Shown here: piece after piece, positions 1-64,000 of the stretch
How positions within the stretch are numbered: position 1 is the first letter of the stretch
Layout: each line of letters starts with the position of its first letter
Virus record (IMG/VR): IMGVR_UViG_3300027749_000058
Location: 1 to 64,000 of that record
Strand: one strand, 5' to 3'
Source of the DNA: a virus
Length of the DNA stretch: 64,000 nt
Made by a program: the position numbers and the translations under genes
Notes under the pieces: generated by a model
Seen by the model: only the letters and a program-made list of their open reading frames with translations
What the model was told of the DNA's origin: nothing
Databases searched by the model: none

Positions 1-3000
1 CTCAAAATATTATAATATGTCCAACAAAAGGTTATGTTGACTTTACCACATCAGGTTCTTGTTTTCAACGACTATATCAAAACTCTGTTACTGGAGGTAT
101 CGCATTTGGTACATCAGGAAATACATCAACAGGATGCAATAGTTTTGTTCTTGGCACAAATAACACAGCAAGTGGAAATTATTCATTTGTAGGTGGTGGT
201 TATATTAATAACGCTTGTGGTTGTTATTCAATTGTGGGTGGTGGTCGTAATAATACAGCATCAGGATCATGGAGTGGAACTTTTAGTGGTAGGTATAATA
301 GTACAACTTTTAGTGATTCTTTCGTTGGTGCTGGTTATGGAAATAATGCTAGTGCCGCTGAATCTGGCATTGTTGCTGGAACCGGTAATGCCGCATCAGG
401 AGCATATTCTTTCATTGGTGCTGGAATAAATAACAGTAATTCAGGGTACGGTGGTGTTATAGGTGGTGGTTCAACAAGTACCGTAAATGCTTCTTTTGCA
501 ACCGTTGGTGGTGGTTATGTAAATGCTGCAACAGCTCTATATGCAACAGTAGGTGGTGGAAGAGGTAATTCAAGCAATGGTTGTTTTTCAACTGTAAGCG
601 GTGGATATAATAATACATCATGTGGTGATAAATCATTTATAGGAGGTGGACAATGTAATACAGCATCAGGCGGATATTCTACAATTGGTGGTGGACAAGG
701 TAATGCTTCTTCAGGTTTTTGGTCAGCAATTGGTGGTGGATATTTTAATACTGCCACAGATTTAGAAGCAACAGTTGCAGGTGGTGCTAGTAATAGTGCA
801 ACAAATAAAAGAGCCACTGTTAGTGGTGGTTTGTCTAATAGTGCATCAGGTTGTTATGCCTTTGTAGGTGGTGGTACTAATAATATTGCTTATTCTAATT
901 TTGCTACAGTAGGCGGAGGTTCAAGCAACAAGGCTTGTGCAAGTAGAGCTTCAGTAGTAGGTGGTGACCATAACACAGCATCAGGTGCTTATTCAACAGT
1001 TAGTGGTTATCTTAACACTGCATCAGGGTATGTTTCAATTATAGGTGGAGGTTGTGGTAACGCAGCATCAGGAGGTGCATCATCAATACTTGGTGGTAAA
1101 GGCAATACAGCTTCAGGAGCTTGTTCTACAATAGGTGGAGGTTTGTCTAATAACGCATCAGGTGTTAAATCATTTATTGGTGGAGGTACATTAAATACTG
1201 CTTCAGGCACTTATTATAGTGTTATTGGAGGAGGATATCAAAACATATCTAGTGGTTCATATTCTTCGACAGTAGGTGGTGGATATAATAATACGGCTAG
1301 TGGGTATATGTCTACAATAGCAGGAGGTAGATTAAATTCAACAACAAATAATTATTCATTTGTTGGTGGTGGTAATAGAAATACCGCTTCATCATGTTAT
1401 TCATCAATTGGTGGTGGTAAATGTAACACAGCTTGTGGTTATTATTCATCTGTAGTTGGTGGTAGTGGAAACACGGTATCAGCCAATTATTCTGCAGTAT
1501 TTGGATGTAATGTAACAAACTCTATAGCTTGTTCATTTGCAGCTAACAGATTAATTGCCACTAACCTAGCAACAGCAGGATGTGCTGTATGTACAGATGC
1601 AAATGGTATGTTAATACCTTATACCGCTGGTGGTGGAGGTGGTATTATCGTTGCAGGTACAGGAACTAATTCAACTGTAAGGTGTGGTGTTAGTAATACT
1701 GCCAGCGGAAATTATAGTTTTGCAGGTGGAGGTCTTTGTAACACAGCTAGTGGAAATTATTCATTCATTGGTGGGGGTCAAAATAATAACATTTGTCCTG
1801 CTGCATCTTGGTCTGTACTAGGCGGTGGTAGATGCAATACTAATACTAATAGTTTTTACAGTGCTATTTTAGGTGGGTTCTCTAACACAACTACTAGTGG
1901 ATATGCTGCAACAGTAGTTGGCGGTATAAGTAATACTGCTTGTGCAGGTATGTCATTTGTAGGAGCAGGACAAGGTAACACAGCAAGTGGATATTACTCA
2001 GCAATAGTTGGAGGGCATAGTAACACAGCATGTGGAAATTATTCATTTATAGGTGGTGGTAATTCAAACACAGCTAGTGGGTATTATTCATTTGTAGGTG
2101 GAGGTTGTTGTAATACTGCTAGTTGTTGTAGTTCAACAGTTGTTGGTGGAGCATGTAATACATCTAGTGGGTATTATTCATTTGTAGGTGCAGGACAATT
2201 TAATACAGCTAGTGGATATAATTCATCTATTGCTGGAGGTAAATTTAACAGAGCTTTTAGTGATTCATTTATAGGTGGTGGTTATTGTAACACAGCTTGT
2301 CTGGCTAGTTCAACAATTAGTGGTGGTTATAATAATCTGGCTAATGGATGTTATTCATTCATTGGTGGTGGTCGTAGGAATTGTGTTGATGCGTCACGTT
2401 TTGGAACAATTAGTGGTGGATATGGTAATACTGTTAGTGCATACTATGGATATACTACTATATCTGGTGGATATTGTAGTACTGCTAGTGGACCAATGTC
2501 TTATATTGGTGGTGGTGGTTGTAATATAGCTAGTGGAGGTTGTTCTGCTATTCTTGGTGGATATTGTAGTACTGCTAGTGGAGCATTTAGCGGAGTCTTT
2601 GGATGTGCGGTAGCAAACACAACAGCCTGTTCATTTATGAGCAACCAATTAATAGCTTGTAATCTATTTGGAGCTGGTGCTATTTGTGCAGATGCTAATG
2701 GTATTATTGTACCAGTATCATCAGATGCAAGATTAAAAACAAATATTTGTTCATTATCTTGTGGTATTGATAGGGTTTCTTTATTAAACCCAGTAACATA
2801 TAATTGGATTGATGAAAAATATGGCAAGGGAGAACAAATAGGCTTTATTGCACAAGAGGTTGAAAAAGTAGTTCCAGAAGCGGTATTTAAAACTTCTATT
2901 GATGATTATGGTTTTAACGATAGACCTTTAGTAGCTTTATTAACTAAAACAGTCCAAGAGTTATCTGCAAGGGTAGAAATATTAGAGGCGATAATCTCAA

Positions 3001-3008
3001 AAAAGTAA
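1..3008 (+). CDS. Giant repeat tail fibre with C-terminal S74 chaperone (5' end outside window)
   Basis: The frame is open from base 3 with no start in the window, so only about the last 1000 residues are seen. Some fifty copies of a short glycine-rich repeat of the type GGGxxNTASGxYSxI build what should be a long trimeric beta-structured fibre shaft. The repeat is interrupted twice by a non-repeat stretch with Ala-Asp-Ala-Asn-Gly (near 1560-1660 and 2630-2710). The last ~95 residues match the Peptidase_S74 intramolecular chaperone: SSDARLK (Ser codon at 2721), then IGFIAQEVEKVVPEAV and a final coiled coil. In this family the chaperone cleaves itself off just before the Ser after trimerisation. 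Cysteine is unusually common in the repeats. A terminator follows. Confidence 0.9.
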   Translation, partial: QNIIICPTKGYVDFTTSGSCFQRLYQNSVTGGIAFGTSGNTSTGCNSFVLGTNNTASGNYSFVGGGYINNACGCYSIVGGGRNNTASGSWSGTFSGRYNSTTFSDSFVGAGYGNNASAAESGIVAGTGNAASGAYSFIGAGINNSNSGYGGVIGGGSTSTVNASFATVGGGYVNAATALYATVGGGRGNSSNGCFSTVSGGYNNTSCGDKSFIGGGQCNTASGGYSTIGGGQGNASSGFWSAIGGGYFNTATDLEATVAGGASNSATNKRATVSGGLSNSASGCYAFVGGGTNNIAYSNFATVGGGSSNKACASRASVVGGDHNTASGAYSTVSGYLNTASGYVSIIGGGCGNAASGGASSILGGKGNTASGACSTIGGGLSNNASGVKSFIGGGTLNTASGTYYSVIGGGYQNISSGSYSSTVGGGYNNTASGYMSTIAGGRLNSTTNNYSFVGGGNRNTASSCYSSIGGGKCNTACGYYSSVVGGSGNTVSANYSAVFGCNVTNSIACSFAANRLIATNLATAGCAVCTDANGMLIPYTAGGGGGIIVAGTGTNSTVRCGVSNTASGNYSFAGGGLCNTASGNYSFIGGGQNNNICPAASWSVLGGGRCNTNTNSFYSAILGGFSNTTTSGYAATVVGGISNTACAGMSFVGAGQGNTASGYYSAIVGGHSNTACGNYSFIGGGNSNTASGYYSFVGGGCCNTASCCSSTVVGGACNTSSGYYSFVGAGQFNTASGYNSSIAGGKFNRAFSDSFIGGGYCNTACLASSTISGGYNNLANGCYSFIGGGRRNCVDASRFGTISGGYGNTVSAYYGYTTISGGYCSTASGPMSYIGGGGCNIASGGCSAILGGYCSTASGAFSGVFGCAVANTTACSFMSNQLIACNLFGAGAICADANGIIVPVSSDARLKTNICSLSCGIDRVSLLNPVTYNWIDEKYGKGEQIGFIAQEVEKVVPEAVFKTSIDDYGFNDRPLVALLTKTVQELSARVEILEAIISKK

Positions 3009-3023
3009 ATAATTTTATTAATT

Positions 3024-3063
3024 AAAAATCTTAATTGTCCACTATAAACAATTAAGATTTTTT
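3024..3063 (+). terminator. Terminator after the tail fibre
   Basis: A 12-13 bp stem (AAATCTTAATTG with its complement) around an 11-base loop, ending in T6. It separates the fibre from the glycan-modifying operon. Confidence 0.75.
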
Positions 3064-3142
3064 CATGCGTTAACATATATGAAATACCTTTACTAATCTA
3101 ACATTAATTATTATTATTTTTAATAAAATAAAATAAAACAAA

Positions 3143-4009
3143 ATGAATATAATATTTCAAATTAGCGGTGGTATTGGTAAAGTAATTGCTAGTACAGCTA
3201 TTTGCGCATCAATAAGGGCACAGTATCCCAACGATAAACTTATTGTTGTTTCTGGTTATCCTGATGTGTTTTTAGGTAATAAGAATGTTGATAGGGCATA
3301 TGCTTTTGGTCAACAAGCTTATTTTTATAAAGAGTATATTGAGAATCAAGAAATAAAAGTGTTTGCTCATGATCCTTATTTAGAAGCAAAGCATATCAAA
3401 CAAGAAGAACACCTTATCGAAACTTGGTGTAAATTGTATGATTTACCTGTAACTAAAACTGTTGGAGAACTATTTCTTACACAAAGAGAAATTGATTTCT
3501 TTAGCAAAAAGTTTGTTTCCGATAAACCTATTTTTTTAATGCAAACTAATGGTGGATCCGATGCAGAACAAAAATATTCATGGGCAAGAGATATTCCTAG
3601 CTATGTAGTAGAGAATATTATACATGAGTTTAGAGATGAGTATAATATGGTTCATATAAGAAGAGATGACCAACTTAAATATGAAGGAACATTTGGTGTA
3701 TCAGATACATTTAGAGCTCTACTTGTTCTTATAGGCATGAGCGAAAAAAGGTTATTGATGGATAGTTTTGGAGAACACGCAGCAGCATCTCTAAATAAAC
3801 CATCCACAGTATTATGGATTGCAAATAGCCCTAAAGTGTTTGGGTATGATTTACATACAAATATTATAGCTAACCATGAAACAGTTGTACCAGAATTGAG
3901 AGGAGCTTATCTAGGAAAGTATAATATTGGTGGAGATCCAGTAGAATTCCCCTATAATAATGAAAAAGAAATCTTTAACATAGATACTATAATTAAATCT
4001 TTAAAATAA
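3143..4009 (+). CDS. Glycosyltransferase, GT-B / heptosyltransferase-like
   Basis: 288 residues. The N-terminus (IFQISGGIGKVIASTAICASI) has the glycine-rich first beta-alpha unit of family-9-like GT-B glycosyltransferases, and the C-terminal half has the second Rossmann-like part with DSFGEHAAASLNKPSTVLW, the usual donor-site region. It should move a sugar from an activated donor to a surface acceptor; the acceptor is unknown. First gene of a three-gene run with the sulfotransferase (3-base gap) and FkbM methyltransferase, directly after the tail fibre. The context suggests decoration of a phage structural protein or alteration of a host glycan. Fold assignment is fairly sure; substrate is not. 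Confidence 0.75.
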   Translation: MNIIFQISGGIGKVIASTAICASIRAQYPNDKLIVVSGYPDVFLGNKNVDRAYAFGQQAYFYKEYIENQEIKVFAHDPYLEAKHIKQEEHLIETWCKLYDLPVTKTVGELFLTQREIDFFSKKFVSDKPIFLMQTNGGSDAEQKYSWARDIPSYVVENIIHEFRDEYNMVHIRRDDQLKYEGTFGVSDTFRALLVLIGMSEKRLLMDSFGEHAAASLNKPSTVLWIANSPKVFGYDLHTNIIANHETVVPELRGAYLGKYNIGGDPVEFPYNNEKEIFNIDTIIKSLK

Positions 4010-4012
4010 GTT

Positions 4013-4834
4013 ATGGAAAAAATATTTTATCAAAGCTCACTACCAAGAAGTGGCAGTAGCCTACTTCAAAATATCTTGGCTCAAAACCCTGATATATACT
4101 CAACACCTACTTCAGGAGTACTGGAATTAATATTTGCGGCAAGAGCGAATTACACAACAAGTCCTGAGTTTAAAGCACAAGATGCTGAACTTATGAAAAC
4201 AGGATATCAAGCATTCTGTAAAGAAGGTATGGATGCATTCTACAACGCAATCACAGATAAAAAATATGTTGTGGATAAAAGCAGAGGATGGGCAATTCAT
4301 TATGACTTTTTGAAATTTGTTCGTAATGAAGAACCTAAAATTATCTGTATGGTAAGAGATCCAAGAGATATTTTTGCTTCTATGGAAAATAACTTTAGAA
4401 AACATCCTGATAAACAATCTGATATTTTAGATTGGTCTAAAGGTCAAGGTACTACAGTACCAAAGAGAATTGATATATGGGCATCTCAACCTCCTGTAGG
4501 ATTGGCATTTGAAAGACTATCTGAAATATTTAGAACTGGAATTAATAATAAAATGTTATTTGTGAGATTTGAGGATTTGTGTTTATATCCAGACACAGAG
4601 ATGCAAAGAATATATCAGTATTTGAATATTCCTTTTTATCAACATGATTTTGATAACATAGAACAAGTTACAAAAGAAGATGATGAAGTGTATGGTGCAT
4701 TTGGTGACCATGTTATTAGAACTAAATTGGAGCCTGTTAGAAGTAAAGCTAAAGAGTTATTAGGTAAAGATGTTACAGATTGGATTTTTGAGAATTATCG
4801 TTGGTTTTTCGAAAAATTTAGATATACTAAATAA
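4013..4834 (+). CDS. Sulfotransferase family protein
   Basis: 273 residues. The PAPS 5'-phosphosulfate loop is SSLPRSGSSLLQNIL near residues 8-22 and the 3'-phosphate-binding segment is VRDPRDIFASMENNFR near residue 115. A FVRFEDLCLYPD segment in the C-terminal half is typical of Sulfotransfer_1/3 proteins. It is expected to transfer sulfate from PAPS to a hydroxyl or amine, plausibly on a glycan made by the preceding glycosyltransferase. The stop codon overlaps the next start by one base, so translation is probably coupled. Confidence 0.85.
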   Translation: MEKIFYQSSLPRSGSSLLQNILAQNPDIYSTPTSGVLELIFAARANYTTSPEFKAQDAELMKTGYQAFCKEGMDAFYNAITDKKYVVDKSRGWAIHYDFLKFVRNEEPKIICMVRDPRDIFASMENNFRKHPDKQSDILDWSKGQGTTVPKRIDIWASQPPVGLAFERLSEIFRTGINNKMLFVRFEDLCLYPDTEMQRIYQYLNIPFYQHDFDNIEQVTKEDDEVYGAFGDHVIRTKLEPVRSKAKELLGKDVTDWIFENYRWFFEKFRYTK

Positions 4835-5637
4835 TGAAGACAAAGTTTGATATAAATGTATACCAAATTCAAAAGAAAGATTTTAGAAATGCTTTCCATA
4901 CTAATGTACTAAAGTATGCTCTATTTCCAAAAGATGATGCAGTCACAAGTTCTATCATAAATGGTTGGCAGTATCAGAAATACATGTTTGATTTCCTTGA
5001 TATGAATCAAATAGATTGTGCAGGAAGAGATATTGTAGATATTGGAGGTAATAACGGAAACTTTGCCGTAGATTTTGCTCATTTAGTTGGTGATAATGGA
5101 AAGGTATTTAGTTTTGAACCACAAAGACTTATCTACTATCAATTATGCGGTAATATATTTATGAATGGTTTGGATAATGTGTACTGTTATAATGTAGCAT
5201 TAGGACATGAAGAAGGTTTTACAAAGATAGATAAACCTAATTACCATTCAAAAGATAATGTAAACTTCGGTGCAGCAGCAATCACTCAATCAGAAACGGA
5301 CTTCGATTTGGTAGTAATGAAAAAACTGGATAACTATGAATTTAATGATATAGTTTTTATTAAAATTGATGTACAAGGTTTTGAATCGTATGTAATAGAT
5401 GGTGCTATTGAAACAATAAAAAAACATAGACCATATATTTTGGTAGAATTTGAAGATCATTTATTAAAAGAATATGGTTCTTCTAATGCAGATTTAAAGG
5501 ATAAGATAGAATCATTAGGGTATATTGTAAAACCATTCCAAGAAGGTATTCCATATCAATCACATAGTGGTTGGTGTTTAGATTATGTATGTATTCCCAC
5601 AGAAAAATTTAATGAGTTTACCCACCTAATTCCATAA
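4834..5637 (+). CDS. FkbM-family methyltransferase
   Basis: 267 residues. The SAM-binding motif I is DIVDIGGNNGNFAVDFA, followed by the acidic end of strand 2 (VFSFEPQ) and the family signature FIKIDVQGFESYVIDGA. FkbM (Methyltransf_21) enzymes methylate sugar or small-molecule hydroxyls. It starts on the last base of the sulfotransferase stop codon and completes a glycosyl-, sulfo- and methyl-transfer module. Confidence 0.88.
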   Translation: MKTKFDINVYQIQKKDFRNAFHTNVLKYALFPKDDAVTSSIINGWQYQKYMFDFLDMNQIDCAGRDIVDIGGNNGNFAVDFAHLVGDNGKVFSFEPQRLIYYQLCGNIFMNGLDNVYCYNVALGHEEGFTKIDKPNYHSKDNVNFGAAAITQSETDFDLVVMKKLDNYEFNDIVFIKIDVQGFESYVIDGAIETIKKHRPYILVEFEDHLLKEYGSSNADLKDKIESLGYIVKPFQEGIPYQSHSGWCLDYVCIPTEKFNEFTHLIP

Positions 5638-5683
5638 TTATAATATCAAGTAATGTATTATTAATTATTGAGGTATTTATGAT

Positions 5684-5947
5684 ATGGATAGTGATCAAAT
5701 AAAAAAATCAGTTGAGAAATATGTTGATTCTATCATAGTTCCAAAATTTCCTGATATTATAAAATTTTCTGTTGAAATTATGCCTGCTGGATATCCTATA
5801 GGTGATACAATAATAAAAATTGTTTTTTTAATGGATGGTACGGAACAGGAAGTAGAAGAGGAAATTGAAGACAGTATTGAAGATATGTTTAAAATGTTTT
5901 CATTTAATACAAAAATAAAAAGCAATACAAGATTTGAAACAAAATAA
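5684..5947 (+). CDS. Hypothetical acidic protein, paralogue of the protein at 30480
   Basis: 87 residues, no recognised domain. It aligns along its length with the 111-residue protein at 30480-30815: both open with an I..(Y)V/L-D-x-I(I/S)-P segment, have a central beta-rich part, and end with a DxxxxMxxxSxNxKIKxxxRxE stretch. The pair therefore forms a small family within this genome. Its end overlaps the next gene by 14 bases. Confidence 0.65.
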   Translation: MDSDQIKKSVEKYVDSIIVPKFPDIIKFSVEIMPAGYPIGDTIIKIVFLMDGTEQEVEEEIEDSIEDMFKMFSFNTKIKSNTRFETK

Positions 5948-6317
5948 TATTAGATACGTAATAACAAAAGACCAGTTTCATAAGATTGTCTATAACATAT
6001 TGGATGAAACTATTGAGGATGGATTAACTAAGAGAGAAGAAAATCCATATTCTAATGGTGCATATAGAATTCATATGTTTAATCATAATGGTAATGAAAC
6101 TATTGTGTATTTTTATTTCCCACCTGGAGAAGATGATGATGGAAATCCACATAATGGTCACGGTAGTCTTCATGTTAATTGGGAGGTGGATGATAAAATA
6201 AGAAAACTATTATCCATAAGACAGAATAAGGCTTTGGATATTATTGCCGATTGGGTTACGGATAAATTTAATGTTGATGTTGATGAAATAGATGTTTACC
6301 CTAAAAAACCAAGATAA
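5934..6317 (+). CDS. Tagged small protein (YVITKDQF leader)
   Basis: 127 residues from a TTG start inside the end of the upstream gene; no ATG lies nearby, and an ATT at 5949 would give the leader without the first five residues. The leader IRYVITKDQFHKIVYNILDE is a loose form of the window-wide helix and carries I-L-D-E. The body ends in IIADWVTDKFNVDVDEIDVYP, a C-terminal pattern (aromatic-rich helix, then GVEV-like strand) shared with the products of 7445, 11406, 11706 and 12904, which suggests paralogy. Function unknown. Confidence 0.6.
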   Translation: MKQNNIRYVITKDQFHKIVYNILDETIEDGLTKREENPYSNGAYRIHMFNHNGNETIVYFYFPPGEDDDGNPHNGHGSLHVNWEVDDKIRKLLSIRQNKALDIIADWVTDKFNVDVDEIDVYPKKPR

Positions 6318-6535
6318 TGAATAAAAGTTATAGTAAATTAAGACATATCCAAGAAGTTAATACAAGATTGAATGAACAGTCGGTATTTTCTGGTGAATTG
6401 AGTAACGAATCAAATACTATTATTAAGATAAGTGTAGATTGTTCAAAAGGTTATGGTGGAGTTAGTATTCAAGGTGCGCAACCAAATGACCCAAGAAATA
6501 AAGAAATCTTCCTTTCCGTCTGTAAAAGAAAGTAA
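6317..6535 (+). CDS. Small protein with an LNEQ site
   Basis: 72 residues, start overlapping the previous stop by one base. Residues 18-21 read LNEQ, the (L/I)xEQ pattern found across the tagged proteins; the remaining 50 residues are small and polar (SKGYGGVSIQG). Function unknown. A strong terminator follows. Confidence 0.55.
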   Translation: MNKSYSKLRHIQEVNTRLNEQSVFSGELSNESNTIIKISVDCSKGYGGVSIQGAQPNDPRNKEIFLSVCKRK

Positions 6536-6540
6536 TATTA

Positions 6541-6570
6541 AAAACCTCCTCCCATAAAGAGGAGGTTTTT
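6541..6570 (+). terminator. Intrinsic terminator
   Basis: AAAACCTCCTC paired with GAGGAGGTTTT over a 7-base loop, ending in a T run. Confidence 0.85.
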
Positions 6571-6581
6571 AATTTATTATA

Positions 6582-6588
6582 TATTTAT
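6582..6588 (+). promoter_or_regulatory. TATTTAT box (candidate late promoter)
   Basis: TATTTAT 14 bases before the ATG at 6603, immediately after a terminator, so a new transcript must start here. This is one of about 25 such boxes, listed together in the findings. Confidence 0.5.
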
Positions 6589-6602
6589 ATTTAAATTATT
6601 TT

Positions 6603-6809
6603 ATGACTAAAAAAATAGTGAAGTTAACGGAAAGCGATTTAAATAGGTTAGTAACAAAAATCATAGAAGAAGATGCTGCAGAAGTCACAAAAAAAACTGT
6701 AACAAAAAAAGATATAATTAAAATTAATATTGAAAAGTTAAGAAAAAAAATTAAGGAAATGCAAGATAAGTTGGATACTTATGAGCGACAACTAAAAACA
6801 ATAAAATAA
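6603..6809 (+). CDS. Tagged coiled-coil protein
   Basis: 68 residues. Residues 1-23 are the strict leader (KKIVKLTESDLNRLV, then KIIEE). The rest is a lysine/glutamate-rich helix (KINIEKLRKKIKEMQDKLD) predicted to form a coiled coil. Nothing catalytic is visible. If the leader is removed at I-x-E, a 44-residue basic coiled coil remains, which would suit a DNA-associated internal head protein; that role is inference. Confidence 0.7.
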   Translation: MTKKIVKLTESDLNRLVTKIIEEDAAEVTKKTVTKKDIIKINIEKLRKKIKEMQDKLDTYERQLKTIK

Positions 6810-6827
6810 AATTAAGTTATACTATTA

Positions 6828-7448
6828 ATGGATCAGCATATGTTAGAATTATTTGGGAGTGTTTTTGCGGCATTAATTACTGCAATAGGAGGTCCGGTTG
6901 CCGTAGAATGGGTTAAGAGTAAATTATCAAAACCGAAAGATCAGTTAAAGTTAGAACTTAATGAGATTGAAAAGATAAATACGGAAATAGAGGAAATATT
7001 AAACTATTTGGAATGTGATAGAGTATGGGTTACACAAATTCATAATGGAGGTCATTTTTTACATTCAAATAAATCTATGCAGAAATTTTCTGTTGTTTAT
7101 GAAGTAGATGCTGCGGGAGTTTCTCCTTTATCAGGAATATTCAATAATATTCCAATATCATTATATTCAAGATTTTTTATTGAGATAATGAGAGTCAGGT
7201 TTATTGGAATCTGTAATTATGATGATTGCACTGTTGCAACTTATGGATTAAAATCTGGTGCTGAAGCAACTGGATCTAAAGCATCATACATATCAGGATT
7301 ATTTGATTTTGGAACAGGTAAACTTATGGGATGTATTGGAATTGATTTTATGGAACCAAAACATATTAATGATGATAAAACAGAATATTTTAAAGTAAAA
7401 TCTGAAAGATTGGCTGGTTATTTATCAAATTATAACAATTTTAAGTGA
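6828..7448 (+). CDS. Membrane-anchored protein, possibly with a GAF-like domain
   Basis: 206 residues. An N-terminal hydrophobic segment (ELFGSVFAALITAIGGPVAVEWV) is followed by a charged helix and a globular region with VWVTQIHNGGHF and, later, KLMGCIGIDFME. That spacing of a QxHNGG strand and a final LxGxIGIDF strand resembles GAF-type sensor domains found in other phage proteins. No ligand residues can be named. It overlaps the next gene by four bases (GTGA). Confidence 0.5.
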   Translation: MDQHMLELFGSVFAALITAIGGPVAVEWVKSKLSKPKDQLKLELNEIEKINTEIEEILNYLECDRVWVTQIHNGGHFLHSNKSMQKFSVVYEVDAAGVSPLSGIFNNIPISLYSRFFIEIMRVRFIGICNYDDCTVATYGLKSGAEATGSKASYISGLFDFGTGKLMGCIGIDFMEPKHINDDKTEYFKVKSERLAGYLSNYNNFK

Positions 7449-7879
7449 AAGAAACAATTAGAAAAATATTAAGAGAGGCTATGAACATTAGTCCTGATGC
7501 CCCTGATTGGGTTAAAAAATTTCATGAACTTCCGAAAGAAGAAAGAATTGAGTTTATTGAAAATAATAAAAAACGCATTGAAAAACTTACTCCAGTAATT
7601 ATAAAATTTTTTAAAGAAAAATATGGTGATTATTTAGATAGAATTGATGTTGGAGAACATAAAACTTATTACGGTAGTGAAAGTCATAGTATGAACGAAG
7701 TTCAATATAAATTTTATTTTAATGAAATTGATAAAATTAATAATGACAATAACATACGAGAAATTTACGCACACCAAATTATAAGATACTTAAAAGATTA
7801 TTTTGATATTGATGTAGAATTTTATGGAGTTCCTTTAAATTTAAAATTTTTCGTAAAAACTTGGAGAGAATTTACATAA
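7445..7879 (+). CDS. Tagged protein (IRKILREA leader)
   Basis: 144 residues from a GTG overlapping the preceding stop. The leader is the short basic type (MKETIRKILREA) with L-R-E before Ala. The body is charged and helical, ending in HQIIRYLKDYFDIDVEFYGV, similar to the ends of the 5934 and 11406 products. Function unknown. Confidence 0.65.
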   Translation: MKETIRKILREAMNISPDAPDWVKKFHELPKEERIEFIENNKKRIEKLTPVIIKFFKEKYGDYLDRIDVGEHKTYYGSESHSMNEVQYKFYFNEIDKINNDNNIREIYAHQIIRYLKDYFDIDVEFYGVPLNLKFFVKTWREFT

Positions 7880-7910
7880 AAACTTTGTGAGAATTTTAAT
7901 ATTTTTTAAC

Positions 7911-7918
7911 TATCTTTG
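7911..7918 (+). promoter_or_regulatory. Host-type promoter, -7 box TATCTTTG
   Basis: TATCTTTG four bases before the ATG at 7923, with TTTG about 20 bases further upstream: the Bacteroidota sigma-70 pattern. The mRNA would have almost no leader. Confidence 0.7.
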
Positions 7919-7922
7919 TAAA

Positions 7923-8111
7923 ATGGAAAAGAAAATAACTATTGATAATGAAGTTTATTTGGTTACTGATGATAAAATAATTCATATTGATGAGGAGTTG
8001 GTTTTTGAGATACAGACAGAATCTAATACAACCTATGTTTTAGGAATGTTTGATGATTTATTGGGAACGCCAATTAAAAAAGTTTGGAAAATATTGGAGC
8101 CAAGAGTATGA
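7923..8111 (+). CDS. Hypothetical small protein on a leaderless transcript
   Basis: 62 residues, starting at the ATG just after the -7 box rather than at the upstream in-frame codon, which lies inside the promoter. Beta-rich and acidic; no recognised domain. Followed by a terminator, so it is its own transcription unit. Confidence 0.65.
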   Translation: MEKKITIDNEVYLVTDDKIIHIDEELVFEIQTESNTTYVLGMFDDLLGTPIKKVWKILEPRV

Positions 8112-8137
8112 ACTTGGTGGATCTGAATGAATTTCTT

Positions 8138-8166
8138 AAAACCCACCCATAAAGGTTGGGTTTTTT
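8138..8166 (+). terminator. Intrinsic terminator
   Basis: AAACCCACC paired with GGTTGGGTTT over a short A-rich loop, then T6. Confidence 0.8.
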
Positions 8167-8217
8167 ATTTGACATAATAAAAACTTTATCTTATTATTTC
8201 TTATAAAATATAAAATA

Positions 8218-8682
8218 ATGAGCAAAGTTAAAATTTCTACACACAGAGGGGATATGATTTGTGAACTCTACGATAAAGAGACACCAATCACCGTTACCAA
8301 TTTTTTAAAATTAACCAAACAAAAATTCTATGATGGATTGAATTTTCATAGAGTTATTCCTGATTTTATGATACAAGGAGGGTGTCCTAGTAAAAATGGA
8401 AGTGGTGGACCAGGATATACAATTCCTTGTGAAGTAAGTGCAACAAAACAATTTCATGATAGAGGAGTATTATCTATGGCACATGCTGGACGTAATACAG
8501 GTGGTTCACAATTCTTTATCTGCCATAACAGAAAGAGTACACAACACTTGGATGGTAACCACACTTGTTTTGGGAGGGTAATTGACGGAGATAGAGTGAT
8601 TGACGCAATCAGAGGTGGAGATGAAATTATTTCAATATCCATTCTTCCTGATGTTGAAGAAAATGTTAGTGTAGTTGAATAA
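8218..8682 (+). CDS. Peptidyl-prolyl cis-trans isomerase, cyclophilin type
   Basis: 154 residues, a full single-domain cyclophilin that catalyses proline isomerisation. The active-site set is present: FHRVIPDFMIQGG (Arg45, Phe50, Gln53), GGSQFFI (Gln98, Phe99) and HLDGNHTCFGRV (His115). No signal peptide, so cytoplasmic or packaged. Monocistronic between two terminators. Cyclophilins are uncommon in phages; helping fibre or capsid folding is a plausible role. Confidence 0.93.
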   Translation: MSKVKISTHRGDMICELYDKETPITVTNFLKLTKQKFYDGLNFHRVIPDFMIQGGCPSKNGSGGPGYTIPCEVSATKQFHDRGVLSMAHAGRNTGGSQFFICHNRKSTQHLDGNHTCFGRVIDGDRVIDAIRGGDEIISISILPDVEENVSVVE

Positions 8683-8689
8683 TATAATA

Positions 8690-8716
8690 AAATCCCTCAA
8701 TATGAGGGATTTTTTA
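8690..8716 (+). terminator. Intrinsic terminator
   Basis: AATCCCTCA paired with TGAGGGATT, then T5. Confidence 0.85.
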
Positions 8717-8730
8717 TTTGTGTTTCTTAC

Positions 8731-8737
8731 TATTTAT
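8731..8737 (+). promoter_or_regulatory. TATTTAT box
   Basis: TATTTAT four bases before the ATG at 8742, right after a terminator. One of the clearest examples of the candidate late promoter. Confidence 0.55.
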
Positions 8738-8741
8738 TATT

Positions 8742-9425
8742 ATGAAAAAACAAAGAGTTATTGTTCTTACAGAACAAGATTTGTCTGATATTATAGGTAA
8801 AGTATTAAGTTCTACTGGACTTTCATCAAAAGATATTTTTGGAGGAGGTAATACAGAAAATCCGCCATCTACACAAAATCTATCCAATACATCACAAATT
8901 GGAATGGGTAATTTAGATTTAAATACTACTGAAGGTTATAATGCCTATAGAGATATCTGCCAAAAATTCATTAATGGAAGGTCATCAAATCTTTTGGGTA
9001 TTACCGGTTCAATGTTAGCTGATTCGGCAAAAAAAGTTTATAACCAAAATAAATCTTATGTTCCACCAGAATTGGCATTAGCTCAATTAGCGGCAGAAGG
9101 AGGATTCTCAAACAATCCAAATGCAAGACCAATTAGAACAAAAAATCCATTTAATGTCGGAAATGTTGATAGTGGAAGTAATATCCAACATGGTAGCGTT
9201 CAAAGTGGTATTGATGCTTATTATAGTTTAATTGCTAGGAATTATTTAAGTGGTGGTAAAAGTGTTGATGATTTAATCAATAATTTTGTAAATAAGAACG
9301 GAGAAAGATATGCTTCAGGAAGAGATTATGAAGATTCCGTTAAAACTATTGCTAATAAAGTAAAACAAATATCTCAACCAGTTTATGCATCTTTAAATAA
9401 AAAAATGGGTTCAGACATCGCATAA
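8742..9425 (+). CDS. Tagged glucosaminidase-type peptidoglycan hydrolase
   Basis: 227 residues. The leader (RVIVLTEQDLSDIIGKVL) is followed by a Ser/Asn-rich linker and then a lysozyme-like glucosaminidase domain from about residue 85: SMLADSAKKVY, PPELALAQLAAEGGFS with the likely catalytic Glu119, KNPFNVGN, and a C-terminal helix with SGRDYEDSVKTIANKV. It should cut glycan strands of peptidoglycan. There is no signal peptide, so it must reach the wall by lysis, by a holin, or as part of the virion. The leader favours the virion. The ATG is chosen because it begins the leader and follows the TATTTAT box. Confidence 0.85.
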   Translation: MKKQRVIVLTEQDLSDIIGKVLSSTGLSSKDIFGGGNTENPPSTQNLSNTSQIGMGNLDLNTTEGYNAYRDICQKFINGRSSNLLGITGSMLADSAKKVYNQNKSYVPPELALAQLAAEGGFSNNPNARPIRTKNPFNVGNVDSGSNIQHGSVQSGIDAYYSLIARNYLSGGKSVDDLINNFVNKNGERYASGRDYEDSVKTIANKVKQISQPVYASLNKKMGSDIA

Positions 9426-9456
9426 TCAATTACCTAATATTTATAAATAAAAATTA

Positions 9457-10065
9457 ATGAAAAAAGTAATAAGAGTTAGTGAATCAAATTTGGTTAAATT
9501 GATTCAAAAAGTACTTGTAGAAGAAAAACAAATCAACTCAAAAAGATTGAATGAACAATTGGATACACCACCAACTTTAAATCCAAATGAAATAGTACCA
9601 GGAATGGTTTCGCCAAATGATAAAGCTGCGAAGGAAAAACAACAAAGACTTCAAAATATTGCCAACATGAAAAGAATGGCATCCGCAAATAAAGGAATGG
9701 TTACCGTTGCAGGTACTCAAATGAGATGGACAGACTATCTTGCAAAATACGGTATTACAGACGAAGAGGTTAAGGCATCAGAACAGTTAAATGTTACAAC
9801 AGACGCAAATTTGGCAAATCAACAAGAAAGATATAAAAATATTGTTGCAGTACAAAATTCAGTAGATAATAATGGTGTTATACAATCTGGAAATATGAAA
9901 GGTAAATCTTGGTCTGAATTTTTACAACAGTATAAAATAACCCCTGATGAAATTACCAAAGCAAATGAATATGTTAAAACAATTCCAAATGCTATTGCTA
10001 AACCAAAAGTAAATACTAAACCTGAAGTTGTTAGAGACTATGCCGCAATGCTCGCAGAAATTTAA
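9457..10065 (+). CDS. Tagged protein with two copies of a WxxYLxxYxIT repeat
   Basis: 202 residues. Leader VIRVSESNLVKLIQKVLVEE with a first L-V-E and a second site LNEQ at residues 31-34. The body carries two related units: QMRWTDYLAKYGITDEEVKAS (about 87-107) and KGKSWSEFLQQYKITPDEITKAN (about 149-171), separated by a Gln/Asn-rich helix. No enzyme motif. Preceded by a TATTTAT box at 9438. Probably a structural or internal virion protein. Confidence 0.7.
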   Translation: MKKVIRVSESNLVKLIQKVLVEEKQINSKRLNEQLDTPPTLNPNEIVPGMVSPNDKAAKEKQQRLQNIANMKRMASANKGMVTVAGTQMRWTDYLAKYGITDEEVKASEQLNVTTDANLANQQERYKNIVAVQNSVDNNGVIQSGNMKGKSWSEFLQQYKITPDEITKANEYVKTIPNAIAKPKVNTKPEVVRDYAAMLAEI

Positions 10066-10085
10066 ATTAATAAAAACATATAATA

Positions 10086-10508
10086 ATGAACGAAGAAATT
10101 ATAATTGAAGAAGTAAGTAGAATGAAAAATCTATTTTCATATAAAGCAGGAAAAGTTATTTCTGAACAAGTGGTGAATCAAAAACCAAGTACACAAATTA
10201 ATGATGCTCCGCAAAGTATTGACCCAAATAAAGCTCCCGCAATTACAGCAGCATCATTAGCAACACCTAACGCAATGGCAAATACTCCTATCGGTAAAAT
10301 TCAAACTAAATTAAAAGATGTTTATAAATTGAATATAGGAACTTCAGGAGTAAATAAAGATGGCGTAGATGGTAAATGGGGAAACTTAACACAAACAGCA
10401 TTTAATCAAGCGAAAGCCATAAAGGCAAAATCAGCAGCAACAACACCACCAGCAACAACCTCAACAACACCAGCAGCAACAACACCAGCAGTGGCATCAC
10501 CGAAATAA
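10086..10508 (+). CDS. Peptidoglycan-binding-like protein with an ISEQ site
   Basis: 140 residues. An N-terminal helical segment ends in VISEQ (residues 24-28). Residues about 70-115 resemble a PG_binding_1 repeat (IGKIQTKLKDVY, then GVDGKWGNLTQTAFNQAKA). The last 25 residues are a low-complexity Ala/Thr/Pro tail. The domain suggests wall contact; it neighbours the glucosaminidase two genes upstream. Confidence 0.65.
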   Translation: MNEEIIIEEVSRMKNLFSYKAGKVISEQVVNQKPSTQINDAPQSIDPNKAPAITAASLATPNAMANTPIGKIQTKLKDVYKLNIGTSGVNKDGVDGKWGNLTQTAFNQAKAIKAKSAATTPPATTSTTPAATTPAVASPK

Positions 10509-10556
10509 CCTGAAGAAAATCAATATGTAAAATTAAAGTATAAATACAATTAATTT

Positions 10557-10587
10557 AAAACCTCACCCTTAAAAGTGAGGTTTTTTA
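10557..10587 (+). terminator. Intrinsic terminator
   Basis: AAAACCTCAC paired with GTGAGGTTTT, then a T run. Confidence 0.85.
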
Positions 10588-10618
10588 TTTATTGATATAT
10601 TTATTTCTTTTATAAAAA

Positions 10619-10768
10619 ATGAAGATAAAATTTTATTCAAAAGCAATTAATTTTACATCACTTTTATTAAATCTCTGCATTAAGGCAGAATGGTGGAAAA
10701 TGGCTAAATCTTTAACTGAATTTAGGAAGAATTATTTGGCACTTCCAATGAGAAAATTAATGAATTAA
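10619..10768 (+). CDS. Small basic protein
   Basis: 49 residues, bounded by terminators on both sides. It is rich in Lys and aromatic residues (AEWWKMAKSLTEFRKNYLALP). No family recognised. The tight placement between two terminators supports a real gene. Confidence 0.5.
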   Translation: MKIKFYSKAINFTSLLLNLCIKAEWWKMAKSLTEFRKNYLALPMRKLMN

Positions 10769-10770
10769 TA

Positions 10771-10797
10771 TATCCCACGAATAGGTGGGATTTTTTA
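10771..10797 (+). terminator. Intrinsic terminator
   Basis: ATCCCAC paired with GGTGGGAT, then T6. Confidence 0.8.
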
Positions 10798-10818
10798 TTT
10801 ATATTTGTATTTATAGTT

Positions 10819-11409
10819 ATGAAAATAATTATTACAGAACAACAATCAAATGAAATAGTTAGTTCAATACTTGAAGATATGTTTAATGGGTTTAAACTAA
10901 AATATGTTGGAGACAAAAGAAATGTTTATGTTAATGGTAAATTGATGGCGGAATTAGGCCCAACAACAGGTATTGTTTCCGCTGATGTATATAATGAATT
11001 AAAAGATAATTTATTTTTCTCATCTGATAAAGATTTGAAGAAAGATGTTACAAATTGGATATCGAATAAATTTGGAGGAAAAGGAGGAGTTTATCAGTAT
11101 GGTGTTTCATTTAAGAAATTACATGGAGATGAAAAAGATTTACCAAAAATACAAAAACCAAGAGATCCAAGAGGTGCAGAAAAAGGATATGATATTAAAT
11201 CATTTAGAGAGAGAACTGGAAATATTGAAACAAGATTGAAAAATAAGGAGGATTTAATTCGTGTTGCAAGAGAAAAGTCAAATCCTGATAGTTTTGCAAA
11301 TTGGATGAAAAGAGAAGTAAAAAAAGATATTGAAAGAGAGAAACAAAAAAGAGATGAAATGAATTTAACTAAAGCTCTTGAATCAATTAGAAACGCCAAA
11401 AAGAAATGA
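10819..11409 (+). CDS. Tagged charged protein
   Basis: 196 residues. Leader KIIITEQQSNEIVSSILED. A central segment (DLKKDVTNWISNKFGGKGGVYQYG) resembles the helix-then-strand element of the small tagged family, and the last 80 residues are highly charged and helical (EREKQKRDEMNLTKALE). TATTTAT box at 10808, just before the ATG. It overlaps the next gene by four bases (ATGA). Function unknown. Confidence 0.65.
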   Translation: MKIIITEQQSNEIVSSILEDMFNGFKLKYVGDKRNVYVNGKLMAELGPTTGIVSADVYNELKDNLFFSSDKDLKKDVTNWISNKFGGKGGVYQYGVSFKKLHGDEKDLPKIQKPRDPRGAEKGYDIKSFRERTGNIETRLKNKEDLIRVAREKSNPDSFANWMKREVKKDIEREKQKRDEMNLTKALESIRNAKKK

Positions 11410-11705
11410 AATACATCATCAAAGAAAGTAAATTAGACATGTTGATGACCGAGTATTTGAATACTTGGGTAGGTTCAAGAAGATTAATTGAATTTGATAG
11501 GTTTATAGTACTTGAAGACCCTTACGGGGAACAAGGAAATGATGTTGATATGGAATATGACGGTGAAGATGGTAGATTATGGGTCAGAAAACAACTTTCT
11601 TATACATTAGTGGGTTTATTTGGTAAAGAAGAGAATGAAATATTAGACTTTATCAAAAAATATTTTGAATATAAATTTGGAGTTGAAGTTACAAAAGTAG
11701 AATAA
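11406..11705 (+). CDS. Tagged small protein, KYIIKES family
   Basis: 99 residues. Leader KYIIKESKLDMLMTEYLN. The core is acidic, followed by EILDFIKKYFEYKFGVEVTKVE, the C-terminal pattern shared with several neighbours. It directly abuts the next gene, whose product starts with a closely related leader, so the two look like tandem duplicates that have diverged. Confidence 0.65.
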   Translation: MKYIIKESKLDMLMTEYLNTWVGSRRLIEFDRFIVLEDPYGEQGNDVDMEYDGEDGRLWVRKQLSYTLVGLFGKEENEILDFIKKYFEYKFGVEVTKVE

Positions 11706-12077
11706 ATGAAATACATAATCACAGAATCAAGATTGGAAGAAAATATTTTACACTACATCAATGAACTTTTTGATGTTAATGATATTAATTGGACAAACCC
11801 AATTGAAGATGATGATGAAACAGGTGAAGAGTGGGAAGATGATAATAGAGTTGTATTTTATGTGGGAGATTACGAGGGAGAAGATGGAGGATGTTTTTAT
11901 TGGTATGCATGTGATTACTTTAACCCAAACAGTCCTGCCAGTAAAAAGTGTCCAATGGTTAGCGTTGAACTTGAATATAAAAAACAATTAGATGGATATT
12001 TTGGTGATTTTTGGCATGAACCATTTAAAAAATGGTTTAAAGAACATTTTGAATTACCAGTTAAAACAATAGATTAG
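11706..12077 (+). CDS. Tagged small protein, KYIITES family
   Basis: 123 residues. Leader KYIITESRLEENILHYINEL. Very acidic middle (EDDDETGEEWEDD), then an aromatic-rich segment and the family C-terminus FKKWFKEHFELPVKTID. Starts with no gap after the preceding stop. Confidence 0.65.
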   Translation: MKYIITESRLEENILHYINELFDVNDINWTNPIEDDDETGEEWEDDNRVVFYVGDYEGEDGGCFYWYACDYFNPNSPASKKCPMVSVELEYKKQLDGYFGDFWHEPFKKWFKEHFELPVKTID

Positions 12078-12487
12078 TGATGGATAAACAATATACATGG
12101 ACAGATAAAGACAAGGTTGTCGACCACACCAAAGAAGTAAAAAGACTTTGGGACTTGGTTATTCCTGAAACTGAAAAATATGTTAAAACATTTAGAACCA
12201 ACGGTGTTAAATGGGTTGAACATAAAACTGGATTTGGTGGAAAATTTAGCATCACAGAAAAACATTTGAAATTTGATGTTGATGTTGTTGTTGATATGGC
12301 ACCACTTAGAGCTAATGGGTGGGATGGTAAAGAAGAGGTTACCGTAGAGATGTTTGATAATACATACGGTAAAGATTTTGATTACAACTTAAGAAATAGA
12401 ATGAGAGAAATTTTGGGATATGTTGGACTCGGACATGTCGGAAGTTTTGATATTAAAGGTGATATAAATTATAGTGGAGATGATTGA
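12077..12487 (+). CDS. Hypothetical protein in the tagged-gene operon
   Basis: 136 residues from a GTG that overlaps the previous stop by one base (an ATG follows at 12080). No leader helix. Beta-rich middle (FSITEKHLKFDVDVVVDM) and RNRMREILGYVGLGHVG near the end. Not recognised. Confidence 0.6.
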   Translation: MMDKQYTWTDKDKVVDHTKEVKRLWDLVIPETEKYVKTFRTNGVKWVEHKTGFGGKFSITEKHLKFDVDVVVDMAPLRANGWDGKEEVTVEMFDNTYGKDFDYNLRNRMREILGYVGLGHVGSFDIKGDINYSGDD

Positions 12488-12806
12488 TGAATTTCAAATA
12501 AAAGGATTACAAAAATTAGTTAATTCAAGTACAATCAAAGATATTTATCCTATGGTTGACCATATCGATATTCGTTATAATGGAGATTTATATAACCCAA
12601 GAGGGTGGGGAGGATTAGAAATTGATATATTTGTAAATGACCCGACCATAACCAAAGAAAACATGTACGAAAATGGATTTGACCCACATTATTTGGTTGA
12701 TTATCATATCAAACAGTACTTCCCGTATTTTAACATTAATAAGCCGATTATGAGTTTTATTGTTTGGAATCTTGATGGAGATATTATTTTTAGTTGGGAT
12801 AACTAA
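12474..12806 (+). CDS. Hypothetical protein
   Basis: 110 residues; GTG at 12474 or ATG at 12480, both overlapping the upstream gene. The LVDYHIKQYFPYFNINKP segment near the C-terminus resembles the aromatic helix of neighbouring small proteins, hinting at the same family without its leader. Confidence 0.55.
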   Translation: MEMIDEFQIKGLQKLVNSSTIKDIYPMVDHIDIRYNGDLYNPRGWGGLEIDIFVNDPTITKENMYENGFDPHYLVDYHIKQYFPYFNINKPIMSFIVWNLDGDIIFSWDN

Positions 12807-12904
12807 TGAAACAGGATAAAAAGATATTATTATTTGTATTAACTATTAGTACATTATCATTACTATATATTCTTTATAGTTGTTATCTTATATTAACTCC
12901 ATAG
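12806..12904 (+). CDS. Single-span membrane micropeptide
   Basis: 32 residues with a basic start (MKQDKK) and one hydrophobic segment of about 20 residues. The ATG overlaps the upstream stop, and the stop overlaps the next GTG, which supports translation in a coupled chain. Function unknown. Confidence 0.5.
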   Translation: MKQDKKILLFVLTISTLSLLYILYSCYLILTP

Positions 12905-13353
12905 TGCAAGTGACACCAAAATTAAAAAACCTTATTTTAACCAAACTTAATTCAGACTTCGGAAATATTTCATTTCATCCGTATGGAAGAGAATTATGGT
13001 TAATTGATTCGGATGATAAAACTTGGTATTTTGTTGCTGAATGTGATGGTAAGTTATGGTTTAATCAAAACGCATTTAATAATTTTTTTTATTTATTTTC
13101 ATTAAATTCTAAAGAGTATTCCTTTCTATTAAAGGAGTGGTTTGAATACTTAACCGGTATTACCATTAGAACAGTTGCAAGGAAAAATACTAACTATGAA
13201 TACATCATAGAGGGTGTTTTGAGAAAAAGTAATAGTAAATATGAATGGTCGTTAGAAAATAGGTTTGGGTTTGGATATCAGATAGTTAAAAAGTATTTGG
13301 ATATTAAGAAAACTTTAAAATTAAATGAAGTAAGATTAATTGATTTAATCTAA
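12904..13353 (+). CDS. Hypothetical protein, small tagged-family-like C-terminus
   Basis: 149 residues from a GTG sharing a base with the previous stop. Contains EYSFLLKEWFEYLTGITIRTV, the aromatic-helix-then-strand element seen in the 11406 and 7445 products. Its 3' end overlaps the convergent Fe-S gene by four bases. Confidence 0.6.
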   Translation: MQVTPKLKNLILTKLNSDFGNISFHPYGRELWLIDSDDKTWYFVAECDGKLWFNQNAFNNFFYLFSLNSKEYSFLLKEWFEYLTGITIRTVARKNTNYEYIIEGVLRKSNSKYEWSLENRFGFGYQIVKKYLDIKKTLKLNEVRLIDLI

Positions 13354-13682
13354 ACTGCAAAACTTTCTCCACAACCGCAAGTTCTACTTGCTTGAGGGTT
13401 AATCCACTGAAATCCTTTTCCATTAAGACCGTCCGAATAATCTAATTCGGTACCAAATAGATATAATACTGATTTTCTATCAATAACAACTTTTAAACCA
13501 CCATCGCATTCAACAACTTCATCGGTTGATTCAATCTTATTATCAAAATCCATTACATAAGATAGTCCACTACAACCACCACCTTTAATACCAACACGTA
13601 AATGGTGTGAATCTGGTGTAATTCCTGCGGTTACCATTAATTCAATAATATGTTCTAAAGCTTTTTCTGAAACCGTAATCAT
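13350..13682 (-). CDS. A-type iron-sulfur carrier (IscA/ErpA/HesB family)
   Basis: 110 residues. The three conserved cysteines are present: Cys37 in GGGCSGLSY, and Cys102 and Cys104 in the C-terminal CGCGESF. Family members carry Fe-S clusters from scaffolds to apo-enzymes. It is the only minus-strand gene in this stretch and lies convergent with the tagged operon. Probably an auxiliary metabolic gene that supports Fe-S enzymes during infection. Confidence 0.93.
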   Translation of the reverse strand: MITVSEKALEHIIELMVTAGITPDSHHLRVGIKGGGCSGLSYVMDFDNKIESTDEVVECDGGLKVVIDRKSVLYLFGTELDYSDGLNGKGFQWINPQASRTCGCGESFAV

Positions 13683-13745
13683 TAGTTATATGTTAAATCA
13701 AAAATTAATAGTTTTTGGGTTATATTTATAAATATAATAAATTAA

Positions 13746-14015
13746 ATGAGAAAAATAATACTTAAAGAATCTGAACTTATTAAATTAATTGAAACTGCAA
13801 TGGATTTGGATATTTATAGTCAGAACATGACTACTCCAGCAGGGAGACCAACTGAAGACGCTGAAGATACTGCAGAAGAAATCATTGGATATTTAAAAGA
13901 ACTTATTTCTATGATGAAGGGAGGAAAAGAAGTCCCAACAACTATTAGACATAAAATCTATAAAAATTTAGACGATATAAAACAAACATATCATAGTATA
14001 AAGTACGGTAAATAA
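13746..14015 (+). CDS. Tagged small acidic protein
   Basis: 89 residues. Leader RKIILKESELIKLIETAM, TATTTAT box at 13723. Acidic middle (PTEDAEDTAEEIIGYLKEL), then a basic helix. No enzyme motif. Confidence 0.7.
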   Translation: MRKIILKESELIKLIETAMDLDIYSQNMTTPAGRPTEDAEDTAEEIIGYLKELISMMKGGKEVPTTIRHKIYKNLDDIKQTYHSIKYGK

Positions 14016-14057
14016 TTTACTAATTATATATTATAGTTAAAATTAAAAAAAAGATAT

Positions 14058-14249
14058 ATGCAAAATCCATCAAATGACCAAAAGGCTCAAATGTATAATA
14101 AATTATTATTTCAATTTCAAAGACTTCAAGAACAAGTAAGATTGATTAAAGCCGAAAATGTTAATGTTACTGATAATGATCAGAAAAAAATTAATGAACT
14201 TGAAAAACAAATGAGACAAGTTTATAATCAGACTCAAAGATTATTTTAA
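14058..14249 (+). CDS. Small coiled-coil protein
   Basis: 63 residues, almost entirely one predicted helix rich in Gln, Lys and Glu (QFQRLQEQVRLIKAENVNV, then NELEKQMRQVY). No leader. Followed by a terminator. Confidence 0.6.
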   Translation: MQNPSNDQKAQMYNKLLFQFQRLQEQVRLIKAENVNVTDNDQKKINELEKQMRQVYNQTQRLF

Positions 14250-14259
14250 TAAAAAAATT

Positions 14260-14287
14260 ATCCCCCTTCTAATAGGGGGTTTTTTTT
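14260..14287 (+). terminator. Intrinsic terminator
   Basis: CCCCC paired with GGGGG over an 8-base loop, then T8. Confidence 0.8.
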
Positions 14288-14325
14288 AAGATAAACTAAA
14301 AAAAAATATTAATATGTTTATTATT

Positions 14326-14544
14326 ATGAAAGAATATTATATTAAATTAAAGAGTTTTTTTGTTAAAAAACCAACGAAAAAACTAACATGGTGTGAATCA
14401 GATTACAGTAAAGGTAAAAAATGGGCAATGTCTCAACCACACCCTTTTAAGAAAGGAAAAACATTATGGGATTTGTGTTATGATAAAAGAGAAAGTGTTT
14501 ATACAATAGATAATTTAAATAAGTTTTTATTTAACGAAATTTAA
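14326..14544 (+). CDS. Hypothetical small basic protein
   Basis: 72 residues starting at the second in-frame ATG. Rich in Lys, Trp and Phe (KKLTWCESDYSKGKKWAMSQ). Its 3' end overlaps the convergent nuclease gene by 14 bases. No family recognised. Confidence 0.6.
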   Translation: MKEYYIKLKSFFVKKPTKKLTWCESDYSKGKKWAMSQPHPFKKGKTLWDLCYDKRESVYTIDNLNKFLFNEI

Positions 14545-15205
14545 ATCCTGTTAATTGTTCTATATCTTTTAATTCAACTTGATGAGAATGTAATCCTGTA
14601 GGTTTTATTGGTGAGTTAACAAAAAGATATGCTTGAAATTCTTTTGACTTTTTAAAATACAATACTTTCCAACACATTGCTGGTACTGTAATTCTTCCTA
14701 TTAGTTTATTAGGATGTATTGTTCCTGTACTACCTGCCCATACAAATATAGAATCTTTTAATATAGATTGATCTCTTGTGTATTCTTCTAAGGTTTTCCA
14801 ATCACCACGATTGAGAGATGCGTATTGTGGCGTCATATTAGAAAAATAAAAACATTCTGTCATTGCCACAGGACCTAAACATTTATTACTAGCAGCAGGA
14901 CACATATGTCCTCTATCAAGTCCAGATCCTACATAGTCATTGGTAATACTGGTGTATATTATTAAATCTGGATCAGCTTGAAATTGGTCTTTACGTGGAA
15001 GTGGATTAGGACAATCATTTTTTGCTTTAGTTTCCCACCATTCTACTAAAACGGGGTAACGTAAAGATTTGGAAAATACTGTGGTGTAATTTAAATGTTT
15101 AATACGAATTGTGTCGTCTTGAGCTTTTGCAGCAACTAAAGATAAAATAAAAAGGATAAACCCAATTAATGCCGGTAACCAAAAATTTTTAAATGACTTT
15201 TTCAT
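14531..15205 (-). CDS. Exported DNA/RNA non-specific endonuclease (NUC1 / beta-beta-alpha-Me)
   Basis: 224 residues. A basic N-terminus and hydrophobic segment (WLPALIGFILFILSLVAAKA) form a signal peptide or anchor with a likely cut after AKA. The catalytic motif is DRGHMCPA, followed by the conserved TECFYFSNMTPQ region with the metal-binding Asn. The family cuts DNA and RNA without sequence specificity. Export suggests it acts in the periplasm, perhaps on incoming DNA of competitors or on host debris. Confidence 0.9.
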   Translation of the reverse strand: MKKSFKNFWLPALIGFILFILSLVAAKAQDDTIRIKHLNYTTVFSKSLRYPVLVEWWETKAKNDCPNPLPRKDQFQADPDLIIYTSITNDYVGSGLDRGHMCPAASNKCLGPVAMTECFYFSNMTPQYASLNRGDWKTLEEYTRDQSILKDSIFVWAGSTGTIHPNKLIGRITVPAMCWKVLYFKKSKEFQAYLFVNSPIKPTGLHSHQVELKDIEQLTGFKFR

Positions 15206-15250
15206 GCATATTTATTTATAATAAATACTATAATTGATATATTTATTATT

Positions 15251-15754
15251 ATGGCAAAACGATTTGAAATAACAGAATCAGATAAAGAATCAATAAAGAA
15301 ACTTTATCTAACAGAGCAATCTGAAGAAAAAGATGGAGATAGAAAATTCTGCCATAGCGGAAATGTTAAATCTCTTCAAGAAATTATGGGTGATGATAAT
15401 GCTGAAAATTATATTGACGGTGTACAAATCAGAAAGAATGGTGTTAATGGACTTGTTGACAAGTTAGAATTATTAAAAACATTAAGACTTCATCCAAAAG
15501 TATCTGATGGTGGTGAGCATTTAGCACATAATGTTATGACACATTTAAAGGCATTCAAACCCTACAACTACTTTGATGAAACAAGAAAAGAATGTGGAAC
15601 TGCAATGGATAAAATCATTGAACTTTATAAAGAAAACGAACACGGAGAAGAATTGGTGAAAGATATTGAAAAAGTATATGGTATGAACCATATATCCCCA
15701 AGAGCAAAAGAATTTTTGAAACACGGAATGTCAATGCTTAAAGGAAAACATTAA
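15251..15754 (+). CDS. Tagged protein with LTEQ site
   Basis: 167 residues. Leader RFEITESDKESIKKLYLTEQ, with the L-T-E-Q site at residues 20-23. The body has KSLQEIMGDDNAENYIDGVQIRKNG (possible repeat- or peptidoglycan-binding-like fold) and a helical His-containing C-terminal half. TATTTAT box at 15240, four bases from the ATG. Function unknown. Confidence 0.68.
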   Translation: MAKRFEITESDKESIKKLYLTEQSEEKDGDRKFCHSGNVKSLQEIMGDDNAENYIDGVQIRKNGVNGLVDKLELLKTLRLHPKVSDGGEHLAHNVMTHLKAFKPYNYFDETRKECGTAMDKIIELYKENEHGEELVKDIEKVYGMNHISPRAKEFLKHGMSMLKGKH

Positions 15755-15785
15755 TTTGAATTTTTAATAAAAATATATTATAATT

Positions 15786-15812
15786 AAAGCCCCATCTTAT
15801 TGGGGCTTTTTT
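15786..15812 (+). terminator. Intrinsic terminator
   Basis: AAGCCCCA paired with TGGGGCTT, then T6. The next ATG begins immediately after the T run. Confidence 0.8.
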
Positions 15813-16109
15813 ATGTCCAAACAATTTAAAGAAGATAAATTAAAAAGATTGTGTGAATTGGCTTTAGAGTCAAGAAATGTTATTATAACAGAATTTAATA
15901 TGATACCAACTCAAAAATTTGATGAAGAAAATAATAAATGGGTTCCTGATTCATATTCATTATTTTTAATGTTAAAAAGAAAAGTGGAACCTAATTTAGA
16001 AAAGTTTGATGGTGATAATACATATTGGAGTATTGCTTCAGAGTTTTTGGGTGTTGAGTGTCTATTGGAGTCATTATTGGGATTTGAATGTTGTGTTGAT
16101 TTTATATAA
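15813..16109 (+). CDS. Hypothetical acidic protein
   Basis: 98 residues, starting right at the end of a terminator. Amphipathic N-terminal helix, then an acidic C-terminal half with a cysteine pair (FECCVDFI). Its promoter is not obvious, so it may depend on read-through. Not recognised. Confidence 0.5.
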   Translation: MSKQFKEDKLKRLCELALESRNVIITEFNMIPTQKFDEENNKWVPDSYSLFLMLKRKVEPNLEKFDGDNTYWSIASEFLGVECLLESLLGFECCVDFI

Positions 16110-16217
16110 ATGACTAATTTGAGATATGATTCACCCAACCACACAGGGAACCTACCACCTGTATATTTTGGCGATTTTTTCGTTTTGATTAACTATAATT
16201 ATAATAAACAAATTATT

Positions 16218-16601
16218 ATGAAAAAAGTATTATTAACATTAGCGGTAATTTTTGGAACATTATCTTTAATGGCACAAGTATCAGTTCCAACTGAAAGATT
16301 TGAAAATCAAAATGTAAGAGGAAGAGTATTACATAATCAATTTAGTGATTATTCTCATTTTAGACAAGACCAATTTAAATTTGAAAAACCTCAAATTGAG
16401 AAAAAAGATGGTAAGGTTATCATTACAATGTCTGAAGAACAATTTAACAGAATGAATCAAATGAGAATGGGTCAATCATTTGGAAGACCAGGATTTGGAA
16501 GACCAGGATTTCAACACGTTAATTTTAGACGACCACAAATTTGTGAAAAGTGTAAAAGAAAATTGAAATCTCATAAATCTAAAAACTTTAGAAAAGATTA
16601 A
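16218..16601 (+). CDS. Secreted basic protein with signal peptide
   Basis: 127 residues from the ATG that begins a signal peptide (MKKVLLTLAVIFGTLSLMAQ, cut likely after Ala-Gln); the longer in-frame extension lacks a good start. The mature part contains SMS-like basic segments, a GRPGFGRPGF repeat and a CEKCKRK pair of cysteines. Probably periplasmic. Function unknown. Confidence 0.65.
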   Translation: MKKVLLTLAVIFGTLSLMAQVSVPTERFENQNVRGRVLHNQFSDYSHFRQDQFKFEKPQIEKKDGKVIITMSEEQFNRMNQMRMGQSFGRPGFGRPGFQHVNFRRPQICEKCKRKLKSHKSKNFRKD

Positions 16602-16602
16602 A

Positions 16603-16633
16603 AAAAAGCCCTCGATAATGTCGGGGGTTTTTT
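16603..16633. terminator. Bidirectional terminator
   Basis: GCCCTCGA paired with TCGGGGGT, A-rich on the left and T6 on the right, between convergent genes at 16601 and 16632. Confidence 0.8.
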
Positions 16634-16919
16634 ATACATCAAACCTAACATAAGTTTTTACACTATAATCATTGAAGAAATAGACAAGAGCATCCTGAAT
16701 TAATACATCGGTAAGTTGTCTATCAATAGATTGTTCGTTAATGGTATCACCTAAAATAATTACAGCCTCTATTAAAACAGATTTTGATGTAACGCCAAAA
16801 TTAACATTATGAATTTTAATTTTAGTCCCTGTTCCATACATCTCTTGAACGGCATCACCTTTGAAATCATTAATATATGACTCAATTAGACGATATAGTC
16901 TTCGTTTCTTATCTGACAT
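16632..16919 (-). CDS. Hypothetical phage protein
   Basis: 95 residues, beta-alpha mix, with TGTKIKIHNVNFGVTSKSVLIEAVIILG. The regular strand pattern looks like a small structural phage protein. No firm family. Confidence 0.6.
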   Translation of the reverse strand: MSDKKRRLYRLIESYINDFKGDAVQEMYGTGTKIKIHNVNFGVTSKSVLIEAVIILGDTINEQSIDRQLTDVLIQDALVYFFNDYSVKTYVRFDV

Positions 16920-16955
16920 GATAAAAATATAAGATAATTTATAAAAAATTACATA

Positions 16956-17081
16956 TTAACGTCGTCCCTGTCCTTGATATGCCTTTGGTCTAGAGCTATG
17001 TTTGTTATATGATTTTTTTGCTAAACCCTTTTTTCTTTTACCAAAAGAAAGTTTTTGTGCTGATGATACTGATTTTGCCAT
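16956..17081 (-). CDS. Very basic micropeptide
   Basis: 41 residues, about one third Lys and Arg: LSFGKRKKGLAKKSYNKH and a final YQGQGRR. Short proteins with the same basic core and QGR ending are common in phages of Bacteroidota, from memory, and may bind nucleic acid. It is shorter than the usual gene-calling cut-off. Confidence 0.55.
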   Translation of the reverse strand: MAKSVSSAQKLSFGKRKKGLAKKSYNKHSSRPKAYQGQGRR

Positions 17082-17121
17082 GGTTTTTGATTTACAAATA
17101 AATACAAGTATATTTATTTAT

Positions 17122-17415
17122 ATGTTACTAACAGAACAAGAAAAAAAAGATATTTTATCAAAGTATTCTAACGATACTTCAGATGAACTATTAACCCATT
17201 TGAAAAGAACATATCCCATTGAAGAATATAAGACAATTTGGATGGAAAAACCTCTAAAATCAATCTCAATTGATGGAAAATCAAATTTTGTATCAAACAA
17301 TAAGAAATATATTGTTAGCAAGATATCAAATGAACTGGAAGATAATTGGGGTCATTTAGGTACTCAATTATTAAGACGAACAGTTAAGAAATTTATTGAC
17401 GGAATTAGGTTATAG
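17122..17415 (+). CDS. Hypothetical protein with a leader-like N-terminus
   Basis: 97 residues from the ATG after the TATTTAT box at 17111. N-terminus MLLTEQEKKDILSKYSN resembles the tagged group but is shorter. The body is basic with an ISNELEDNWGHLGTQLLRRTVKKFIDG helix. Function unknown. Confidence 0.6.
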   Translation: MLLTEQEKKDILSKYSNDTSDELLTHLKRTYPIEEYKTIWMEKPLKSISIDGKSNFVSNNKKYIVSKISNELEDNWGHLGTQLLRRTVKKFIDGIRL

Positions 17416-17479
17416 TGGAAAAAACTTATCAAAAATCTCGTTATAATGGAAAATATTTGTCAGTATCAAAAATACCCCC

Positions 17480-17487
17480 TATATTTG
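17480..17487 (+). promoter_or_regulatory. Host-type promoter TATATTTG
   Basis: TATATTTG upstream of the GC-rich hairpin at 17516-17549; no ORF begins within 100 bases. Confidence 0.6.
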
Positions 17488-17493
17488 TATTCT

Positions 17494-17560
17494 GATTCTA
17501 AAATACTCAAAAGCCACGGGGTGGGAGACTGGAAAAATTCCCACCCTGTACTTAAAAAAA
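17494..17560 (+). ncRNA. Candidate short RNA with an 11-bp GC-rich hairpin
   Basis: Bases 17516-17526 (ACGGGGTGGGA) pair without a break with 17539-17549 (TCCCACCCTGT) apart from one G-U. In DNA this AT-rich a 10-GC stem is striking. It follows a promoter and is followed by an A-run rather than a T-run, so it does not look like an ordinary terminator. Confidence 0.5.
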
Positions 17561-17587
17561 AAGTTTGGTGGGTTCAGAAATAGTTCT

Positions 17588-17595
17588 TATCTTTG
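17588..17595 (+). promoter_or_regulatory. Host-type promoter TATCTTTG
   Basis: TATCTTTG 21 bases before the ATG at 17617. Confidence 0.65.
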
Positions 17596-17616
17596 TGAAA
17601 CAAATACGGAAACAAT

Positions 17617-17724
17617 ATGAAAAAAGAAAAGACATATTTTGATGGTATTATGGTTGGATTTGGAATAACCGCTATAATTTATTCAATCTTATTAGGTGTT
17701 GTGATTAGAATGTTAACAAAATAA
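17617..17724 (+). CDS. Single-span membrane micropeptide
   Basis: 35 residues: a charged start (MKKEKTYFDG), one hydrophobic segment (IMVGFGITAIIYSILLGVVI), and a basic end. It has its own promoter. The position in an RNA-rich, early-looking region suggests a host-membrane effector or an antitoxin-like partner; that is inference. Confidence 0.55.
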   Translation: MKKEKTYFDGIMVGFGITAIIYSILLGVVIRMLTK

Positions 17725-17760
17725 ATTGGGATGGATGATGTTTAATCAAAAAGTTTTTTG

Positions 17761-17768
17761 TATCTTTG
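17761..17768 (+). promoter_or_regulatory. Host-type promoter TATCTTTG
   Basis: TATCTTTG four bases before the first stem of the RNA at 17773. Confidence 0.65.
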
Positions 17769-17772
17769 TATA

Positions 17773-17825
17773 GAGTTTGGAACTTACAGGTAATGAAAGA
17801 TACTCGGTATCCAAACTCAAAAAAA
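17773..17825 (+). ncRNA. Candidate compact RNA (about 50 nt)
   Basis: GAGTTTG (17773-17779) pairs with CAAACTC (17812-17818), and inside it GATAC (17799-17803) pairs with GTATC (17807-17811), so the two stems can stack with an 18-base one-sided bulge. The predicted start of transcription coincides with the first stem. No ORF. Confidence 0.5.
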
Positions 17826-17852
17826 AGATTTGACGGTTTGAAAAAGTCTTCT

Positions 17853-17860
17853 TATCTTTG
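17853..17860 (+). promoter_or_regulatory. Extended promoter shared with the tandem RNA units
   Basis: The 32 bases ending here (TTTGACGGTTTGAAAAA, then TTATCTTTG) match nearly base for base the promoters at 18800-18831 and 19112-19143. Confidence 0.7.
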
Positions 17861-17868
17861 AAAAAGAA

Positions 17869-17942
17869 ATCGGGAAGAAAGTAAAAATGTACCTGAAGTG
17901 AGGATGAAAAAATCATCACACCAAATGGTTTGGAATCCCGAT
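17869..17942 (+). ncRNA. Candidate 74-nt structured RNA
   Basis: ATCGGGA (17869-17875) pairs with TCCCGAT (17936-17942) at the ends; an inner hairpin pairs GTG and ATG (898-906) with CATCAC (914-919). It begins 8 bases after the promoter. An ORF from 17898 would run through this RNA, which argues for the later start at 18006 for the RHH gene. Confidence 0.5.
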
Positions 17943-18005
17943 AATAGTTCTTTGATTTATTATTTTATTCGTGTTATTTTTTTCTTTTTAGCGATATTTA
18001 TTATT

Positions 18006-18164
18006 ATGGGAAGAAATAAAAAAGAAAAAGAAAAACAAAAAGTTAGATTTGGAATTAGTATCTCGCCTGAAGTAAATAAAACTTTAGATTCTTTAATGAT
18101 TAACAAATCGAAACTTATTGAGAGTTTATTAAAAAAATATTTAGATGACAAAAAAGTGTTCTAA
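18006..18164 (+). CDS. Ribbon-helix-helix (CopG/Arc-like) DNA-binding protein
   Basis: 52 residues. A very basic start (MGRNKKEKEKQK) leads into the beta strand VRFGISISPEV, helix A NKTLDSLMI and helix B SKLIESLLKKYLDD, a complete RHH fold that would dimerise and bind an operator. It is next to the repeated promoters, which are natural candidate targets. Its end overlaps the HNH gene by 20 bases. Confidence 0.8.
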   Translation: MGRNKKEKEKQKVRFGISISPEVNKTLDSLMINKSKLIESLLKKYLDDKKVF

Positions 18165-18687
18165 ATGTAATATTGAGAAAGATTTATCTGAATTTAATTC
18201 AAGAAAAGGAATTAAAGATGGTAAAAGACCTGAATGTAAAATATGTGGAAAACAGGTAAGAAAAGTTTATTATGAAAGACCTGAAATTAAAACTAAATAT
18301 AAAACTAGTAAGTGTGAATATAATAAAATAAATTCTGATAAAGTTAAATCTCGTAGGAATAGATGGTTCAGAAAAAAAACAGAAACAGATATTTTATTTA
18401 GATTAAGAAGAAATTTAAGAAATAGGATTTATAAATTTATTGGAAAATCATCAATAAGGACAAAAGATATTGTTGGAATAGAATCTAATGAACTAAAAAA
18501 TTATCTTGAAAATCAATTCAATGACGGGATGTGTTGGGAAAATTATGGTGAGTGGCAAATTGACCACATTATACCATTATCATCGGCAATAACTGAAGAA
18601 GAAATTTATAAACTATGTCATTATACAAATCTTCAACCATTGTGGAAAATAGATAACATAAAAAAAAGTAATAAAATTATATGGTAA
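18145..18687 (+). CDS. HNH homing-type endonuclease
   Basis: 180 residues. N-terminal zinc ribbon-like CSKCNIEKDLSEF and CKICG, a basic central stretch (VKSRRNRWFRKK), then the HNH core WQIDHIIPLSSA and LCHYTNLQPLWKIDNIKKSNK. Such free-standing phage nucleases often promote their own spread. Its last five bases overlap the start of the tRNA-Phe gene at 18683, a typical invasion point for mobile genes. Confidence 0.88.
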   Translation: MTKKCSKCNIEKDLSEFNSRKGIKDGKRPECKICGKQVRKVYYERPEIKTKYKTSKCEYNKINSDKVKSRRNRWFRKKTETDILFRLRRNLRNRIYKFIGKSSIRTKDIVGIESNELKNYLENQFNDGMCWENYGEWQIDHIIPLSSAITEEEIYKLCHYTNLQPLWKIDNIKKSNKIIW

Positions 18688-18757
18688 GATAGCTCAGGTC
18701 TGGTAGAGCAATAGTGTGAAATACTATGTGCCGTTTGTTCAAATCAAACTCTTACCA
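18683..18757 (+). tRNA. tRNA-Phe (GAA)
   Basis: Perfect acceptor GGTAAGA/TCTTACC, D-stem GCTC/GAGC, anticodon stem ATAGT/ACTAT with loop GTGAAAT (anticodon GAA), T-stem GTTTG/CAAAC. Loop positions 32 and 38 (G, T) are atypical. It overlaps the stop codon of the HNH gene. A second tRNA-Phe(GAA) lies at 55180. Confidence 0.85.
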
Positions 18758-18766
18758 CGAAAGTCT

Positions 18767-18790
18767 CCAAAATTTATTTTGGTATTTTCA
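18767..18790 (+). terminator. Weak terminator after tRNA-Phe
   Basis: CCAAAAT paired with ATTTTGG over two bases, followed by TATTTT. Confidence 0.45.
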
Positions 18791-18791
18791 A

Positions 18792-19103
18792 CAATAAAGT
18801 TTGACGGTTTGAAAAAACTATCTTATCTTTGTAAAAGAAAAAGACAGAGGTTAATTTTTAAGTGGTGTTTTCTATAATCATCCTTAGTTTTTTCTTCCTC
18901 TTTAAACCAAGAGAAAATGGTAATAAAATATAGTAAGGTTTGCAGGAATGGAATATCCTCAATTCACCTAAAGTAATTAAAATCATATCAAGTTCTTTTT
19001 ACGGTGTTTTTATCTTTGATGTAAAACAAAAGAATGTCTTTCTTTACGAGTTGCCGACTCAAATGAAGTTCTAAGAGATGAACAATTTTCTTAGGATATT
19101 CGC
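18792..19103 (+). ncRNA. Tandem structured-RNA unit, copy 1
   Basis: First of three units with a period of about 311 bases. It opens with promoter TTTGACGG... TATCTTTG (18824-18831). Hairpins: ACAGAGG with CCTCT near 18844 and 18896; GGTG with CATC (18863-18882); AGGA with TCCT (18944-18959); GAGT with ACTC near 19049-19060; CTAAGA with TCTTAG (19071-19094). A second TATCTTTG inside the unit (19011-19018) could start a shorter RNA. No ORF of meaningful length is shared between copies. Confidence 0.65.
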
Positions 19104-19414
19104 CAATAAAGTTTGACAGTTTGAAAAAACTATCTTATCTTTGTAAAAGAAACGGACAGAGGTTATTTTTTAAGTGGTGTTATTACAATCATCCTTAATT
19201 CTTTCTTCCTCTTTAAACCAATAAAAGAAACAAACAAAATGTAAAAAGGTATATAGGAATGGAATATCCTGAATTCACCTCAAGTAATTAAAATCATATC
19301 AAGTTCTTTTTACGGTGTTTTTATCTTTGATGTAAAACAAAAGAATGTCCTTCTTTATGAGTTACCGACTCAAATGAATTTTTAAGAGATGAACAATTTT
19401 CTTAAAATATTCGC
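19104..19414 (+). ncRNA. Tandem structured-RNA unit, copy 2
   Basis: About 85-90% like copy 1. Promoter at 19136-19143 and internal TATCTTTG at 19322-19329 are kept. The last stem has changed on both sides: TTTAAGA with TCTTAAA (19381-19406) instead of CTAAGA with TCTTAG, a compensatory change from C-G to T-A. That supports an RNA whose structure is under selection. Confidence 0.65.
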
Positions 19415-19735
19415 CAATAAAATTTGATTGTTTGAAAAAACTTTCTTATCTTTATAAAAAAAACGGACAGAGGGTTTATTTTCAGTGGTGGTTTCCCATA
19501 CTCACCCATGAGATTTGTAATTTTCCTCTTTAAACTAAAAACAAATCCAAAATAAAACACGGGAGGATTATAAGAATGGTATTCTTTGTCTACCCTTAAT
19601 ATGATAAAATTAACCAAGTCTTTTTTAGTTGTTTTTGACTTTAAATAAAAACAGAAAGATGTCCTCTTTCAGGGTAAACGGAAAATCAACCCATCTACAA
19701 ATGATTCCACAATTTTTCCTGACGGGGAATTCTAA
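19415..19735 (+). ncRNA. Tandem structured-RNA unit, copy 3 (diverged)
   Basis: Same order of blocks but much diverged. Its -7 box is TATCTTTA, one base off. The first hairpin region is GGTGG with TCACC, and the mid hairpin is AAGAAT with ATTCTT (19572-19586) where copies 1 and 2 have AGGA with TCCT, again paired changes. The 3' third no longer aligns well. The unit runs into a strong terminator. Confidence 0.55.
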
Positions 19736-19764
19736 GGAGACACGACGGTGTCTCCTTTTTTTTT
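19736..19764 (+). terminator. Strong terminator closing the RNA array
   Basis: GGAGACAC paired perfectly with GTGTCTCC over the tetraloop GACG, then nine T. Confidence 0.92.
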
Positions 19765-19776
19765 GTGATATTTAAC

Positions 19777-19783
19777 TATTTAT
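19777..19783 (+). promoter_or_regulatory. TATTTAT box
   Basis: CTATTTATAATA 15 bases before the ATG of the fibre gene, directly after a strong terminator. Confidence 0.5.
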
Positions 19784-19798
19784 AATAAAATAGAAAAA

Positions 19799-20809
19799 AT
19801 GTCACAACCAGCAATAACAACACCTTTAGCGTATAATCCAAGTTTATCACCAATTTCAGGAACAGACCAAATTGGAACATTAGCGGTAGGAATTACTGAC
19901 CAAGATTACAGTATAAATCCAGGAGGGATAAAATGGTGGATGGGAGCCGATGAATTAAATGGTTATGTTATTGCCGTTCCTGTTTCAGGAGATACTCAAC
20001 CAACACCAATTTCTGGAGTAACCGCATCTGTTGGGTTTTTTCAATCAACAAATTTAACCGATAATTCTTTTATTGAATTAACAAATAATGAGTTTAATCA
20101 AAATTTTACTGGTGCAACCGAAGCAAGTATATGGTTAACAAATAATGGTTATTGGAATTCATACCCTGCCCCTGTTTTATATTTGGATGCTGGTAATTTA
20201 TCAAGTTATCCTGGTACAGGGACTGTTTGGACTGATTTGGTTGGTGGAAAACAATTTAATTTAATTAATGGACCAGGATATGACCCAGGAAATGGTGGTA
20301 AATTTTATTTTTATGCCGCAGGTAGTCAATACGCCAACTGTTCAACAAGTTTACCATCACTACCAAAATTTACAACAGCAATTTGGCATTATTGGGATGG
20401 TAATAATACAGGTGGATTACCTTGTATATTATCTGAAGTTTATACTAGTAGTATTAACTATTTTGTTGGAGCACCTCAAGGTGTTATTGCTCAAGGAGGA
20501 TATTTTAATGGAGGATTTCAACTTTCACCTCAATTTACGTTAACACCAAATACTTGGTATCAGATTGTTACAACTTGTGATTCAAGTCAAGTGGTTAGAA
20601 TTTATCTTAACGGAACATTAATTAGTTCAACACCTACAACAGGTCCTCAACCATCTTCAAGTAATGCTGGAATAAACTTAATGAGAAGATGGGATAATGC
20701 TGAATTCTGGGGAGGTTATTTATCCACCGTTGGAATTTATGATAAAGCATTAACACCAGGACAAATTTCTGGAATCTATAACTCAACTAAATCAAGATAC
20801 GGATTATAA
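19799..20809 (+). CDS. Fibre/receptor-binding protein with LamG-like lectin domain
   Basis: 336 residues. The first ~125 form a module with GGIKWWMGADELNGYVIA and LTDNSFIELTN and end in WLTNNGYWNS; the same module makes up most of the next protein. From about residue 130 a concanavalin-A/LamG-like jelly roll follows: PVLYLDAGN, TVWTDLVGG, NTWYQIVTTCDSSQVVRIYLNG, and GIYDKALTPGQISGIYN. These domains bind sugars, so a host-receptor or polysaccharide role is likely. Confidence 0.8.
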   Translation: MSQPAITTPLAYNPSLSPISGTDQIGTLAVGITDQDYSINPGGIKWWMGADELNGYVIAVPVSGDTQPTPISGVTASVGFFQSTNLTDNSFIELTNNEFNQNFTGATEASIWLTNNGYWNSYPAPVLYLDAGNLSSYPGTGTVWTDLVGGKQFNLINGPGYDPGNGGKFYFYAAGSQYANCSTSLPSLPKFTTAIWHYWDGNNTGGLPCILSEVYTSSINYFVGAPQGVIAQGGYFNGGFQLSPQFTLTPNTWYQIVTTCDSSQVVRIYLNGTLISSTPTTGPQPSSSNAGINLMRRWDNAEFWGGYLSTVGIYDKALTPGQISGIYNSTKSRYGL

Positions 20810-20834
20810 TATATTTATTAGTCAATGACATACC

Positions 20835-21347
20835 ATGGCTATCAATCAAAAAATATTCGCATATAATACAGGATCGTTAATTTCAGGAACCACTCAAGTC
20901 GGAGACATTGCGGTTAGTGAGATTAACGTTGAATATAGTAACAATTATGGTGGTCTACAATGGTGGGGTGGACCAGATGAAACTAATGGTTATGTGATAG
21001 CACATACTGACCCATCAGGTAGTCATAATGGTGAACCATCAACACCTGCTTATTTAGGATTTTGGAGAAGTAACGGACTTACAGACCAATCTTTTTTAGA
21101 GTTATGTAATTCAATTCCTCCAAGAATTGGATATCCTCCATTTACAAATACTTTAGATGCTTCAGCTTGGTTATACAATAATGGATATTGGACATCATTT
21201 ATTTCTTCAACACCTACAACAACACCCACAATAACACCTACAAACACTCCAACACCAACATCAACCCAACAATACTTTTTATTATTTGAGGATAGTTCAA
21301 TTGCTACGGCAGAAAATAACAATAATATTGAAATAGATATAATATAA
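20835..21347 (+). CDS. Short fibre-associated protein sharing the GGxxWWxGxDExNGYVIA module
   Basis: 170 residues. Residues about 30-130 repeat the N-terminal module of the preceding fibre protein (GGLQWWGGPDETNGYVIA, LTDQSFLEL, WLYNNGYWTSF), followed by a Thr/Pro linker (TPTTTPTITPTNTPTPTS) and a short acidic tail. It may be an attachment adaptor whose lectin part has been lost or is supplied in trans. TATTTAT box at 20812. Confidence 0.72.
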   Translation: MAINQKIFAYNTGSLISGTTQVGDIAVSEINVEYSNNYGGLQWWGGPDETNGYVIAHTDPSGSHNGEPSTPAYLGFWRSNGLTDQSFLELCNSIPPRIGYPPFTNTLDASAWLYNNGYWTSFISSTPTTTPTITPTNTPTPTSTQQYFLLFEDSSIATAENNNNIEIDII

Positions 21348-21360
21348 AAAATAAATTAAA

Positions 21361-21867
21361 ATGGCAAATACAAAAATTAGTGCATTACCACTATACACAG
21401 GAGACACCAATGGATCTTATTTTGTTATGGATAATAGTGGGCTAACACAAACATATAAAGTAACAAAAGAAACATTATTTAGTGGGTATTCAACAAATGT
21501 GGTGTCACCAGTCTCAGGAAGTTGGACTTTGACTACAGGTGCAAACACAGTTAGTTTTACAGTTCCTGCAGGTCAATCATATGTTATGTGGGTGAATGGT
21601 AATATTCCGAACGGTATTATTAATTGGAACGCAACAGTAACACTATCAAACTCAAACGTACCTGTAATAGGTGTACAGTATGGTTGGTATTATCTTGCAG
21701 GAAATGCTTTAGTTTTAACATCAATACCAAGTCAGATAGTTGGAACCGCCGGAAGTATTAGTACTACATCACCAGCAGTTTCAAATACAAATACATTTAC
21801 ATTTGGAATAACTAATAACAGTGGCACATCTCAAATAGTATATTACGGATATATTAAAGTAAGTTAA
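21361..21867 (+). CDS. Tail-fibre-like protein
   Basis: 168 residues. The start TKISALPLYTGDTNGSYFVMDNSG is a common opening of phage tail-fibre subunits, followed by KVTKETL and a beta-rich Ser/Thr/Asn/Gly C-terminal half. No chaperone or enzyme domain. It sits in the fibre cluster 13 bases after the previous gene. Confidence 0.7.
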   Translation: MANTKISALPLYTGDTNGSYFVMDNSGLTQTYKVTKETLFSGYSTNVVSPVSGSWTLTTGANTVSFTVPAGQSYVMWVNGNIPNGIINWNATVTLSNSNVPVIGVQYGWYYLAGNALVLTSIPSQIVGTAGSISTTSPAVSNTNTFTFGITNNSGTSQIVYYGYIKVS

Positions 21868-21948
21868 ATTCACCATCAATTTTTGACACAACTAAATCAA
21901 GATACGGATATTAACATATTTATTATTCAATAAGTAAAATATTAAACT

Positions 21949-22191
21949 ATGGAACTATTAAAAACAATTAAAGAAAGATGGGATGCTGAAACTCCATTAT
22001 TCTTCGTAAAAATTAAAAAAATGGCATTAACTTTGGGAACATCTGCAACAGCAGTTCTATTAGCTAATCAATCATTATCATTAGAATTAGATGGAAACAT
22101 CTTATCAATTTGTAAATACGCAATTGCAGCATGTGTGGCAATGGGTATGACATCACAACTGACAATGGTACCACCAACTAATCCAAAGTAA
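21949..22191 (+). CDS. Holin-like membrane protein
   Basis: 80 residues. A charged N-terminus (KTIKERWDAETPLFFVKIKK) is followed by two hydrophobic segments, MALTLGTSATAVLLANQSL and SICKYAIAACVAMGMTSQL, separated by a short acidic turn. Two-span small proteins next to fibre genes in phages of Bacteroidota are often annotated as holins; no lysis function can be proved here. Confidence 0.5.
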   Translation: MELLKTIKERWDAETPLFFVKIKKMALTLGTSATAVLLANQSLSLELDGNILSICKYAIAACVAMGMTSQLTMVPPTNPK

Positions 22192-22201
22192 TTAAAAACT
22201 C

Positions 22202-22230
22202 ATCCCCATCTTCACGGTGGGGATTTTTGT
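22202..22230 (+). terminator. Intrinsic terminator (copy 1 of a repeated terminator)
   Basis: ATCCCCA paired with TGGGGAT, T5. The hairpin and its flanks recur identically at 23500. Confidence 0.85.
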
Positions 22231-22240
22231 TTATCCAATC

Positions 22241-22247
22241 TATTTAT
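22241..22247 (+). promoter_or_regulatory. TATTTAT box
   Basis: TATTTATATTAAAATAA before the ATG at 22261; the same block precedes the tagged gene at 23560 (box 23539-23545). Confidence 0.55.
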
Positions 22248-22260
22248 ATTAAAATAATTT

Positions 22261-23490
22261 ATGCCGAAAAAAATAGTAAGATTAACAGAATCTGAATTAG
22301 CTAATATTATTAGAAACGTAATTAAGGAACAAAAGAATGTTAATGAAATAATTTTACCTAATATAGATTATAACTATTGGAAATCTAAAGCTGACTCTAA
22401 TGCGGAAAATCCTGGAAATGGGACTTTTGCTACGATGGTTACGACATTAAAAAAACATTTACCAAAAGGAAGTGTTATTTTGAATTACTTGAATGACCCT
22501 AAAGTGGGTGAACATAGTATGAAAAAAATAATTGATAAAGCGGTTAAATTGGCGGATGAATATAGAGACACAACTTTTTATAAAAACAAAGATTCATTAA
22601 CTTTACCATCACCCGTTAATGAAAATTCATTATCTAATTTTATTAATCAAAATGTTTTATTGTTGGGTATTTTTGATGCCATTATGGGTTGGGGGGGTAA
22701 TTCTATAAGAATGTTTTATAATAATGAAAATTCTAATAGAAAAAAATTTGAGGAGTGGTTGCATCATTATAAAGAAGCTATTGAGTTAGTTAAAGAAGGA
22801 TATTTTCAAAATGCTTTACATAAATTTGATGATATACCAGGAATTGATATTTCATTTGCATCTAAGCATTTATGGTTTTGGGGATTTTATTGGAAAAATA
22901 GAGGATATTTGAGTAATAAGGAAACAACTCATGTATATGATACAAGAATTGCTAGAATGTTATTCGGAAAAAAGGCTGAGGTGACCGACTATGATTTGGC
23001 GGAAAAAGAATATGCCAACATAAGAAAAAAATATAATTTAGATGATTATTCTTTTTCTGATATTGAGAAATCTTTATTTTCTTTCTCTAATCAATATTTC
23101 AATAACGAATTAACAGAACTGATGAAAGGTAAAGTTCCGTTAAGCAGAGATGAGGTTGCCAATGGTAAAGATGGGAAAGAGGCTTTAAGGATTTTTGATA
23201 TTAGAAAAAATGAAAGTAATGAAACTCCGTCATCAATTAATAAATGGAAATATGTTAAAAAAGATAAGAAAGAAAAAACCCCTGAAGTATCTCAAGAACT
23301 ACCAAAATCAAAAACATTTGGTAATCTACAAGGAAGTTTTTATGTTGAAAAAGATGCTGTTATGAATTACCCTTGGGTTAAAAGTTATTTAACAAATATA
23401 CCATTTACATCAAGATATAGTGGAAAAGATTATTGGGAAGTAAAACCAAAAAAAGCAAAGGAATTGTTTTTAAAATTAACAAACAACTAA
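22261..23490 (+). CDS. Tagged OGG-like DNA glycosylase homologue
   Basis: 409 residues. Strict leader (KKIVRLTESELANIIRNVIK) ending in I-K-E-Q at residues 21-24. The middle contains ALHKFDDIPGIDISFASKHLWFWG and THVYDTRIARMLFG, which resemble the helix-hairpin-helix and following Asp-containing helix of 8-oxoguanine-glycosylase-like proteins seen in bacteria and phages. If so, Asp in YDTRIA would be the catalytic acid; a catalytic Lys is not obvious. The C-terminal 100 residues are Lys-rich and unknown. A packaged base-excision enzyme could protect or edit injected DNA; that is inference. Confidence 0.55.
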   Translation: MPKKIVRLTESELANIIRNVIKEQKNVNEIILPNIDYNYWKSKADSNAENPGNGTFATMVTTLKKHLPKGSVILNYLNDPKVGEHSMKKIIDKAVKLADEYRDTTFYKNKDSLTLPSPVNENSLSNFINQNVLLLGIFDAIMGWGGNSIRMFYNNENSNRKKFEEWLHHYKEAIELVKEGYFQNALHKFDDIPGIDISFASKHLWFWGFYWKNRGYLSNKETTHVYDTRIARMLFGKKAEVTDYDLAEKEYANIRKKYNLDDYSFSDIEKSLFSFSNQYFNNELTELMKGKVPLSRDEVANGKDGKEALRIFDIRKNESNETPSSINKWKYVKKDKKEKTPEVSQELPKSKTFGNLQGSFYVEKDAVMNYPWVKSYLTNIPFTSRYSGKDYWEVKPKKAKELFLKLTNN

Positions 23491-23499
23491 AATTAACTC

Positions 23500-23528
23500 A
23501 TCCCCATCTTCACGGTGGGGATTTTTGT
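23500..23528 (+). terminator. Intrinsic terminator (copy 2 of the repeat)
   Basis: Same sequence as the terminator at 22202, including about 10 bases on either side. Confidence 0.85.
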
Positions 23529-23559
23529 TTATTAAAGATATTTATATTAAAATAATAAT

Positions 23560-23901
23560 ATGTCAAAAAAAATAATAAGATTAACTGAATCTGATTTGGT
23601 AAGATTGGTTAAAAGAGTAATTAAAGAACAAAGTGAAGAAAGTCCTAAGTTTAAACATAGACTTGGTTGGAAATTTGATACGGATAAAGAACATTGGTAT
23701 GATGAAGGTGACCGCCCTGTAAAGGATTCCGATGACTTTGATGATTATGATGAAGAAATGGAATTTGGACCTGATGATTACGAAGAATTTATAAATCAAA
23801 CAAAAGGATTTAAGAATAAATGGAATCCATCATCTAGTAAACATTATTATGACAGATATACACGACATCATCCATTAAAATTAAGAAAGAAAAGTTATTA
23901 A
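23560..23901 (+). CDS. Tagged small protein, VIKEQ site
   Basis: 113 residues. Leader KKIIRLTESDLVRLVKRVIK with I-K-E-Q at 21-24, nearly the same as the leader at 22261. The body has a long acidic stretch (DSDDFDDYDEEMEFGPDDYEE), then a basic aromatic end (HYYDRYTRHHPLKLRKK). No enzyme motif. Confidence 0.7.
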   Translation: MSKKIIRLTESDLVRLVKRVIKEQSEESPKFKHRLGWKFDTDKEHWYDEGDRPVKDSDDFDDYDEEMEFGPDDYEEFINQTKGFKNKWNPSSSKHYYDRYTRHHPLKLRKKSY

Positions 23902-23914
23902 AATAACATAACTT

Positions 23915-23946
23915 AAATCCCCACTCACAAGGTGGGGATTTTTGTT
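23915..23946 (+). terminator. Intrinsic terminator
   Basis: AATCCCCACT paired with GGTGGGGATT, then T5; related to the two terminators upstream but not identical. Confidence 0.8.
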
Positions 23947-23968
23947 TATAATAGGTATTTATAGATGT

Positions 23969-25255
23969 ATGAGAGATTTAATTAAAAGAATATTAAGGGA
24001 AGAGGTTGATAAGTTATCAATCGAAGATAAGATACGTAATTCAATCGAATATAAGATACGTAATTATTCTGGTAATGACCGTTACCTTAAACAACTGAGA
24101 GAAAAACTTGTAAATAAGAATGAGGAATTGTCGAATAATGAGATTTTATTAGCCAAGGGTCAATTTGATTTTACTCCGCCAAAAAAAGAAACAACAATAA
24201 GTAGTGTTGTATATGAAGACAAAGTCATACAAAATTTACTTATGGAAAAAGGAAAAATAGTATATAATGATTTATTAAACTCTAAATTATCTGATTTAGT
24301 AAATAAAATAGTTAATGACGAATTAAAAATAAGAATAGGAAAACCTAACGATAATTGGTTTATAATTAATTACAATTTTTTAGTAAATTTTAATTCGGAT
24401 ATAAAAGCATGGGGGCAAAATGAGGTGTGGTTTGAGGGAACTAAAATGACTATAAAGGCTAAAATTGACGAATTAAAGACTAAATTGGATAATAAAGATT
24501 TTAACGCAATATTAGAATCTGAAACGTGGAGTAGTTTAAATAAAATTAATACACACTATGTTTTTTGGGCAGATGAAATAACAAAAAGACAAAAAAATAA
24601 AAATTTGAGTGGTACTAATGTTGAAGTTATTGAACAATATTTTAAAAAAAGAAAAATTAGTGAATTGAAAAATGAGTTACCTGACAATTGGATTAATCTA
24701 ATTAATGAACTTAAAATAACATATATGAGCTTTGCTGATATAGATTTAATTAAAAAATTTATAAAAGAAAGCAGTAAAGAATTTAAAAATATGAAAGAAA
24801 AAATTCAGAATACTACAAATAAGGGAGATGAAAGTGAAGATAAATTTATTGAACTTATCACTAACCCTGTCTATAATACTCTTGGTAAAGTAAAAAATGT
24901 TAGAAAATATGCAACTGCTGGCAATATCATTGATATGGTTTTTGGTATAGATTTATCTGCAATATTTTTTGACGGATATAAAATAATTCAAGTTAAAAGT
25001 AAAGAAAGTAATGCTAAAACTGCATTCATTAAAAAATTAGGAATACCTTATTTATCCGTGTTTCCAACAGATTTGGATAAGAAAGAATTTGGGTATTTTT
25101 CAGAAAAAAATAAAGATTATTCACGAAACTTCAACGAGGATTATCTACAAAATCCTAAAACAATTGAACCTACTTTAAATTATAAAGATAAAGAAAAAAT
25201 AAATTTAGAAAAAAGTTTGGGTAATCCATCAGTTGATTATTACCCTTCTAAATAA
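23969..25255 (+). CDS. Tagged PD-(D/E)xK-type nuclease
   Basis: 428 residues from the ATG that opens the leader MRDLIKRILREEVDKL (L-R-E). The N-terminal two thirds are helical and charged. The C-terminal part reads GDESEDKFIELI, then GNIIDMVFGID and GYKIIQVKSKE: a Glu-bearing helix, an Asp-bearing strand and a QVK strand, which match the restriction-like nuclease core. It probably cuts DNA. A TATTTATAG box at 23956 lies six bases from the start. Together with the neighbouring glycosylase-like gene it suggests a packaged DNA-processing set. Confidence 0.62.
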   Translation: MRDLIKRILREEVDKLSIEDKIRNSIEYKIRNYSGNDRYLKQLREKLVNKNEELSNNEILLAKGQFDFTPPKKETTISSVVYEDKVIQNLLMEKGKIVYNDLLNSKLSDLVNKIVNDELKIRIGKPNDNWFIINYNFLVNFNSDIKAWGQNEVWFEGTKMTIKAKIDELKTKLDNKDFNAILESETWSSLNKINTHYVFWADEITKRQKNKNLSGTNVEVIEQYFKKRKISELKNELPDNWINLINELKITYMSFADIDLIKKFIKESSKEFKNMKEKIQNTTNKGDESEDKFIELITNPVYNTLGKVKNVRKYATAGNIIDMVFGIDLSAIFFDGYKIIQVKSKESNAKTAFIKKLGIPYLSVFPTDLDKKEFGYFSEKNKDYSRNFNEDYLQNPKTIEPTLNYKDKEKINLEKSLGNPSVDYYPSK

Positions 25256-25274
25256 TTTTTTATACCTTTACATT

Positions 25275-25535
25275 ATGGCAGTAAAACCAACAACATCAAA
25301 AGAGGTTATTAAACCCACCAAATGGGAGGTTGTTTACGAAGATGAGGATTCTATATCTATTTGGAGATATAACTCAAAAATAACCACCTCAGGACCCGTA
25401 GAAGTGGAATACAAATGGAGGAGGAGTTTTAATCCTTGGAATCAAAAGAAAAAAACATTAGGGGAACTTGCAAAAGAGGAAAAAAAGAAACAGAAATTAG
25501 AGAAGTCTCAACTTGGAATCAATTATGCGTCTTAA
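25275..25535 (+). CDS. Hypothetical small basic protein
   Basis: 86 residues from the second in-frame ATG. Contains WEVVYEDEDSISIWRYNS and VEYKWRRSFNPWNQKKKTLGEL; the last 25 residues are Lys-rich. Its end overlaps the convergent gene by 39 bases. Not recognised. Confidence 0.6.
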   Translation: MAVKPTTSKEVIKPTKWEVVYEDEDSISIWRYNSKITTSGPVEVEYKWRRSFNPWNQKKKTLGELAKEEKKKQKLEKSQLGINYAS

Positions 25536-26150
25536 TTCTAATAGGGTTTTCTTATCTAAAGAGTTAACAACCTCTGATGTGTTTTCAATAACAAGTTTAC
25601 TAAGTAAAGATTCTTGAACGGGTTTTTCATTAACCTCAGATACATCATCAAACGAATAATCACTTTCTTCGTAATTATCATATTCTGTTTGTCCATTATC
25701 ACGACCATCCCACATATCCCAATTACCATCACTTCTTTGTTGATGAGCGGAATCTTTTACCCAGTCTTCATCGTAGGAGTCAAATTCCTGTACTTTATAA
25801 TCGGTATAAGTACAAGTACCCCACACACTATAATTTAAATCGTAACTTTTTGCAAGAGGTATTTCTAATTGTTCAATTAGTTCCTTATTTTTCATTTGTT
25901 CACCATTATTAGCAAAAAATTCAGCAATTGTATCACCATTAATTTCTAAAAACTTTGCAAAAAATTCAACATCTTCATGAGTTGAACTGATGTTAAAATA
26001 TTTTGAAACATCTTTTAATGTGTTATATAAATTTTCAAAATTATAATCATAAGGATTACCAATAGCAAATTCCTCATCAATTAATTTTTCAGAAATGAAC
26101 ATTAATTGTTTTTTTGGTAATCTTGAAAATTGACTTTGTTGTGCAGCCAT
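25497..26150 (-). CDS. Hypothetical acidic phage protein
   Basis: 217 residues starting at the Met that follows a TATTTAT-like box on the minus strand (TAATATTTATTAATATG). Helical first half, then an acidic, Trp/Tyr/Gly-rich segment (SDGNWDMWDGRDNGQTEYD) and a Leu-rich C-terminal helix. Function unknown. Confidence 0.65.
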   Translation of the reverse strand: MAAQQSQFSRLPKKQLMFISEKLIDEEFAIGNPYDYNFENLYNTLKDVSKYFNISSTHEDVEFFAKFLEINGDTIAEFFANNGEQMKNKELIEQLEIPLAKSYDLNYSVWGTCTYTDYKVQEFDSYDEDWVKDSAHQQRSDGNWDMWDGRDNGQTEYDNYEESDYSFDDVSEVNEKPVQESLLSKLVIENTSEVVNSLDKKTLLELRRIIDSKLRLL

Positions 26151-26162
26151 ATTAATAAATAT

Positions 26163-26190
26163 TAAAAAAGGTGAGATTTCTCTCACCTTC
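26163..26190 (-). terminator. Terminator for the minus-strand operon
   Basis: AAGGTGAGA with TCTCACCTT over a 4-base loop; reads into T6 on the minus strand just after the cREC gene stop. Confidence 0.8.
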
Positions 26191-26191
26191 A

Positions 26192-26509
26192 TTAATTAAG
26201 TTTTTCTTTAAAATTATTTAAGATTGATAATATGTTTTCTCGTCCTACAGGATTTGCTGAATGACAATTAAATTCAGGTAATGGTAAACCGTTAGTCCAA
26301 CAATATTCACATAACCATTTAGCACAATCATATCCTGTTTTTTCATCAATTTCTCCTAAATCATGATCAAAAGAAATTTCTTTAGGTATGCCATTTTTTG
26401 TAATCCATTCTACAAATTCAGGATAACTTCTAACGATATCCCACCCTTCAGTTTTAGGAATTCTTATGTCGTCCAAATATAACTTTCTCAATTGGGTTCT
26501 TTCTTTCAT
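26192..26509 (-). CDS. cREC-like cyclic-phosphate processing receiver domain protein
   Basis: 105 residues from MKERTQ (an upstream Met is possible). Motifs RKLYLDDIRIP, ISFDHDLGEIDEKTGYDCAKWL and EFNCHSANPVGRENI match the cyclic-phosphate-processing receiver-like domain that has been described in RNA-repair contexts. The acidic residues in LDD and DHD would be its active site. Known family proposals place it on 2',3'-cyclic phosphate RNA ends. The start overlaps the upstream gene by about 55 bases. One of several RNA-repair-like genes in the window. Confidence 0.72.
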   Translation of the reverse strand: MKERTQLRKLYLDDIRIPKTEGWDIVRSYPEFVEWITKNGIPKEISFDHDLGEIDEKTGYDCAKWLCEYCWTNGLPLPEFNCHSANPVGRENILSILNNFKEKLN

Positions 26510-26705
26510 CATTTTTATAAGATTTATGACCAACAATTTGGTACGCTTCCATTAAGGAATTGTTAGCAATATTAATTAATTTTTTAACTTTTTTTATTCT
26601 TTTTGTTAATGGATGATTAACTAAATGGTCTTCTATCGTGCTTGCTTGGACATGTAATCTATCCATTAACTCCAAATAATGACCATCATTTATTTTATTT
26701 TTCAT
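26454..26705 (-). CDS. Hypothetical helical phage protein
   Basis: 83 residues with LELMDRLHVQASTIEDHLVNHPLTK and NNSLMEAYQIVG, a pattern I associate with conserved small proteins of large phages. Overlaps both neighbours (four bases with the phosphoesterase). Confidence 0.6.
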   Translation of the reverse strand: MKNKINDGHYLELMDRLHVQASTIEDHLVNHPLTKRIKKVKKLINIANNSLMEAYQIVGHKSYKNDERKNPIEKVIFGRHKNS

Positions 26706-27382
26706 GGGTAATCAATTTCTTTGGTTTCAGTATCATAATTTATAACAATTGGTTTGTTTGAGTGTTCATATCGTTCATCAAGAACAGAAGCATTTAAAAA
26801 CTCAACACCATGAAAACTTTTTTGTCCGTAAGCACAATGGATGTGTCCACAAACATGTATTTTTGGTTGAACTTCCATGATTCTGTGAAATAAGTCTTCA
26901 CAACCAACTCGTTGACCAGTCATAGTCCAATCTAACATTCCGTGAGCAGGACCGTGAGTGATTAGGATGTCAGTATTACCAGGGATTTTAGCCCACTTTT
27001 CAGCAAGTTTTTCTCCTCTTGGTAAGTTGAACGCCCAATCATAAAATTCAGGTTGCCAAGGACTACCGTAAAACTTTATTCCATCAATTTCAACACCACT
27101 ATCAAAAAGATAATGTACCCCCTTTTCTTTATATTCATCTGCAATGTCATGATTTAATTCAAATCCAAAATCATGATTCCCTGCGATAAATATTTTGTGA
27201 GTGAAATCAGTATTAGAAAACCAATCTAAGAAATTCTTGATTTCATGACTTTTTCCCATACTGGTACAATCACCCGAATGTACAAGAACATCACCACTAC
27301 CCAATATGTTGCCCATCCCCTTACTGGTAAGGTAGTTGTGCTTGTTGTGGGTATCTGATATAAAAACTATTTTCTTGTTCAT
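26702..27382 (-). CDS. Calcineurin-like metallophosphoesterase
   Basis: 226 residues. All dimetal motifs are visible: ISDTHNKH (1st), VHSGDC (2nd), IAGNHD (3rd), ITHGPAHG (4th) and CGHIHCAYG (5th). The closest pattern is the MPPED-type class that cleaves phosphodiesters. First gene of the minus-strand run that ends with the cREC gene, so it may act on RNA ends or cyclic nucleotides. Confidence 0.9.
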   Translation of the reverse strand: MNKKIVFISDTHNKHNYLTSKGMGNILGSGDVLVHSGDCTSMGKSHEIKNFLDWFSNTDFTHKIFIAGNHDFGFELNHDIADEYKEKGVHYLFDSGVEIDGIKFYGSPWQPEFYDWAFNLPRGEKLAEKWAKIPGNTDILITHGPAHGMLDWTMTGQRVGCEDLFHRIMEVQPKIHVCGHIHCAYGQKSFHGVEFLNASVLDERYEHSNKPIVINYDTETKEIDYP

Positions 27383-27394
27383 TTCATTTATTTT

Positions 27395-27523
27395 TTAACT
27401 TAACCAATCTTTATCTTCATCATCCAAATTTAAAAAATCATCATCTTTATAATAAATTCCTCGAACCCAAAGGTACGAAATTATTGCAACAACTGCAACC
27501 ATTAATAAATAAACTTTACACAT
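27395..27523 (-). CDS. Single-span membrane micropeptide
   Basis: 42 residues: N-terminal hydrophobic span (VYLLMVAVVAIISYLWV) and an acidic tail (DDDFLNLDDEDKDW). It lies 12 bases upstream of the phosphoesterase start on the same strand. Confidence 0.55.
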   Translation of the reverse strand: MCKVYLLMVAVVAIISYLWVRGIYYKDDDFLNLDDEDKDWLS

Positions 27524-27538
27524 ATATTATAATTTTAA

Positions 27539-28141
27539 CTAATCCCACCATGATTTCATTCCTGACCCATCAAACCATTCGTTCCAAAGTTCTCGTTCTC
27601 TTTTTTCTTCCTCTGTCTGAGCATCGTACAATTTACGATATTCTTTTACATCTTGCCCCTGAATTATTGACCATAATTCTTTCCATTCAGAATCTTCAAT
27701 TTCTCGTGCCCTCTCAAAAATTTTCTTATTATGGATACTTTCTTCCTCAGTATCTTCTCTCTCAGTCCATAACCAGTCAGAATTTTTTATTTTGCCTAAC
27801 TCTGATTCTGCCTGACTAATATATTCATCACTACGAACATTCTTAATTAGTTGAATTGCTCGTTTCATTTTTTCAATTTTTTTCATTCTTGATTCATCAA
27901 CCTCATGACCATAATGTTCGATTGTATCTACAGTCTTTTCTAAAGAACGACGGAACAAATCAAGATTGTAGGAATAATCCCAAGAACGAAACGCATACAA
28001 TTCTTTTCTGAAGAACCAAATGTTCTCTAAAAAATACGGTAAATCTCTACGAAAAAATTCATAGATTTTATACCACCAAGTTTGATGTCTTGATAATGTT
28101 TTAAGACTTTTCCAAAAACTATCGGCGAATGTTACATTCAT
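27539..28141 (-). CDS. Conserved phage protein of unknown function
   Basis: 200 residues from the Met after a TATATTTG promoter. The pattern WYKIYEFFRRDLPYFLENIWFFRKELYAFRSWDYSYNLD is familiar from hypothetical proteins of many large phages. The rest is charged helix with WNEWFDGSGMKSWW at the end. No catalytic motif. Confidence 0.68.
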   Translation of the reverse strand: MNVTFADSFWKSLKTLSRHQTWWYKIYEFFRRDLPYFLENIWFFRKELYAFRSWDYSYNLDLFRRSLEKTVDTIEHYGHEVDESRMKKIEKMKRAIQLIKNVRSDEYISQAESELGKIKNSDWLWTEREDTEEESIHNKKIFERAREIEDSEWKELWSIIQGQDVKEYRKLYDAQTEEEKRERELWNEWFDGSGMKSWWD

Positions 28142-28155
28142 AATTAATATTTTTA

Positions 28156-28163
28156 CAAATATA
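28156..28163 (-). promoter_or_regulatory. Host-type promoter TATATTTG (minus)
   Basis: TATATTTG on the minus strand, 14 bases before the start at 28141. Confidence 0.6.
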
Positions 28164-28173
28164 AGAAAAAAAA

Positions 28174-28210
28174 TAAGACCCGACAAAATAAATTTCGCGG
28201 GTCTTTTGGA
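28174..28210 (-). terminator. Intrinsic terminator
   Basis: AAGACCCG paired with CGGGTCTT around a 15-base loop, T-rich on the minus side; ends the transcript of the metalloprotease gene. A further small hairpin (CACTC with GAGTG) lies at 28224-28237. Confidence 0.7.
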
Positions 28211-28289
28211 AAAGTGATATATGAGAACACTCGTAAGAGTGATATGTATATAAATATAGTAAAGTACTAAAAAATCTGAACTCTCGACA

Positions 28290-28703
28290 TCAAGAGAAGG
28301 ATTTTTTTACTCTTTCTAATAATTTTTCATCAAACTTAATTCCGTGTCTTTTCTTAAAATGTTTGACTAATTCTTTTATTGCGCCAACTTTATTATTTTG
28401 TTTTAAAAGTAAATAAGCCCCAAGGTCAGCATCCAATTCTTCATCTTCGTTTCTTGGACCGTCGTGACCAAGTATAATATGAGCAATTTCATGTGCCTCA
28501 ATAAACTTTAATACATCAGAATTAAATTTGTTTATAAATTGCTCACCATCAATAATAACAAGATTTTTATTTGGTACCATAAAACCATATCCATATTCAT
28601 TAAACATGGGTTCAAGGTTTTTATATTGTGGATTATCTGAAAATACGACCGCAATCGTAATTTCAGGTAAAAATTCACTATTGTATGAGATTGGTTGTGA
28701 CAA
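28290..28703 (-). CDS. HExxH metalloprotease-like protein
   Basis: 137 residues. HEIAH at 71-75 with a downstream acidic DEELDADLGAYLLL helix whose Glu/Asp could be the third zinc ligand, as in gluzincin-like or ImmA/IrrE-like peptidases. No signal peptide. The substrate is unknown; in ImmA-type systems such enzymes cleave regulators. Overlaps the upstream gene by 26 bases. Confidence 0.7.
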   Translation of the reverse strand: MSQPISYNSEFLPEITIAVVFSDNPQYKNLEPMFNEYGYGFMVPNKNLVIIDGEQFINKFNSDVLKFIEAHEIAHIILGHDGPRNEDEELDADLGAYLLLKQNNKVGAIKELVKHFKKRHGIKFDEKLLERVKKSFS

Positions 28704-28923
28704 ATTTTAAATTTTTGTTTTTAAATGATGCCCAAAAAATACTTCTTAAGCGATTTATAATAGTTAATTCAGTACCGGATACTATTTCTTTAGTATATTT
28801 TTTTTCCCATGACAAAAAGCAATTATAAACAACATCCATTTGATTTTTGGTTTGTGCAGATTTTAAAACACGGATTACCCATTCAAAATCTTTAAGTGCT
28901 AATTTTACATTTAATGCTGTCAT
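28678..28923 (-). CDS. Hypothetical protein
   Basis: 81 residues, amphipathic helices (VKLALKDFEWVIRVLKSAQTK) and a basic end. It shares 26 bases with the downstream protease gene, so the two are probably co-translated. Not recognised. Confidence 0.55.
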   Translation of the reverse strand: MTALNVKLALKDFEWVIRVLKSAQTKNQMDVVYNCFLSWEKKYTKEIVSGTELTIINRLRSIFWASFKNKNLKFVTTNLIQ

Positions 28924-28954
28924 GGTTTATTAATTTTTTCAAAAATACTGAAAA

Positions 28955-29575
28955 TTATGATAACAAACTATAATATTTTTTAAAATGTTTGATTCTGTCG
29001 TCAAGACCTATATACCCACCATTAACTCTTTTTGTAATTTTTTTGATTGTTTCTTCATCACTTCCTTGGTCAGCAACTGCATTTAATTTCATATTAAGAC
29101 AATATTCCCATAATGCGGCATCCAATGAATAATGGTTATCAGTTCTTATTAAATCCGCAGTTTCCTCAACCGTTTTTTTAATGTACGTTGCATAACCTTT
29201 ATATGCATCTTTACCTGTAAGCTGTAAAAATCCACCACCTCTAAATCTAAATCCGTCGCCTGGATTATTGTTGCCCATACGACCTCCATATACCGATTCC
29301 GATAATTTTTGTTCATTTTTAACATATTCATTTGCATTTTTTTTACCATCTGCTCCTGTAAGATTAAATCTACTTGGCCAAATATCTGCAATTCTTTTTG
29401 GTGTTGTATAATTTAAACTTTCTGTTTTAATTGTAAAATCACCACTTTCATGTGCTATCTGGCCCAAAAAATGAGAGGCTCTAAGTGCAGTGTTAATTTC
29501 ATACTTTGAAAAAGATTCTGGTAACAAATCTAATATAGATTTAGGAATTACTCCTGTTAATTTTTCTAAATTCAT
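28955..29575 (-). CDS. GH19 chitinase-type endolysin
   Basis: 206 residues, single domain. Catalytic Glu43 (IAHESGDF) and Glu52 (KTESLNYT), plus FRFRGGGFLQLTGKDAY, are the hallmarks of GH19 lysins, which cut the glycan of peptidoglycan. No signal peptide, so it needs a holin. Divergent from the small membrane protein at 29614, which is a holin candidate by position. A TATTTAT box lies upstream on the minus strand. Confidence 0.92.
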   Translation of the reverse strand: MNLEKLTGVIPKSILDLLPESFSKYEINTALRASHFLGQIAHESGDFTIKTESLNYTTPKRIADIWPSRFNLTGADGKKNANEYVKNEQKLSESVYGGRMGNNNPGDGFRFRGGGFLQLTGKDAYKGYATYIKKTVEETADLIRTDNHYSLDAALWEYCLNMKLNAVADQGSDEETIKKITKRVNGGYIGLDDRIKHFKKYYSLLS

Positions 29576-29613
29576 TATATTGTTTTTATTATAAATACTT
29601 TTATATTTAAACT

Positions 29614-29820
29614 ATGAAAATACTATTCTCCATTTTTTTAATTATTGGAAGGCTTTGGATTGGATTTACCATATTATCGTGGGTGATTAAGAAGATGATA
29701 ACACCCACACTACATAATATTTCTGAAATAGAAGTATATTTGGTTTTGATGATATTTGATACTTGGATATCTATTTCTCAAAATAACATTGATGTATCAA
29801 TAGTTAAAAAAGAAAGTTAG
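29614..29820 (+). CDS. Small membrane protein, possible holin
   Basis: 68 residues. Hydrophobic segments ILFSIFLIIGRLWIGFTILSWVI and VYLVLMIFDTWISI around a short polar turn. Position opposite the endolysin is the only reason to propose a holin. Confidence 0.5.
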   Translation: MKILFSIFLIIGRLWIGFTILSWVIKKMITPTLHNISEIEVYLVLMIFDTWISISQNNIDVSIVKKES

Positions 29821-29853
29821 GATATTGAATATTTATCAATAAAGTATTACCTT

Positions 29854-30480
29854 ATGAATAATTTACGAAACATAATTAAAGAAGTTCTTGAAGAAAAATT
29901 AGACAAATCTTTATTATTAAAAGAAGATGTTAAAATATCTGAATCATTAAAGTATCATATTGATAATCATACAAATTTAACTGATAATGTTTATAGGGTT
30001 TATTCTGAGGCATATTTTGATTTAGTAAATGAGGTTAGAAATTTGTGGAAAGAAGGTAAAATTGAGTTAAATGAAGAAGATACTTTAATGGTAGAATCTG
30101 ATTTAGGACAAAAAGTTAAAATCGGTAAGAAATACGTTTACCTTGACGCTCCATACATTTACGAAACTGAAACAGAAGAAGACATTATTAATGAGGCAAA
30201 ATTGCACGGTAAAAATGTTCAATTAAATAAACCTCATAGAACTCCAGGTGGCCCAAAGAAATTTGCCGTTTATGTGAAAAGCAAAACAGGTGGAGTTAAA
30301 AAAGTTACATTCGGAGACCCTAACTTAAAAGTTAGAAACGCAAATAAAAAAGCTGCAAAATCATTTAGAGCACGTCATAAGTGTTCCCAAAAAACTGATA
30401 GAACAACCGCAGGATACTGGAGTTGTCATGTTGGTCGTTATGCAAAACAATTAGGATTATCTTCATCAAACTCTTGGTAA
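29854..30480 (+). CDS. Tagged protein with conserved cysteine-containing C-terminal domain
   Basis: 208 residues. Basic leader MNNLRNIIKEVLEEKL (L-E-E). The C-terminal 85 residues (TPGGPKKFAVYVKSK, KKVTFGDPNLKVRNAN, AAKSFRARHKCSQKTD, AGYWSCHVGRYAKQLG) form a well-conserved domain that I recall from virion-associated or scaffold-region proteins of large phages; two Cys and one His might bind metal. TATTTAT box at 29830. Start of a four-gene plus-strand run. Confidence 0.72.
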   Translation: MNNLRNIIKEVLEEKLDKSLLLKEDVKISESLKYHIDNHTNLTDNVYRVYSEAYFDLVNEVRNLWKEGKIELNEEDTLMVESDLGQKVKIGKKYVYLDAPYIYETETEEDIINEAKLHGKNVQLNKPHRTPGGPKKFAVYVKSKTGGVKKVTFGDPNLKVRNANKKAAKSFRARHKCSQKTDRTTAGYWSCHVGRYAKQLGLSSSNSW

Positions 30481-30815
30481 TGGAATTAAAAAAAATAGAA
30501 AAATATTTACAGACTTATTTGGATGATGTAATTTCACCGTATATAAATAAAGAATTGGTTGGTGAAGAAGATGAACCAATCAAGTTGAATGTTTTTCAGA
30601 TTATAGGAGGGAGTTATATACCACGAATATACCATATTTTTATTGATATAGAACCAAATTGGGAAGGAAGTTATCGTAAAAAAATGGAAAATGATATTAG
30701 TGACTTTATGAAAATTCTTTCTATTAATAGCAAAATAAAAGTTCATTGGAACAAACGACCTGAATTCAAGGGTTCCGAAACTCCAAAACCTTTTTACGGA
30801 ACTCAAGATAAATAA
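30480..30815 (+). CDS. Hypothetical protein, paralogue of the protein at 5684
   Basis: 111 residues from the ATG overlapping the previous stop by one base. Shares the IEKYLQTYLDDVISPYI opening, the central IFIDIE strand and the DISDFMKILSINSKIKVHW end with the 87-residue protein at 5684. Function unknown. Confidence 0.62.
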   Translation: MELKKIEKYLQTYLDDVISPYINKELVGEEDEPIKLNVFQIIGGSYIPRIYHIFIDIEPNWEGSYRKKMENDISDFMKILSINSKIKVHWNKRPEFKGSETPKPFYGTQDK

Positions 30816-30816
30816 C

Positions 30817-31083
30817 ATGGATAACCCATTTCAACAATATATTAAAGAAGGAAAATTGGTTAGAGTATTCACCCCTGACGTACCAACCGATGAATTAAAA
30901 TGGCATCAAGACCTTAGAGACCGAAAAGTTACGGTTGTGGAAGATGGTGGATGGTCATTTCAAATGGAGAATTTCTTGCCAATCAAATTGTCAGAATCCA
31001 AAGAATTTTCAATTCCAAAATTTGTTTGGCATAGAGTTATTAAGGGAGAAGGAAATTTAATTATTGAGATTGAAGAATTTTAA
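30817..31083 (+). CDS. Conserved cupin-like phage protein
   Basis: 88 residues: LVRVFTPDVPTDELKWHQDLRDRKVTVVEDGGWSFQMEN, then IPKFVWHRVIKG. The small beta-barrel pattern with two His positions resembles conserved cupin-like proteins of large phages. No activity is known. Confidence 0.62.
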   Translation: MDNPFQQYIKEGKLVRVFTPDVPTDELKWHQDLRDRKVTVVEDGGWSFQMENFLPIKLSESKEFSIPKFVWHRVIKGEGNLIIEIEEF

Positions 31084-31267
31084 CTATAAAGATATTGGAT
31101 ATTTTAAATATAAATCATCCATACCCACAATTGTAGATTGTATAAAAGAATATCCTATCACGGAGTTCATTTTAGAAAAAATTAAGAAAAAAGAATTGGT
31201 TTGGGAGTTTGAAATGGAAGAACAAAAACCAAAGTTATATAACGGAAAACTAATTGTTTTAATATAG
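31064..31267 (+). CDS. Hypothetical protein
   Basis: 67 residues from a TTG inside the preceding gene (an alternative TTG lies at 31070). Basic start (LKNFNYKDIGYFKY), helical middle. Ends nine bases into the convergent reductase gene. The start is uncertain. Confidence 0.45.
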   Translation: MRLKNFNYKDIGYFKYKSSIPTIVDCIKEYPITEFILEKIKKKELVWEFEMEEQKPKLYNGKLIVLI

Positions 31268-32029
31268 ATTTTTTATATCAAATTTTTTCACAAATGTAGG
31301 AAATGCTTCCTCATATGATTTTTCAGATTCATCTGTAATCTTGTTTGTGAATTGCCAATTCCAGTAAAAAGCATCATTTGGTTTGAAACCATAAAAAGTA
31401 TGAACTCTTTTTTGAGTATCAACAACATCAACACCTTTCCAGTTTTGTCCTGTACAAATAAATCCACTTTGAATATTCTCAACAATATTTGACTCACCCA
31501 AAGTTTCATGTCTGTTCTCAATCCATGTTAATCTTTCAATTAATTTTTGGTAAAACATATTAGCCTGACCCCACCTTACAGAAGTAAAAAATATAACAGC
31601 ATTTGATTCAAATAATTCTTTGGATATTTTCCAAAGTTCATCATCTTTATCATTTAAGCTTGCCCAACATCTATGATGTCCTGTCGGATTTTTATCTTTG
31701 TCTTTTAATTTTGCTTTCATCAATCCACAAGAATTACCATCTTTTCTTGATACATTACCTTCACAAGGAACAATATTTAATTCAGGAACATCAATTAAAA
31801 CAGATTTATCATTTAGATATTCATTGATAACCATTGCAAGGATTGTTGATTTTGGAATATCAACATCATTCGGGTCCCAATTATATCTGTTTGAGCATGT
31901 TAATAGTAATACCTTATCCAACTTTTGCAATTCAGATATTGTCTTTTCAAGTTTTTTTAAACTACCTATAGAATTGTTCTTTTCGGTAACATTGTACTTA
32001 TTAAATATTTCTTGTAATCTATTATCCAT
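31259..32029 (-). CDS. Flavodoxin-like NAD(P)H-dependent FMN reductase family protein
   Basis: 256 residues. Begins a flavodoxin-like fold at VLLLTCSNRYNW, with AVIFFTSVRWGQANMFYQKLIERLTWIE matching the FMN-binding and following helix of the FMN_red family. A cysteine-containing insert (IVPCEGNVSRKDGNSCGLMKAK) is unusual. Likely a redox auxiliary gene; its electron acceptor is unknown. Confidence 0.72.
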   Translation of the reverse strand: MDNRLQEIFNKYNVTEKNNSIGSLKKLEKTISELQKLDKVLLLTCSNRYNWDPNDVDIPKSTILAMVINEYLNDKSVLIDVPELNIVPCEGNVSRKDGNSCGLMKAKLKDKDKNPTGHHRCWASLNDKDDELWKISKELFESNAVIFFTSVRWGQANMFYQKLIERLTWIENRHETLGESNIVENIQSGFICTGQNWKGVDVVDTQKRVHTFYGFKPNDAFYWNWQFTNKITDESEKSYEEAFPTFVKKFDIKNLY

Positions 32030-32059
32030 TCAATATAAATACTTCGTAAATCATAATAA

Positions 32060-32084
32060 AAAACCCACCATGAGGGTGGGTTAT
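32060..32084 (-). terminator. Intrinsic terminator
   Basis: AAACCCACC with GGGTGGGTT; T-run on the minus strand after the gene at 32088. Confidence 0.75.
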
Positions 32085-32087
32085 ATT

Positions 32088-33122
32088 TTATGCTCTCATA
32101 GTTGGAACATTAGTAATTTCAGGTCTTAATTCTCTGAATCGTCCATTAACTTCAGCAGGTTCTGGTAACATCTCACTAAGTAATTCATGTATTGTATTCA
32201 TTTCTCTTTGATAATTAGGTTCAGAAGGTTCTGTTTGTTCATCAAGTGGAACTGTTTCATCAGGTCCATTAACAAATCCAACTCTCATTTTTTCATATGA
32301 TGTTAAACATTCATTATGAACTTGTTCTTGAATCTCATCTGAACACAAATTTTTATTTGAGTCTTTAGACTTAAAAATTTTTCTAACAATAGGGAACAAA
32401 TAGTCATCAGCATCAACATCGAGGTAATCAACTCTGCTGTCCTCGGCATTCCAAAAACTGAATTCACTATCTCCGTCTAATCCTTTAAAACCAGCAAATT
32501 TATAACCCGTCTGTTTGTTGATAAAATAAACTAAAATTCCTTTTCTCCAATATTTTTCAAAATATTGTTTTTCTTTTTGATATGTTGTACACCATCTTGT
32601 TGACGCTCCGTATTTTGCGGATGCCGAGAATGTTAAAGGTCTAACAACAACCCATTTTTCATCTTCATATTCTTTAATAACCTGACCCTCAAGGTCTTTA
32701 GTTAATTCTTTCATTGAAGCTAAGGTTACCGCACCTCTAACATCCTCAAGGTCTTTATAGGTCGAGACATCTTTATTTTCAATGTGACCTTTATCCATAT
32801 AATCCATAAACTCTTTTAGAGTGGAGTAGGTGTCACTACTGAAATGTTCTGCAAGATAATTTGCCATATAATACATCTCACCATCATTAAGACCATCGGT
32901 TGAAATTCCTTTATTGATTAACATTGCTTGAATTTCCAACATACTTGTCAGATAATAATTTTTATCACCCCAAAGTTTTTTTGGATTAAATTTTTGACCA
33001 AATATTTTACACATTAATGGAAGATACTTGTAAGATTTGGAAGCATCTAATCTATTCATCATGTCAAATATTGTGACATTTAATTCGGGATATTGTTTTT
33101 TTAATTCATCTATACGAGACAT
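32088..33122 (-). CDS. KYGxxTxWC-domain phage protein
   Basis: 344 residues from MSRIDE. The central part has VVVRPLTFSASAKYGASTRWCTTYQKEKQYFEKYWRKGILVYFINKQTG, a domain also present in the 62080 gene (KYGYNTKWCVSS, then ALYFIINK). Such proteins are frequent in large phages without known function. The Trp-Cys pair and following strand are the most constant part. Confidence 0.65.
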   Translation of the reverse strand: MSRIDELKKQYPELNVTIFDMMNRLDASKSYKYLPLMCKIFGQKFNPKKLWGDKNYYLTSMLEIQAMLINKGISTDGLNDGEMYYMANYLAEHFSSDTYSTLKEFMDYMDKGHIENKDVSTYKDLEDVRGAVTLASMKELTKDLEGQVIKEYEDEKWVVVRPLTFSASAKYGASTRWCTTYQKEKQYFEKYWRKGILVYFINKQTGYKFAGFKGLDGDSEFSFWNAEDSRVDYLDVDADDYLFPIVRKIFKSKDSNKNLCSDEIQEQVHNECLTSYEKMRVGFVNGPDETVPLDEQTEPSEPNYQREMNTIHELLSEMLPEPAEVNGRFRELRPEITNVPTMRA

Positions 33123-33204
33123 AAAATTCTTTTTATAAAATATAGGTGAAATAAAAGTTTGAGTCAAAAAAAAACATTCAGTATTTCTACTGAATGTTAA
33201 TAAG

Positions 33205-33295
33205 TGGCGGAGAGAGTAGGATTCGAACCCACGGGCCCCTCACGAGGCCTCCTGATTTCAAGTCAGGTGCAATAGACCAACTCTACCATCTCTCC
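33205..33295 (-). tRNA. tRNA-Ser (TGA) with encoded CCA
   Basis: Acceptor GGAGAGA/TCTCTCC, anticodon loop CTTGAAA (anticodon TGA), long variable arm with GAGGCCTCGTGAGGGGCCC-like pairing, T-stem GTGGG, and GCCA encoded at the 3' end. It stands alone, away from the main cluster. It is the only tRNA of the window for which CCA is clearly encoded. Confidence 0.93.
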
Positions 33296-33326
33296 AATTA
33301 GATTTTGTAATCTTTAAAAAAAGTAG

Positions 33327-33334
33327 TATATTTG
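33327..33334 (+). promoter_or_regulatory. Host-type promoter TATATTTG
   Basis: TATATTTG four bases before the ATG at 33339, so the mRNA is probably leaderless. Confidence 0.65.
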
Positions 33335-33338
33335 TCTT

Positions 33339-33767
33339 ATGAAAACAAGTATAACCACAATATTATTATTATTTATCTGTCTTTTTGGAAAAAGCCAGAC
33401 TTCAGACATTATGTATGTAACAGGTCAACAAACTTTAGTTCTCACATATAACAACAATAACTCACCAATAGGATATTATGTTGGTGGATATCTTATAACA
33501 ACCTTTCCACAACCGTTTATCTATACAACACCAGTATCAATAATTAACCGACTTGGAATAAGTATAACCAATCATAAGGTAAGTGTTATGGGTGGATCAT
33601 TCATTAAAAATTATATTAATAATCTTTCATTAACTCCTGATGTTTGGGTTAAAATTTACCCACTTAGAATCATCACCAATACTACCAAAGGAGTTGATTT
33701 TACATTAGGAATTAATTATATGGATGAAATTCATTATGGAATTGGAGTATCAATCCCAATTTGGTAG
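33339..33767 (+). CDS. Exported beta-rich protein
   Basis: 142 residues. Signal peptide (TSITTILLLFICLFGKSQ). The mature part is beta-strand rich and resembles small outer-membrane or periplasmic proteins of Bacteroidota (VDFTLGINYMDEIHYGIGVSI). With a host-type leaderless promoter it may be made early to change the cell surface; this is inference. Confidence 0.6.
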   Translation: MKTSITTILLLFICLFGKSQTSDIMYVTGQQTLVLTYNNNNSPIGYYVGGYLITTFPQPFIYTTPVSIINRLGISITNHKVSVMGGSFIKNYINNLSLTPDVWVKIYPLRIITNTTKGVDFTLGINYMDEIHYGIGVSIPIW

Positions 33768-33780
33768 TATTTATAGTCAT

Positions 33781-34758
33781 ATGATAGATTTTCCCATAGA
33801 AAGGATTAACCGATTTTTTGATAACCACATCTTTGAGGTTAAAACACAACCAACACATGATGAGGATTATTCTATATCGACAAATGTTAAAGTAACATTA
33901 ACTGGTGTTAAAGATTATACTAGTATGGGTGAAAAAAAATCACATGTTGAATATACAATTAGTATCTTGCCAACAAGTGAAACTTCTGATATATGGAATA
34001 AGATGTGGGCAGGTATTTATGGTGAAAGAGTAGACATTAATACCAGTAGTCGTGAATATTTTGAATTAAGATTTGTAATGAATCATAAATTAGAAAATTT
34101 CTTAAAATATTTTGGCGTTGAGAAACAAGTTATTTGTACCAAAGTAGTAAATGAATTAGAAGATAATCAATTGAAAGAATCTTTAATTATAGAAGCCCGT
34201 TACGATAACGTTGTTAGAACATTGGTTAAAGATATAATTGATCTTTATAAATTTCAAAGAGAAGGAGAATTTTCATTACCTGAAGATATCAGAGGTGAAG
34301 AAGATATGACTTATAGTTTTCCTGAATTTGAAAATGAGTTTTCAATAGATTTGAATCTTGCCAAAGATGATAACGTTGATACTGTTGAAGTTGATGCCGC
34401 ATATTATAGAGATGAGGACATTATTGAAGTTACCATTGTTTCAAACCCTGATTTAGGAAATCAAAATATCCAAGAATTAATTGGTGAACTTAATGAAACA
34501 ATAAGACATGAATTAGAACATGTTTCACAACATCAAAAAGGATATGATTTTCCAAAAGAACCAAAAAATCCATTAAAATATTATATTCAACCACATGAAC
34601 TTGAAGCTCAATTGGCCGGTTTTAAAAGAAGGTCAAGAAAGGAAAATAGAGATTTGGAAGAAGTGATTAGAGGATGGTTTCGTAGAAACGAAAAAAGACA
34701 TAGACTAAAACCAAAACAAGTTGAGATTGTAATAAACAAATTACTTGAAATGTCGTAA
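33781..34758 (+). CDS. HExxH metallopeptidase-like phage protein
   Basis: 325 residues from the ATG seven bases after the TATTTAT box at 33768. RHELEHVSQHQKG places His243, Glu244 and His247; a Glu in HELEAQLAGF is a possible third ligand. A charged helix follows. An internal segment ESLIIEARYDNVVRTLV (near 134-149) looks like a leader with I-I-E at the putative cut, so the first ~139 residues could be a removable pro-part. Confidence 0.65.
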   Translation: MIDFPIERINRFFDNHIFEVKTQPTHDEDYSISTNVKVTLTGVKDYTSMGEKKSHVEYTISILPTSETSDIWNKMWAGIYGERVDINTSSREYFELRFVMNHKLENFLKYFGVEKQVICTKVVNELEDNQLKESLIIEARYDNVVRTLVKDIIDLYKFQREGEFSLPEDIRGEEDMTYSFPEFENEFSIDLNLAKDDNVDTVEVDAAYYRDEDIIEVTIVSNPDLGNQNIQELIGELNETIRHELEHVSQHQKGYDFPKEPKNPLKYYIQPHELEAQLAGFKRRSRKENRDLEEVIRGWFRRNEKRHRLKPKQVEIVINKLLEMS

Positions 34759-35489
34759 TGTCAAATATAAGAAAGATTATTCAAAAAATGTTATTGAAAG
34801 AACCATTCTATGAAGATGGTTATGAATATCAATTTATTAAAGCCATCCCTGACAGTAATAATTTAGGGTATGATATTCTTGTAAATGTTGTTTTACCTGT
34901 TAAAGGTCAGTCATATGCAACTCCTGTGTTCAGTGGACATATTCACAATATTCTTAGTAATATGTGGAAATACATTGGTAGTTCTTTCTCATATTCAGAA
35001 AAAATATTAATAGATGGTGAAGAACCTGTTAAAAATGTTGTTTTTATTAGTACAGAAAAACAAAGAGAGATTTTATCTACAATGAGAAAAAAATTTGAAC
35101 GAATAGGAATAAAAACTGCAATCGGAAGATTAACTTTTGAGGTATATTGGAAACCTGCTGAAAAATTTTATTCGTTAGATGATGTATACATTGATTTTGA
35201 TTTTAATATTGAAATTAAAAACTTTATGTTAGACGGTCATCATGTATTACCTAATTTAGATATTGCAGACGATGTTTCTGGCGCAATTTTGAATGTGATG
35301 TATGACGCTGATTTACTCAGAGATAAAATCACTGACGTAATCTATGACGTAATGGGTGATGAAATTGATATTACTAGTATTGATGATTTATATTATCAAG
35401 CACGATGCTATATCACTAAAATTGATGGATTTGAAGTCACTGGAAGGTGGGGTAATCACTTTGATTTAGAACCTAATATGTTTACTTAA
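34758..35489 (+). CDS. Tagged protein (NIRKIIQKMLLKE leader)
   Basis: 243 residues, start overlapping the metallopeptidase stop by one base. Basic leader ending L-L-K-E. The body is beta-alpha with acidic C-terminal half (DADLLRDKITDVIYDVMGDEIDITSIDDLYY). Not recognised. Its end overlaps the convergent gene by eight bases. Confidence 0.65.
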   Translation: MSNIRKIIQKMLLKEPFYEDGYEYQFIKAIPDSNNLGYDILVNVVLPVKGQSYATPVFSGHIHNILSNMWKYIGSSFSYSEKILIDGEEPVKNVVFISTEKQREILSTMRKKFERIGIKTAIGRLTFEVYWKPAEKFYSLDDVYIDFDFNIEIKNFMLDGHHVLPNLDIADDVSGAILNVMYDADLLRDKITDVIYDVMGDEIDITSIDDLYYQARCYITKIDGFEVTGRWGNHFDLEPNMFT

Positions 35490-36102
35490 ATTTAGTTATA
35501 ATTTTTTTAATAACTTTAGACAACATTTCCGCACTTAATAGAACAACACCAGACGCAACCAATCTTTCAGCAATAATCATAGAGGCTTCTTTTAAATTTG
35601 AAGTTCTTGTTACAATTGAATGAATATCTGTAATAATTGGAAGTAAAAAACTATATGAAATAACATCCATCAAAGTTCCTACTTTTATATTTGCTGAAGA
35701 TAAAAAATTAACAAAAGCACTTTTTAAATCTAATGACTTTTTAAGAATAATTTTAAAAGTGTCTTCAAGTCCTTCTTCTTTAATTTTTTTTAAAATTGTA
35801 CTAACACCTCTTTTATTTTCAAAAAATATTATAAATGCAATTCCAATTAATATTAAAATTCTTTGATTATCATCAAGATTAAAGTCTCCTGTTTTAATAA
35901 AATTGTCTAACGGTAATAAGAATCCACCAACAGAAGTTCCCCACGTTAATAACATTTTTGCATTAATACCATATTTCTTGAATACTCTACCAACAATATT
36001 ATTGGCGAAGGAATATAAATGTTTCATATCATCAGTCATCCTTGATTCATTTTGTTCCATTAAAATTGTTCTCAGTTGAGATTCGTTAATTAAAAACTCC
36101 AT
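35482..36102 (-). CDS. Tagged membrane protein (LMEQ site)
   Basis: 206 residues. Leader EFLINESQLRTILMEQ with L-M-E-Q at 14-17. Three or four hydrophobic segments follow (LLTWGTSVGGFLLPL, ILILIGIAFIIFFE, MDVISYSFLLPIITDI, ASGVVLLSAEMLS). A tagged integral membrane protein suggests something delivered to, or passing through, the host membrane. The start is preceded by an ATAAATA box (TATTTAT on the minus strand, 36110-36116). Confidence 0.65.
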   Translation of the reverse strand: MEFLINESQLRTILMEQNESRMTDDMKHLYSFANNIVGRVFKKYGINAKMLLTWGTSVGGFLLPLDNFIKTGDFNLDDNQRILILIGIAFIIFFENKRGVSTILKKIKEEGLEDTFKIILKKSLDLKSAFVNFLSSANIKVGTLMDVISYSFLLPIITDIHSIVTRTSNLKEASMIIAERLVASGVVLLSAEMLSKVIKKIITKFK

Positions 36103-36109
36103 ATAACTT

Positions 36110-36132
36110 ATAAATATATGCGATATATTTAT
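36110..36132. promoter_or_regulatory. Divergent pair of TATTTAT boxes
   Basis: TATTTAT on the minus strand at 36110-36116 serves the gene at 36102; TATTTAT on the plus strand at 36126-36132 serves the gene at 36137. Only 34 bases separate the two start codons, so both promoters must lie here. Confidence 0.6.
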
Positions 36133-36136
36133 TATT

Positions 36137-36736
36137 ATGAAAGGTGAATTTAATCCAAAATTAAAAAGTGGTGATAAAATAATTTGTTATCATATGCAAG
36201 GTGAAACAGGGGTTCCTCCAGGAACAACTGGAATTGTTACTCATGTTGGTAGAGACCCATTTGAACAAGATGGAAATATAATTTCAGTTAACTGGGATAA
36301 TGGTAGTAAATTATCATTACTTTCCATAACAGATGCTTGGAAAAAAAATGCCAAAGAAATTCAAGAACAAACTGGTTCTCCTGAATATGATTATTTCTCA
36401 AAAAATCCTGAAGTGTTTGAAAATTTTGATTATAAGTTTTTTAAAAAATATTTACTAAAACTAAGAGAATCTGGTGTTGTTAATATGTTTCAAGCATCTC
36501 CTTTTTTATATTCAGGTGAAGAATGGATTGATAGATATCACGGTGAACATCAAGAAGATAATGAGGCATTCCAAGAAGTTTTAGAAATGGCTGAGGAGTC
36601 TAAAAACAAAATGATTCAAGGACTTTTAAAATATATGGAATCAAAAAAAATGGATATTGATGATATGTCTAAAGTTAATAGTTTGATTAATAGATTTGCA
36701 ATGAAAATTAATCAATTTTATATGACTTTTGTATAG
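36137..36736 (+). CDS. Hypothetical protein with SH3-like N-terminal barrel
   Basis: 199 residues. KSGDKIICYHMQGETGVPPGTTGIVTHVGRDPFEQDGNIISVNWDNGSKLSLL looks like a small KOW/SH3-type barrel. The C-terminal half is helical with many Met and Phe. Unknown function. Confidence 0.6.
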   Translation: MKGEFNPKLKSGDKIICYHMQGETGVPPGTTGIVTHVGRDPFEQDGNIISVNWDNGSKLSLLSITDAWKKNAKEIQEQTGSPEYDYFSKNPEVFENFDYKFFKKYLLKLRESGVVNMFQASPFLYSGEEWIDRYHGEHQEDNEAFQEVLEMAEESKNKMIQGLLKYMESKKMDIDDMSKVNSLINRFAMKINQFYMTFV

Positions 36737-36769
36737 GTAAACCAATAACTTTTTAAAGTATTGGTTTAC
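36737..36769. terminator. Bidirectional terminator
   Basis: GTAAACCAATA paired with TATTGGTTTAC around an 11-base loop, between convergent genes; it extends slightly into the minus-strand gene end. Confidence 0.75.
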
Positions 36770-36941
36770 TAATTTTTTCAATAGTTCCATCTTTCCAATG
36801 TTTTACAATCCAACCATCATCATCAAGATAAACCATTGGTTTATCTTTACCCCACGTTTCTTCTTCAACCCTTTTTCTAAAAGATTCTTTAAATTGTTCA
36901 GACATAAATATTTTTGATATTTTATCTTCTTCTTTGTCCAT
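36753..36941 (-). CDS. Hypothetical small protein
   Basis: 62 residues, charged, with YLDDDGWIVKHWKDGTIEKI near the C-terminus. Seventeen bases after the thyA stop, so last gene of that operon. Confidence 0.58.
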   Translation of the reverse strand: MDKEEDKISKIFMSEQFKESFRKRVEEETWGKDKPMVYLDDDGWIVKHWKDGTIEKISKPIL

Positions 36942-36958
36942 TTTAATTGATGGTTTAT

Positions 36959-37993
36959 TTAATTTGATAGCGGCATTTTTATTGATGGATGACTTTGATA
37001 ATTCTGTAATACAATATCTTCTAATGTATATTCCGAAATGTCATTAACAAACCTATCAGATATTTCTACTGTTGGTAATTCGTATGGTTCTCTATTTAAC
37101 TGTTCTTTAATCGGTTCTATATGATTAAGATACAAATGCACGTCTCCTAAATTACCTATCAATTGGTCAGGAACCATATTAACTTGTTTTGCTATCATCA
37201 TTAATAATAATCCATAACTTGCTATATTGAACCCCAAACCGAGTCCAGTGTCGACACTGCGTTGATTCCACATTAATGAGATTGCTCGTTTGGGAACGCC
37301 AAATTCATCCATTTGTTCTTTTGTGATTTCTTCAAACATAGTTAAATCAACACGTTCTTTCTCACTCAATTCTCTCGTATACATTTGAAATCCATAATGA
37401 CAAGGCGGTAAAACCATTTTAGGCAAATCTGCCACATTCCAAGCATTAACCATTAAACGTCTTGAGTCAGGATTTGTTTTAAGTTCGTTGATTAGATTTT
37501 GTATTTGATCTGTTTCTGTTTCATCAAAATGTGCATCAAATCCTGGCATGTCAATTTCATATTGTGTCCATCTTCTCCATTGCGCACCATAGATTGGTCC
37601 TAACTCACCCCACTTCTTAGCAAACTCATCATCGGTTTTAATTTTATTGATAAACTCTTCCTTTGTTAATAATTCTAAGTTAGAGTATCCCCATACGTTT
37701 TTAGAGTAGTTAGCAAAGCAATCACCATCCCAAATGTGACAATCATTATCAACTAAGTATTTGATATTAGTATCTCCTTTAAGAAACCAAAGTAATTCCG
37801 TGCATATCGACTTCCAATGCATCTTCTTAGTTGTAAGCAATGGGAATCCATCTGACATATTATGCCTGAACTGAATACCAAACAATGATTTGGTTCCTGT
37901 TCCTGTTCTATCTGATTTGTTAAAACTTTGGTCTTCACTCACTAATAGTGATAGTAAAGCTTTATACCAGTCATCTAAATAATTGTATTTCAT
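36959..37993 (-). CDS. thyA: Thymidylate synthase
   Basis: 344 residues. Converts dUMP to dTMP with methylene-tetrahydrofolate. The catalytic Cys lies in MVLPPCHYGFQ; RRLMVNAWNVADLP, SLMWNQRSVDTGLGLGFNIASYGLL and GDVHLYLNH are the other fingerprints. The protein is longer than the ~264-residue E. coli enzyme because of inserts in the first half, common in this clade. It supports phage DNA synthesis in an AT-rich genome. Confidence 0.97.
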   Translation of the reverse strand: MKYNYLDDWYKALLSLLVSEDQSFNKSDRTGTGTKSLFGIQFRHNMSDGFPLLTTKKMHWKSICTELLWFLKGDTNIKYLVDNDCHIWDGDCFANYSKNVWGYSNLELLTKEEFINKIKTDDEFAKKWGELGPIYGAQWRRWTQYEIDMPGFDAHFDETETDQIQNLINELKTNPDSRRLMVNAWNVADLPKMVLPPCHYGFQMYTRELSEKERVDLTMFEEITKEQMDEFGVPKRAISLMWNQRSVDTGLGLGFNIASYGLLLMMIAKQVNMVPDQLIGNLGDVHLYLNHIEPIKEQLNREPYELPTVEISDRFVNDISEYTLEDIVLQNYQSHPSIKMPLSN

Positions 37994-37994
37994 A

Positions 37995-38183
37995 TCAATA
38001 TCCTTTTTGTATTGTTAAACCATAGGCATAATGTAGCCACGCTAAATGTAAACCAATTGCAGGTGATGTAACACCTGTTTCTAAAAAATACTCTTTATCG
38101 TACCAAATACTAATACATGGAATAATCCAAACCTTACCACGAATACGATAAAAACCATTTTGTTCTATAAACCATTTTTTCAT
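37995..38183 (-). CDS. Hypothetical small protein in thyA operon
   Basis: 62 residues, aromatic-rich (KKWFIEQNGFYRIRGKVWIIPCISIWYDKEYF). One base upstream of thyA. Not recognised. Confidence 0.58.
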   Translation of the reverse strand: MKKWFIEQNGFYRIRGKVWIIPCISIWYDKEYFLETGVTSPAIGLHLAWLHYAYGLTIQKGY

Positions 38184-38437
38184 ATTAATCCTCCTTGTTT
38201 TTTCCAGTCTTCTTCCATTTGGTTTCTACCTGAATTGTAATTACCGTAATCACCCCACATTTCTAATAAAGATTCGAATGCTTTTTTTAATTTATTGTAT
38301 TTTTCTTCTGATTCTTGTTGTCCTAATTGGTGAGATTGATACATACACTTAATTATTGACCTTTTATCTAAAAAAGAATGGTGTGGAATTGTGTTTTGAT
38401 ATATTTCTTCTAATTGTTTTTCTAATTTTTCATTCAT
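38180..38437 (-). CDS. Hypothetical helical protein
   Basis: 85 residues, mostly charged helix, with SLLEMWGDYGNYNSGRNQMEEDW near the end. Overlaps both neighbours by four bases, so it is translated within the ligase-thyA operon. Confidence 0.58.
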   Translation of the reverse strand: MNEKLEKQLEEIYQNTIPHHSFLDKRSIIKCMYQSHQLGQQESEEKYNKLKKAFESLLEMWGDYGNYNSGRNQMEEDWKKQGGLI

Positions 38438-39522
38438 GGTTCAATCTCCTTTTGCCAAAATGGCTTTGTGTATTTTGGTCTAACTAACTTCCAAATGTAA
38501 TCAGAATAATCTTTATTATCAAACATTCTGAATAATATTGGTCTTAAAAATTCTTCTTGTATCATAACCCATTCAGCAATTTCTTTTTTTGGTGGTAATT
38601 CTCCATAACGAGGATGACCTGATAAGTTCTCAATAAAATTATCGTACAATTTGCCTGCATTCTCTTGAATACTCATTTTAGAATACCTAAGGTCTCTGAT
38701 TGTGGTTTTAACCCACTTATCAAATTCGTCAGGGACTCTATCAAGTAATTCATTAATATCTTTACCATCTTTCAAATACTCCCAAATATCAACATTTGAG
38801 AATCCAGTTAAGATTCTATGGAGACGAACATATTCATTTCCCTTTATTTTCATTCTGAACCCATTTCTAAACCGAATGACATAACCCTCACGGTATTTAT
38901 CGATCATTGATTTAAGGGTCTTATAATCACTAATTCCGTCATATGATTTAACGGTGGGCATATTGGTTTCCTCTCCAATTAACTTTAAAGAATTGTACTC
39001 TAACTCTTTTCCTGATGCGTTACTAATCATTGATAAAACAACTAAAGATTCGTCATCTCCATAATTCACGCATATCATATTTTGAGGATATATTATTTCA
39101 ACTAATGTGGTATATCCTTTTGGTATTGGATGAACATTGTATTTTGAATCTAAAATCTCTTTTCCTTTAATTGCTTGTTCAGAAGTAAAAGATCCTTTGC
39201 TTGATAATATCCATTTTCCTTCATACCAAAATAAAATACCTAATGAACCATCCAGTTTTTCAAATACTTCAAAAGGTTCATTTGGTATTTCTTCTGGTTT
39301 GTGTTCTTCGATATTAAAAAACTTATCAAACCCTTTGGCAATAACATTCCCTTCTTGGTCTAAAATAAGACCACGACATTGTTTGGTGATTTCATCCCAC
39401 TTATTTTCATACTGACAAGTACGAGAATAATTCCAAATAGAAATAGGAAGGGTCGGGTGGTTATTTTTAACCACCAAACCCTTCTCCAAATAATCATTTA
39501 ATATGTTTAAATCAAATTTCAT
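38434..39522 (-). CDS. RNA ligase, T4 Rnl1-like
   Basis: 362 residues. Nucleotidyltransferase motif I is FEKLDGSLG with Lys89 as the likely AMP-bound residue, preceded by the family CRGLIL element. Later motifs are EGKWILSSKGSF, TTLVEIIYPQN and EGYVIRFRNG. T4 Rnl1 reseals tRNAs cut by host anticodon nucleases. The neighbouring kinase-like gene makes the same repair role likely here. Confidence 0.88.
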   Translation of the reverse strand: MKFDLNILNDYLEKGLVVKNNHPTLPISIWNYSRTCQYENKWDEITKQCRGLILDQEGNVIAKGFDKFFNIEEHKPEEIPNEPFEVFEKLDGSLGILFWYEGKWILSSKGSFTSEQAIKGKEILDSKYNVHPIPKGYTTLVEIIYPQNMICVNYGDDESLVVLSMISNASGKELEYNSLKLIGEETNMPTVKSYDGISDYKTLKSMIDKYREGYVIRFRNGFRMKIKGNEYVRLHRILTGFSNVDIWEYLKDGKDINELLDRVPDEFDKWVKTTIRDLRYSKMSIQENAGKLYDNFIENLSGHPRYGELPPKKEIAEWVMIQEEFLRPILFRMFDNKDYSDYIWKLVRPKYTKPFWQKEIEP

Positions 39523-39734
39523 TATTTTTTAATAACCATATTTGTGTTTGCCATTGGAAGACGTAATACCGGAGTTGATTTTTCAAATTCATCTTTTTGC
39601 ATTACTTCATAAAATCCTTCCAATACTTTTACTGTTGGAACATTTTCATATTTGAATAATATTGTTGAAGTTTCTAAAGAACCTTCGGTTACTTTAACTG
39701 ATTTTGTTGTTGTGTTAAATTGTAATGTTTGCAT
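39522..39734 (-). CDS. Hypothetical small protein
   Basis: 70 residues, beta-rich, with VKVLEGFYEVMQKDEFEKSTPVLRLPMANTNMVI. Its stop overlaps the RNA ligase start by one base. It might be a ligase partner; nothing else supports that. Confidence 0.58.
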   Translation of the reverse strand: MQTLQFNTTTKSVKVTEGSLETSTILFKYENVPTVKVLEGFYEVMQKDEFEKSTPVLRLPMANTNMVIKK

Positions 39735-39767
39735 GCGATTGTTTTTTTTTTGTTTTATTTTAATTTA

Positions 39768-40175
39768 TTATAAAGAGATTTGAAATCTTTCTTTCATTTG
39801 TTTTATTTTTTCTTCAGGAACTCCATGAGTATTAACTCCTCCATGTCTATTTTCCACAATAATTGTATGAACTCTATACCCATATTTTTTTGCGATTATT
39901 TGATAAAATCTCATTTCCCATTCCTGAGTAAATGTATTAGATATTACAATATTACGAAAAAAAAGTGGTCTAAACAAGCTTGGGTGCATCCAATACTGAA
40001 CTTTTCTTTTGCACCAGTCATGGGCATCCTTAAGTTTTGAACCATCAAATTCATATTTACCATTTTTCATAAAGAATTGGTCAGCCTCAAATATTTGCCA
40101 AGGTTTCCCCAAGGATTTTGCAATTGTGGATTTGCCAGCACCTGGTAATCCTCTAATGATATATAAATTTTTCAT
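39768..40175 (-). CDS. P-loop kinase (polynucleotide-kinase-like AAA_33)
   Basis: 135 residues. Walker A is GLPGAGKS (9-16). FEADQFF, the CKRKVQYWMHPSLF segment, NIVISNTFTQEWEM and RNRHGG-like ENRHGGVNTHGVP are the pattern of small kinases related to the T4 Pnk 5'-kinase domain. It likely phosphorylates a 5'-OH of RNA or a nucleotide. Position two genes upstream of the RNA ligase favours RNA repair. Confidence 0.75.
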   Translation of the reverse strand: MKNLYIIRGLPGAGKSTIAKSLGKPWQIFEADQFFMKNGKYEFDGSKLKDAHDWCKRKVQYWMHPSLFRPLFFRNIVISNTFTQEWEMRFYQIIAKKYGYRVHTIIVENRHGGVNTHGVPEEKIKQMKERFQISL

Positions 40176-40177
40176 TA

Positions 40178-40501
40178 TTAATCTAAACTATTTTTTATAT
40201 TCCATATATTAAAAAAATCAAATTCATTATCTTTTTCCCACCCGTGTAATCTCATACTAATTTCGTTTCGGGTTTCCAAGGATAATGCTTTTGCAATAAC
40301 TTCTCTACTTATTGGATGAATCATTTGAACCATACTAATAAAATTACTTCCAGTATTTGGTAAATCAATTATCCTACCAATTTTTTCATCACGATAATCT
40401 TCATCACTAAAAAAAATATTCCAAAATTTAATACAAACCTCCCTGAGTTCGTTAAACGATTCATCTTTGGGAGGTTTGTAAAATAATTCTATCGTATTCA
40501 T
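40178..40501 (-). CDS. Hypothetical protein
   Basis: 107 residues, mixed helical, with RLHGWEKDNEFDFFNIWN at the end. Two bases before the kinase gene and transcribed with it; TATATTTG at 40525-40532 (minus) is its probable promoter. Confidence 0.58.
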   Translation of the reverse strand: MNTIELFYKPPKDESFNELREVCIKFWNIFFSDEDYRDEKIGRIIDLPNTGSNFISMVQMIHPISREVIAKALSLETRNEISMRLHGWEKDNEFDFFNIWNIKNSLD

Positions 40502-40552
40502 TACTTATTTATTGATTGTGAAGACAAATATAACAAATTAACCAACAACTCC

Positions 40553-41197
40553 TTATATATCATCTAAATGATGATCACTTTTTAATGTGTTATATGATAT
40601 GGGTCTTCCTGATAATTTCCTTACAATATCATCAATATCATACGGCATCAAATCATTACCGTCCATACCAACATCCATAGATCTACCAGTCATATACTTT
40701 CCTTCTTTAGGTGTGTGTAGATGACCAAACAAATGGAATACACCTTTCTTCATATCGTGCCAAGAACAGATAGGATAATGACACATAATAAACCTGTGTG
40801 TAGTTTTATTGGTATACTCCAAGTGTAAGTAGTTTTGAACACTCGTAAATAACTTTTGAATGTCTCCTCTATTTCTTTCTATATGCGTATCATGATTACC
40901 GAGCACAAGATGTATTTCCTTACATATAATTCTATTACGAAACTCTTCAATCATTTCAAATCCACCAAAACTCCAATCTCCAAGATTTATTAAAATATCA
41001 TCTTGACCAACCGCCTCATTAATGTTATTCACAATAGCGGCATTCATTTTATCCAAAGTGGCAAAATCTCTAGTTTGTTTTTCTGGTACATCACCATTTG
41101 GTAACCTCCAATTAGTTATTCCTCGGCAGATATTTTTATGTGCATAGTGACAATCTGAAGTCAACCATACTTTTCTATCGTTATTAATCTTTATCAT
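40553..41197 (-). CDS. Calcineurin-like metallophosphoesterase
   Basis: 214 residues. Motifs LTSDCHYAH, INLGDWSFGG, VLGNHDTH, CHYPICSWH and LFGHLHTPKEGK give a complete dimetal site. Phage members of this type are often annotated as phosphatases acting on nucleotides or RNA ends. TATCTTTG lies four bases from the start codon on the minus strand, so the transcript is probably leaderless. Confidence 0.88.
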   Translation of the reverse strand: MIKINNDRKVWLTSDCHYAHKNICRGITNWRLPNGDVPEKQTRDFATLDKMNAAIVNNINEAVGQDDILINLGDWSFGGFEMIEEFRNRIICKEIHLVLGNHDTHIERNRGDIQKLFTSVQNYLHLEYTNKTTHRFIMCHYPICSWHDMKKGVFHLFGHLHTPKEGKYMTGRSMDVGMDGNDLMPYDIDDIVRKLSGRPISYNTLKSDHHLDDI

Positions 41198-41201
41198 AAA
41201 G

Positions 41202-41209
41202 CAAAGATA
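41202..41209 (-). promoter_or_regulatory. Host-type promoter TATCTTTG (minus)
   Basis: CAAAGATA on the plus strand, four bases before the ATG (41195-41197) of the phosphoesterase gene. Confidence 0.65.
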
Positions 41210-41213
41210 AGAA

Positions 41214-41468
41214 TTATTCTGAAATTAAAAAAACCGCATTTTGTTTACCGGCATAAAGACCGATAATGTTATAATCGTAAAACTCTTCAGCTTCACTCAT
41301 TGTCATAAGGTCTCTCTCACAAAGAATGGTGAGAATTTTCTGTTTTGAATATAAGATTCTTGGACCATTACCAAATTCTTCTACGATTCCAATAATTGCA
41401 TCATCAAGACCGTCTAATATAACGGCCCCTTCGGCAAATTCGTGAATATCGTAATTGTTTATTATCAT
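41214..41468 (-). CDS. Conserved small phage protein
   Basis: 84 residues: AVILDGLDDAIIGIVEEFGNGPRILYSKQKILTILCERDLMTMSEAEEFYDYNIIG. This pattern (self-contained, with LxGLDDAIxG and a EFYxYNIxG end) is widespread in tailed phages; no function is assigned. Confidence 0.68.
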   Translation of the reverse strand: MIINNYDIHEFAEGAVILDGLDDAIIGIVEEFGNGPRILYSKQKILTILCERDLMTMSEAEEFYDYNIIGLYAGKQNAVFLISE

Positions 41469-41552
41469 TTGTTGTTAAAATGTAGATTTAATTTATAAAA
41501 ATGTCAAATAATAAAAACGCGAAATTGGAGGTATTTATATAAAATAATAATT

Positions 41553-42749
41553 ATGAGAGGATATTTTGGATTAGGTCAATTATCACCATCAGAAAAATCT
41601 GATATTTTAGACCAACACAAACATGTTTATAACGGATATAAATCAATGTTACCACAAGTTTCAAATACACAACCATTATATGTGCAAGATTATGCCAATG
41701 ATAAAAATGGAATTACTGTGAACAATAAAGGTGAAGTTAAACATTATACAAACTTTGGAATTAATGAACAGGTTTCTAAAGAATCTATGTGTGAATGTGG
41801 TGGAATGATGTATGAAGGCGTTTGTAATGAATGTGGATCAAGTTATATGGAAGAAGGGACAAATGAAGGTAGTGGTGAATCTGAAATGTGTGAATGTGGT
41901 GGAATGATGCATGAAGGTGTTTGTAATGAATGTGGTTCAGGTTATATGGAAGAAGAAACTGGTCATTTAGATGACATTTATAATGTAGAAGATTTTGATC
42001 CAAAAGCAGGGTTTGATTATATTGAAGGTTCATCAAATGATGTAGATACTTTTGAAAAAAAGCATAAAAAGTTATCTAAAAATGGTGAAATGGAAGAACA
42101 AGGTGGTAATGCTGCAGATATGGATGTTGATGATGTTGATTCAGCATTTGATTTCGAATCAGAAGGACCAGGTATGGGAGATTCTTACCCTGTAACTGAA
42201 GAAGGAAATATGGATGACCCTGAAATTACTTACGATACTATGGAATCTGCTTGGATGGATGAAGAATTAGATGAAGTTGATATATCAGGATCTCAAGGAA
42301 TATATGCGGATATGGAACCAGCATATGATTTTGATAGTGGTGGAGCAGGACCAGCAGGACCTTATCAAAGAAGAAATGAACATGAATTTAGACCAAATGT
42401 TGATTTAGGAAAATCTTTTGAAAAATTGAAAGATAAAAAAAGTGATAAACATGGTATAGAATCATTCTTTAAGAATAAATTAAAAAGTTCCACAGATGAG
42501 GAGTTTTCACCTAATGAACATGAATCTGGATACGAAGGTGAAGATGAAGATGCATATTGGGAAAAAGATTTGGCACCAGATGAGCTTGATTTAGATTTAG
42601 ATAAATTTAATCCTAAAGACAAATCTTGGGAAGAAATTAAATCTCATACCGGAGATTGGGATGAAATTGATGAAGATTTACAAGAATCATTTATACATCA
42701 AAAAAATAAAATCATGGAAATGATGAATAGAATGAAAGTTATAAAATAA
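41553..42749 (+). CDS. Large acidic protein with two zinc-ribbon-like repeats and an INEQ site
   Basis: 398 residues. After an N-terminal helix (SPSEKSDILDQHKHVYNGY) comes FGINEQ near residue 70. Then two near-identical units, MCECGGMMYEGVCNECGSSYMEE and MCECGGMMHEGVCNECGSGYMEE, each with four Cys as CxC and CxxC, presumably binding zinc. The rest is very acidic and low complexity, ending in a helix with IHQKNKIMEMMNRM. TATTTAT box at 41532. Likely an internal virion or scaffold-like protein. Confidence 0.65.
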   Translation: MRGYFGLGQLSPSEKSDILDQHKHVYNGYKSMLPQVSNTQPLYVQDYANDKNGITVNNKGEVKHYTNFGINEQVSKESMCECGGMMYEGVCNECGSSYMEEGTNEGSGESEMCECGGMMHEGVCNECGSGYMEEETGHLDDIYNVEDFDPKAGFDYIEGSSNDVDTFEKKHKKLSKNGEMEEQGGNAADMDVDDVDSAFDFESEGPGMGDSYPVTEEGNMDDPEITYDTMESAWMDEELDEVDISGSQGIYADMEPAYDFDSGGAGPAGPYQRRNEHEFRPNVDLGKSFEKLKDKKSDKHGIESFFKNKLKSSTDEEFSPNEHESGYEGEDEDAYWEKDLAPDELDLDLDKFNPKDKSWEEIKSHTGDWDEIDEDLQESFIHQKNKIMEMMNRMKVIK

Positions 42750-42809
42750 AATAGAAATTTTTATAACTTTTGATTTCTTTTAAAGTATTTTTTTATAAAT
42801 TATTTCATT

Positions 42810-43112
42810 ATGGAAATTAAAGAAATTGTTAGTTATTTTTTAAACAGTGATTCAAACATTTTAGAAGTATCATTCAGAACTATTAATGATGAAGAAGATG
42901 TTTTAAGAACTGATAATATTGATTATTCTGTTGTTTCGGAATATGGTTTTGAGTTAGAGACAGAGTCCTTTAATTTTTTTAGTGAAGACTTTGAGGAAGA
43001 TTTAGTTCTTGAAGAAGATAAGATAGAGTTAGATGAAGACGAACTCATATCTTTTCTTAACGAATATTATACAATCAATCAAGAATCTTTACCAAAATCA
43101 GAATTTTATTAA
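42810..43112 (+). CDS. Hypothetical acidic protein
   Basis: 100 residues, strongly acidic (EDFEEDLVLEEDKIELDEDEL). No leader. Small acidic phage proteins may mimic DNA, but nothing specific is visible. Four-base overlap with the convergent lipoprotein gene. Confidence 0.6.
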   Translation: MEIKEIVSYFLNSDSNILEVSFRTINDEEDVLRTDNIDYSVVSEYGFELETESFNFFSEDFEEDLVLEEDKIELDEDELISFLNEYYTINQESLPKSEFY

Positions 43113-43660
43113 GGACCAGTACGAGTTAGACTGAATATGATTTTATATTCAGGACCATTTTTTCCGTATGGTGCAAAATCAAACCCTGATAACTGAAGAC
43201 TTTCAGGTAAATCACTATCAATATGTAGTGTTATTCTTCTATATGACTTTTCATTAATTGGAATATAATCAAACTGAATTTTACCCAAGTCATAAGCATT
43301 GTAACTATAAGGAACTCTATTATAGAATATTTCATTTGGAGATTCTCCATATTGCCATATATCTCGTAATGATCCTGTAGTTGTTCTCATTATCCAATTC
43401 ATTCTGATTGATGCGTAATCAAAATGTATATAAAAATCATTAACTTTTATGTAATTAAATGGGTTTGGTAGCATTGAATCCCGAAAAATTGCATTGGATA
43501 GATAGGTACTATCTATCACAACAGCATGTGATGTTGTTATAATTGTCATTTTACTTACAACATATTTTCCACTTAAAGTTAAATCGCTAACATTTGTGGT
43601 ATATTTCTCACATGAAATGAAAAAGAAAGTAATTATTAAAAAAGATATAAGTTTATTCAT
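43109..43660 (-). CDS. Lipoprotein
   Basis: 183 residues. Lipoprotein signal peptide with the lipobox ending FFISC (Cys17). The mature part looks like a beta-rich host-type surface lipoprotein (IKVNDFYIHFDYASIRMNW). TACCTTTG (43665-43672, minus) is four bases from the ATG. Phage lipoproteins can block superinfection; that is a guess here. Confidence 0.72.
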   Translation of the reverse strand: MNKLISFLIITFFFISCEKYTTNVSDLTLSGKYVVSKMTIITTSHAVVIDSTYLSNAIFRDSMLPNPFNYIKVNDFYIHFDYASIRMNWIMRTTTGSLRDIWQYGESPNEIFYNRVPYSYNAYDLGKIQFDYIPINEKSYRRITLHIDSDLPESLQLSGFDFAPYGKNGPEYKIIFSLTRTGP

Positions 43661-43664
43661 ATCG

Positions 43665-43672
43665 CAAAGGTA
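43665..43672 (-). promoter_or_regulatory. Host-type promoter TACCTTTG (minus)
   Basis: Fits TAnnTTTG; four bases before the lipoprotein start codon. Confidence 0.6.
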
Positions 43673-43706
43673 TGAGTTTTTGGTGAAATAAAAAATATTT
43701 ATTCAT

Positions 43707-44027
43707 ATGACTTTAGATGTAGATTTTTTAATTAATTTTTTAAAAAAATATACCGACAATAAAAATGGAGGTGAAATTAGAGAACAAGATTCTCCTGCAG
43801 CTGCTCCGGCACCTGAACCATCATCAGGGGGAAGTACTGCAGGATCATCTCCCTCAGGTAAGACACCTAAAAAGTGGTCAACAGGACTTACTAGAGGAAA
43901 GGCAAATCCAGTAGGTAACACAAAATGGGAAAGTGGAAGAACCTTAGGAAAAACATATATGAATGACCCTCATTACCAATGGACTTCAGGAAGACAAATG
44001 GGAAAAACAGGTGGATCCGATTACTAA
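43707..44027 (+). CDS. Tagged small protein with WxxGRxxGK repeats (IREQ site)
   Basis: 106 residues. N-terminal helix (DVDFLINFLKKYTDN) and IREQ at about 24-27, then a Pro/Ala/Ser/Gly linker. The C-terminal half has three units of the type W.(T/S)G(L/R).(R/L)GK: KWSTGLTRGKANP, KWESGRTLGKTY, QWTSGRQMGKTG. The repeat may bind DNA or a virion surface. TATTTAT box at 43696, four bases before the ATG. Confidence 0.65.
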   Translation: MTLDVDFLINFLKKYTDNKNGGEIREQDSPAAAPAPEPSSGGSTAGSSPSGKTPKKWSTGLTRGKANPVGNTKWESGRTLGKTYMNDPHYQWTSGRQMGKTGGSDY

Positions 44028-44055
44028 AACCGATATATTTATAAAATAAACCATT

Positions 44056-45294
44056 ATGCAAGATTTGAGTTTTTACGTTTCAAAAAATGGAAGATATATG
44101 ATGATGGAAAGTTCTATCTATGATAGAGTTCACAATCAATATGCCGACATTAATAACTTAAGTTTTTCTGATCTAATTAATATTATTGGAGAAAATGTTG
44201 GGTTTATGACTCAAAATTTAAAATCTGACTTACGAGAACTCTCATCTTTTACAAGAAAAACCGCATATAACGTTTTTGAATCTTTTGAAGCCGATAAGAA
44301 ATTATCATTAATGATGGAATATGAAGTTAAATTTGGAACATCATTATTGAAAGAATCAATCTCAAATCCAAATCAAATTATAAAAGAAACATGGAATTGG
44401 ATTAAAGAAAAAACACAACTTTTAGAACAAACTTATAATCCATTTAATAAAGATTTTTATTCAGGTTCAAATTGGAAAAAAGCTGGAGAAAATGTTGTAA
44501 ATGATGTTACAAGTACCGCTAAAAGTGTCGGTAATGCAGCATTACATCCTGTAGATACTGTGAATCAAGGAATTGATTGGGTTAAAAAAAATGGTATTGG
44601 TGGAGTAATGGAAAAAATTAGAGATGGACTTTATAGTGGTACAGGAACTGCAATTCAAATATTTTTACAGTTTACAGGAGTAGGTAATGTTGCAATTGGA
44701 ATTGTATGGGGATCAATGTTAGTTTATGATCTTTATAAAGTTTTTTCCGGAAAAGATTGGAGTTGGTTAAATATTTTATTTGACACTTTAGGTGTAATTT
44801 CAGGTGGAGCAGTTAAAGCACTTAAAGGTGCTATGTCAGGACTCAAAATTGCTGAAGGAGGTGGAACTGCTGGTATGAAAGCGGGAATCACCAAATTAGC
44901 AGAATCACCAGAAACAAAAGGATTTATGTCAATGATTTTGAATGGAATTTCAAAAGTTTGGGAGGGAATAAAAAGTGCCGGTACTTGGTTATCAGAAAAA
45001 TTAGGATTAAAATGGGCATCGGATTTATTGGGTAAAGCTGAAACATTTTTATCTGAAAATATTTTAAAACCTATTGGAAATGGACTTGGATTAAAAAGTG
45101 TTGGAAGTAAAATGGTAGGTGGAGCAACAGCTGGTGAAGCTACTCGTCAGTCATTAATTGGTACGACAAAAAGTAAAATAATAAATAAAGGAATAAATAA
45201 AGGAATTGATTTAGCTAGTGGAGATGCGACATCTGTTGCATCACAGGATATGTCAGCATCAATTGCCGATGAGTTTGCAAATTATGCATTTTAA
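44056..45294 (+). CDS. Large glycine-rich amphipathic protein, candidate ejection protein
   Basis: 412 residues. The first 120 are helical and end in LLEQ (about 121-124). The rest alternates amphipathic helices with Gly-rich hydrophobic segments (GTAIQIFLQFTGVGNVAIGIVWGSMLVYDLY; LFDTLGVISGGAVKALKGAMSG). Such sequences insert into membranes, so a role as internal protein that forms a channel on DNA entry is possible. Box TATTTAT at 44036. First of four large tagged genes. Confidence 0.6.
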   Translation: MQDLSFYVSKNGRYMMMESSIYDRVHNQYADINNLSFSDLINIIGENVGFMTQNLKSDLRELSSFTRKTAYNVFESFEADKKLSLMMEYEVKFGTSLLKESISNPNQIIKETWNWIKEKTQLLEQTYNPFNKDFYSGSNWKKAGENVVNDVTSTAKSVGNAALHPVDTVNQGIDWVKKNGIGGVMEKIRDGLYSGTGTAIQIFLQFTGVGNVAIGIVWGSMLVYDLYKVFSGKDWSWLNILFDTLGVISGGAVKALKGAMSGLKIAEGGGTAGMKAGITKLAESPETKGFMSMILNGISKVWEGIKSAGTWLSEKLGLKWASDLLGKAETFLSENILKPIGNGLGLKSVGSKMVGGATAGEATRQSLIGTTKSKIINKGINKGIDLASGDATSVASQDMSASIADEFANYAF

Positions 45295-45303
45295 TAGAAA
45301 AAT

Positions 45304-46530
45304 ATGAAAATTAATAAAAACAAAACATTAGAGAGAGTCTTACTAATGATGAAATATGACTTAAATAAAACTTTAAGTGAAAATTCAAATGTGGTTAAAA
45401 AAGAATTTTCCGAACAATTAAATGAAGCACCTCCAAGAGTAAAACCAATAGCACCAAAAATGAATATAGGTGCTGCAAAAGTTGCAAGAACTTCATCAAT
45501 TACTAGACTTAAAAATGCCGCACAAAATGGGCCTTTAAGCGCTGTACAAAGATCTCAATTTGGTAAAGATTTATTACAAAAACAAGTTCAGGTATATGCA
45601 AGTACTAAATTACCTAATGGGTCATATCCAACAGTTGCTCAACAAAGAGCATATGCAAAACAATTAGTGTCAAATGGTACTATTACAAATCAAATAAATA
45701 AAATTGCTGGAAAGAATGCGGGAACACCTGGAATTGTAACTACAGGAAACACTTCTAAAAATACAAAAACTCCAACACCAAAAGACGCAGGAATAATAAC
45801 CCAACTTAAACAATCATTTACCGGTGCTAACTGGAAAAAGATTTTTGCATATGCAGTCGGAATTGGAGGACTTAGCGCTGGTGTTTGGTATTTCTTTTTA
45901 AGAGATACTGCCAATGTTAGTCTATGTTTATTAGATAGTTTAACAGATGAAGAAATTTTACAATTAAATGGTAGTACTACAGGTAATATAACAAGAACTA
46001 AAATTGGTAATAAAATTGCCGATCTTAATGGAGGTCTTGTTTTTGGATTAGATAATGGTAAAGTAACCACCGGTAATGGAAAATATAAAGGTACCTATTC
46101 TTGTGATGGAAATAATATTAAAGTTGAAATTGCTGGAGCTGTATTTACAATTGTTGGAGGAAATGGTGGTGGAGGAAATGGTGGTGGAGGAAATGGTAGT
46201 CAAGGACAATATAAACAATGTTCTGAAACATTACCAATCGCTATGTATTGTAAAAACTCAACAGTTAGTAGAGTACAAGGATGCTTAAATATTAAACAAG
46301 ATGGAGCATTTGGACCTTTAACATCTCAAGCATTAGTAAATAAAGGTGTTGATGGACAATCTATTACTCAAGCATCTATTGATAAAGTATGTGGTGGTGG
46401 ATCTAGCGGACAACCCGAACAAGAAAAAGACCCATCAACTGCGTTATCTGATGATTTAAGTAGTCAACCGGCAACAGGAGTATCACAATCTACAACAGTT
46501 GCATCAACACAAGGTGATCAAAATTTATAA
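45304..46530 (+). CDS. Tagged protein with a membrane span and peptidoglycan-binding-like domain
   Basis: 408 residues. N-terminal helix (TLERVLLMMKYDLNKTLSE) and L-N-E at about 40-42. One hydrophobic span (WKKIFAYAVGIGGLSAGVWYFFL). Then a beta domain, a GGGGNGGGGNG linker, and a peptidoglycan-binding-like unit with two Cys (VSRVQGCLNIKQDGAFGPLTSQAL). Low-complexity tail. The layout fits a virion protein that reaches the wall during infection. Confidence 0.65.
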   Translation: MKINKNKTLERVLLMMKYDLNKTLSENSNVVKKEFSEQLNEAPPRVKPIAPKMNIGAAKVARTSSITRLKNAAQNGPLSAVQRSQFGKDLLQKQVQVYASTKLPNGSYPTVAQQRAYAKQLVSNGTITNQINKIAGKNAGTPGIVTTGNTSKNTKTPTPKDAGIITQLKQSFTGANWKKIFAYAVGIGGLSAGVWYFFLRDTANVSLCLLDSLTDEEILQLNGSTTGNITRTKIGNKIADLNGGLVFGLDNGKVTTGNGKYKGTYSCDGNNIKVEIAGAVFTIVGGNGGGGNGGGGNGSQGQYKQCSETLPIAMYCKNSTVSRVQGCLNIKQDGAFGPLTSQALVNKGVDGQSITQASIDKVCGGGSSGQPEQEKDPSTALSDDLSSQPATGVSQSTTVASTQGDQNL

Positions 46531-46539
46531 TATTAAAAT

Positions 46540-47472
46540 ATGTCAAAGAAATTTATAATTAACGAAGAAGAAAAATCAGAAATCTTAAAAAAACATATTG
46601 ATTTTAAAAAGGTCTTACAAGAAAAATTATCTAATTTAAATAGAGGATTGGTAAATGAGCAATTTAATACAGGAGTTACTAATGACCCATTATTAATGGC
46701 CGCTGAAAAAGCTAAATGTATTTCTGGTGGTAAATTCATTACTTGGGAAGGAAAACCTGGTTATTATAAAGTAGCAACCACAGATAGAGATGGGAGATAC
46801 TCAATTGGAGATAAACTTGTAATTTATAATGATTATACTTATGAGGTGTATCCTAAAGATCGTTCAAAAAGAAAACAATTTGTTTGGTCTTGTCCTCAAA
46901 TTAACCAAGATACTGAATTAAAAAAAGCTGAAGAACAACAAGGATTAACAACAAAACAAAAACAATTTAGTGACGGATTGGTTGCTCAAGGATATGTTAT
47001 TGATCCATCGCCATGGGATATCACATCTAAAAGACTTAAAAAAGCTGAAATAGAACAAATTCCAGGACTTGCAGATTTATTTCCAAATGGTTTAAATGTT
47101 TATTTTGACCCAACAAAAATAAAGGGAAGTAATATTACAGGATATAAAGACAGATCAGCATCAATGACACCTGACGTAAACTCTTGTAAAGATTTTGTTC
47201 AAACATATTTTAACGATTATAAAGGTGGCGGTGAAGGTAATCCACAAGATACCGAATTTGCTGACTTGAAAAATAAAGTTCAAGCTTGTGCAAATAAATG
47301 GTATCCTAAATGGTCAGGATTATCAGGTGGTGTTTTAGGAATCGGATCAGGTCAAAATCATTTGGATGATATGATAGACGTTTTAACAGGAGTTAAAACA
47401 AATTATGAAGGAGTTGGAATTCCATCAAGAACAACAGGTTGGGGATTAACACCTCCAAGAACAAAAAGATAA
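46540..47472 (+). CDS. Tagged protein (FIINEEEKSEILKKH leader)
   Basis: 310 residues. The leader is the variant type (KKFIINEEEKSEILKKHIDF) and a V-N-E-Q site follows near residue 39. The body has two Cys (AEKAKCISGGK and VWSCPQINQ) and a DVNSCKDFVQTYFNDYKG helix. Not recognised. Nine-base gap after the previous gene. Confidence 0.62.
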   Translation: MSKKFIINEEEKSEILKKHIDFKKVLQEKLSNLNRGLVNEQFNTGVTNDPLLMAAEKAKCISGGKFITWEGKPGYYKVATTDRDGRYSIGDKLVIYNDYTYEVYPKDRSKRKQFVWSCPQINQDTELKKAEEQQGLTTKQKQFSDGLVAQGYVIDPSPWDITSKRLKKAEIEQIPGLADLFPNGLNVYFDPTKIKGSNITGYKDRSASMTPDVNSCKDFVQTYFNDYKGGGEGNPQDTEFADLKNKVQACANKWYPKWSGLSGGVLGIGSGQNHLDDMIDVLTGVKTNYEGVGIPSRTTGWGLTPPRTKR

Positions 47473-47480
47473 GAATTACT

Positions 47481-48233
47481 ATGAAATTAGATAAAGAAAT
47501 TAAAAAGAAACTTTTAGAAACAAAAGAACAAAAAAATAAGTTAATTATTGAGCAAGAAATTGTTCGTAGTAGACTTATGATGATATTTGAAAGTGAAGAT
47601 AATCTTAAAAATTGGGATAATTTATCTGATAAAAAAAGGTTTAAAATTAGTTGTAAGTTTTTACAAGAAGTATCCTTTCAACAACAAAATGGAGTCATTA
47701 GTGAACAATTTTTAGATACTATTAAATCTATTTTTGGGTCAAGTGTTGGAGGTGGATTTGGTCAAGCAATATTAGAACCGGCTGTTAGCTGGATTTTATC
47801 AGGATTAGGTATGGAAAGTAATTCATTCATTAAAAAGTTCGTAGTATCTTTTTTAACACAACAAGAAGGGTTTTGGAATTATTTGAAAGATTGTAAAACA
47901 TTAACAAAAGGTATTGCAGAATCTATTGCCAAGGCAACACTTATGCAAGTTCAACAAAGTACAGGTACTGGTGGATTTTGGATGGATGCGGTAAGAAATA
48001 CTTTATATAATTATTTAACACCAAAACCTGGTGATGATAGTGGATTTGTTGGAGGTATTGAAAAAGAAATTGAAGATAAGGTTTGTGGATATTGGAATAA
48101 AGCAACAGGAAATGCAAAAAATGTTTTAACTAAACTAAATGGTGAAAAACAAGCACAAAGTACAGAAACAAACACACAAACAACTCCACCACCACCTGCA
48201 GGAACAACTGCAGTATTTCCAACAGGTAAATAA
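47481..48233 (+). CDS. Tagged protein with ISEQ site and membrane-active middle
   Basis: 250 residues from the ATG after the stop of the upstream gene (the longer frame overlaps it). N-terminal helix rich in Lys (KEIKKKLLETKEQKNKL), I-S-E-Q near residue 74-77, then a Gly-rich h hydrophobic part (FGSSVGGGFGQAILEPAVSWILSGLG), charged helices and a Thr/Pro tail. Last of the four-gene virion-like run. Confidence 0.62.
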   Translation: MKLDKEIKKKLLETKEQKNKLIIEQEIVRSRLMMIFESEDNLKNWDNLSDKKRFKISCKFLQEVSFQQQNGVISEQFLDTIKSIFGSSVGGGFGQAILEPAVSWILSGLGMESNSFIKKFVVSFLTQQEGFWNYLKDCKTLTKGIAESIAKATLMQVQQSTGTGGFWMDAVRNTLYNYLTPKPGDDSGFVGGIEKEIEDKVCGYWNKATGNAKNVLTKLNGEKQAQSTETNTQTTPPPPAGTTAVFPTGK

Positions 48234-48302
48234 TATTGATTCTTAGTGAATCATATTTATAAATGAGGACTAAAACAAAAAAGGGGGTGTTCTAAATCTA
48301 AA

Positions 48303-48331
48303 AAAAGAAGGGTTATTTACCCTTCTTTTTT
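48303..48331. terminator. Bidirectional terminator overlapping the clpP stop
   Basis: AAGAAGGGT paired with ACCCTTCTT, A-rich left and T-rich right. The clpP stop codon lies in its loop, so that the hairpin overlaps the last codons. Confidence 0.8.
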
Positions 48332-48993
48332 GTTTTAACAATCTCATCAATAATTCCATATTCTACAGCCTCTTCAGCACTTAACCAAAAATCACGAGCA
48401 GCATCTTCCGTAACTTGTTCTGCGGATTTACCACAAAAACCACCTAATAACTCAAATAAAATTTTATTTGTCTTTTCCCATTCAACAAAATTAATTCTTG
48501 CATCTTGAATGTTACCTCCAGCACCACCTGAAGTTTGATGTAACATAGTCTTAGAGAATTTTAAAGAACTACGTTTACCTTTGGTACCTGCTCCAAGTAA
48601 TACAGAACCCATTGATGCGGCCATACCTGTATTTACAGTTCTAATGTCACAAGAGATGTAGTTCATTACATCTACCATAGATAGTCCTGATTTAACACTC
48701 CCACCTGGAGAGTCAATATGCATTGTGATATCAGTTTTATCTGAAGAATCTAAATACATTAATTGAGCTTGAACAACGGTAGACATTCTATCATCAACTC
48801 CGCCTGCGACCCATAGTAATCGGTCTCTCATTAATCTTGAGAAAATATCCATCTGAGTTACTCTCATTTCTCTTTCTTCCAAGATATAAGGAGTCATTGA
48901 TGATTCAATATGGTTTCCAATATTGTGTAAGTCTAATGAATTCTTCCCCAAATGTTTTACGTAATAATTTTGAAAATCTTGTCCTACTGTCAT
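48313..48993 (-). CDS. clpP: ClpP-type serine protease
   Basis: 226 residues. Catalytic triad Ser127 (GMAASMGS), His152 (TMLHQ) and Asp201 (DFWLS), plus the IDSPGGSV oxyanion strand. ClpP works as a tetradecamer with an AAA+ unfoldase, none of which is encoded here. In some phages ClpP-like proteases mature the head. It is next to the tagged virion genes, so it is one possible processor of the leaders; T4 uses an unrelated enzyme. TACTTTTG (49009-49016, minus) is a likely promoter. Confidence 0.93.
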   Translation of the reverse strand: MTVGQDFQNYYVKHLGKNSLDLHNIGNHIESSMTPYILEEREMRVTQMDIFSRLMRDRLLWVAGGVDDRMSTVVQAQLMYLDSSDKTDITMHIDSPGGSVKSGLSMVDVMNYISCDIRTVNTGMAASMGSVLLGAGTKGKRSSLKFSKTMLHQTSGGAGGNIQDARINFVEWEKTNKILFELLGGFCGKSAEQVTEDAARDFWLSAEEAVEYGIIDEIVKTKKKGK

Positions 48994-49039
48994 AATTTAT
49001 ATTTTTTACAAAAGTAATATTTTTTTTTTATAAAAAAAA

Positions 49040-49330
49040 TTATTCTGTAATTTCTTTATTAGATTCTGGTTCTGTTGCTTTCATATTAACTCCTGTTCCT
49101 TCGGGAATGTCTTCTTCACACATATAAATGTGAACTTGTTCATTATTTTTAAAAACAATTACTTTTTTAACATTTTCTCCTAAATTAACATCTCCTGTAA
49201 TATCAACGACAATTCCTTCATCATCTTTTAATATTAACCCTAAAGCTCTTGCAAAGATTAATGATGAGTTTAATAAATCTTGTGGATTTTGTCCTTGTCC
49301 GGCTTGATTTGGGTTTGTATAATTATCCAT
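49040..49330 (-). CDS. Hypothetical protein
   Basis: 96 residues with a low-complexity N-terminus (NPNQAGQGQNPQDLLNSSL), a beta-rich core (VKKVIVFKNNEQVHIYMCEED) and an acidic end. Unknown. Confidence 0.58.
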   Translation of the reverse strand: MDNYTNPNQAGQGQNPQDLLNSSLIFARALGLILKDDEGIVVDITGDVNLGENVKKVIVFKNNEQVHIYMCEEDIPEGTGVNMKATEPESNKEITE

Positions 49331-49366
49331 AATTATTTTTTGTATTTTAAAGTTAATATTTTGTTT

Positions 49367-49855
49367 TTAATAAACAAATGATTTTTGATATTCATTCCAA
49401 ACTTTTTGTAATCCATCTGTTTCATTTATTAATGATGGTATAAAGGGCTTATGTTTCATTACCAATTTGGCTTCTTCAGGAGTTTTACTTCCTTTTTTGA
49501 GATTACATTTAAAACATGATGTAACCAAGTTTGTCCATTCATTTCCCCCACCTTTAGATTTAGGGATTACGTGGTCTAATGTTAGTTCTTTTTTTGACCC
49601 ACAATAAACGCATTCGTGTCCATCTCTTTTATAAATTCTTGATCTATTGGCCCTTAAATTTTTGGCTTGATGTTTAATATATTTTAATAATCTAATAATT
49701 AGTGGGCGCAAAAATGTTTTATATCCGCTAACAATAGGGTTATCATCTGATTTAATTAATTCAGCCCTACCTTTATCAACCAATACAAAACCCCGCCTAA
49801 TAGTTGTTATATTAAGAGGGGTGTAGTCATAATTTAATACTAAAACACCGCTCAT
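49367..49855 (-). CDS. HNH endonuclease
   Basis: 162 residues. Zinc-binding CVYCG and CFKCN flank the HNH core LTLDHVIPKSKGGGNEWTNL. The N-terminal VLVLNYDYTPLNITTIRRGFVLVDKGRAEL part is the usual extension of this HNH subfamily, which is common in bacteria and phages and not necessarily mobile. Confidence 0.92.
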   Translation of the reverse strand: MSGVLVLNYDYTPLNITTIRRGFVLVDKGRAELIKSDDNPIVSGYKTFLRPLIIRLLKYIKHQAKNLRANRSRIYKRDGHECVYCGSKKELTLDHVIPKSKGGGNEWTNLVTSCFKCNLKKGSKTPEEAKLVMKHKPFIPSLINETDGLQKVWNEYQKSFVY

Positions 49856-49899
49856 TACAATAATTTTTTACAATAATAGTTTATTTTATGATAAAAACA

Positions 49900-49921
49900 A
49901 AAAAGGGGTCAAAGACCCCTA
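49900..49921 (-). terminator. Intrinsic terminator
   Basis: GGGGTC with GACCCC over AAA; T-rich on the minus strand, after the micropeptide at 49939. Confidence 0.75.
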
Positions 49922-49938
49922 ATTAATATACTACAGAT

Positions 49939-50037
49939 TTAGTAATAGTTTATGGTTTGAGGTTTTTTAATTCTCAATACATCCGAGTTCTCATACTTAA
50001 TAATCTCCAAAAGACTTTCTCTATTTCTGTTTATCAT
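49939..50037 (-). CDS. Micropeptide
   Basis: 32 residues, charged (NRNRESLLEIIKYENSD). Preceded on its strand by TATTTATTATT directly before the ATG, and followed by a terminator, which together support a real short gene. Confidence 0.45.
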   Translation of the reverse strand: MINRNRESLLEIIKYENSDVLRIKKPQTINYY

Positions 50038-50081
50038 AATAATAAATATCTAAAAAAATTTTGTGAAATCAATTATTATAT

Positions 50082-50089
50082 TATCTTTG
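50082..50089 (+). promoter_or_regulatory. Host-type promoter TATCTTTG
   Basis: TATCTTTG 16 bases before the ATG at 50106, with TTTTG about 20 bases further up. Confidence 0.65.
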
Positions 50090-50105
50090 TAAAAATTATT
50101 GAGAT

Positions 50106-50405
50106 ATGATTCATTTACCAACAGCAACAACTATGGGAACAAGTTTCCATGATACAACATTTAAATCAACTCCGAATCAATTAATTGAGGTATTAGGAGA
50201 AATCACCTATAAAGGTAGTAGTGACGAAAAAAGCACTATGGAATGGGTTAGAGAATTGGATAGTGCGGATGTTTTCACCGTATATGATTGGAAGTATTAT
50301 AGAGAACTTGAAATGGATGAAGAAATCCTATGGCACATTGGAGGAAAAAATAAATACATAACCGAACAGGCAAAAAAAGAAATTCTTAACCTTTTAAATA
50401 AATAA
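50106..50405 (+). CDS. Hypothetical early-type protein
   Basis: 99 residues. LPTATTMGTSFHDTTFKSTPNQLIEVLGEITYKG followed by YDWKYYRELEMDEEILWHIGG. Host-type promoter. I recall similar proteins in phages of Bacteroidota, without function. Confidence 0.6.
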   Translation: MIHLPTATTMGTSFHDTTFKSTPNQLIEVLGEITYKGSSDEKSTMEWVRELDSADVFTVYDWKYYRELEMDEEILWHIGGKNKYITEQAKKEILNLLNK

Positions 50406-50408
50406 AAT

Positions 50409-50687
50409 ATGCCAGATTTTTATGTTGATACTATTACAGTAGATGCTTACGAGTATGTAACGAGTTGTACCAAGAGTGAAATTAAAGAATTAATTTCGGA
50501 ATTAGTTGATGGTGATTACCTTCCATCATCAGTATTAAAATTAAATAAGGAAGGTAAGGTAGACGATGGACTTGGAAGATTACAATCTGATTTTGTAGAA
50601 AAATTAGATAAATTATCTAAAGTTTATTATTCTTTATCTAAAGAGGATGAAGAATTTTTGCAAACAATTTTTAACAAATACATATAA
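50409..50687 (+). CDS. Conserved hypothetical phage protein
   Basis: 92 residues: helical, with CTKSEIKELISELVDGDYLP and a SKVYYSLSKEDEEFLQTIFNKY end. Three bases after the previous gene. Unknown function. Confidence 0.6.
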   Translation: MPDFYVDTITVDAYEYVTSCTKSEIKELISELVDGDYLPSSVLKLNKEGKVDDGLGRLQSDFVEKLDKLSKVYYSLSKEDEEFLQTIFNKYI

Positions 50688-50696
50688 ATAAAAACT

Positions 50697-51443
50697 ATGA
50701 AAATCAAACAAATTTTCCTTGCGGTAGCTATCACCTTATTAGCAATTTCTTGTACTAAACAGGATATCCCGGTACCACAACAAGATAATGTACTTCAAAC
50801 TAACTCAGTTGCTGCAACATCAAGTGTAACAACTGAAACAAATAATAAGGCATATATTTTTGTTGAACCAAATTCAAAATTCCAAACGGTTAAGACTTAT
50901 TTATCAAGTTTACCGAAAACACCTTTATACCCAATTAATTTTACAGGATTTTTTGGGGTTAATGCCAATGCTTGGAAATATACATATCAAAACTATGTAG
51001 ATATGCCTTATTGGAATAACGGAACACTTCCATCGATTATTGAATCCAATATCCCACAAACATCTGGTGGTGTTGATTCATACGGTAATGCTAAATTGGC
51101 TTATTGTTTTGAGACAATTAAAATACCAAAAAATACCACAGTTGGAATGGCTTGGATTACAATTTTAGTCCCTGTTTCAGCAATGAACAACGATATTAAA
51201 AGACTAAGGACGGTATATTCATATGAAAAAAATGCCACAACAGGAGTTCTTATAACAAATGGTAGTATTAAAGGTTGGACATATACTATGGATAATATCA
51301 TCTTTAGTTATGTAATTAACTATCAAGGAAATAGACTTCCTAAAGGTCTTTACAGACTTTATAGTACATACCCAGATACAGGTTTAAAGGCTAACTTGAA
51401 TGATAAAAATGACTATTACTTAAAAGGTAATAGTATTGAATAG
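50697..51443 (+). CDS. Lipoprotein
   Basis: 248 residues. Signal peptide with lipobox LAISC (Cys19), Thr/Ser/Gln-rich linker, then a beta-rich domain (FVEPNSKFQTVKTYLSSLP, IKIPKNTTVGMAWITILVPVSAMN). Exposed on a membrane. Part of the host-promoter operon at 50082, so probably made early; it could alter the cell surface or block later phages. Confidence 0.72.
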   Translation: MKIKQIFLAVAITLLAISCTKQDIPVPQQDNVLQTNSVAATSSVTTETNNKAYIFVEPNSKFQTVKTYLSSLPKTPLYPINFTGFFGVNANAWKYTYQNYVDMPYWNNGTLPSIIESNIPQTSGGVDSYGNAKLAYCFETIKIPKNTTVGMAWITILVPVSAMNNDIKRLRTVYSYEKNATTGVLITNGSIKGWTYTMDNIIFSYVINYQGNRLPKGLYRLYSTYPDTGLKANLNDKNDYYLKGNSIE

Positions 51444-51494
51444 ACCAAATCCTAAATGGGACTCAAAAAAGTTTGAATTTTGAATATAATTTCT

Positions 51495-51502
51495 TATCTT
51501 TG
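51495..51502 (+). promoter_or_regulatory. Host-type promoter for tRNA-Thr
   Basis: TATCTTTG, 60 bases before the tRNA. Confidence 0.65.
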
Positions 51503-51513
51503 ATAAAAGTGGA

Positions 51514-51557
51514 TAAAATGTGTAGTAGCCACAGGGAAGGTACCTCCCACTACACTC
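51514..51557 (+). ncRNA. Structured 5' leader of tRNA-Thr
   Basis: TGTGTAGT (from 51519) pairs with the ACTACAC at 51549-51555, and an inner GGG pairs with CCC. It lies between the promoter and the tRNA and would be trimmed off by RNase P. Confidence 0.45.
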
Positions 51558-51561
51558 TTAA

Positions 51562-51634
51562 GCCTCCTTAGCTCAACTGGTAGAGCAATAGTTTTGTAAA
51601 TTATAGGTTGTTGGTTCGATTCCGACAGGAGGCT
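51562..51634 (+). tRNA. tRNA-Thr (TGT)
   Basis: Acceptor GCCTCCT/AGGAGGC, D-stem GCTC/GAGC, anticodon stem ATAGT/ATTAT with loop TTTGTAA, T-stem GTTGG/CCGAC. Discriminator T. Confidence 0.92.
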
Positions 51635-51649
51635 CAAAAATTATTTATT

Positions 51650-51877
51650 ATGTTTTGGATTATTTATTTATTGTGTGCGGTTTATTGTTTTATTAAATTG
51701 CAAAAAAGTTACAAAAAAAGGTCTTTGGATGGTGTTATTGGTGTTTCTCCTGGTTTGGACGCCATAATGATAATTATATTATCTCCTGTGTTAGCAATTA
51801 TTGATGTTAGTTTAACTTGGATTAGGTTATATAAAGAAGCTGAACAATCAAGAATAGACCAAGAAAAAATATTATAA
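51650..51877 (+). CDS. Small membrane protein
   Basis: 75 residues starting at the ATG after tRNA-Thr. Two hydrophobic segments, FWIIYLLCAVYCFI and LDAIMIIILSPVLAIIDVSL, around a basic stretch. Unknown role; two bases before the next gene. Confidence 0.6.
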   Translation: MFWIIYLLCAVYCFIKLQKSYKKRSLDGVIGVSPGLDAIMIIILSPVLAIIDVSLTWIRLYKEAEQSRIDQEKIL

Positions 51878-51879
51878 CT

Positions 51880-52227
51880 ATGGCTCATCCAAACTTACAC
51901 GCAAAATCATCCGCAAAAAAATTTGGTGGAAAACCTGAAGATTATATCCATTTACATGAATGGTTAGATGAAACCAAGTCTTGGTTTGGAGATTCTTTAC
52001 ACAGGATGTTTAGACACCATAGTGAAGGTATTTTTGAGATGGAGAAAAGGTTTGGATCAGAATTTAAAAATAGTGATGGAAAGATAGTTTATACCAGATA
52101 TGTGGGAGAACAGCATGTGAAAGAAGATTGTAATAATTATATTCCATCCGCAAAAGAATATATTAATAATATCTCAACAAATCAGCGTCCTCAATGGATG
52201 ACGAGAACACTTAAACTGGAAGACTAA
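51880..52227 (+). CDS. DUF6915-like protein
   Basis: 115 residues: AHPNLHAKSSAKKFGGKPEDYIHLHEWLDETKSWFGDSLHRMFRHHSEGIF and YTRYVGEQHVKEDCNNYIPSAKEYI. The His-rich pattern matches a conserved phage and bacterial family I know as DUF6915. The number of conserved His suggests metal binding. No function is known. Confidence 0.72.
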   Translation: MAHPNLHAKSSAKKFGGKPEDYIHLHEWLDETKSWFGDSLHRMFRHHSEGIFEMEKRFGSEFKNSDGKIVYTRYVGEQHVKEDCNNYIPSAKEYINNISTNQRPQWMTRTLKLED

Positions 52228-52238
52228 TATTTATTGTT

Positions 52239-52967
52239 ATGAAAAGAGATGTTAATTCAATAAAGGTCTTATCACCTGACGACAAAAAATATTTAAAAAA
52301 AGTTTCCAATTATCTTAATTCATTGGGAATGCAAGATGGTACCATTGAACTTGATTTTAGTGGAGAACGTGTAAGATTATCAGATATAAATTGGAACAGA
52401 GAAACCCATTTTACAAATAACTATAGCGCAGAAATTCCTGATGGACTATTACCAATTCTTCAAAAGATAATAAATTATATTGATGTAAATGATTTATACC
52501 AACAACTTGATGAAGATGTAAACTATGAAAGAATAGAAATAGATATTGATACAAAAACAAAAGAAATATCTGTTTCTCATTTTTATTCATATTATGATAG
52601 GGGTAATGAAAATTCAGTTGAATTTGATTCCCAAGAAGATTTGGAACAATTTGATGGGTGGGTAAGTGATGAATTTGCAACAATAGATATACCTGAAACA
52701 GGAATATTAACATTAAGGTATAATGGTGGTGGTGATTCAGGGTATATTGAAAATTCATTTGAAGAAAATGGTGACGCTGTTCCTGCTGAAATTGAAGATT
52801 GGTGTTATAGAGCCTTAGAACAAAACTTCGGTGGGTGGGAAATTAATGAAGGTTCCGATGGGGAATTCATTTTTGATTTTAATAATTCAATGGTTACTTT
52901 AAACCATACTATGAATACAGAAGAAAATGCAAGTAATACTCTTTATGAAGAAAGTTTTGCTGATTAA
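52239..52967 (+). CDS. Conserved acidic phage protein (DUF6878-like)
   Basis: 242 residues. The C-terminal part, TLRYNGGGDSGYIENSFEE, VPAEIEDWCYRALEQNFGGWEINEGSDGEF, matches a conserved family in large phages and bacteria. Helical N-terminal part with KKYLKKVSNYLNSLG. Function unknown. Confidence 0.65.
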   Translation: MKRDVNSIKVLSPDDKKYLKKVSNYLNSLGMQDGTIELDFSGERVRLSDINWNRETHFTNNYSAEIPDGLLPILQKIINYIDVNDLYQQLDEDVNYERIEIDIDTKTKEISVSHFYSYYDRGNENSVEFDSQEDLEQFDGWVSDEFATIDIPETGILTLRYNGGGDSGYIENSFEENGDAVPAEIEDWCYRALEQNFGGWEINEGSDGEFIFDFNNSMVTLNHTMNTEENASNTLYEESFAD

Positions 52968-53014
52968 TTTTATTTAATAAAAAAACAAAGTTTAGAGATT
53001 TTCGTATATATTTG

Positions 53015-53021
53015 TATTTAT
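53015..53021 (+). promoter_or_regulatory. TATTTAT box with upstream TATATTTG
   Basis: TATTTAT five bases before the ATG at 53027. A TATATTTG host-type box (about 53006) lies right in front, so both promoter types may overlap here. Confidence 0.5.
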
Positions 53022-53026
53022 TAGTA

Positions 53027-53884
53027 ATGACACGAATTATATCACTTACTGAATCTGAACTTATGAACGTTGTGAAAACAATTTTGGAACAAGTTAATCT
53101 TAATGATTATATTGCAGAAGATTTTGTAGAAGTTTCTCTTCATTATTTTAGACCATGGATTAAACAAACTCACGGTGAAGAAATTGGTCAATATCCATTA
53201 TCTTTTTTGATTAAAAAATATTTGGATGAATTTTGTGAAGACAAACATATTGATTTAGGTAGCACCTATTATTCTAATAATTATAATAAATTGGCCGCGG
53301 TTGGTAAATTAATTGTAAAAAAAGGACTTCATGAATTACCAAGCATGAAACCTAAAGGATTATTCACAGAAAAATATAAAAAAGGTATTACAGCACTACT
53401 TGATCGTTTGGATATTCCTGATTATATGGAACTTAAAATTACCGAACCAGAACCTTATAATGTTAAAATAAAAACATATATTAAATTTGAACCATTATTA
53501 AAATCTGAAAATAAATTATCGTCATCATCGGTAATTACAAACAAGTTAAGACAATCTTTTCAAGATTATTTGGGAGTTACCTATGGATTGCCATCTCATG
53601 GAGAATTGAATTTATATATTGATGATACACCAGTATATCTTGGTCAGGATGAATGGGTTAAAAATGTTTTTAATAAAGAACTTAAGAAAAAAATTAAAGA
53701 ACTTCCTGAGGCAAAATCAGTTTTACGTTCAATTAAACTTGATGTGAGTCCATATTTATATGCCACAATAAAATTAGGATTCAATAGCAGTTCAAGATGG
53801 AATAGTCAAAAAGAATTTAAAGTAAAAGTTATTGACCTTTTGAAAGAAATGGGATACAATACGTCAATATTAAAAGTAGAATGA
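53027..53884 (+). CDS. Tagged protein (ILEQ site)
   Basis: 285 residues from the ATG that opens the strict leader RIISLTESELMNVVKTILEQ (I-L-E-Q at 19-22). The body is helical-basic with two related strand-helix units (DIPDYMELKITEPEPYNVKIKTYIKFEPLL; LRSIKLDVSPYLYATIKLGFNSS) that may be an internal duplication. Function unknown. A terminator follows. Confidence 0.68.
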   Translation: MTRIISLTESELMNVVKTILEQVNLNDYIAEDFVEVSLHYFRPWIKQTHGEEIGQYPLSFLIKKYLDEFCEDKHIDLGSTYYSNNYNKLAAVGKLIVKKGLHELPSMKPKGLFTEKYKKGITALLDRLDIPDYMELKITEPEPYNVKIKTYIKFEPLLKSENKLSSSSVITNKLRQSFQDYLGVTYGLPSHGELNLYIDDTPVYLGQDEWVKNVFNKELKKKIKELPEAKSVLRSIKLDVSPYLYATIKLGFNSSSRWNSQKEFKVKVIDLLKEMGYNTSILKVE

Positions 53885-53894
53885 TTAAAACAAT

Positions 53895-53920
53895 TAAATC
53901 CCTTTTATAGGGATTTTTTA
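53895..53920 (+). terminator. Intrinsic terminator
   Basis: AATCCC with GGGATT over a short AT loop, T6. Confidence 0.75.
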
Positions 53921-53944
53921 TTTGTATTTATCAATAAAACCCTT

Positions 53945-53952
53945 ATCTTTGT
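53945..53952 (+). promoter_or_regulatory. Host-type promoter for tRNA-Arg
   Basis: TATCTTTG about 42 bases before the tRNA. Confidence 0.65.
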
Positions 53953-53993
53953 GGAAGAAATTACTCACCTATAATCTAAAGGTGGGGAATACG

Positions 53994-54092
53994 GTTCGGT
54001 AGCTCAGCTGGATAGTAGCGACAGCCTTCTTGGTCTATATTTTAGTATTACCAAGAAGCTGTAGGTCATTGGTTCGAATCCAATCCGGATCA
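53994..54092 (+). tRNA. tRNA-Arg (TCT) with a ~25-base anticodon-loop insertion
   Basis: 99 bases. Acceptor GGTTCGG/CCGGATC (two wobble pairs), D-arm with GCT/AGC, T-arm ATTGG TTCGAAT CCAAT. The anticodon stem ACAGC/GCTGT would normally close CTTCTAA (anticodon TCT). Here about 25 bases stand between CTTCT and AA, and they pair with the loop itself so that TTCTTGGT matches ACCAAGAA and lengthens the anticodon stem. Either the insert is removed like an intron or the gene makes a tRNA-shaped RNA that cannot decode. Confidence 0.75.
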
Positions 54093-54135
54093 CAAATGGA
54101 AATAATATTTTTTTAATCCATTTAAATATATTTAT

Positions 54136-54143
54136 TATCTTTG
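54136..54143 (+). promoter_or_regulatory. Host-type promoter TATCTTTG
   Basis: Directly abuts the first hairpin of the twin-hairpin RNA. Confidence 0.7.
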
Positions 54144-54226
54144 TTTTGTGATTGAAGACAACCTATTTAGATACAATCGGTCACAAAATTACGGGAAGGG
54201 ACAACAATTTAGATACCCTTCCTGTT
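54144..54226 (+). ncRNA. Twin-hairpin small RNA with a repeated loop sequence
   Basis: Hairpin 1: TTTTGTGA (54144-54151) with TCACAAAA (54181-54188), and inner pairing ATTG with CAAT. Hairpin 2: GGAAGGG (54194-54200) with CCCTTCC (54216-54222), then TGTTTT, which serves as terminator. Both loops carry almost the same sequence, GACAACctATTTAGATAC and GACAACAATTTAGATAC. A promoter, two stems and a terminator define a complete ~85-nt gene. Confidence 0.7.
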
Positions 54227-54634
54227 TTATTTACTCAAAATGAATTGGTCTTGAGCAGTTAATAATCCAAAATTTTCAGATGATGGAAAAATTGTAAGAA
54301 TAAATAATGACCAGTAATTGTCGTCAACTATTGTCGCAAGAATCGCACAATCAATTTTTGATTCTTTGTCTTTAATGGCAAACTTATCTCCATCAATAAT
54401 ATATCCATTAATAATTGCTTCCGCAATATCTCTTTTATATTTTTCAATTACATCAATAATTTCTTGATTGGAAATAATTCTATTACTCAGTGCTTCCCTA
54501 CCAAGATTTGACCTATCTCTTGTGTGTTTTGATGTAGAAACGTCAAATCCAAATGTTACTTGGAATGTATCAGACATTTGGGCAATTTTTCTTTCAAGTA
54601 ATAGTGTTTCTTTAATAAGTTTTCTGAGGTTCAT
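54227..54634 (-). CDS. Tagged protein with a compact toxin-like domain
   Basis: 135 residues. Basic leader NLRKLIKETLLLE (L-L-E at 12-14). The body (SKHTRDRSNLG, ISNQEIIDVIEKYKRDIAEAIINGYIIDG, CAILATIVDDNYWSLFILTIFPS) has the shape of a small helix-then-beta-sheet domain, loosely like RelE/DUF4258 folds; catalytic residues cannot be assigned. Its 3' end meets the terminator of the twin-hairpin RNA. Confidence 0.55.
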   Translation of the reverse strand: MNLRKLIKETLLLERKIAQMSDTFQVTFGFDVSTSKHTRDRSNLGREALSNRIISNQEIIDVIEKYKRDIAEAIINGYIIDGDKFAIKDKESKIDCAILATIVDDNYWSLFILTIFPSSENFGLLTAQDQFILSK

Positions 54635-54668
54635 AAAAATAAATATTTGACAATTCGAAGATATTCCC

Positions 54669-54676
54669 TATCTTTG
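54669..54676 (+). promoter_or_regulatory. Host-type promoter TATCTTTG
   Basis: Sixteen bases before the ATG at 54693. Confidence 0.65.
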
Positions 54677-54692
54677 ATATAATTATAATAAC

Positions 54693-54791
54693 ATGAACAC
54701 TACAATGCGTCATATAGTCTTTAGTAAACAACAAGAAACTTGTTGGTATCAGATTATGCCTTGTAGTTCAGATGGTGATTCTCAAAATTAG
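54693..54791 (+). CDS. Micropeptide
   Basis: 32 residues, ETCWYQIMPCSSDGD near the C-terminus. It has its own promoter and a terminator at 54819-54856, so the unit is likely transcribed. Function unknown; translation is unproven. Confidence 0.4.
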   Translation: MNTTMRHIVFSKQQETCWYQIMPCSSDGDSQN

Positions 54792-54818
54792 TTAATTCCT
54801 GATGTATATTTATATACA

Positions 54819-54856
54819 AACCCTGAACGACAGAAATGAAGTTCGGGGTTTTTTAT
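54819..54856 (+). terminator. Intrinsic terminator
   Basis: CCCTGAAC paired with GTTCGGGG around a 12-base loop, T6. Confidence 0.85.
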
Positions 54857-54881
54857 TTTTGGCTCTTTGAAATATTGGTTG

Positions 54882-54889
54882 TATATTTG
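54882..54889 (+). promoter_or_regulatory. Host-type promoter TATATTTG
   Basis: Drives the gene at 54963 through a 70-base leader that contains D-arm- and T-arm-like segments of a tRNA. Confidence 0.6.
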
Positions 54890-54962
54890 TAAAAATGATC
54901 CTGTTGACTATCGGTTAGGTCATCAGGTTCCGATTCCTACAAGGACTACAAAAATTAAAATT

Positions 54963-55178
54963 ATGAAATACGTTTTTAGAGGTCATGTTGTGTTTGAATA
55001 CAAACCAAATGATAAAAGAGATAAAGTGGTTCAAGGTAAGATTCATGATGCAATTCCAGCATTTGATTTTTGTCATATGATTCCTGAGGACTATAAATTG
55101 TTAGCAAAATTTTTCAACACAGTTTATAGGCATATTCAAGGAGAAGATGTACCTTTGGAAGATATAGAAGTGTATTAA
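54963..55178 (+). CDS. Hypothetical small protein
   Basis: 71 residues from the ATG after the leader, not from the upstream in-frame codon that lies within the promoter. KYVFRGHVVFEYKPNDKRDKVVQG, then a helical end. The stop is one base from the tRNA-Phe gene. Confidence 0.6.
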   Translation: MKYVFRGHVVFEYKPNDKRDKVVQGKIHDAIPAFDFCHMIPEDYKLLAKFFNTVYRHIQGEDVPLEDIEVY

Positions 55179-55179
55179 T

Positions 55180-55252
55180 GGTGCTCAAGCTAACTTGGTA
55201 GAAGCGAAAGACTGAAAATCTTTAGGACTCGGCTCGGAACCGAGGAGTACCA
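55180..55252 (+). tRNA. tRNA-Phe (GAA)
   Basis: Acceptor GGTGCTC/GAGTACC, D-stem GCT/AGC, anticodon stem AAAGA/TCTTT with loop CTGAAAA, T-stem CTCGG/CCGAG with loop CTCGGAA. Second tRNA-Phe(GAA) of the window. Confidence 0.85.
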
Positions 55253-55255
55253 CGG

Positions 55256-55327
55256 AGTCCCGAAATAACGGGAAACCCCCACTCCCATATGGCAGCCAGT
55301 CCGTTAACCTGGTGAAGTGGGGTAGGA
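55256..55327 (+). ncRNA. Structured spacer RNA between tRNAs
   Basis: Three stems: CCCG with CGGG (55259-55272), CCCCACT (55277-55283) with AGTGGGG (55316-55322), and inside it CCAG with CTGG (55296-55312). GC-rich compared with the surroundings. No ORF. Confidence 0.45.
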
Positions 55328-55429
55328 TGTTAAGTAGTGGATATGTAAGCGGGCTCAAGCTCGGTAAGTCAAAAAGGTTATGACGCTCTTTACGAGACCA
55401 CGTTGTCGGTTCGAGTCCGACCTTAACAA
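55328..55429 (+). tRNA. tRNA-like gene with abnormal D side, anticodon unassigned
   Basis: Perfect acceptor TGTTAAG/CTTAACA and T-arm GTCGG TTCGAGT CCGAC. A good D-arm (GGCT CAAGCTCGGTA AGTC) lies 14 bases further from the acceptor than usual. The following 33 bases allow AAAGG/TCTTT around nine bases, then a small ACG/CGT hairpin like a long variable arm. No canonical seven-base anticodon loop is visible, so the decoded amino acid cannot be given. Confidence 0.5.
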
Positions 55430-55430
55430 C

Positions 55431-55498
55431 AAAGACATCAACGGAGTATATTCACACTTAGGAAACTATGTAATGGTCAAAATTCTAATGATGTCTTT
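55431..55498 (+). ncRNA. Small RNA closed by a 10-bp stem
   Basis: AAAGACATCA (55431-55440) pairs perfectly with TGATGTCTTT (55489-55498). It lies directly between two tRNA-like genes, so cutting at their ends would release it. Confidence 0.5.
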
Positions 55499-55502
55499 AA
55501 AT

Positions 55503-55584
55503 AGTCAGGTGGCGGAATGTTAGACGCAATAAGGTTGTTCCTACCCGAAAAGGAGCTTACAGGTTCGAATCCTTGTCCTGATTA
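55503..55584 (+). tRNA. tRNA-Leu-like gene, anticodon arm not canonical
   Basis: Acceptor AGTCAGG/CCTGATT, typical leucine-type D-arm GCGGAATGTTAGACGC, T-loop TTCGAAT with an imperfect stem. Between them, TAAG and CTTA could pair around an 18-22 base loop holding a second hairpin (TCCT with AGGA); no regular 5+7+5 anticodon arm is found. Confidence 0.5.
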
Positions 55585-55590
55585 CAAAAT

Positions 55591-55666
55591 TGACTTCGTA
55601 GCTCAGTTGGTTAGAGCACTTCACTTTTAATGAAGGAGTCCCGAGTTCGAATCTCGGCGGGGTCAC
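55591..55666 (+). tRNA. tRNA-Lys (TTT)
   Basis: Acceptor TGACTTC/GGGGTCA, D-stem GCTC/GAGC, anticodon stem CTTCA/TGAAG with loop CTTTTAA, T-stem CCGAG/CTCGG. Confidence 0.93.
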
Positions 55667-55681
55667 AAAAAAAAATATGTT

Positions 55682-55915
55682 ATGAAAGCAGTTTTAGAAT
55701 TTAATTTACCTGATGACCAACAGGATTTTGACTTGGCAACTAAAGGTTTGAAATTTTGGTCTGTGTTGTGGGAATTAGACCAGTCTTTAAGGGCTAAGAC
55801 AAAATATGCGTCTGATGATTTACCACAAGATAAGTATGATGCTTATCAAGAAATTAGAGATGAACTTCGTGAGTTAATGTCAGATAATAATCTTAGTTTT
55901 GATATGGTTCATTAA
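55682..55915 (+). CDS. Conserved small phage protein
   Basis: 77 residues: VLEFNLPDDQQDFDLATKGLKFWSVLWELDQSLRAKTKY and a helical end with ELRELMSDNNLSFDMV. A widespread hypothetical in large phages. 16 bases after tRNA-Lys and probably on the same transcript. Confidence 0.65.
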   Translation: MKAVLEFNLPDDQQDFDLATKGLKFWSVLWELDQSLRAKTKYASDDLPQDKYDAYQEIRDELRELMSDNNLSFDMVH

Positions 55916-55931
55916 TAAAAAAACATATATT

Positions 55932-56147
55932 ATGGAAAGAACATTTAATAGTGATGAGCTGTCTTGGATTGCATTTAGTTTACTAGAATATAGTCGCTCA
56001 ATGGATTATGAAGGTGATTTAAGTGATTGTGGTAATGAAATTGGGCATATGGTTGGGAGTAAATATAAAAATATGACTGAGGGTGAGATTGAAGATTTCA
56101 TTACTGGAATAAGACATGGGATTTCATTAACAAATGGAACCCATTAA
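55932..56147 (+). CDS. Hypothetical small protein
   Basis: 71 residues from the ATG clear of the previous gene. Contains FSLLEYSRSMDYEGDLSDCGNEIGHMVGSKYKNMTEGEIEDF. Unknown. Confidence 0.6.
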   Translation: MERTFNSDELSWIAFSLLEYSRSMDYEGDLSDCGNEIGHMVGSKYKNMTEGEIEDFITGIRHGISLTNGTH

Positions 56148-56152
56148 AATAA

Positions 56153-56224
56153 GGTCGGTTGGCCGAGTGGTTTAGGTGTTTGTCTGCAAAACAAATTAGT
56201 CCAGTTCAATTCTGGAACCGACCT
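56153..56224 (+). tRNA. tRNA-Cys (GCA)
   Basis: Acceptor GGTCGGT/ACCGACC, anticodon stem TTTGT/ACAAA with loop CTGCAAA, T-stem TCCAG/CTGGA. Discriminator T, as usual for tRNA-Cys. Confidence 0.93.
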
Positions 56225-56225
56225 C

Positions 56226-56375
56226 ATGACAGAAAAACAAATTAAACAACAGATTGAATCCATCCAAAAGGTGACAAAAGATGTCTGTAAAAGTAAAGAA
56301 ACCGCTCGTCAATTTTTAATTGACGCAGGAATTATTAAAGTTAAAAAAATGAAAAAGAAATTTGATAAGCATTAG
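56226..56375 (+). CDS. Small basic protein
   Basis: 49 residues, start one base after tRNA-Cys: QIESIQKVTKDVCKSKETARQFLIDAGIIKVKKMKKK. The ETARQFLIDAGII segment is a frequent pattern in small phage proteins. Function unknown. Confidence 0.6.
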   Translation: MTEKQIKQQIESIQKVTKDVCKSKETARQFLIDAGIIKVKKMKKKFDKH

Positions 56376-56390
56376 GTAAACACCTAATGT

Positions 56391-56597
56391 ATGACCAGAA
56401 AAGAACAAAAAATCAAACAGATGAAGCGGTTATATAACTACTGTTTCATCTGTAATAAAAGAAGTGGAAGTTGGTATTATGATTGCCATCCAAGTAGTTG
56501 GAAAATTAAACGACACGGAAGTGGAAAACCTATATATTTTCATAAACAAAGAGAATATCAAAGTTGGAAACATAATCGTAATACCCAATGGAAATAA
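56391..56597 (+). CDS. Small basic cysteine-containing protein
   Basis: 68 residues, very basic. YCFICNKRSGSWYYDCHPSSWK has CxxC plus CH, a possible zinc site. Probably nucleic-acid binding; not recognised. Confidence 0.55.
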   Translation: MTRKEQKIKQMKRLYNYCFICNKRSGSWYYDCHPSSWKIKRHGSGKPIYFHKQREYQSWKHNRNTQWK

Positions 56598-56602
56598 AAA
56601 AC

Positions 56603-56673
56603 GCGTGTATGATGTAACGGTAGCATGAATCTCTCCAAAAGATTTCGTTCCTGTTCGAATCGGGATATGCGCG
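56603..56673 (+). tRNA. tRNA-Trp (CCA)
   Basis: Acceptor GCGTGTA/TATGCGC, D-stem ATGT/GCAT, anticodon stem AATCT/AGATT with loop CTCCAAA, T-stem TCCTG/CGGGA. Discriminator G. Confidence 0.92.
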
Positions 56674-56680
56674 CAAAGGT

Positions 56681-56763
56681 TGATTGGGGAATGATGTGTG
56701 TTAGCCTGTTGGTGGTATGGCCGAACACATCGGAGTTAAAACCAACATTAGTAATGCCAATCA
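56681..56763 (+). ncRNA. 5S-rRNA-like structured RNA, possibly pseudoknotted
   Basis: TGATTGG (56681-56687) pairs with CCAATCA (56757-56763) at the ends. TGTTGGT (56707-56713) pairs with ACCAACA (56741-56747). GATGTGT (56693-56699) can pair with ACACATC (56725-56731), crossing the previous stem. Bases 56720-56740 (GCCGAACACATCGGAGTTAA) resemble the loop C to loop B part of bacterial 5S rRNA, where CCGAAC and AGUUAA are highly conserved. The 5S helix IV/V domain is missing. Confidence 0.5.
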
Positions 56764-56765
56764 TA

Positions 56766-56806
56766 AAAGGAGATGTCCACTCAACCATCTTCTCCTTTCC
56801 TGTTTT
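56766..56806 (+). terminator. Strong terminator inside the tRNA cluster
   Basis: AAAGGAGATG paired with CATCTTCTCCTTT (one small bulge), then CCTGTTTTTT. It closes the transcript before tRNA-Tyr, so tRNA-Tyr needs read-through or another promoter. Confidence 0.8.
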
Positions 56807-56808
56807 TT

Positions 56809-56890
56809 GGGAGTATCGCCTAGTGGCAATGGCAGGACACTGTAGATGTCCCCTCTTTTGAGTTCGTTGGTTCGAGTCCAGCTGCTCCCA
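56809..56890 (+). tRNA. tRNA-Tyr (GTA)
   Basis: Acceptor GGGAGTA/TGCTCCC, D-stem GCC/GGC, anticodon stem GGACA/TGTCC with loop CTGTAGA, long variable arm CCTC/GAG, T-stem GTTGG/CCAGC. Confidence 0.93.
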
Positions 56891-56894
56891 CAAA

Positions 56895-56974
56895 AATGTT
56901 CCAGCAGTTCTCTGAATAGAGGACTATAAAGAAAAGAAACGATGCATAGTTTCACGATAGGAGGGTCACCTATC
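56895..56974 (+). ncRNA. Three-hairpin spacer between tRNA-Tyr and tRNA-Met
   Basis: AGTTCTCT with AGAGGACT, GAAAC with GTTTC, and GATAGG with CCTATC follow each other with few unpaired bases. No ORF. They could be processing signals or a small RNA. Confidence 0.4.
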
Positions 56975-56979
56975 AAAAT

Positions 56980-57053
56980 GGACTTGTAGCTCACTCGGTT
57001 AGAGCGGCACACTCATAATGTGAAGGTAATAGGTTCGATTCCTATCTGGTCCA
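56980..57053 (+). tRNA. tRNA-Met (CAT) or tRNA-Ile2
   Basis: Acceptor GGACTTG/CTGGTCC with one T-T mismatch, D-stem GCTC/GAGC, anticodon loop CTCATAA, T-stem ATAGG/CCTAT. From sequence alone a CAT anticodon could be elongator Met or lysidine-modified Ile. Confidence 0.85.
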
Positions 57054-57056
57054 CAC

Positions 57057-57250
57057 GTTCCGAAACACAACAACGGATAATATGCCCAATATGATGAGAA
57101 ATGGAGTGATGTCCGTATGGGAACCTACATTGGAGTGGATGGGGATAACTTCAGGGAATATCATCCCGACCTCGTTAGGACGAAATGATTATTTCTAACT
57201 TGCCTTAGCAAGGACAGCCAAGATACCTGTAGTTGAATAAAATAGGGTAT
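57057..57250 (+). ncRNA. Dense multi-hairpin RNA region between tRNA-Met and tRNA-Gln
   Basis: GTTCC (57057-57061) with GGAAC (57120-57124), enclosing ACGGA with TCCGT; then GGGGAT with the ATC.TCCC at 57159-57166; GTTAG plus GAAAT with ATTTC plus TAAC (57174-57199); CTTGC with GCAAG (57199-57212); and GATACC with GGTATC (57222-57251). About 195 bases with no ORF and no promoter, so made from the tRNA precursor. Confidence 0.5.
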
Positions 57251-57257
57251 CATTTAT

Positions 57258-57328
57258 TGTATAGTAGTGTAACGGTAACACAACTTCCTTTGACGAAGTT
57301 ATTTTAAGTTCGAATCTTAACTATACAT
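57258..57328 (+). tRNA. tRNA-Gln (TTG)
   Basis: Perfect acceptor TGTATAG/CTATACA, D-stem GTGT/ACAC, anticodon stem ACTTC/GAAGT with loop CTTTGAC, T-stem TTAAG/CTTAA. Confidence 0.93.
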
Positions 57329-57330
57329 CA

Positions 57331-57975
57331 ATGAAGAAAGAAATTATAAATAAGGATTTCAGAGAATGTGAAATACCTGAAGGATTGGTTATTACCGATC
57401 CACCATACAATCAAGGATATTCATATAATGAATATAAAGACACCATGAGTGAAGAGGATTATATTGAGTTACTCTCAAAAATCCCAACACCATGTGTAAT
57501 AATTCATTATCCCGAAGAAACCATTAATTTACTACCAAAAGCATTAAAGGCAAAATGCGAACAAGTAGTTTGTTGGGTGTATAACTCAAATACGGGAAAA
57601 CAAAGTAGATTGATTAGTTGGTGGGGATGTAAACCTGATTTTAGGAAGGTTAGACAAGAATATAAAAACTTGAAAGATAAAAGAATTCAAGCCAGAATTG
57701 CTGAAGGTAAAACAGGTGCTAAACTATATGATTGGTGGGAGATAAATCAGGTAAAGAATGTTAGTAAAGAAAAAACTGAACATCCTTGTCAAATACCTGA
57801 AGAATTGATTAAAAAAATTATATTAACCACCGCCAAAGAAAATCAAACAATAATTGATGTTTTTGGAGGTAGCGGAACAACAAGTAAAGTTGCAAGTGAT
57901 TTGGGATTTGATTCAATCAGTTATGAGATTGATGAAAAGTATTGTGAAATCATTAAAAATAGACTAAATAAATAG
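57331..57975 (+). CDS. DNA adenine/cytosine N-methyltransferase
   Basis: 214 residues. Catalytic motif DPPY at 23-26 near the N-terminus and the SAM motif FGGSGTTSKVA near residue 184, the order of beta-class N4/N6 DNA methylases (N6_N4_Mtase). No partner nuclease is near it, so it is a solitary methylase that may protect phage DNA from host restriction. It begins two bases after tRNA-Gln. Confidence 0.9.
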   Translation: MKKEIINKDFRECEIPEGLVITDPPYNQGYSYNEYKDTMSEEDYIELLSKIPTPCVIIHYPEETINLLPKALKAKCEQVVCWVYNSNTGKQSRLISWWGCKPDFRKVRQEYKNLKDKRIQARIAEGKTGAKLYDWWEINQVKNVSKEKTEHPCQIPEELIKKIILTTAKENQTIIDVFGGSGTTSKVASDLGFDSISYEIDEKYCEIIKNRLNK

Positions 57976-57981
57976 TTTTAT

Positions 57982-58053
57982 GGTGTTTGAAGCATTAAGG
58001 TGATGCACTAGTTTGTGGAGCTAGAAAAGACGGGTCGGTACCGTCCTTACACC
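57982..58053 (+). tRNA. tRNA-His (GTG)
   Basis: Extra 5' G opposite discriminator C, the histidine mark. D-stem GCAT/ATGC, anticodon stem CTAGT/GCTAG with loop TTGTGGA, T-stem GACGG/CCGTC. The acceptor GTGTTTG/CTTACAC has two T-T mismatches. Confidence 0.82.
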
Positions 58054-58089
58054 CATATTTTTTTTCTTAGTATCATACTATTTATATGT

Positions 58090-58551
58090 ATGGAAAAAAA
58101 AGTAACTCTAACCAAAGAACAATTATTCAAGGTGATGAACTTGAATGAGGCTGAAAATAAAAAAGAAAAAAATGAAACATCTGATGTTGTTGATATGATT
58201 GCAACATTACTTCATTCAAGAAGCCAAACTCATATTTTTCATTGGCAAACAAAATCACAATCATCATTTGCTGAACATATGGCATTAGGAACTTATTATG
58301 ATGAAATTGTTGGACTAATTGATGGTATTGTTGAAAGTTATCAAGGAAAATATGAAATAATTACAGGATACAAAACAGTTGAAATGGTTGATTACAAATC
58401 AACAGAACAATTAATAAGTTACTTTAGAGAATTAGATAGCAATATTGAAAAAAATAGAAAGGGGATTAAAGAATCTTATATTCAAAATCAAATTGACGGA
58501 CTTCAAGAGTTAATTTTTTCTACATTATATAAATTAAGATTCTTGAAATAA
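58090..58551 (+). CDS. Tagged DUF5856-like protein (ferritin-like helical bundle)
   Basis: 153 residues from the ATG after the TATTTAT box at 58079 (the longer frame begins inside tRNA-His). N-terminus KKVTLTKEQLFKVMNLNEAE is a leader variant with L-N-E. The body (LLHSRSQTHIFHWQTKSQSSFAEHMALGTYYDEIVGLIDGIVESYQGKYEIITGY) matches a conserved phage family I know as DUF5856, whose HxxHW...E spacing recalls Dps/ferritin-like bundles. Confidence 0.75.
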   Translation: MEKKVTLTKEQLFKVMNLNEAENKKEKNETSDVVDMIATLLHSRSQTHIFHWQTKSQSSFAEHMALGTYYDEIVGLIDGIVESYQGKYEIITGYKTVEMVDYKSTEQLISYFRELDSNIEKNRKGIKESYIQNQIDGLQELIFSTLYKLRFLK

Positions 58552-58573
58552 GAATTAATTATTAAATAATTGA

Positions 58574-58609
58574 AAATCCCTCTAAATTAGTTGTTTAGGG
58601 GGATTTTTT
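58574..58609 (+). terminator. Intrinsic terminator
   Basis: AAATCCCTCTAAA with TTTAGGGGGATTT, T6. Confidence 0.85.
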
Positions 58610-58610
58610 A

Positions 58611-58618
58611 TATATTTG
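58611..58618 (+). promoter_or_regulatory. Host-type promoter TATATTTG
   Basis: Seven bases before the first stem of the RNA at 58626, directly after a terminator. Confidence 0.65.
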
Positions 58619-58625
58619 TATTCAG

Positions 58626-58774
58626 AGAGACAGAGAAGTTCTACAGAAGTAGATAGGGCGTCGCATAATATCGGGGTGGAACACAGGGTTCCTATACGTG
58701 ATGTAACCCGAGCCGTAAACCATTGTTATCCTTGTGATGACCGAATAAATAATCGGTTGGTTCTGTCTCTTTTT
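58626..58774 (+). ncRNA. ~145-nt structured RNA with its own promoter and terminal stem
   Basis: AGAGACAGA (58626-58634) pairs perfectly with TCTGTCTCT (58762-58770), followed by T4. Inside: TCTAC with GTAGA; a long stem TCGGG with CCCGA enclosing GGAAC with GTTCC; and ACCGA with TCGGT. The result is a multibranched RNA. It resembles no RNA family I can name; sequence checks against tmRNA, RNase P and 6S signatures by eye were negative. tRNA-Ile starts just behind it. Confidence 0.6.
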
Positions 58775-58776
58775 AT

Positions 58777-58848
58777 TGAAACGTAATTCAGTGGTAGAAT
58801 GCTATTCTGATACGATAGTCGTCGGCGGTTCGAATCCGCCCGTTTCAA
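58777..58848 (+). tRNA. tRNA-Ile (GAT)
   Basis: Perfect acceptor TGAAACG/CGTTTCA, D-stem ATTC/GAAT, anticodon stem CTATT/GATAG with loop CTGATAC, T-stem GGCGG/CCGCC. Confidence 0.93.
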
Positions 58849-58853
58849 CATTC

Positions 58854-58941
58854 GGAGAGTTGGGTGAGTGGTTTAAACCAGCAGTTTGCTAAACTGCCGT
58901 ATCTCTAAAGGATACCATTAGTTCAAATCTAATACTCTCCG
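58854..58941 (+). tRNA. tRNA-Ser (GCT)
   Basis: Perfect acceptor GGAGAGT/ACTCTCC, anticodon stem GCAGT/ACTGC with loop TTGCTAA, long variable arm GTATC/GATAC, T-stem ATTAG/CTAAT, discriminator G. Confidence 0.93.
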
Positions 58942-59047
58942 CAAAAAATTAGATAAAATTCACATAAAAATTGACTAAAACCAAAACTTTTACTATATTT
59001 ATAGTCTATTAAGTTTAAAAAACATTAAAAACAAAAAACAAACATTT

Positions 59048-59212
59048 ATGAAAAAAATCGTAGCATTATTTGCAATCGTAGCATTAGTTTCTTGCGGAAA
59101 CGGAACATCAACTCAAGTAAAATCTGATTCTTCTACTGTTGTAGTAGATTCAACTAAAACTGACTCTACAGTAGTTAAAGTAGATTCTGCAAAAGCCGAA
59201 AAAGTTAAATAA
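59048..59212 (+). CDS. Small lipoprotein
   Basis: 54 residues. Lipobox VALVSC (Cys16), then a Ser/Thr/Val/Lys-rich tail (two STVV segments). The A-rich stretch before the ATG resembles host ribosome-binding regions. It may have come from the host, or serve as a surface factor that blocks superinfection. Confidence 0.65.
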   Translation: MKKIVALFAIVALVSCGNGTSTQVKSDSSTVVVDSTKTDSTVVKVDSAKAEKVK

Positions 59213-59233
59213 TATAACTTTTTCTTAAAACAG

Positions 59234-59262
59234 AAAACCCATCTTACGATGGGTTTTTTTAT
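59234..59262. terminator. Bidirectional terminator
   Basis: AACCCATC with GATGGGTT over TTAC, T7; between convergent genes. Confidence 0.8.
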
Positions 59263-60473
59263 TTTAATAAGTTTTTAATTCTTTCTATATTTTCATCAAT
59301 TTTTTTACTACTCATACTATTTTTATTAAAGAAATTTTTAAGTTTAGGTTCTCCTCCCTTAGTCATTGATGGTATTTTATCATTTATTTTTTTACCTAAC
59401 CCAAGTATTTTTTTACCTATCCATGGGTAAAATGGATCATAATATTCTGTTTCTTTTTTATCCTTATCTTTGTCCTTATCTTTATCATCATCTTTCTTTT
59501 TATTTATATTATTAGTTGAAATTTCTTTATCTAAAATTATAGGTAAATTTAATTTAGTCCATGATTTATCGTATAATGAAACTGTTACATCAGAAGATGT
59601 TTTTCCTAAAATATCTCCCTTAAATATTTTTTGACCATCTCTAACTTCAGGGTTAGATATACCACAAAATAATAAATAATAAGTCTTATCTTCAATAGAA
59701 TGTTGAATTGTTATTTGATTAGGACAACGACCTTCAGAATGATAGTTATTAATTACACCATTAGTTGGTGATTTTATCTTAGTATTCGTACTACTTGGGA
59801 TAATAATTGAAGTATTATTACTTGAAATTCTATCACCTAATTTTGAATATATTTTTTCTTCTTTTATTCCGAGTTGTGATGCGGTATTTTGCAATGCTTT
59901 AACTGTTGCATCATTATAGTCTATATGACTAGTTCCGAATTGGTCATCGTTTGGTTGTTGTGTTGTTCCGGATTGTGTTGTTCCAGATTGTGGACTAGTT
60001 GCGACTGAGTTTCCTCCATTTGTGTTAGATACGTGAACATGATTATCATGACCTTTAAATCCAAACGTTAAAACAGCTTTAGGATTTCCTGTTTCTGAAT
60101 TTTTTACATATCCCATTTTAACCAATGCATTTACAAATTGGTCTGCATCTGATCTATTTGCGAGACTAACATTTTTACCATTAATCATTGCAATATCAAC
60201 TGCATTTCCACTTGGATGTCTTGAAGGAAGACTTTCATGACCTGATTGAGCTGTAGTAATACTAACATTAACATTCGCAGCTTTAGCTGCGTCTTGGACA
60301 TCTTTTAAAAGTTGTTGATTAATATTATCTCTTGATGGATAACTATTTGCTCCGTCTCTAAAATCTACATTGGGACCAGGGTCAATAGCTTCTGTTGCCA
60401 AGTCTTTTTTAAAATCTCTTTTTAAATCTGAAAGAATATCGTAAGTCTCATTAATTTTTTTAATTTCAATCAT
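59259..60473 (-). CDS. M15-type D-Ala-D-Ala carboxypeptidase with degenerate M23-like domain
   Basis: 404 residues. Residues about 50-155 form an M15 peptidase: SGHESLPSRHPSGNAVDIAM (His86, Asp93) and FGFKGHDNHVHVS (last zinc His). It should cut peptide cross-links of peptidoglycan. Residues about 235-310 (IKSPTNGVINNYHSEGRCPNQITIQHS, KGDILGKTSSDVTVSLYD) look like an LytM/M23 barrel without its metal ligands. Then a Lys/Asp repeat and a helical end (SKKIDENIERIKNLLK). No signal peptide. TATTTAT box on the minus strand just upstream. Confidence 0.83.
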   Translation of the reverse strand: MIEIKKINETYDILSDLKRDFKKDLATEAIDPGPNVDFRDGANSYPSRDNINQQLLKDVQDAAKAANVNVSITTAQSGHESLPSRHPSGNAVDIAMINGKNVSLANRSDADQFVNALVKMGYVKNSETGNPKAVLTFGFKGHDNHVHVSNTNGGNSVATSPQSGTTQSGTTQQPNDDQFGTSHIDYNDATVKALQNTASQLGIKEEKIYSKLGDRISSNNTSIIIPSSTNTKIKSPTNGVINNYHSEGRCPNQITIQHSIEDKTYYLLFCGISNPEVRDGQKIFKGDILGKTSSDVTVSLYDKSWTKLNLPIILDKEISTNNINKKKDDDKDKDKDKDKKETEYYDPFYPWIGKKILGLGKKINDKIPSMTKGGEPKLKNFFNKNSMSSKKIDENIERIKNLLK

Positions 60474-60503
60474 ATTAATAAATACTACGATATTAGATAA
60501 AAA

Positions 60504-60524
60504 AAAACCGAGGTAACTCGGTTT
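60504..60524 (-). terminator. Intrinsic terminator
   Basis: AACCGAG with CTCGGTT, T-run on the minus strand after the DUF2061 gene. Confidence 0.75.
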
Positions 60525-60885
60525 ATCTATTTGAAGAATAATTTAATACTTTCTTTTGTGTTGGTTGATTCAAATTAGTAGGTTCTTTACTAAATGTTTC
60601 AGATTGAACTTGGTCTAATACTTTTGTCTCAACCTCATTTAATTGAACCTTTTTTGACTTTGGTTTTTTATCCTCAATTAAACCAAATTTAATCCATCTA
60701 TACCATATCCTTTCATGAAAATAATATATTACAGGTTTAAATATCATTTCAGCAACTCCAAACGCCGCTCCAATTTTAATACTACCAGTTATACACCACA
60801 TAATTAAAAATCCGGCAAATGTGCTAATAATTCTATAACTTATTGTTTTTCCTATATGCCTTTTGGTTGATACTTTATAACTCAT
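60523..60885 (-). CDS. DUF2061 membrane protein
   Basis: 120 residues. KRHIGKTISYRIISTFAGFLIMWCITGSIKIGAAFGVAEMIFKPVIYYFHERIWYRWIKFG is the complete DUF2061 pattern with two membrane spans. A Lys/Glu/Gln-rich tail follows. Function unknown in bacteria and phages. Confidence 0.88.
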   Translation of the reverse strand: MSYKVSTKRHIGKTISYRIISTFAGFLIMWCITGSIKIGAAFGVAEMIFKPVIYYFHERIWYRWIKFGLIEDKKPKSKKVQLNEVETKVLDQVQSETFSKEPTNLNQPTQKKVLNYSSNR

Positions 60886-60927
60886 ATTGAATAATTATCA
60901 TGAAAATTGAATTATGTGTTCACGGAC

Positions 60928-60995
60928 TGGTGAGATATTATATTTCGGAGTGAACTTTCTTTCACCGACGCAGTCGATTACCACCAGTTTAACCA
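60928..60995. ncRNA. Structured intergenic element
   Basis: ACTGGTG pairs with CACCAGT at the ends; inside, TCGG plus GTGAA pairs with TTCAC plus CGA. The strand is unclear. It fills most of the 119-base gap between two minus-strand genes and may be an RNA element of the upstream region of DUF2061. Confidence 0.4.
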
Positions 60996-61004
60996 TTTTG
61001 AAAT

Positions 61005-61193
61005 TTAAGACTTTTTATTTTCCTCCATCTCAATTCTGTTTTTTAAATCTAATTCAATAATTTTATTTTTCCACTCTTTCCAAATCTCAAAATCTTGTAA
61101 ATTTTGAATTGTCTTCTCATGTAGTAAAACAAATCCCTCAGGAGCAACTCCTGAATATCTATTCTTAACTATCTCATTTATTGATATCTTCAT
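61005..61193 (-). CDS. Hypothetical small protein
   Basis: 62 residues, charged helix: YSGVAPEGFVLLHEKTIQNLQDFEIWKEWKNKI. Overlaps the HAD gene by 20 bases, so probably expressed with it. Confidence 0.6.
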   Translation of the reverse strand: MKISINEIVKNRYSGVAPEGFVLLHEKTIQNLQDFEIWKEWKNKIIELDLKNRIEMEENKKS

Positions 61194-61782
61194 TTAATTT
61201 TTTGATTATTTTATCTTTTAACCCTGTTTGTTTTAATCCTTCTCCACTCTTAGTTAAAAAGAAATTGTCAACTGGTTTTAATCCACCTTGTCTTAAATCC
61301 AAATCGTCAATTGCGATGAATTCAGTTACATTATAATCCTTAACAAATTTATCAACCTCAAAAAATCGATTTCTTTCTAAATCAAAAGATGATTTTAAAT
61401 TTTCGGTTACAAATTTAGGTGAACGGATTACACCATTTTCCTTAAAAATAGTGTCTAATTGTGATAAATCCCAATGTAATTTCCAATCTGAACTAAGAAC
61501 GATGACCGCTTCAGTTTTCTCTAATATTTCGTTAAAAACTTTAACACATCCTTTATCAAATCCGTACGGTACTCTTAATTCTTTCGCCCAATCATTGTTT
61601 TGACTAAATTTATTTCGGTTTCCCATAAATTGTTTATCGGTAGCCAATACACCATCTATGTCTAAAAATATTACTTTCATATTTGTTAATTTTTGTATAT
61701 GTTCACTAATAGTAAGTTCTTCACATTTCCAACACCATTCATTATCTTGTGTGTCCCAAATATGTCTATCGCATTTTGCCAT
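61174..61782 (-). CDS. HAD phosphatase of the Swiss-Army-Knife RNA-repair type
   Basis: 202 residues. After a Cys/His-rich start (CDRHIWDTQDNEWCWKCE, a possible zinc site) comes the HAD core: FLDIDGVLA (nucleophile Asp41, acid Asp43), AVIVLSSDWKLHW (motif II) and FIAIDDLDLR (motif IV). The pattern matches HAD domains described in RNA-repair proteins, which remove 3'-phosphates or cyclic phosphates from RNA ends. It would complement the ligase and kinase at 38434 and 39768. Confidence 0.78.
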   Translation of the reverse strand: MAKCDRHIWDTQDNEWCWKCEELTISEHIQKLTNMKVIFLDIDGVLATDKQFMGNRNKFSQNNDWAKELRVPYGFDKGCVKVFNEILEKTEAVIVLSSDWKLHWDLSQLDTIFKENGVIRSPKFVTENLKSSFDLERNRFFEVDKFVKDYNVTEFIAIDDLDLRQGGLKPVDNFFLTKSGEGLKQTGLKDKIIKKLNEDINK

Positions 61783-61858
61783 AATGTAAAGATACGATAT
61801 TTATATTAAAATACCAAGGTTATTTAACCTATAAAATTTAAACAGTAATAAATGGAAG

Positions 61859-62083
61859 ATGGAGATAAACAGAAAAACGTGGAGAGGAACCTTTCAGGAG
61901 AATCTTTCTCAAATATTTTTAATGCTGGCACTGTTTTTCAATCCTTTTGGATTCGATGCCGTTCAATATTCCCTAATATTACTGACAGGCAGTTTATGGA
62001 AAGCGAACTTCGTCTTGTATTGTATAGCGGGAGTATTTTTTGGTTGTTATATCTACTTTCGCAGATTATCTAAAAAAAATTAA
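61859..62083 (+). CDS. Small membrane protein
   Basis: 74 residues with two membrane spans (IFLMLALFFNPFGFDAVQYSLILL; VLYCIAGVFFGCYIYF). This frame is preferred over the overlapping one at 61852, which gives a scrambled composition. Ends four bases inside the convergent gene. Confidence 0.62.
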   Translation: MEINRKTWRGTFQENLSQIFLMLALFFNPFGFDAVQYSLILLTGSLWKANFVLYCIAGVFFGCYIYFRRLSKKN

Positions 62084-63573
62084 AGAGCTCTTAATTCACC
62101 ATTTTTAAATGATTCAAAATTTGGACCAGGTATTATAATAAAACGTCTACCTTCTCTTTTGTATTGGATAATACCTGCCAAAACAGCGGCAGAAAAGAAT
62201 GATGAATATTGACCATCCCACCTACTTGCCGCTGAAAATTCAGAACTTCCTGGTCTGGCATATTCTTTTTTACCATCAACAACTCTTGATTTAAGAGTAC
62301 CGATATATTCCAAGAAATCTAATTTTGTTCCATTATCATATCCCGCATCTAAATAATCAACCATTTTTTTAATCATTCCTTTGTTTTTACCAAAGGTATA
62401 ACCGCTATTTGGTTTGTTCCAAACTTTTGATGTTTCTGTACCAGATGCTTTTCGAACAAGTTTTGGGTTATTTTGAACATGTGTTAATATTCTGCTGCCA
62501 ATATGTTTTCTAATTCCTTCGGCCATTTGAGAAATAGTGTTTTGAATAATGTAAGTTGAATCAATTCCCCATTCTTCTAAACCGAGGTCTACATGATATG
62601 GTGTATTATCGTCACTCATAAACCCTATACTAGCAGTAAATGACTTAGTATCTTTAGTATCATATTTAATAAACATTTGATATTCATCAAAGAATCTGTT
62701 AGTACTCTTTGAATCAATTAATGATACTGTAACCATACCTCCAGAACGTCCAAAATCAAAATTAGGAATATTTTCAAATCCTCTTACAAATACTGATAAA
62801 GTATAAGTTGATTGTAAATAATTTTTAATGTCTACTGAGGTGTAACCCATTGAGTTAAAAACTGATATTAATAGTTTGGAAGTACCACTTGTTCTAATTA
62901 TTTCATAATCTTTGTTAATTGCATCTATTATTTCAGGAAATGCGTAATTCATAACATCAATTTCTCTTTGGTTCATTGGTACGTCTTGAGAATCATAATA
63001 TCTTGTATGTCCTTCATTATCAAAATGAATTGCAATTTTTGAATAAGTTCTGTTTGTGGAATTGTCTTTGTTAATAATAAAATAAAGGGCTTGGTTACCT
63101 TGAGTATATCTTCCAAAATGTCCTGAGCTATGTGAGGATACACACCATTTTGTGTTGTAACCGTATTTACAGGAAGCTTCCTCGGTTTTTGGTTTTATAA
63201 CTAAAAACTTATTATCTTCGTAAATCTTATCAGCTTGTTTTTCTAATTCTTTCTCTTTTTCTTTCTCATGAAATGGTTTTAAAGCTTCTTCCAATTCAGA
63301 AAAAGTATTGTATTGATTGATATCTTTCTTTTTTAATTGAGATTGGTATTTGTCAAAATCTTTTACTAAATCAACGGCAATATCAACATTCATGTCAATA
63401 TCCGAATTTGGGTCTAAAACCTTTAAGATAAAATCTGTGTATTTGTGATTAAAATCTTGTAAATCAGAAATACCCAACACAAAGTCTAACACTTCATCAT
63501 CAAACTTGCTTGAATATTTTTTCTTTAAATCTTCTTTTCTACCTTCTTTAACAAGGATTGATATTAATTTCAT
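62080..63573 (-). CDS. Tagged KYGxxTxWC-domain protein
   Basis: 497 residues. Leader MKLISILVKEGRKEDLKKK with V-K-E. The first half has the domain shared with the 32088 gene (CKYGYNTKWCVSSHSSGHF, QALYFIINKD). The second half is unrelated to it and ends with SSEFSAASRWDGQYSSFFSAAVLAG, perhaps a winged-helix-like unit. TATTTAT on the minus strand just before the start. Confidence 0.68.
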   Translation of the reverse strand: MKLISILVKEGRKEDLKKKYSSKFDDEVLDFVLGISDLQDFNHKYTDFILKVLDPNSDIDMNVDIAVDLVKDFDKYQSQLKKKDINQYNTFSELEEALKPFHEKEKEKELEKQADKIYEDNKFLVIKPKTEEASCKYGYNTKWCVSSHSSGHFGRYTQGNQALYFIINKDNSTNRTYSKIAIHFDNEGHTRYYDSQDVPMNQREIDVMNYAFPEIIDAINKDYEIIRTSGTSKLLISVFNSMGYTSVDIKNYLQSTYTLSVFVRGFENIPNFDFGRSGGMVTVSLIDSKSTNRFFDEYQMFIKYDTKDTKSFTASIGFMSDDNTPYHVDLGLEEWGIDSTYIIQNTISQMAEGIRKHIGSRILTHVQNNPKLVRKASGTETSKVWNKPNSGYTFGKNKGMIKKMVDYLDAGYDNGTKLDFLEYIGTLKSRVVDGKKEYARPGSSEFSAASRWDGQYSSFFSAAVLAGIIQYKREGRRFIIIPGPNFESFKNGELRAL

Positions 63574-63594
63574 ACAAATAAATATACCAATAAG

Positions 63595-63945
63595 TTACTT
63601 CCAAAGAAATTGGATTGATAATATTATAAAACATAAGAATAGACATACTGATGTTTTTAATGTTAAAGGTTCTTTGAGTAGAAACCAAGACATTGCAGTA
63701 AAAACTATAACACCCAAACTAAACCCTATTAGACGATTTGGCCACGTTTGTCCTCCCCACAGTTCGACCATTGTTCTGCTTGCCATAATGACGTAATACC
63801 CTATAGGAATCCCTAATATTGCCATAATCATTGGGTTGTCTTTTATCCATTTATTAAAGAGATGTCCTTGTAGTTGGTAAAATGTGAAAACTTGCGACAC
63901 TAAATAAACAAATAAGACAAAAAAAATTGATGATACCTTATTCAT
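63595..63945 (-). CDS. Four-span membrane protein, SMR/DMT-like
   Basis: 116 residues from MNKVSS. Four hydrophobic segments, with GVIVFTAMSWFLLKEPLTLKTSVCLFLCFIILSIQFLW at the end, which resembles small multidrug-resistance or drug/metabolite transporter helices. Charged transport residues cannot be placed with confidence. Confidence 0.6.
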   Translation of the reverse strand: MNKVSSIFFVLFVYLVSQVFTFYQLQGHLFNKWIKDNPMIMAILGIPIGYYVIMASRTMVELWGGQTWPNRLIGFSLGVIVFTAMSWFLLKEPLTLKTSVCLFLCFIILSIQFLWK

Positions 63946-63975
63946 TTTGTAATGATAATAAAATAAATGAAATAA

Positions 63976-64000
63976 AAAAGGGTTCAAAATAGAACCCTTT
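63976..64000. terminator. Terminator at the window edge
   Basis: AAAGGGTTC with GAACCCTTT over a short AT loop; the right flank is cut by the window end. Confidence 0.65.

What the first reader, a model, noticed from the sequence alone, without database searches (positions are those of the whole stretch)
18792..19764. Three tandem ~311-base structured RNA units with compensatory changes
Copies start at 18792, 19104 and 19415 and end in a strong terminator. They share no ORF. Stems are kept through paired changes: CTAAGA/TCTTAG in copy 1 becomes TTTAAGA/TCTTAAA in copy 2, and AGGA/TCCT in copies 1-2 becomes AAGAAT/ATTCTT in copy 3. Copies 1 and 2 each contain two TATCTTTG promoters, so each unit may encode two RNAs. 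Tandem ncRNAs of this sort in phages act as decoys, anti-defence RNAs or RNA-polymerase regulators; which of these applies is unknown.
Basis: partly seen in the sequence, partly recalled or inferred. Interest (0 to 1): 0.78.

Follow-up and report, generated by a model that had tools for sequence, protein, structure and literature searches.

The report
New pseudoknotted phage RNA, tripled here
The three repeats are copies of a previously undescribed RNA, about 270 bases long and folded by five pseudoknots, that is normally present once beside a phenylalanine-tRNA gene in large (up to about 320 kb) Bacteroidota-type phages; it makes no protein, its function is unknown, and it gives giant phages another large structured RNA to explain besides the known one called GOLLD.

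Summary
Copies at 18792, 19104 and 19415 (spacing 312/311) each have a TTTG-N20-TATCTTTR promoter; only copy 3 has a terminator. Homologues from 42 other IMG/VR phage records (up to 326 kb) show a family absent from Rfam 15, reference phages, plasmids and (one exact motif) GTDB genomes. A multi-pseudoknot fold is supported by 35 covarying pairs over 22 sequences: 80.7% of cells paired, about 50% when slid one base. Two hairpins carry an invariant YGACGG loop; the second is the terminator. There is no conserved reading frame. In the 40 other records scanned whole the RNA is single-copy; in all 23 loci inspected it lies 1-130 nt after a tRNA-Phe(GAA)-like gene. Only this window has a tandem array; copies 1-2 lack the 3' hairpin and terminator, and nearly every long-range helix pairs best within its own copy. 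The 'second promoters' (19011, 19322) have no -33 box and form part of a pseudoknot, so two RNAs per unit is not supported. Four long records carry both this RNA and GOLLD at separate loci. Best reading: a trans-acting, GOLLD/ROOL-like (not homologous) phage RNA tied to tRNA-Phe/translation. Structure is near certain; function is inferred.

The parts
17761..17768 (+). -7 box (TATCTTTG) ahead of the leader hairpin
   Evidence: sequence
17773..17818 (+). leader hairpin R1hp (GAGTTTGGAACTTACAGGTAATGAAAGATACTCGGTATCCAAACTC); same element heads GOLLD operons in huge phages
17829..17860 (+). promoter TTTG-N20-TATCTTTG (position of the tRNA promoter in relatives)
17867..17942 (+). second small conserved hairpin element R2 (ATCGGGA..TCCCGAT), followed by boxA-like AGTTCTTTGA; also in L141 and L179
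18683..18758 (+). tRNA-Phe (GAA), the constant upstream neighbour of the RNA family
18800..18831 (+). promoter of copy 1 (TTTGACGGTTTGAAAAAACTATCTTATCTTTG)
18842..19096 (+). copy 1 of the RNA: helices A-K, no M hairpin, no terminator, copy-specific end stem 19069-19096
19011..19018 (+).
19112..19143 (+). promoter of copy 2
19154..19407 (+). copy 2 of the RNA: same domain set as copy 1, end stem 19379-19407
19423..19454 (+). promoter of copy 3 (TTTG..TATCTTTA, as in L074, L081, L089, L100)
19465..19729 (+). copy 3, the canonical full-length RNA: helices A-M with five pseudoknots
19654..19670 (+). hairpin J (GAAAG-ATGTCCT-CTTTC) whose loop TGTCC pairs with 5' GGACA (19465-19469)
19716..19729 (+). 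hairpin M, TTCC(TGACGG)GGAA; YGACGG loop invariant in 20 of 20 full-length members
19734..19757 (+). intrinsic terminator AAGGAGACA(CGACGG)TGTCTCCTT followed by a T run; CGACGG loop in 18 of 20

Best explanation
The element is a stand-alone, trans-acting phage non-coding RNA (about 270 nt plus terminator). Shown: every copy has its own Bacteroidota-type promoter; the canonical copy ends in an intrinsic terminator; the RNA has a conserved compact fold in which the 5' GGACA pairs with a 7-nt hairpin loop, two further hairpin loops are pinned by pseudoknots, and two H-type pseudoknots lie between and after them; it ends in twin YGACGG hairpins; it encodes no conserved peptide; and in every locus inspected it is next to a tRNA-Phe(GAA)-like gene. 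Inferred: it works like the orphan 'ornate' phage RNAs GOLLD and ROOL, that is, an abundant, self-folding RNA body (alone or with a host protein on the YGACGG hairpins) acting on the translation/tRNA side of the infected cell. In this phage the unit was duplicated in tandem; copies 1-2 lack the 3' hairpin and terminator, so transcripts from promoters 1 and 2 should run on to the single terminator as linked multi-unit RNAs whose units each fold on their own.
For: Covariation over 22 sequences: 35 pairs and 135 cells changed on both sides, 80.7% of cells paired against 72.2% in shuffles and 49-51% when slid by one column (the first 19 sequences). The hand-cut cores (chosen for pairing, so biased) pair 59/60 in helix D against 30.9 shuffled; whole D regions pair better with their own partner, -7.5 against -4.3 kcal/mol on average. 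Loop C with the ACACGGG motif: CTATA/TATAG in copy 1, TTACA/TGTAA in copy 2, 11 consecutive pairs in L150. Each copy's long-range helices favour their own copy, except D of copy 2 (-3.6 own, -3.7 with copy 1). No conserved ORF; downstream genes differ. tRNA-Phe(GAA)-like gene 1-130 nt upstream in 23 of 23 loci; in L150, L188, L196, L232 and L234 the RNA follows the tRNA's CCA directly. The same leader heads GOLLD operons, and this RNA and GOLLD lie in the same 317-321 kb and 182 kb records.
Against: No transcript or protein partner data. Adjacency to tRNA-Phe and a shared leader are guilt by association; tRNA operons could be merely convenient. The RNA is a third to two thirds of GOLLD's length and shares no sequence or Rfam match with it, so equivalence of function is a guess. 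Helices K, L and outer H are weak or ambiguous in some members (57-79% of cells paired in the MAFFT alignment), and L150/L188 have no clear helix D. Copies 1-2 may be decaying duplicates.
Confidence: 0.4

Rival explanations
1. Cis-acting leader: a riboswitch or attenuator for the next virion gene, with the intrinsic terminator as expression platform.
For: It sits directly upstream of genes, ends in a terminator, and the next gene is often a virion-type protein.
Against: The terminator hairpin is conserved with its own loop and no alternative antiterminator pairing was seen; at least four unrelated-looking downstream gene types occur (AYN..GT virion-type protein, MKKFF.DLF, MACNYYEI.., MKDLIRKIL..); in the window three units stand in tandem.
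Confidence: 0.1
2. RNA decoy or anti-defence RNA: it titrates a host nuclease or sensor, with tandem copies raising dosage; the tRNA-Phe-like gene could be a second decoy.
For: Phage-only distribution, copy gain in one phage, tRNA-like partner with odd structure (bulged acceptor, extra D-loop hairpin) in most relatives, twin hairpins with an invariant loop.
Against: No defence protein is known to me to bind such a motif; the whole fold, not only one motif, is conserved; nothing in the neighbourhood suggests anti-defence genes.
Confidence: 0.2
3. RNA-polymerase regulator (6S-like).
For: It is transcribed from host-type promoters.
Against: No long promoter-mimicking hairpin with a central bubble; the RNA is a chain of pseudoknots; no Rfam match to a 6S family.
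Confidence: 0.05
4. Small-peptide gene: ATGGACAGCGGAATG... encodes MDSGM.. peptides.
For: 15 of 22 members have ATG starting two bases before GACAG.
Against: Start absent in 7, the distance to the next block falls in all three frames, and the peptides differ in every frame; both sides of the helices covary.
Confidence: 0.02
5. Ribozyme or RNA-processing element acting on the neighbouring tRNA-Phe precursor.
For: Compact multi-pseudoknot fold with invariant segments; direct fusion to the tRNA 3' end in five loci inspected (L150, L188, L196, L232, L234).
Against: No known ribozyme family matches; spacing from the tRNA varies from 1 to 130 nt, with a promoter in between in most records.
Confidence: 0.08

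Closest known systems
GOLLD RNA (Rfam RF02032)
   Same: Large pseudoknotted non-coding RNA of phages, near tRNAs, headed by the same R1hp leader in huge Bacteroidota-type phages; function unknown (PMC12286853).
   Different: 416-position conserved domain (whole RNA often over 800 nt, PMC12286853) against about 270 nt; no sequence match; both occur at separate loci in the same genomes.
ROOL RNA
   Same: Phage/prophage RNA near tRNA islands with multiple pseudoknots and no known protein partner (PMC12286853).
   Different: No Rfam hit here; ROOL is about twice as long (from memory).
ToxI-type (type III) antitoxin RNA
   Same: Tandem pseudoknot RNA units with a terminator.
   Different: Units of about 36 nt next to a ToxN toxin gene (from memory); here 311-nt units with their own promoters and no toxin gene following.
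tmRNA
   Same: Chain of pseudoknots; phage copies exist.
   Different: No tRNA-like domain or tag frame inside the RNA; ARAGORN and Rfam do not call it.

Membership tests
GOLLD (RF02032) | match to the GOLLD covariance model (150 bits) | tested here: not met
   no GOLLD hit in the window or at the RNA loci; GOLLD lies elsewhere in G035, G039, G044, G055
GOLLD (RF02032) | phage location near tRNA genes | tested here: met
   tRNA-Phe(GAA)-like gene 1-130 nt upstream in 23/23 loci
GOLLD/ROOL-type ornate RNA | homo-oligomeric RNA cage | not testable with these tools
   needs cryo-EM or mass photometry
any Rfam 15 family | covariance-model match at gathering score | tested here: not met
   only tRNA and sub-threshold noise
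6S RNA | long hairpin with central bubble mimicking an open promoter | tested here: not met
   consensus fold is a pseudoknot chain; no Rfam match
type III antitoxin (ToxI) | adjacent ToxN-like toxin gene | tested here: not met
   next gene is a LamG-domain virion-type protein
cis-regulatory leader / riboswitch | constant type of downstream gene | tested here: not met
   at least four downstream gene types
tmRNA | tRNA-like domain and tag reading frame | tested here: not met
   ARAGORN and Rfam negative on the RNA

The most novel reading that the evidence does not exclude
A new class of RNA-only or RNP machine of giant phages that works with tRNA-Phe: five pseudoknots fold one chain (or link several chains as kissing loops, as in GOLLD/ROOL cages), and in this phage three diverged, self-specific copies form one linked transcript, a natural RNA trimer.
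Probability: 0.15. Interest if true: 0.85.

Novelty: new variant of a known kind. Interest (0 to 1): 0.62.

Why it matters
Large structured RNAs of phages are few and unexplained. This adds a well-supported family (43 records including the window) with a consensus fold, a constant tRNA-Phe partner, and coexistence with GOLLD in the same genomes, so questions such as 'why do giant phages carry big folded RNAs next to tRNAs' gain a second, smaller test case suited to probing and cryo-EM. The natural triplication gives built-in variants of each pseudoknot.

Tried and rejected
Exact pattern built from the three window copies (no hits, too specific). blastn to reference phages: only the shared promoter matched in two huge phages. 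Single-sequence folds gave no common structure; RNAalifold without pseudoknots recovers only 24 pairs. Marinobacter genome hit was chance inside what looks like a coding sequence. Weak CM hits of 20-23 bits at G036, G047, G034, G022, G013, G012: the three that align with each other (G036, G047, G022) lie in one long coding frame; none was taken as a copy. Idea that this RNA replaces GOLLD in the same operon slot: rejected, because both occur in the same genomes. Peptide idea rejected. Plasmid hit marginal, 32 nt at E 0.09. No published description found in the open-access library.

Full report
What is there. The three units are real: direct repeats starting at 18792, 19104 and 19415, copies 1-2 86% identical, copy 3 more distant. 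Each has a Bacteroidota-type promoter, TTTG-N20-TATCTTTR (18800, 19112, 19423); the first two match the strict consensus. Only copy 3 ends in a terminator (19734-19757 plus a T run). The window lies in a 110.9-kb virus record.

The 'second promoters'. TATCTTTG at 19011 and 19322 has no TTTG 18-20 nt upstream. In the consensus fold this stretch is the loop of hairpin I and pairs with the AAG element upstream (helix H; in copy 3 GTC/GAC, in L071 GCC/GGC, in L081 TGT/ACA). So one RNA per unit is the simplest reading.

Homologues. blastn in relatives of the phage found copy-3-like sequences. Conserved-motif scans then gave 26, 32 and 31 stretches, and four further records came through the leader element: 42 records besides the window. 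There is no hit in reference phages for two homologues queried, no convincing one in plasmids, no Rfam family, and no real hit for one exact motif among GTDB genomes. A covariance model of the 5' 106 nt finds exactly one strong copy (76 bits or more) in each of the 40 other positive records scanned whole, and three in the window (93, 71 and 68 bits). The triplication is therefore peculiar to this phage. The held records are mostly fragments, so copy number elsewhere is a lower bound.

The fold. Reading the homologues side by side gives: A, 5' GGACA with TGTCC in the 7-nt loop of hairpin J; B, GCGGA/TCCGC (GAGAG/CTCTC, GAGGG/CCCTC); C, GGTG/CACC; D, a pseudoknot from just after C to just after B; N, loop C (CCCATA) with the ACACGGGAGG motif; E closing the F and G hairpins; H pairing into the loop of hairpin I; J; K/L, an H-type pseudoknot; M, NNNN-YGACGG-NNNN; then the terminator, again with a CGACGG loop. 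MAFFT alignments not fitted to the structure support it: 19 sequences, 82.3% of cells paired, 30 pairs covarying; 22 sequences, 80.7%, 35 pairs, 135 cells, against 72.2%, 23.7 and 58.6 in shuffles and 49-51% paired when slid by one. Hand-cut helix cores are biased towards pairing, but even so D pairs 59/60 against 30.9 when shuffled, and the region-swap test gives -7.5 kcal/mol own against -4.3 swapped. N is mostly invariant in canonical members (with two A-C mismatches) but is replaced by CTATA/TATAG in copy 1, TTACA/TGTAA in copy 2 and 11 consecutive pairs in L150. The C-G to U-A change in helix A of L150/L188 is a further compensatory event. Weak points: K, L and outer H are paired in only 57-79% of cells in the automatic alignment; L150/L188 have no clear D.

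Copies 1 and 2. They keep A, B, C, D, N, F, G, H, I, J and K but lack M and the terminator, ending in a private stem (19069-19096; 19379-19407). A, N, D and H of copies 1 and 3 pair best within their own copy or an identical one; copy 2's A and N also favour self (or an identical partner), while its D does not discriminate from copy 1. This argues for selection on self-contained folding after duplication. With no terminator, transcripts from promoters 1 and 2 should read through to 19757 (inference).

Coding. Fifteen of 22 members carry ATG just before GACAG, but seven do not, and the distance to the next block falls in all three phases, giving unrelated peptides. Non-coding.

Twin hairpins. 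YGACGG is the loop of M in 20/20 full-length members and of the terminator in 18/20, with stems that vary by compensation. CGACGG occurs only four times in the 64-kb window, once in a terminator, so it is not a general habit of this phage's terminators. A protein-binding handle is the natural inference.

Neighbourhood. In 23 of 23 loci inspected a tRNA-Phe(GAA)-like gene lies 1-130 nt upstream (L099's loop is ambiguous). In most relatives this tRNA has a one-base bulge in the acceptor stem and an extra D-loop hairpin, and ARAGORN misses it. In the L150-type group the RNA begins right after the tRNA's CCA, so the two share a transcript. Upstream is a 46-nt leader hairpin (R1hp), found in at least 119 viral stretches, followed by a boxA-like GTTCTTTRNA in 51 of 90 contexts. 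The same leader heads GOLLD operons in huge phages. In G035, G044, G055 (317-321 kb) and G039 (182 kb) GOLLD and this RNA occur in one genome at separate loci. Downstream genes differ between phages, which with the private promoter and terminator speaks for a trans-acting RNA.

What it probably does. GOLLD and ROOL are phage RNAs of unknown function near tRNA islands that form RNA-only cages; GOLLD rises during lysis and was reported to bind ribosomes in pull-downs (PMC12286853). By position, leader, tRNA linkage and pseudoknot density this RNA works in a similar setting, but it fails the membership test (no model match). I put about 0.95 on 'real structured non-coding RNA family', and 0.4 on the stated GOLLD-like, translation-side explanation. 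Decoy or anti-defence (0.2), cis-regulation (0.1), processing ribozyme (0.08), 6S-like (0.05) and peptide (0.02) are the rivals.

Novelty. A new RNA family of a recognised kind (orphan large phage RNA), with an unusual natural tandem triplication in one phage. No description was found in the open-access papers searched; most subscription papers and bioRxiv preprints could not be searched.

Noticed in passing
window 17773-17818; at least 119 viral stretches: A 46-nt leader hairpin with varying but complementary outer stem and near-invariant GATGAAAGATACTCGGTA follows a promoter in many large phages, is often followed by boxA-like GTTCTTTRNA (51 of 90 contexts), and heads GOLLD operons; it looks like a phage antitermination leader for untranslated operons and may deserve its own study.
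   Followed up: partly
L070-L102, L141, L150, L188, L196, L232 upstream of the RNA: tRNA-Phe(GAA)-like genes, most with a one-base bulge in the acceptor stem and an extra hairpin in the D loop, missed by ARAGORN in most loci; the window's own copy (18683) is a normal tRNA.
   Followed up: partly
window 17867-17942; L141; L179: A further small conserved hairpin element (ATCGGGA..ATGTACCTGAAGTGAG..CACCAAATGGTTTGGAATCCCGAT) with its own promoter.
   Followed up: no
window 18145-18684: HNH/endonuclease VII-like gene together with a ribbon-helix-helix-like ORF (18006-18161) lies between the leader elements and the tRNA; relatives lack this insertion at that place.
   Followed up: partly
window 18683 and 55180: Two tRNA-Phe(GAA) genes in one phage, one in the main tRNA cluster and one tied to the pseudoknot RNA.
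   Followed up: no
L130, L136, L138, L179: Huge-phage contigs carry both tmRNA and GOLLD in or near their tRNA clusters.
   Followed up: no
L123, L124, L126: Coding sequence resembling polyphosphate kinase 2 in relatives of this phage (recognised from memory, not tested).
   Followed up: no
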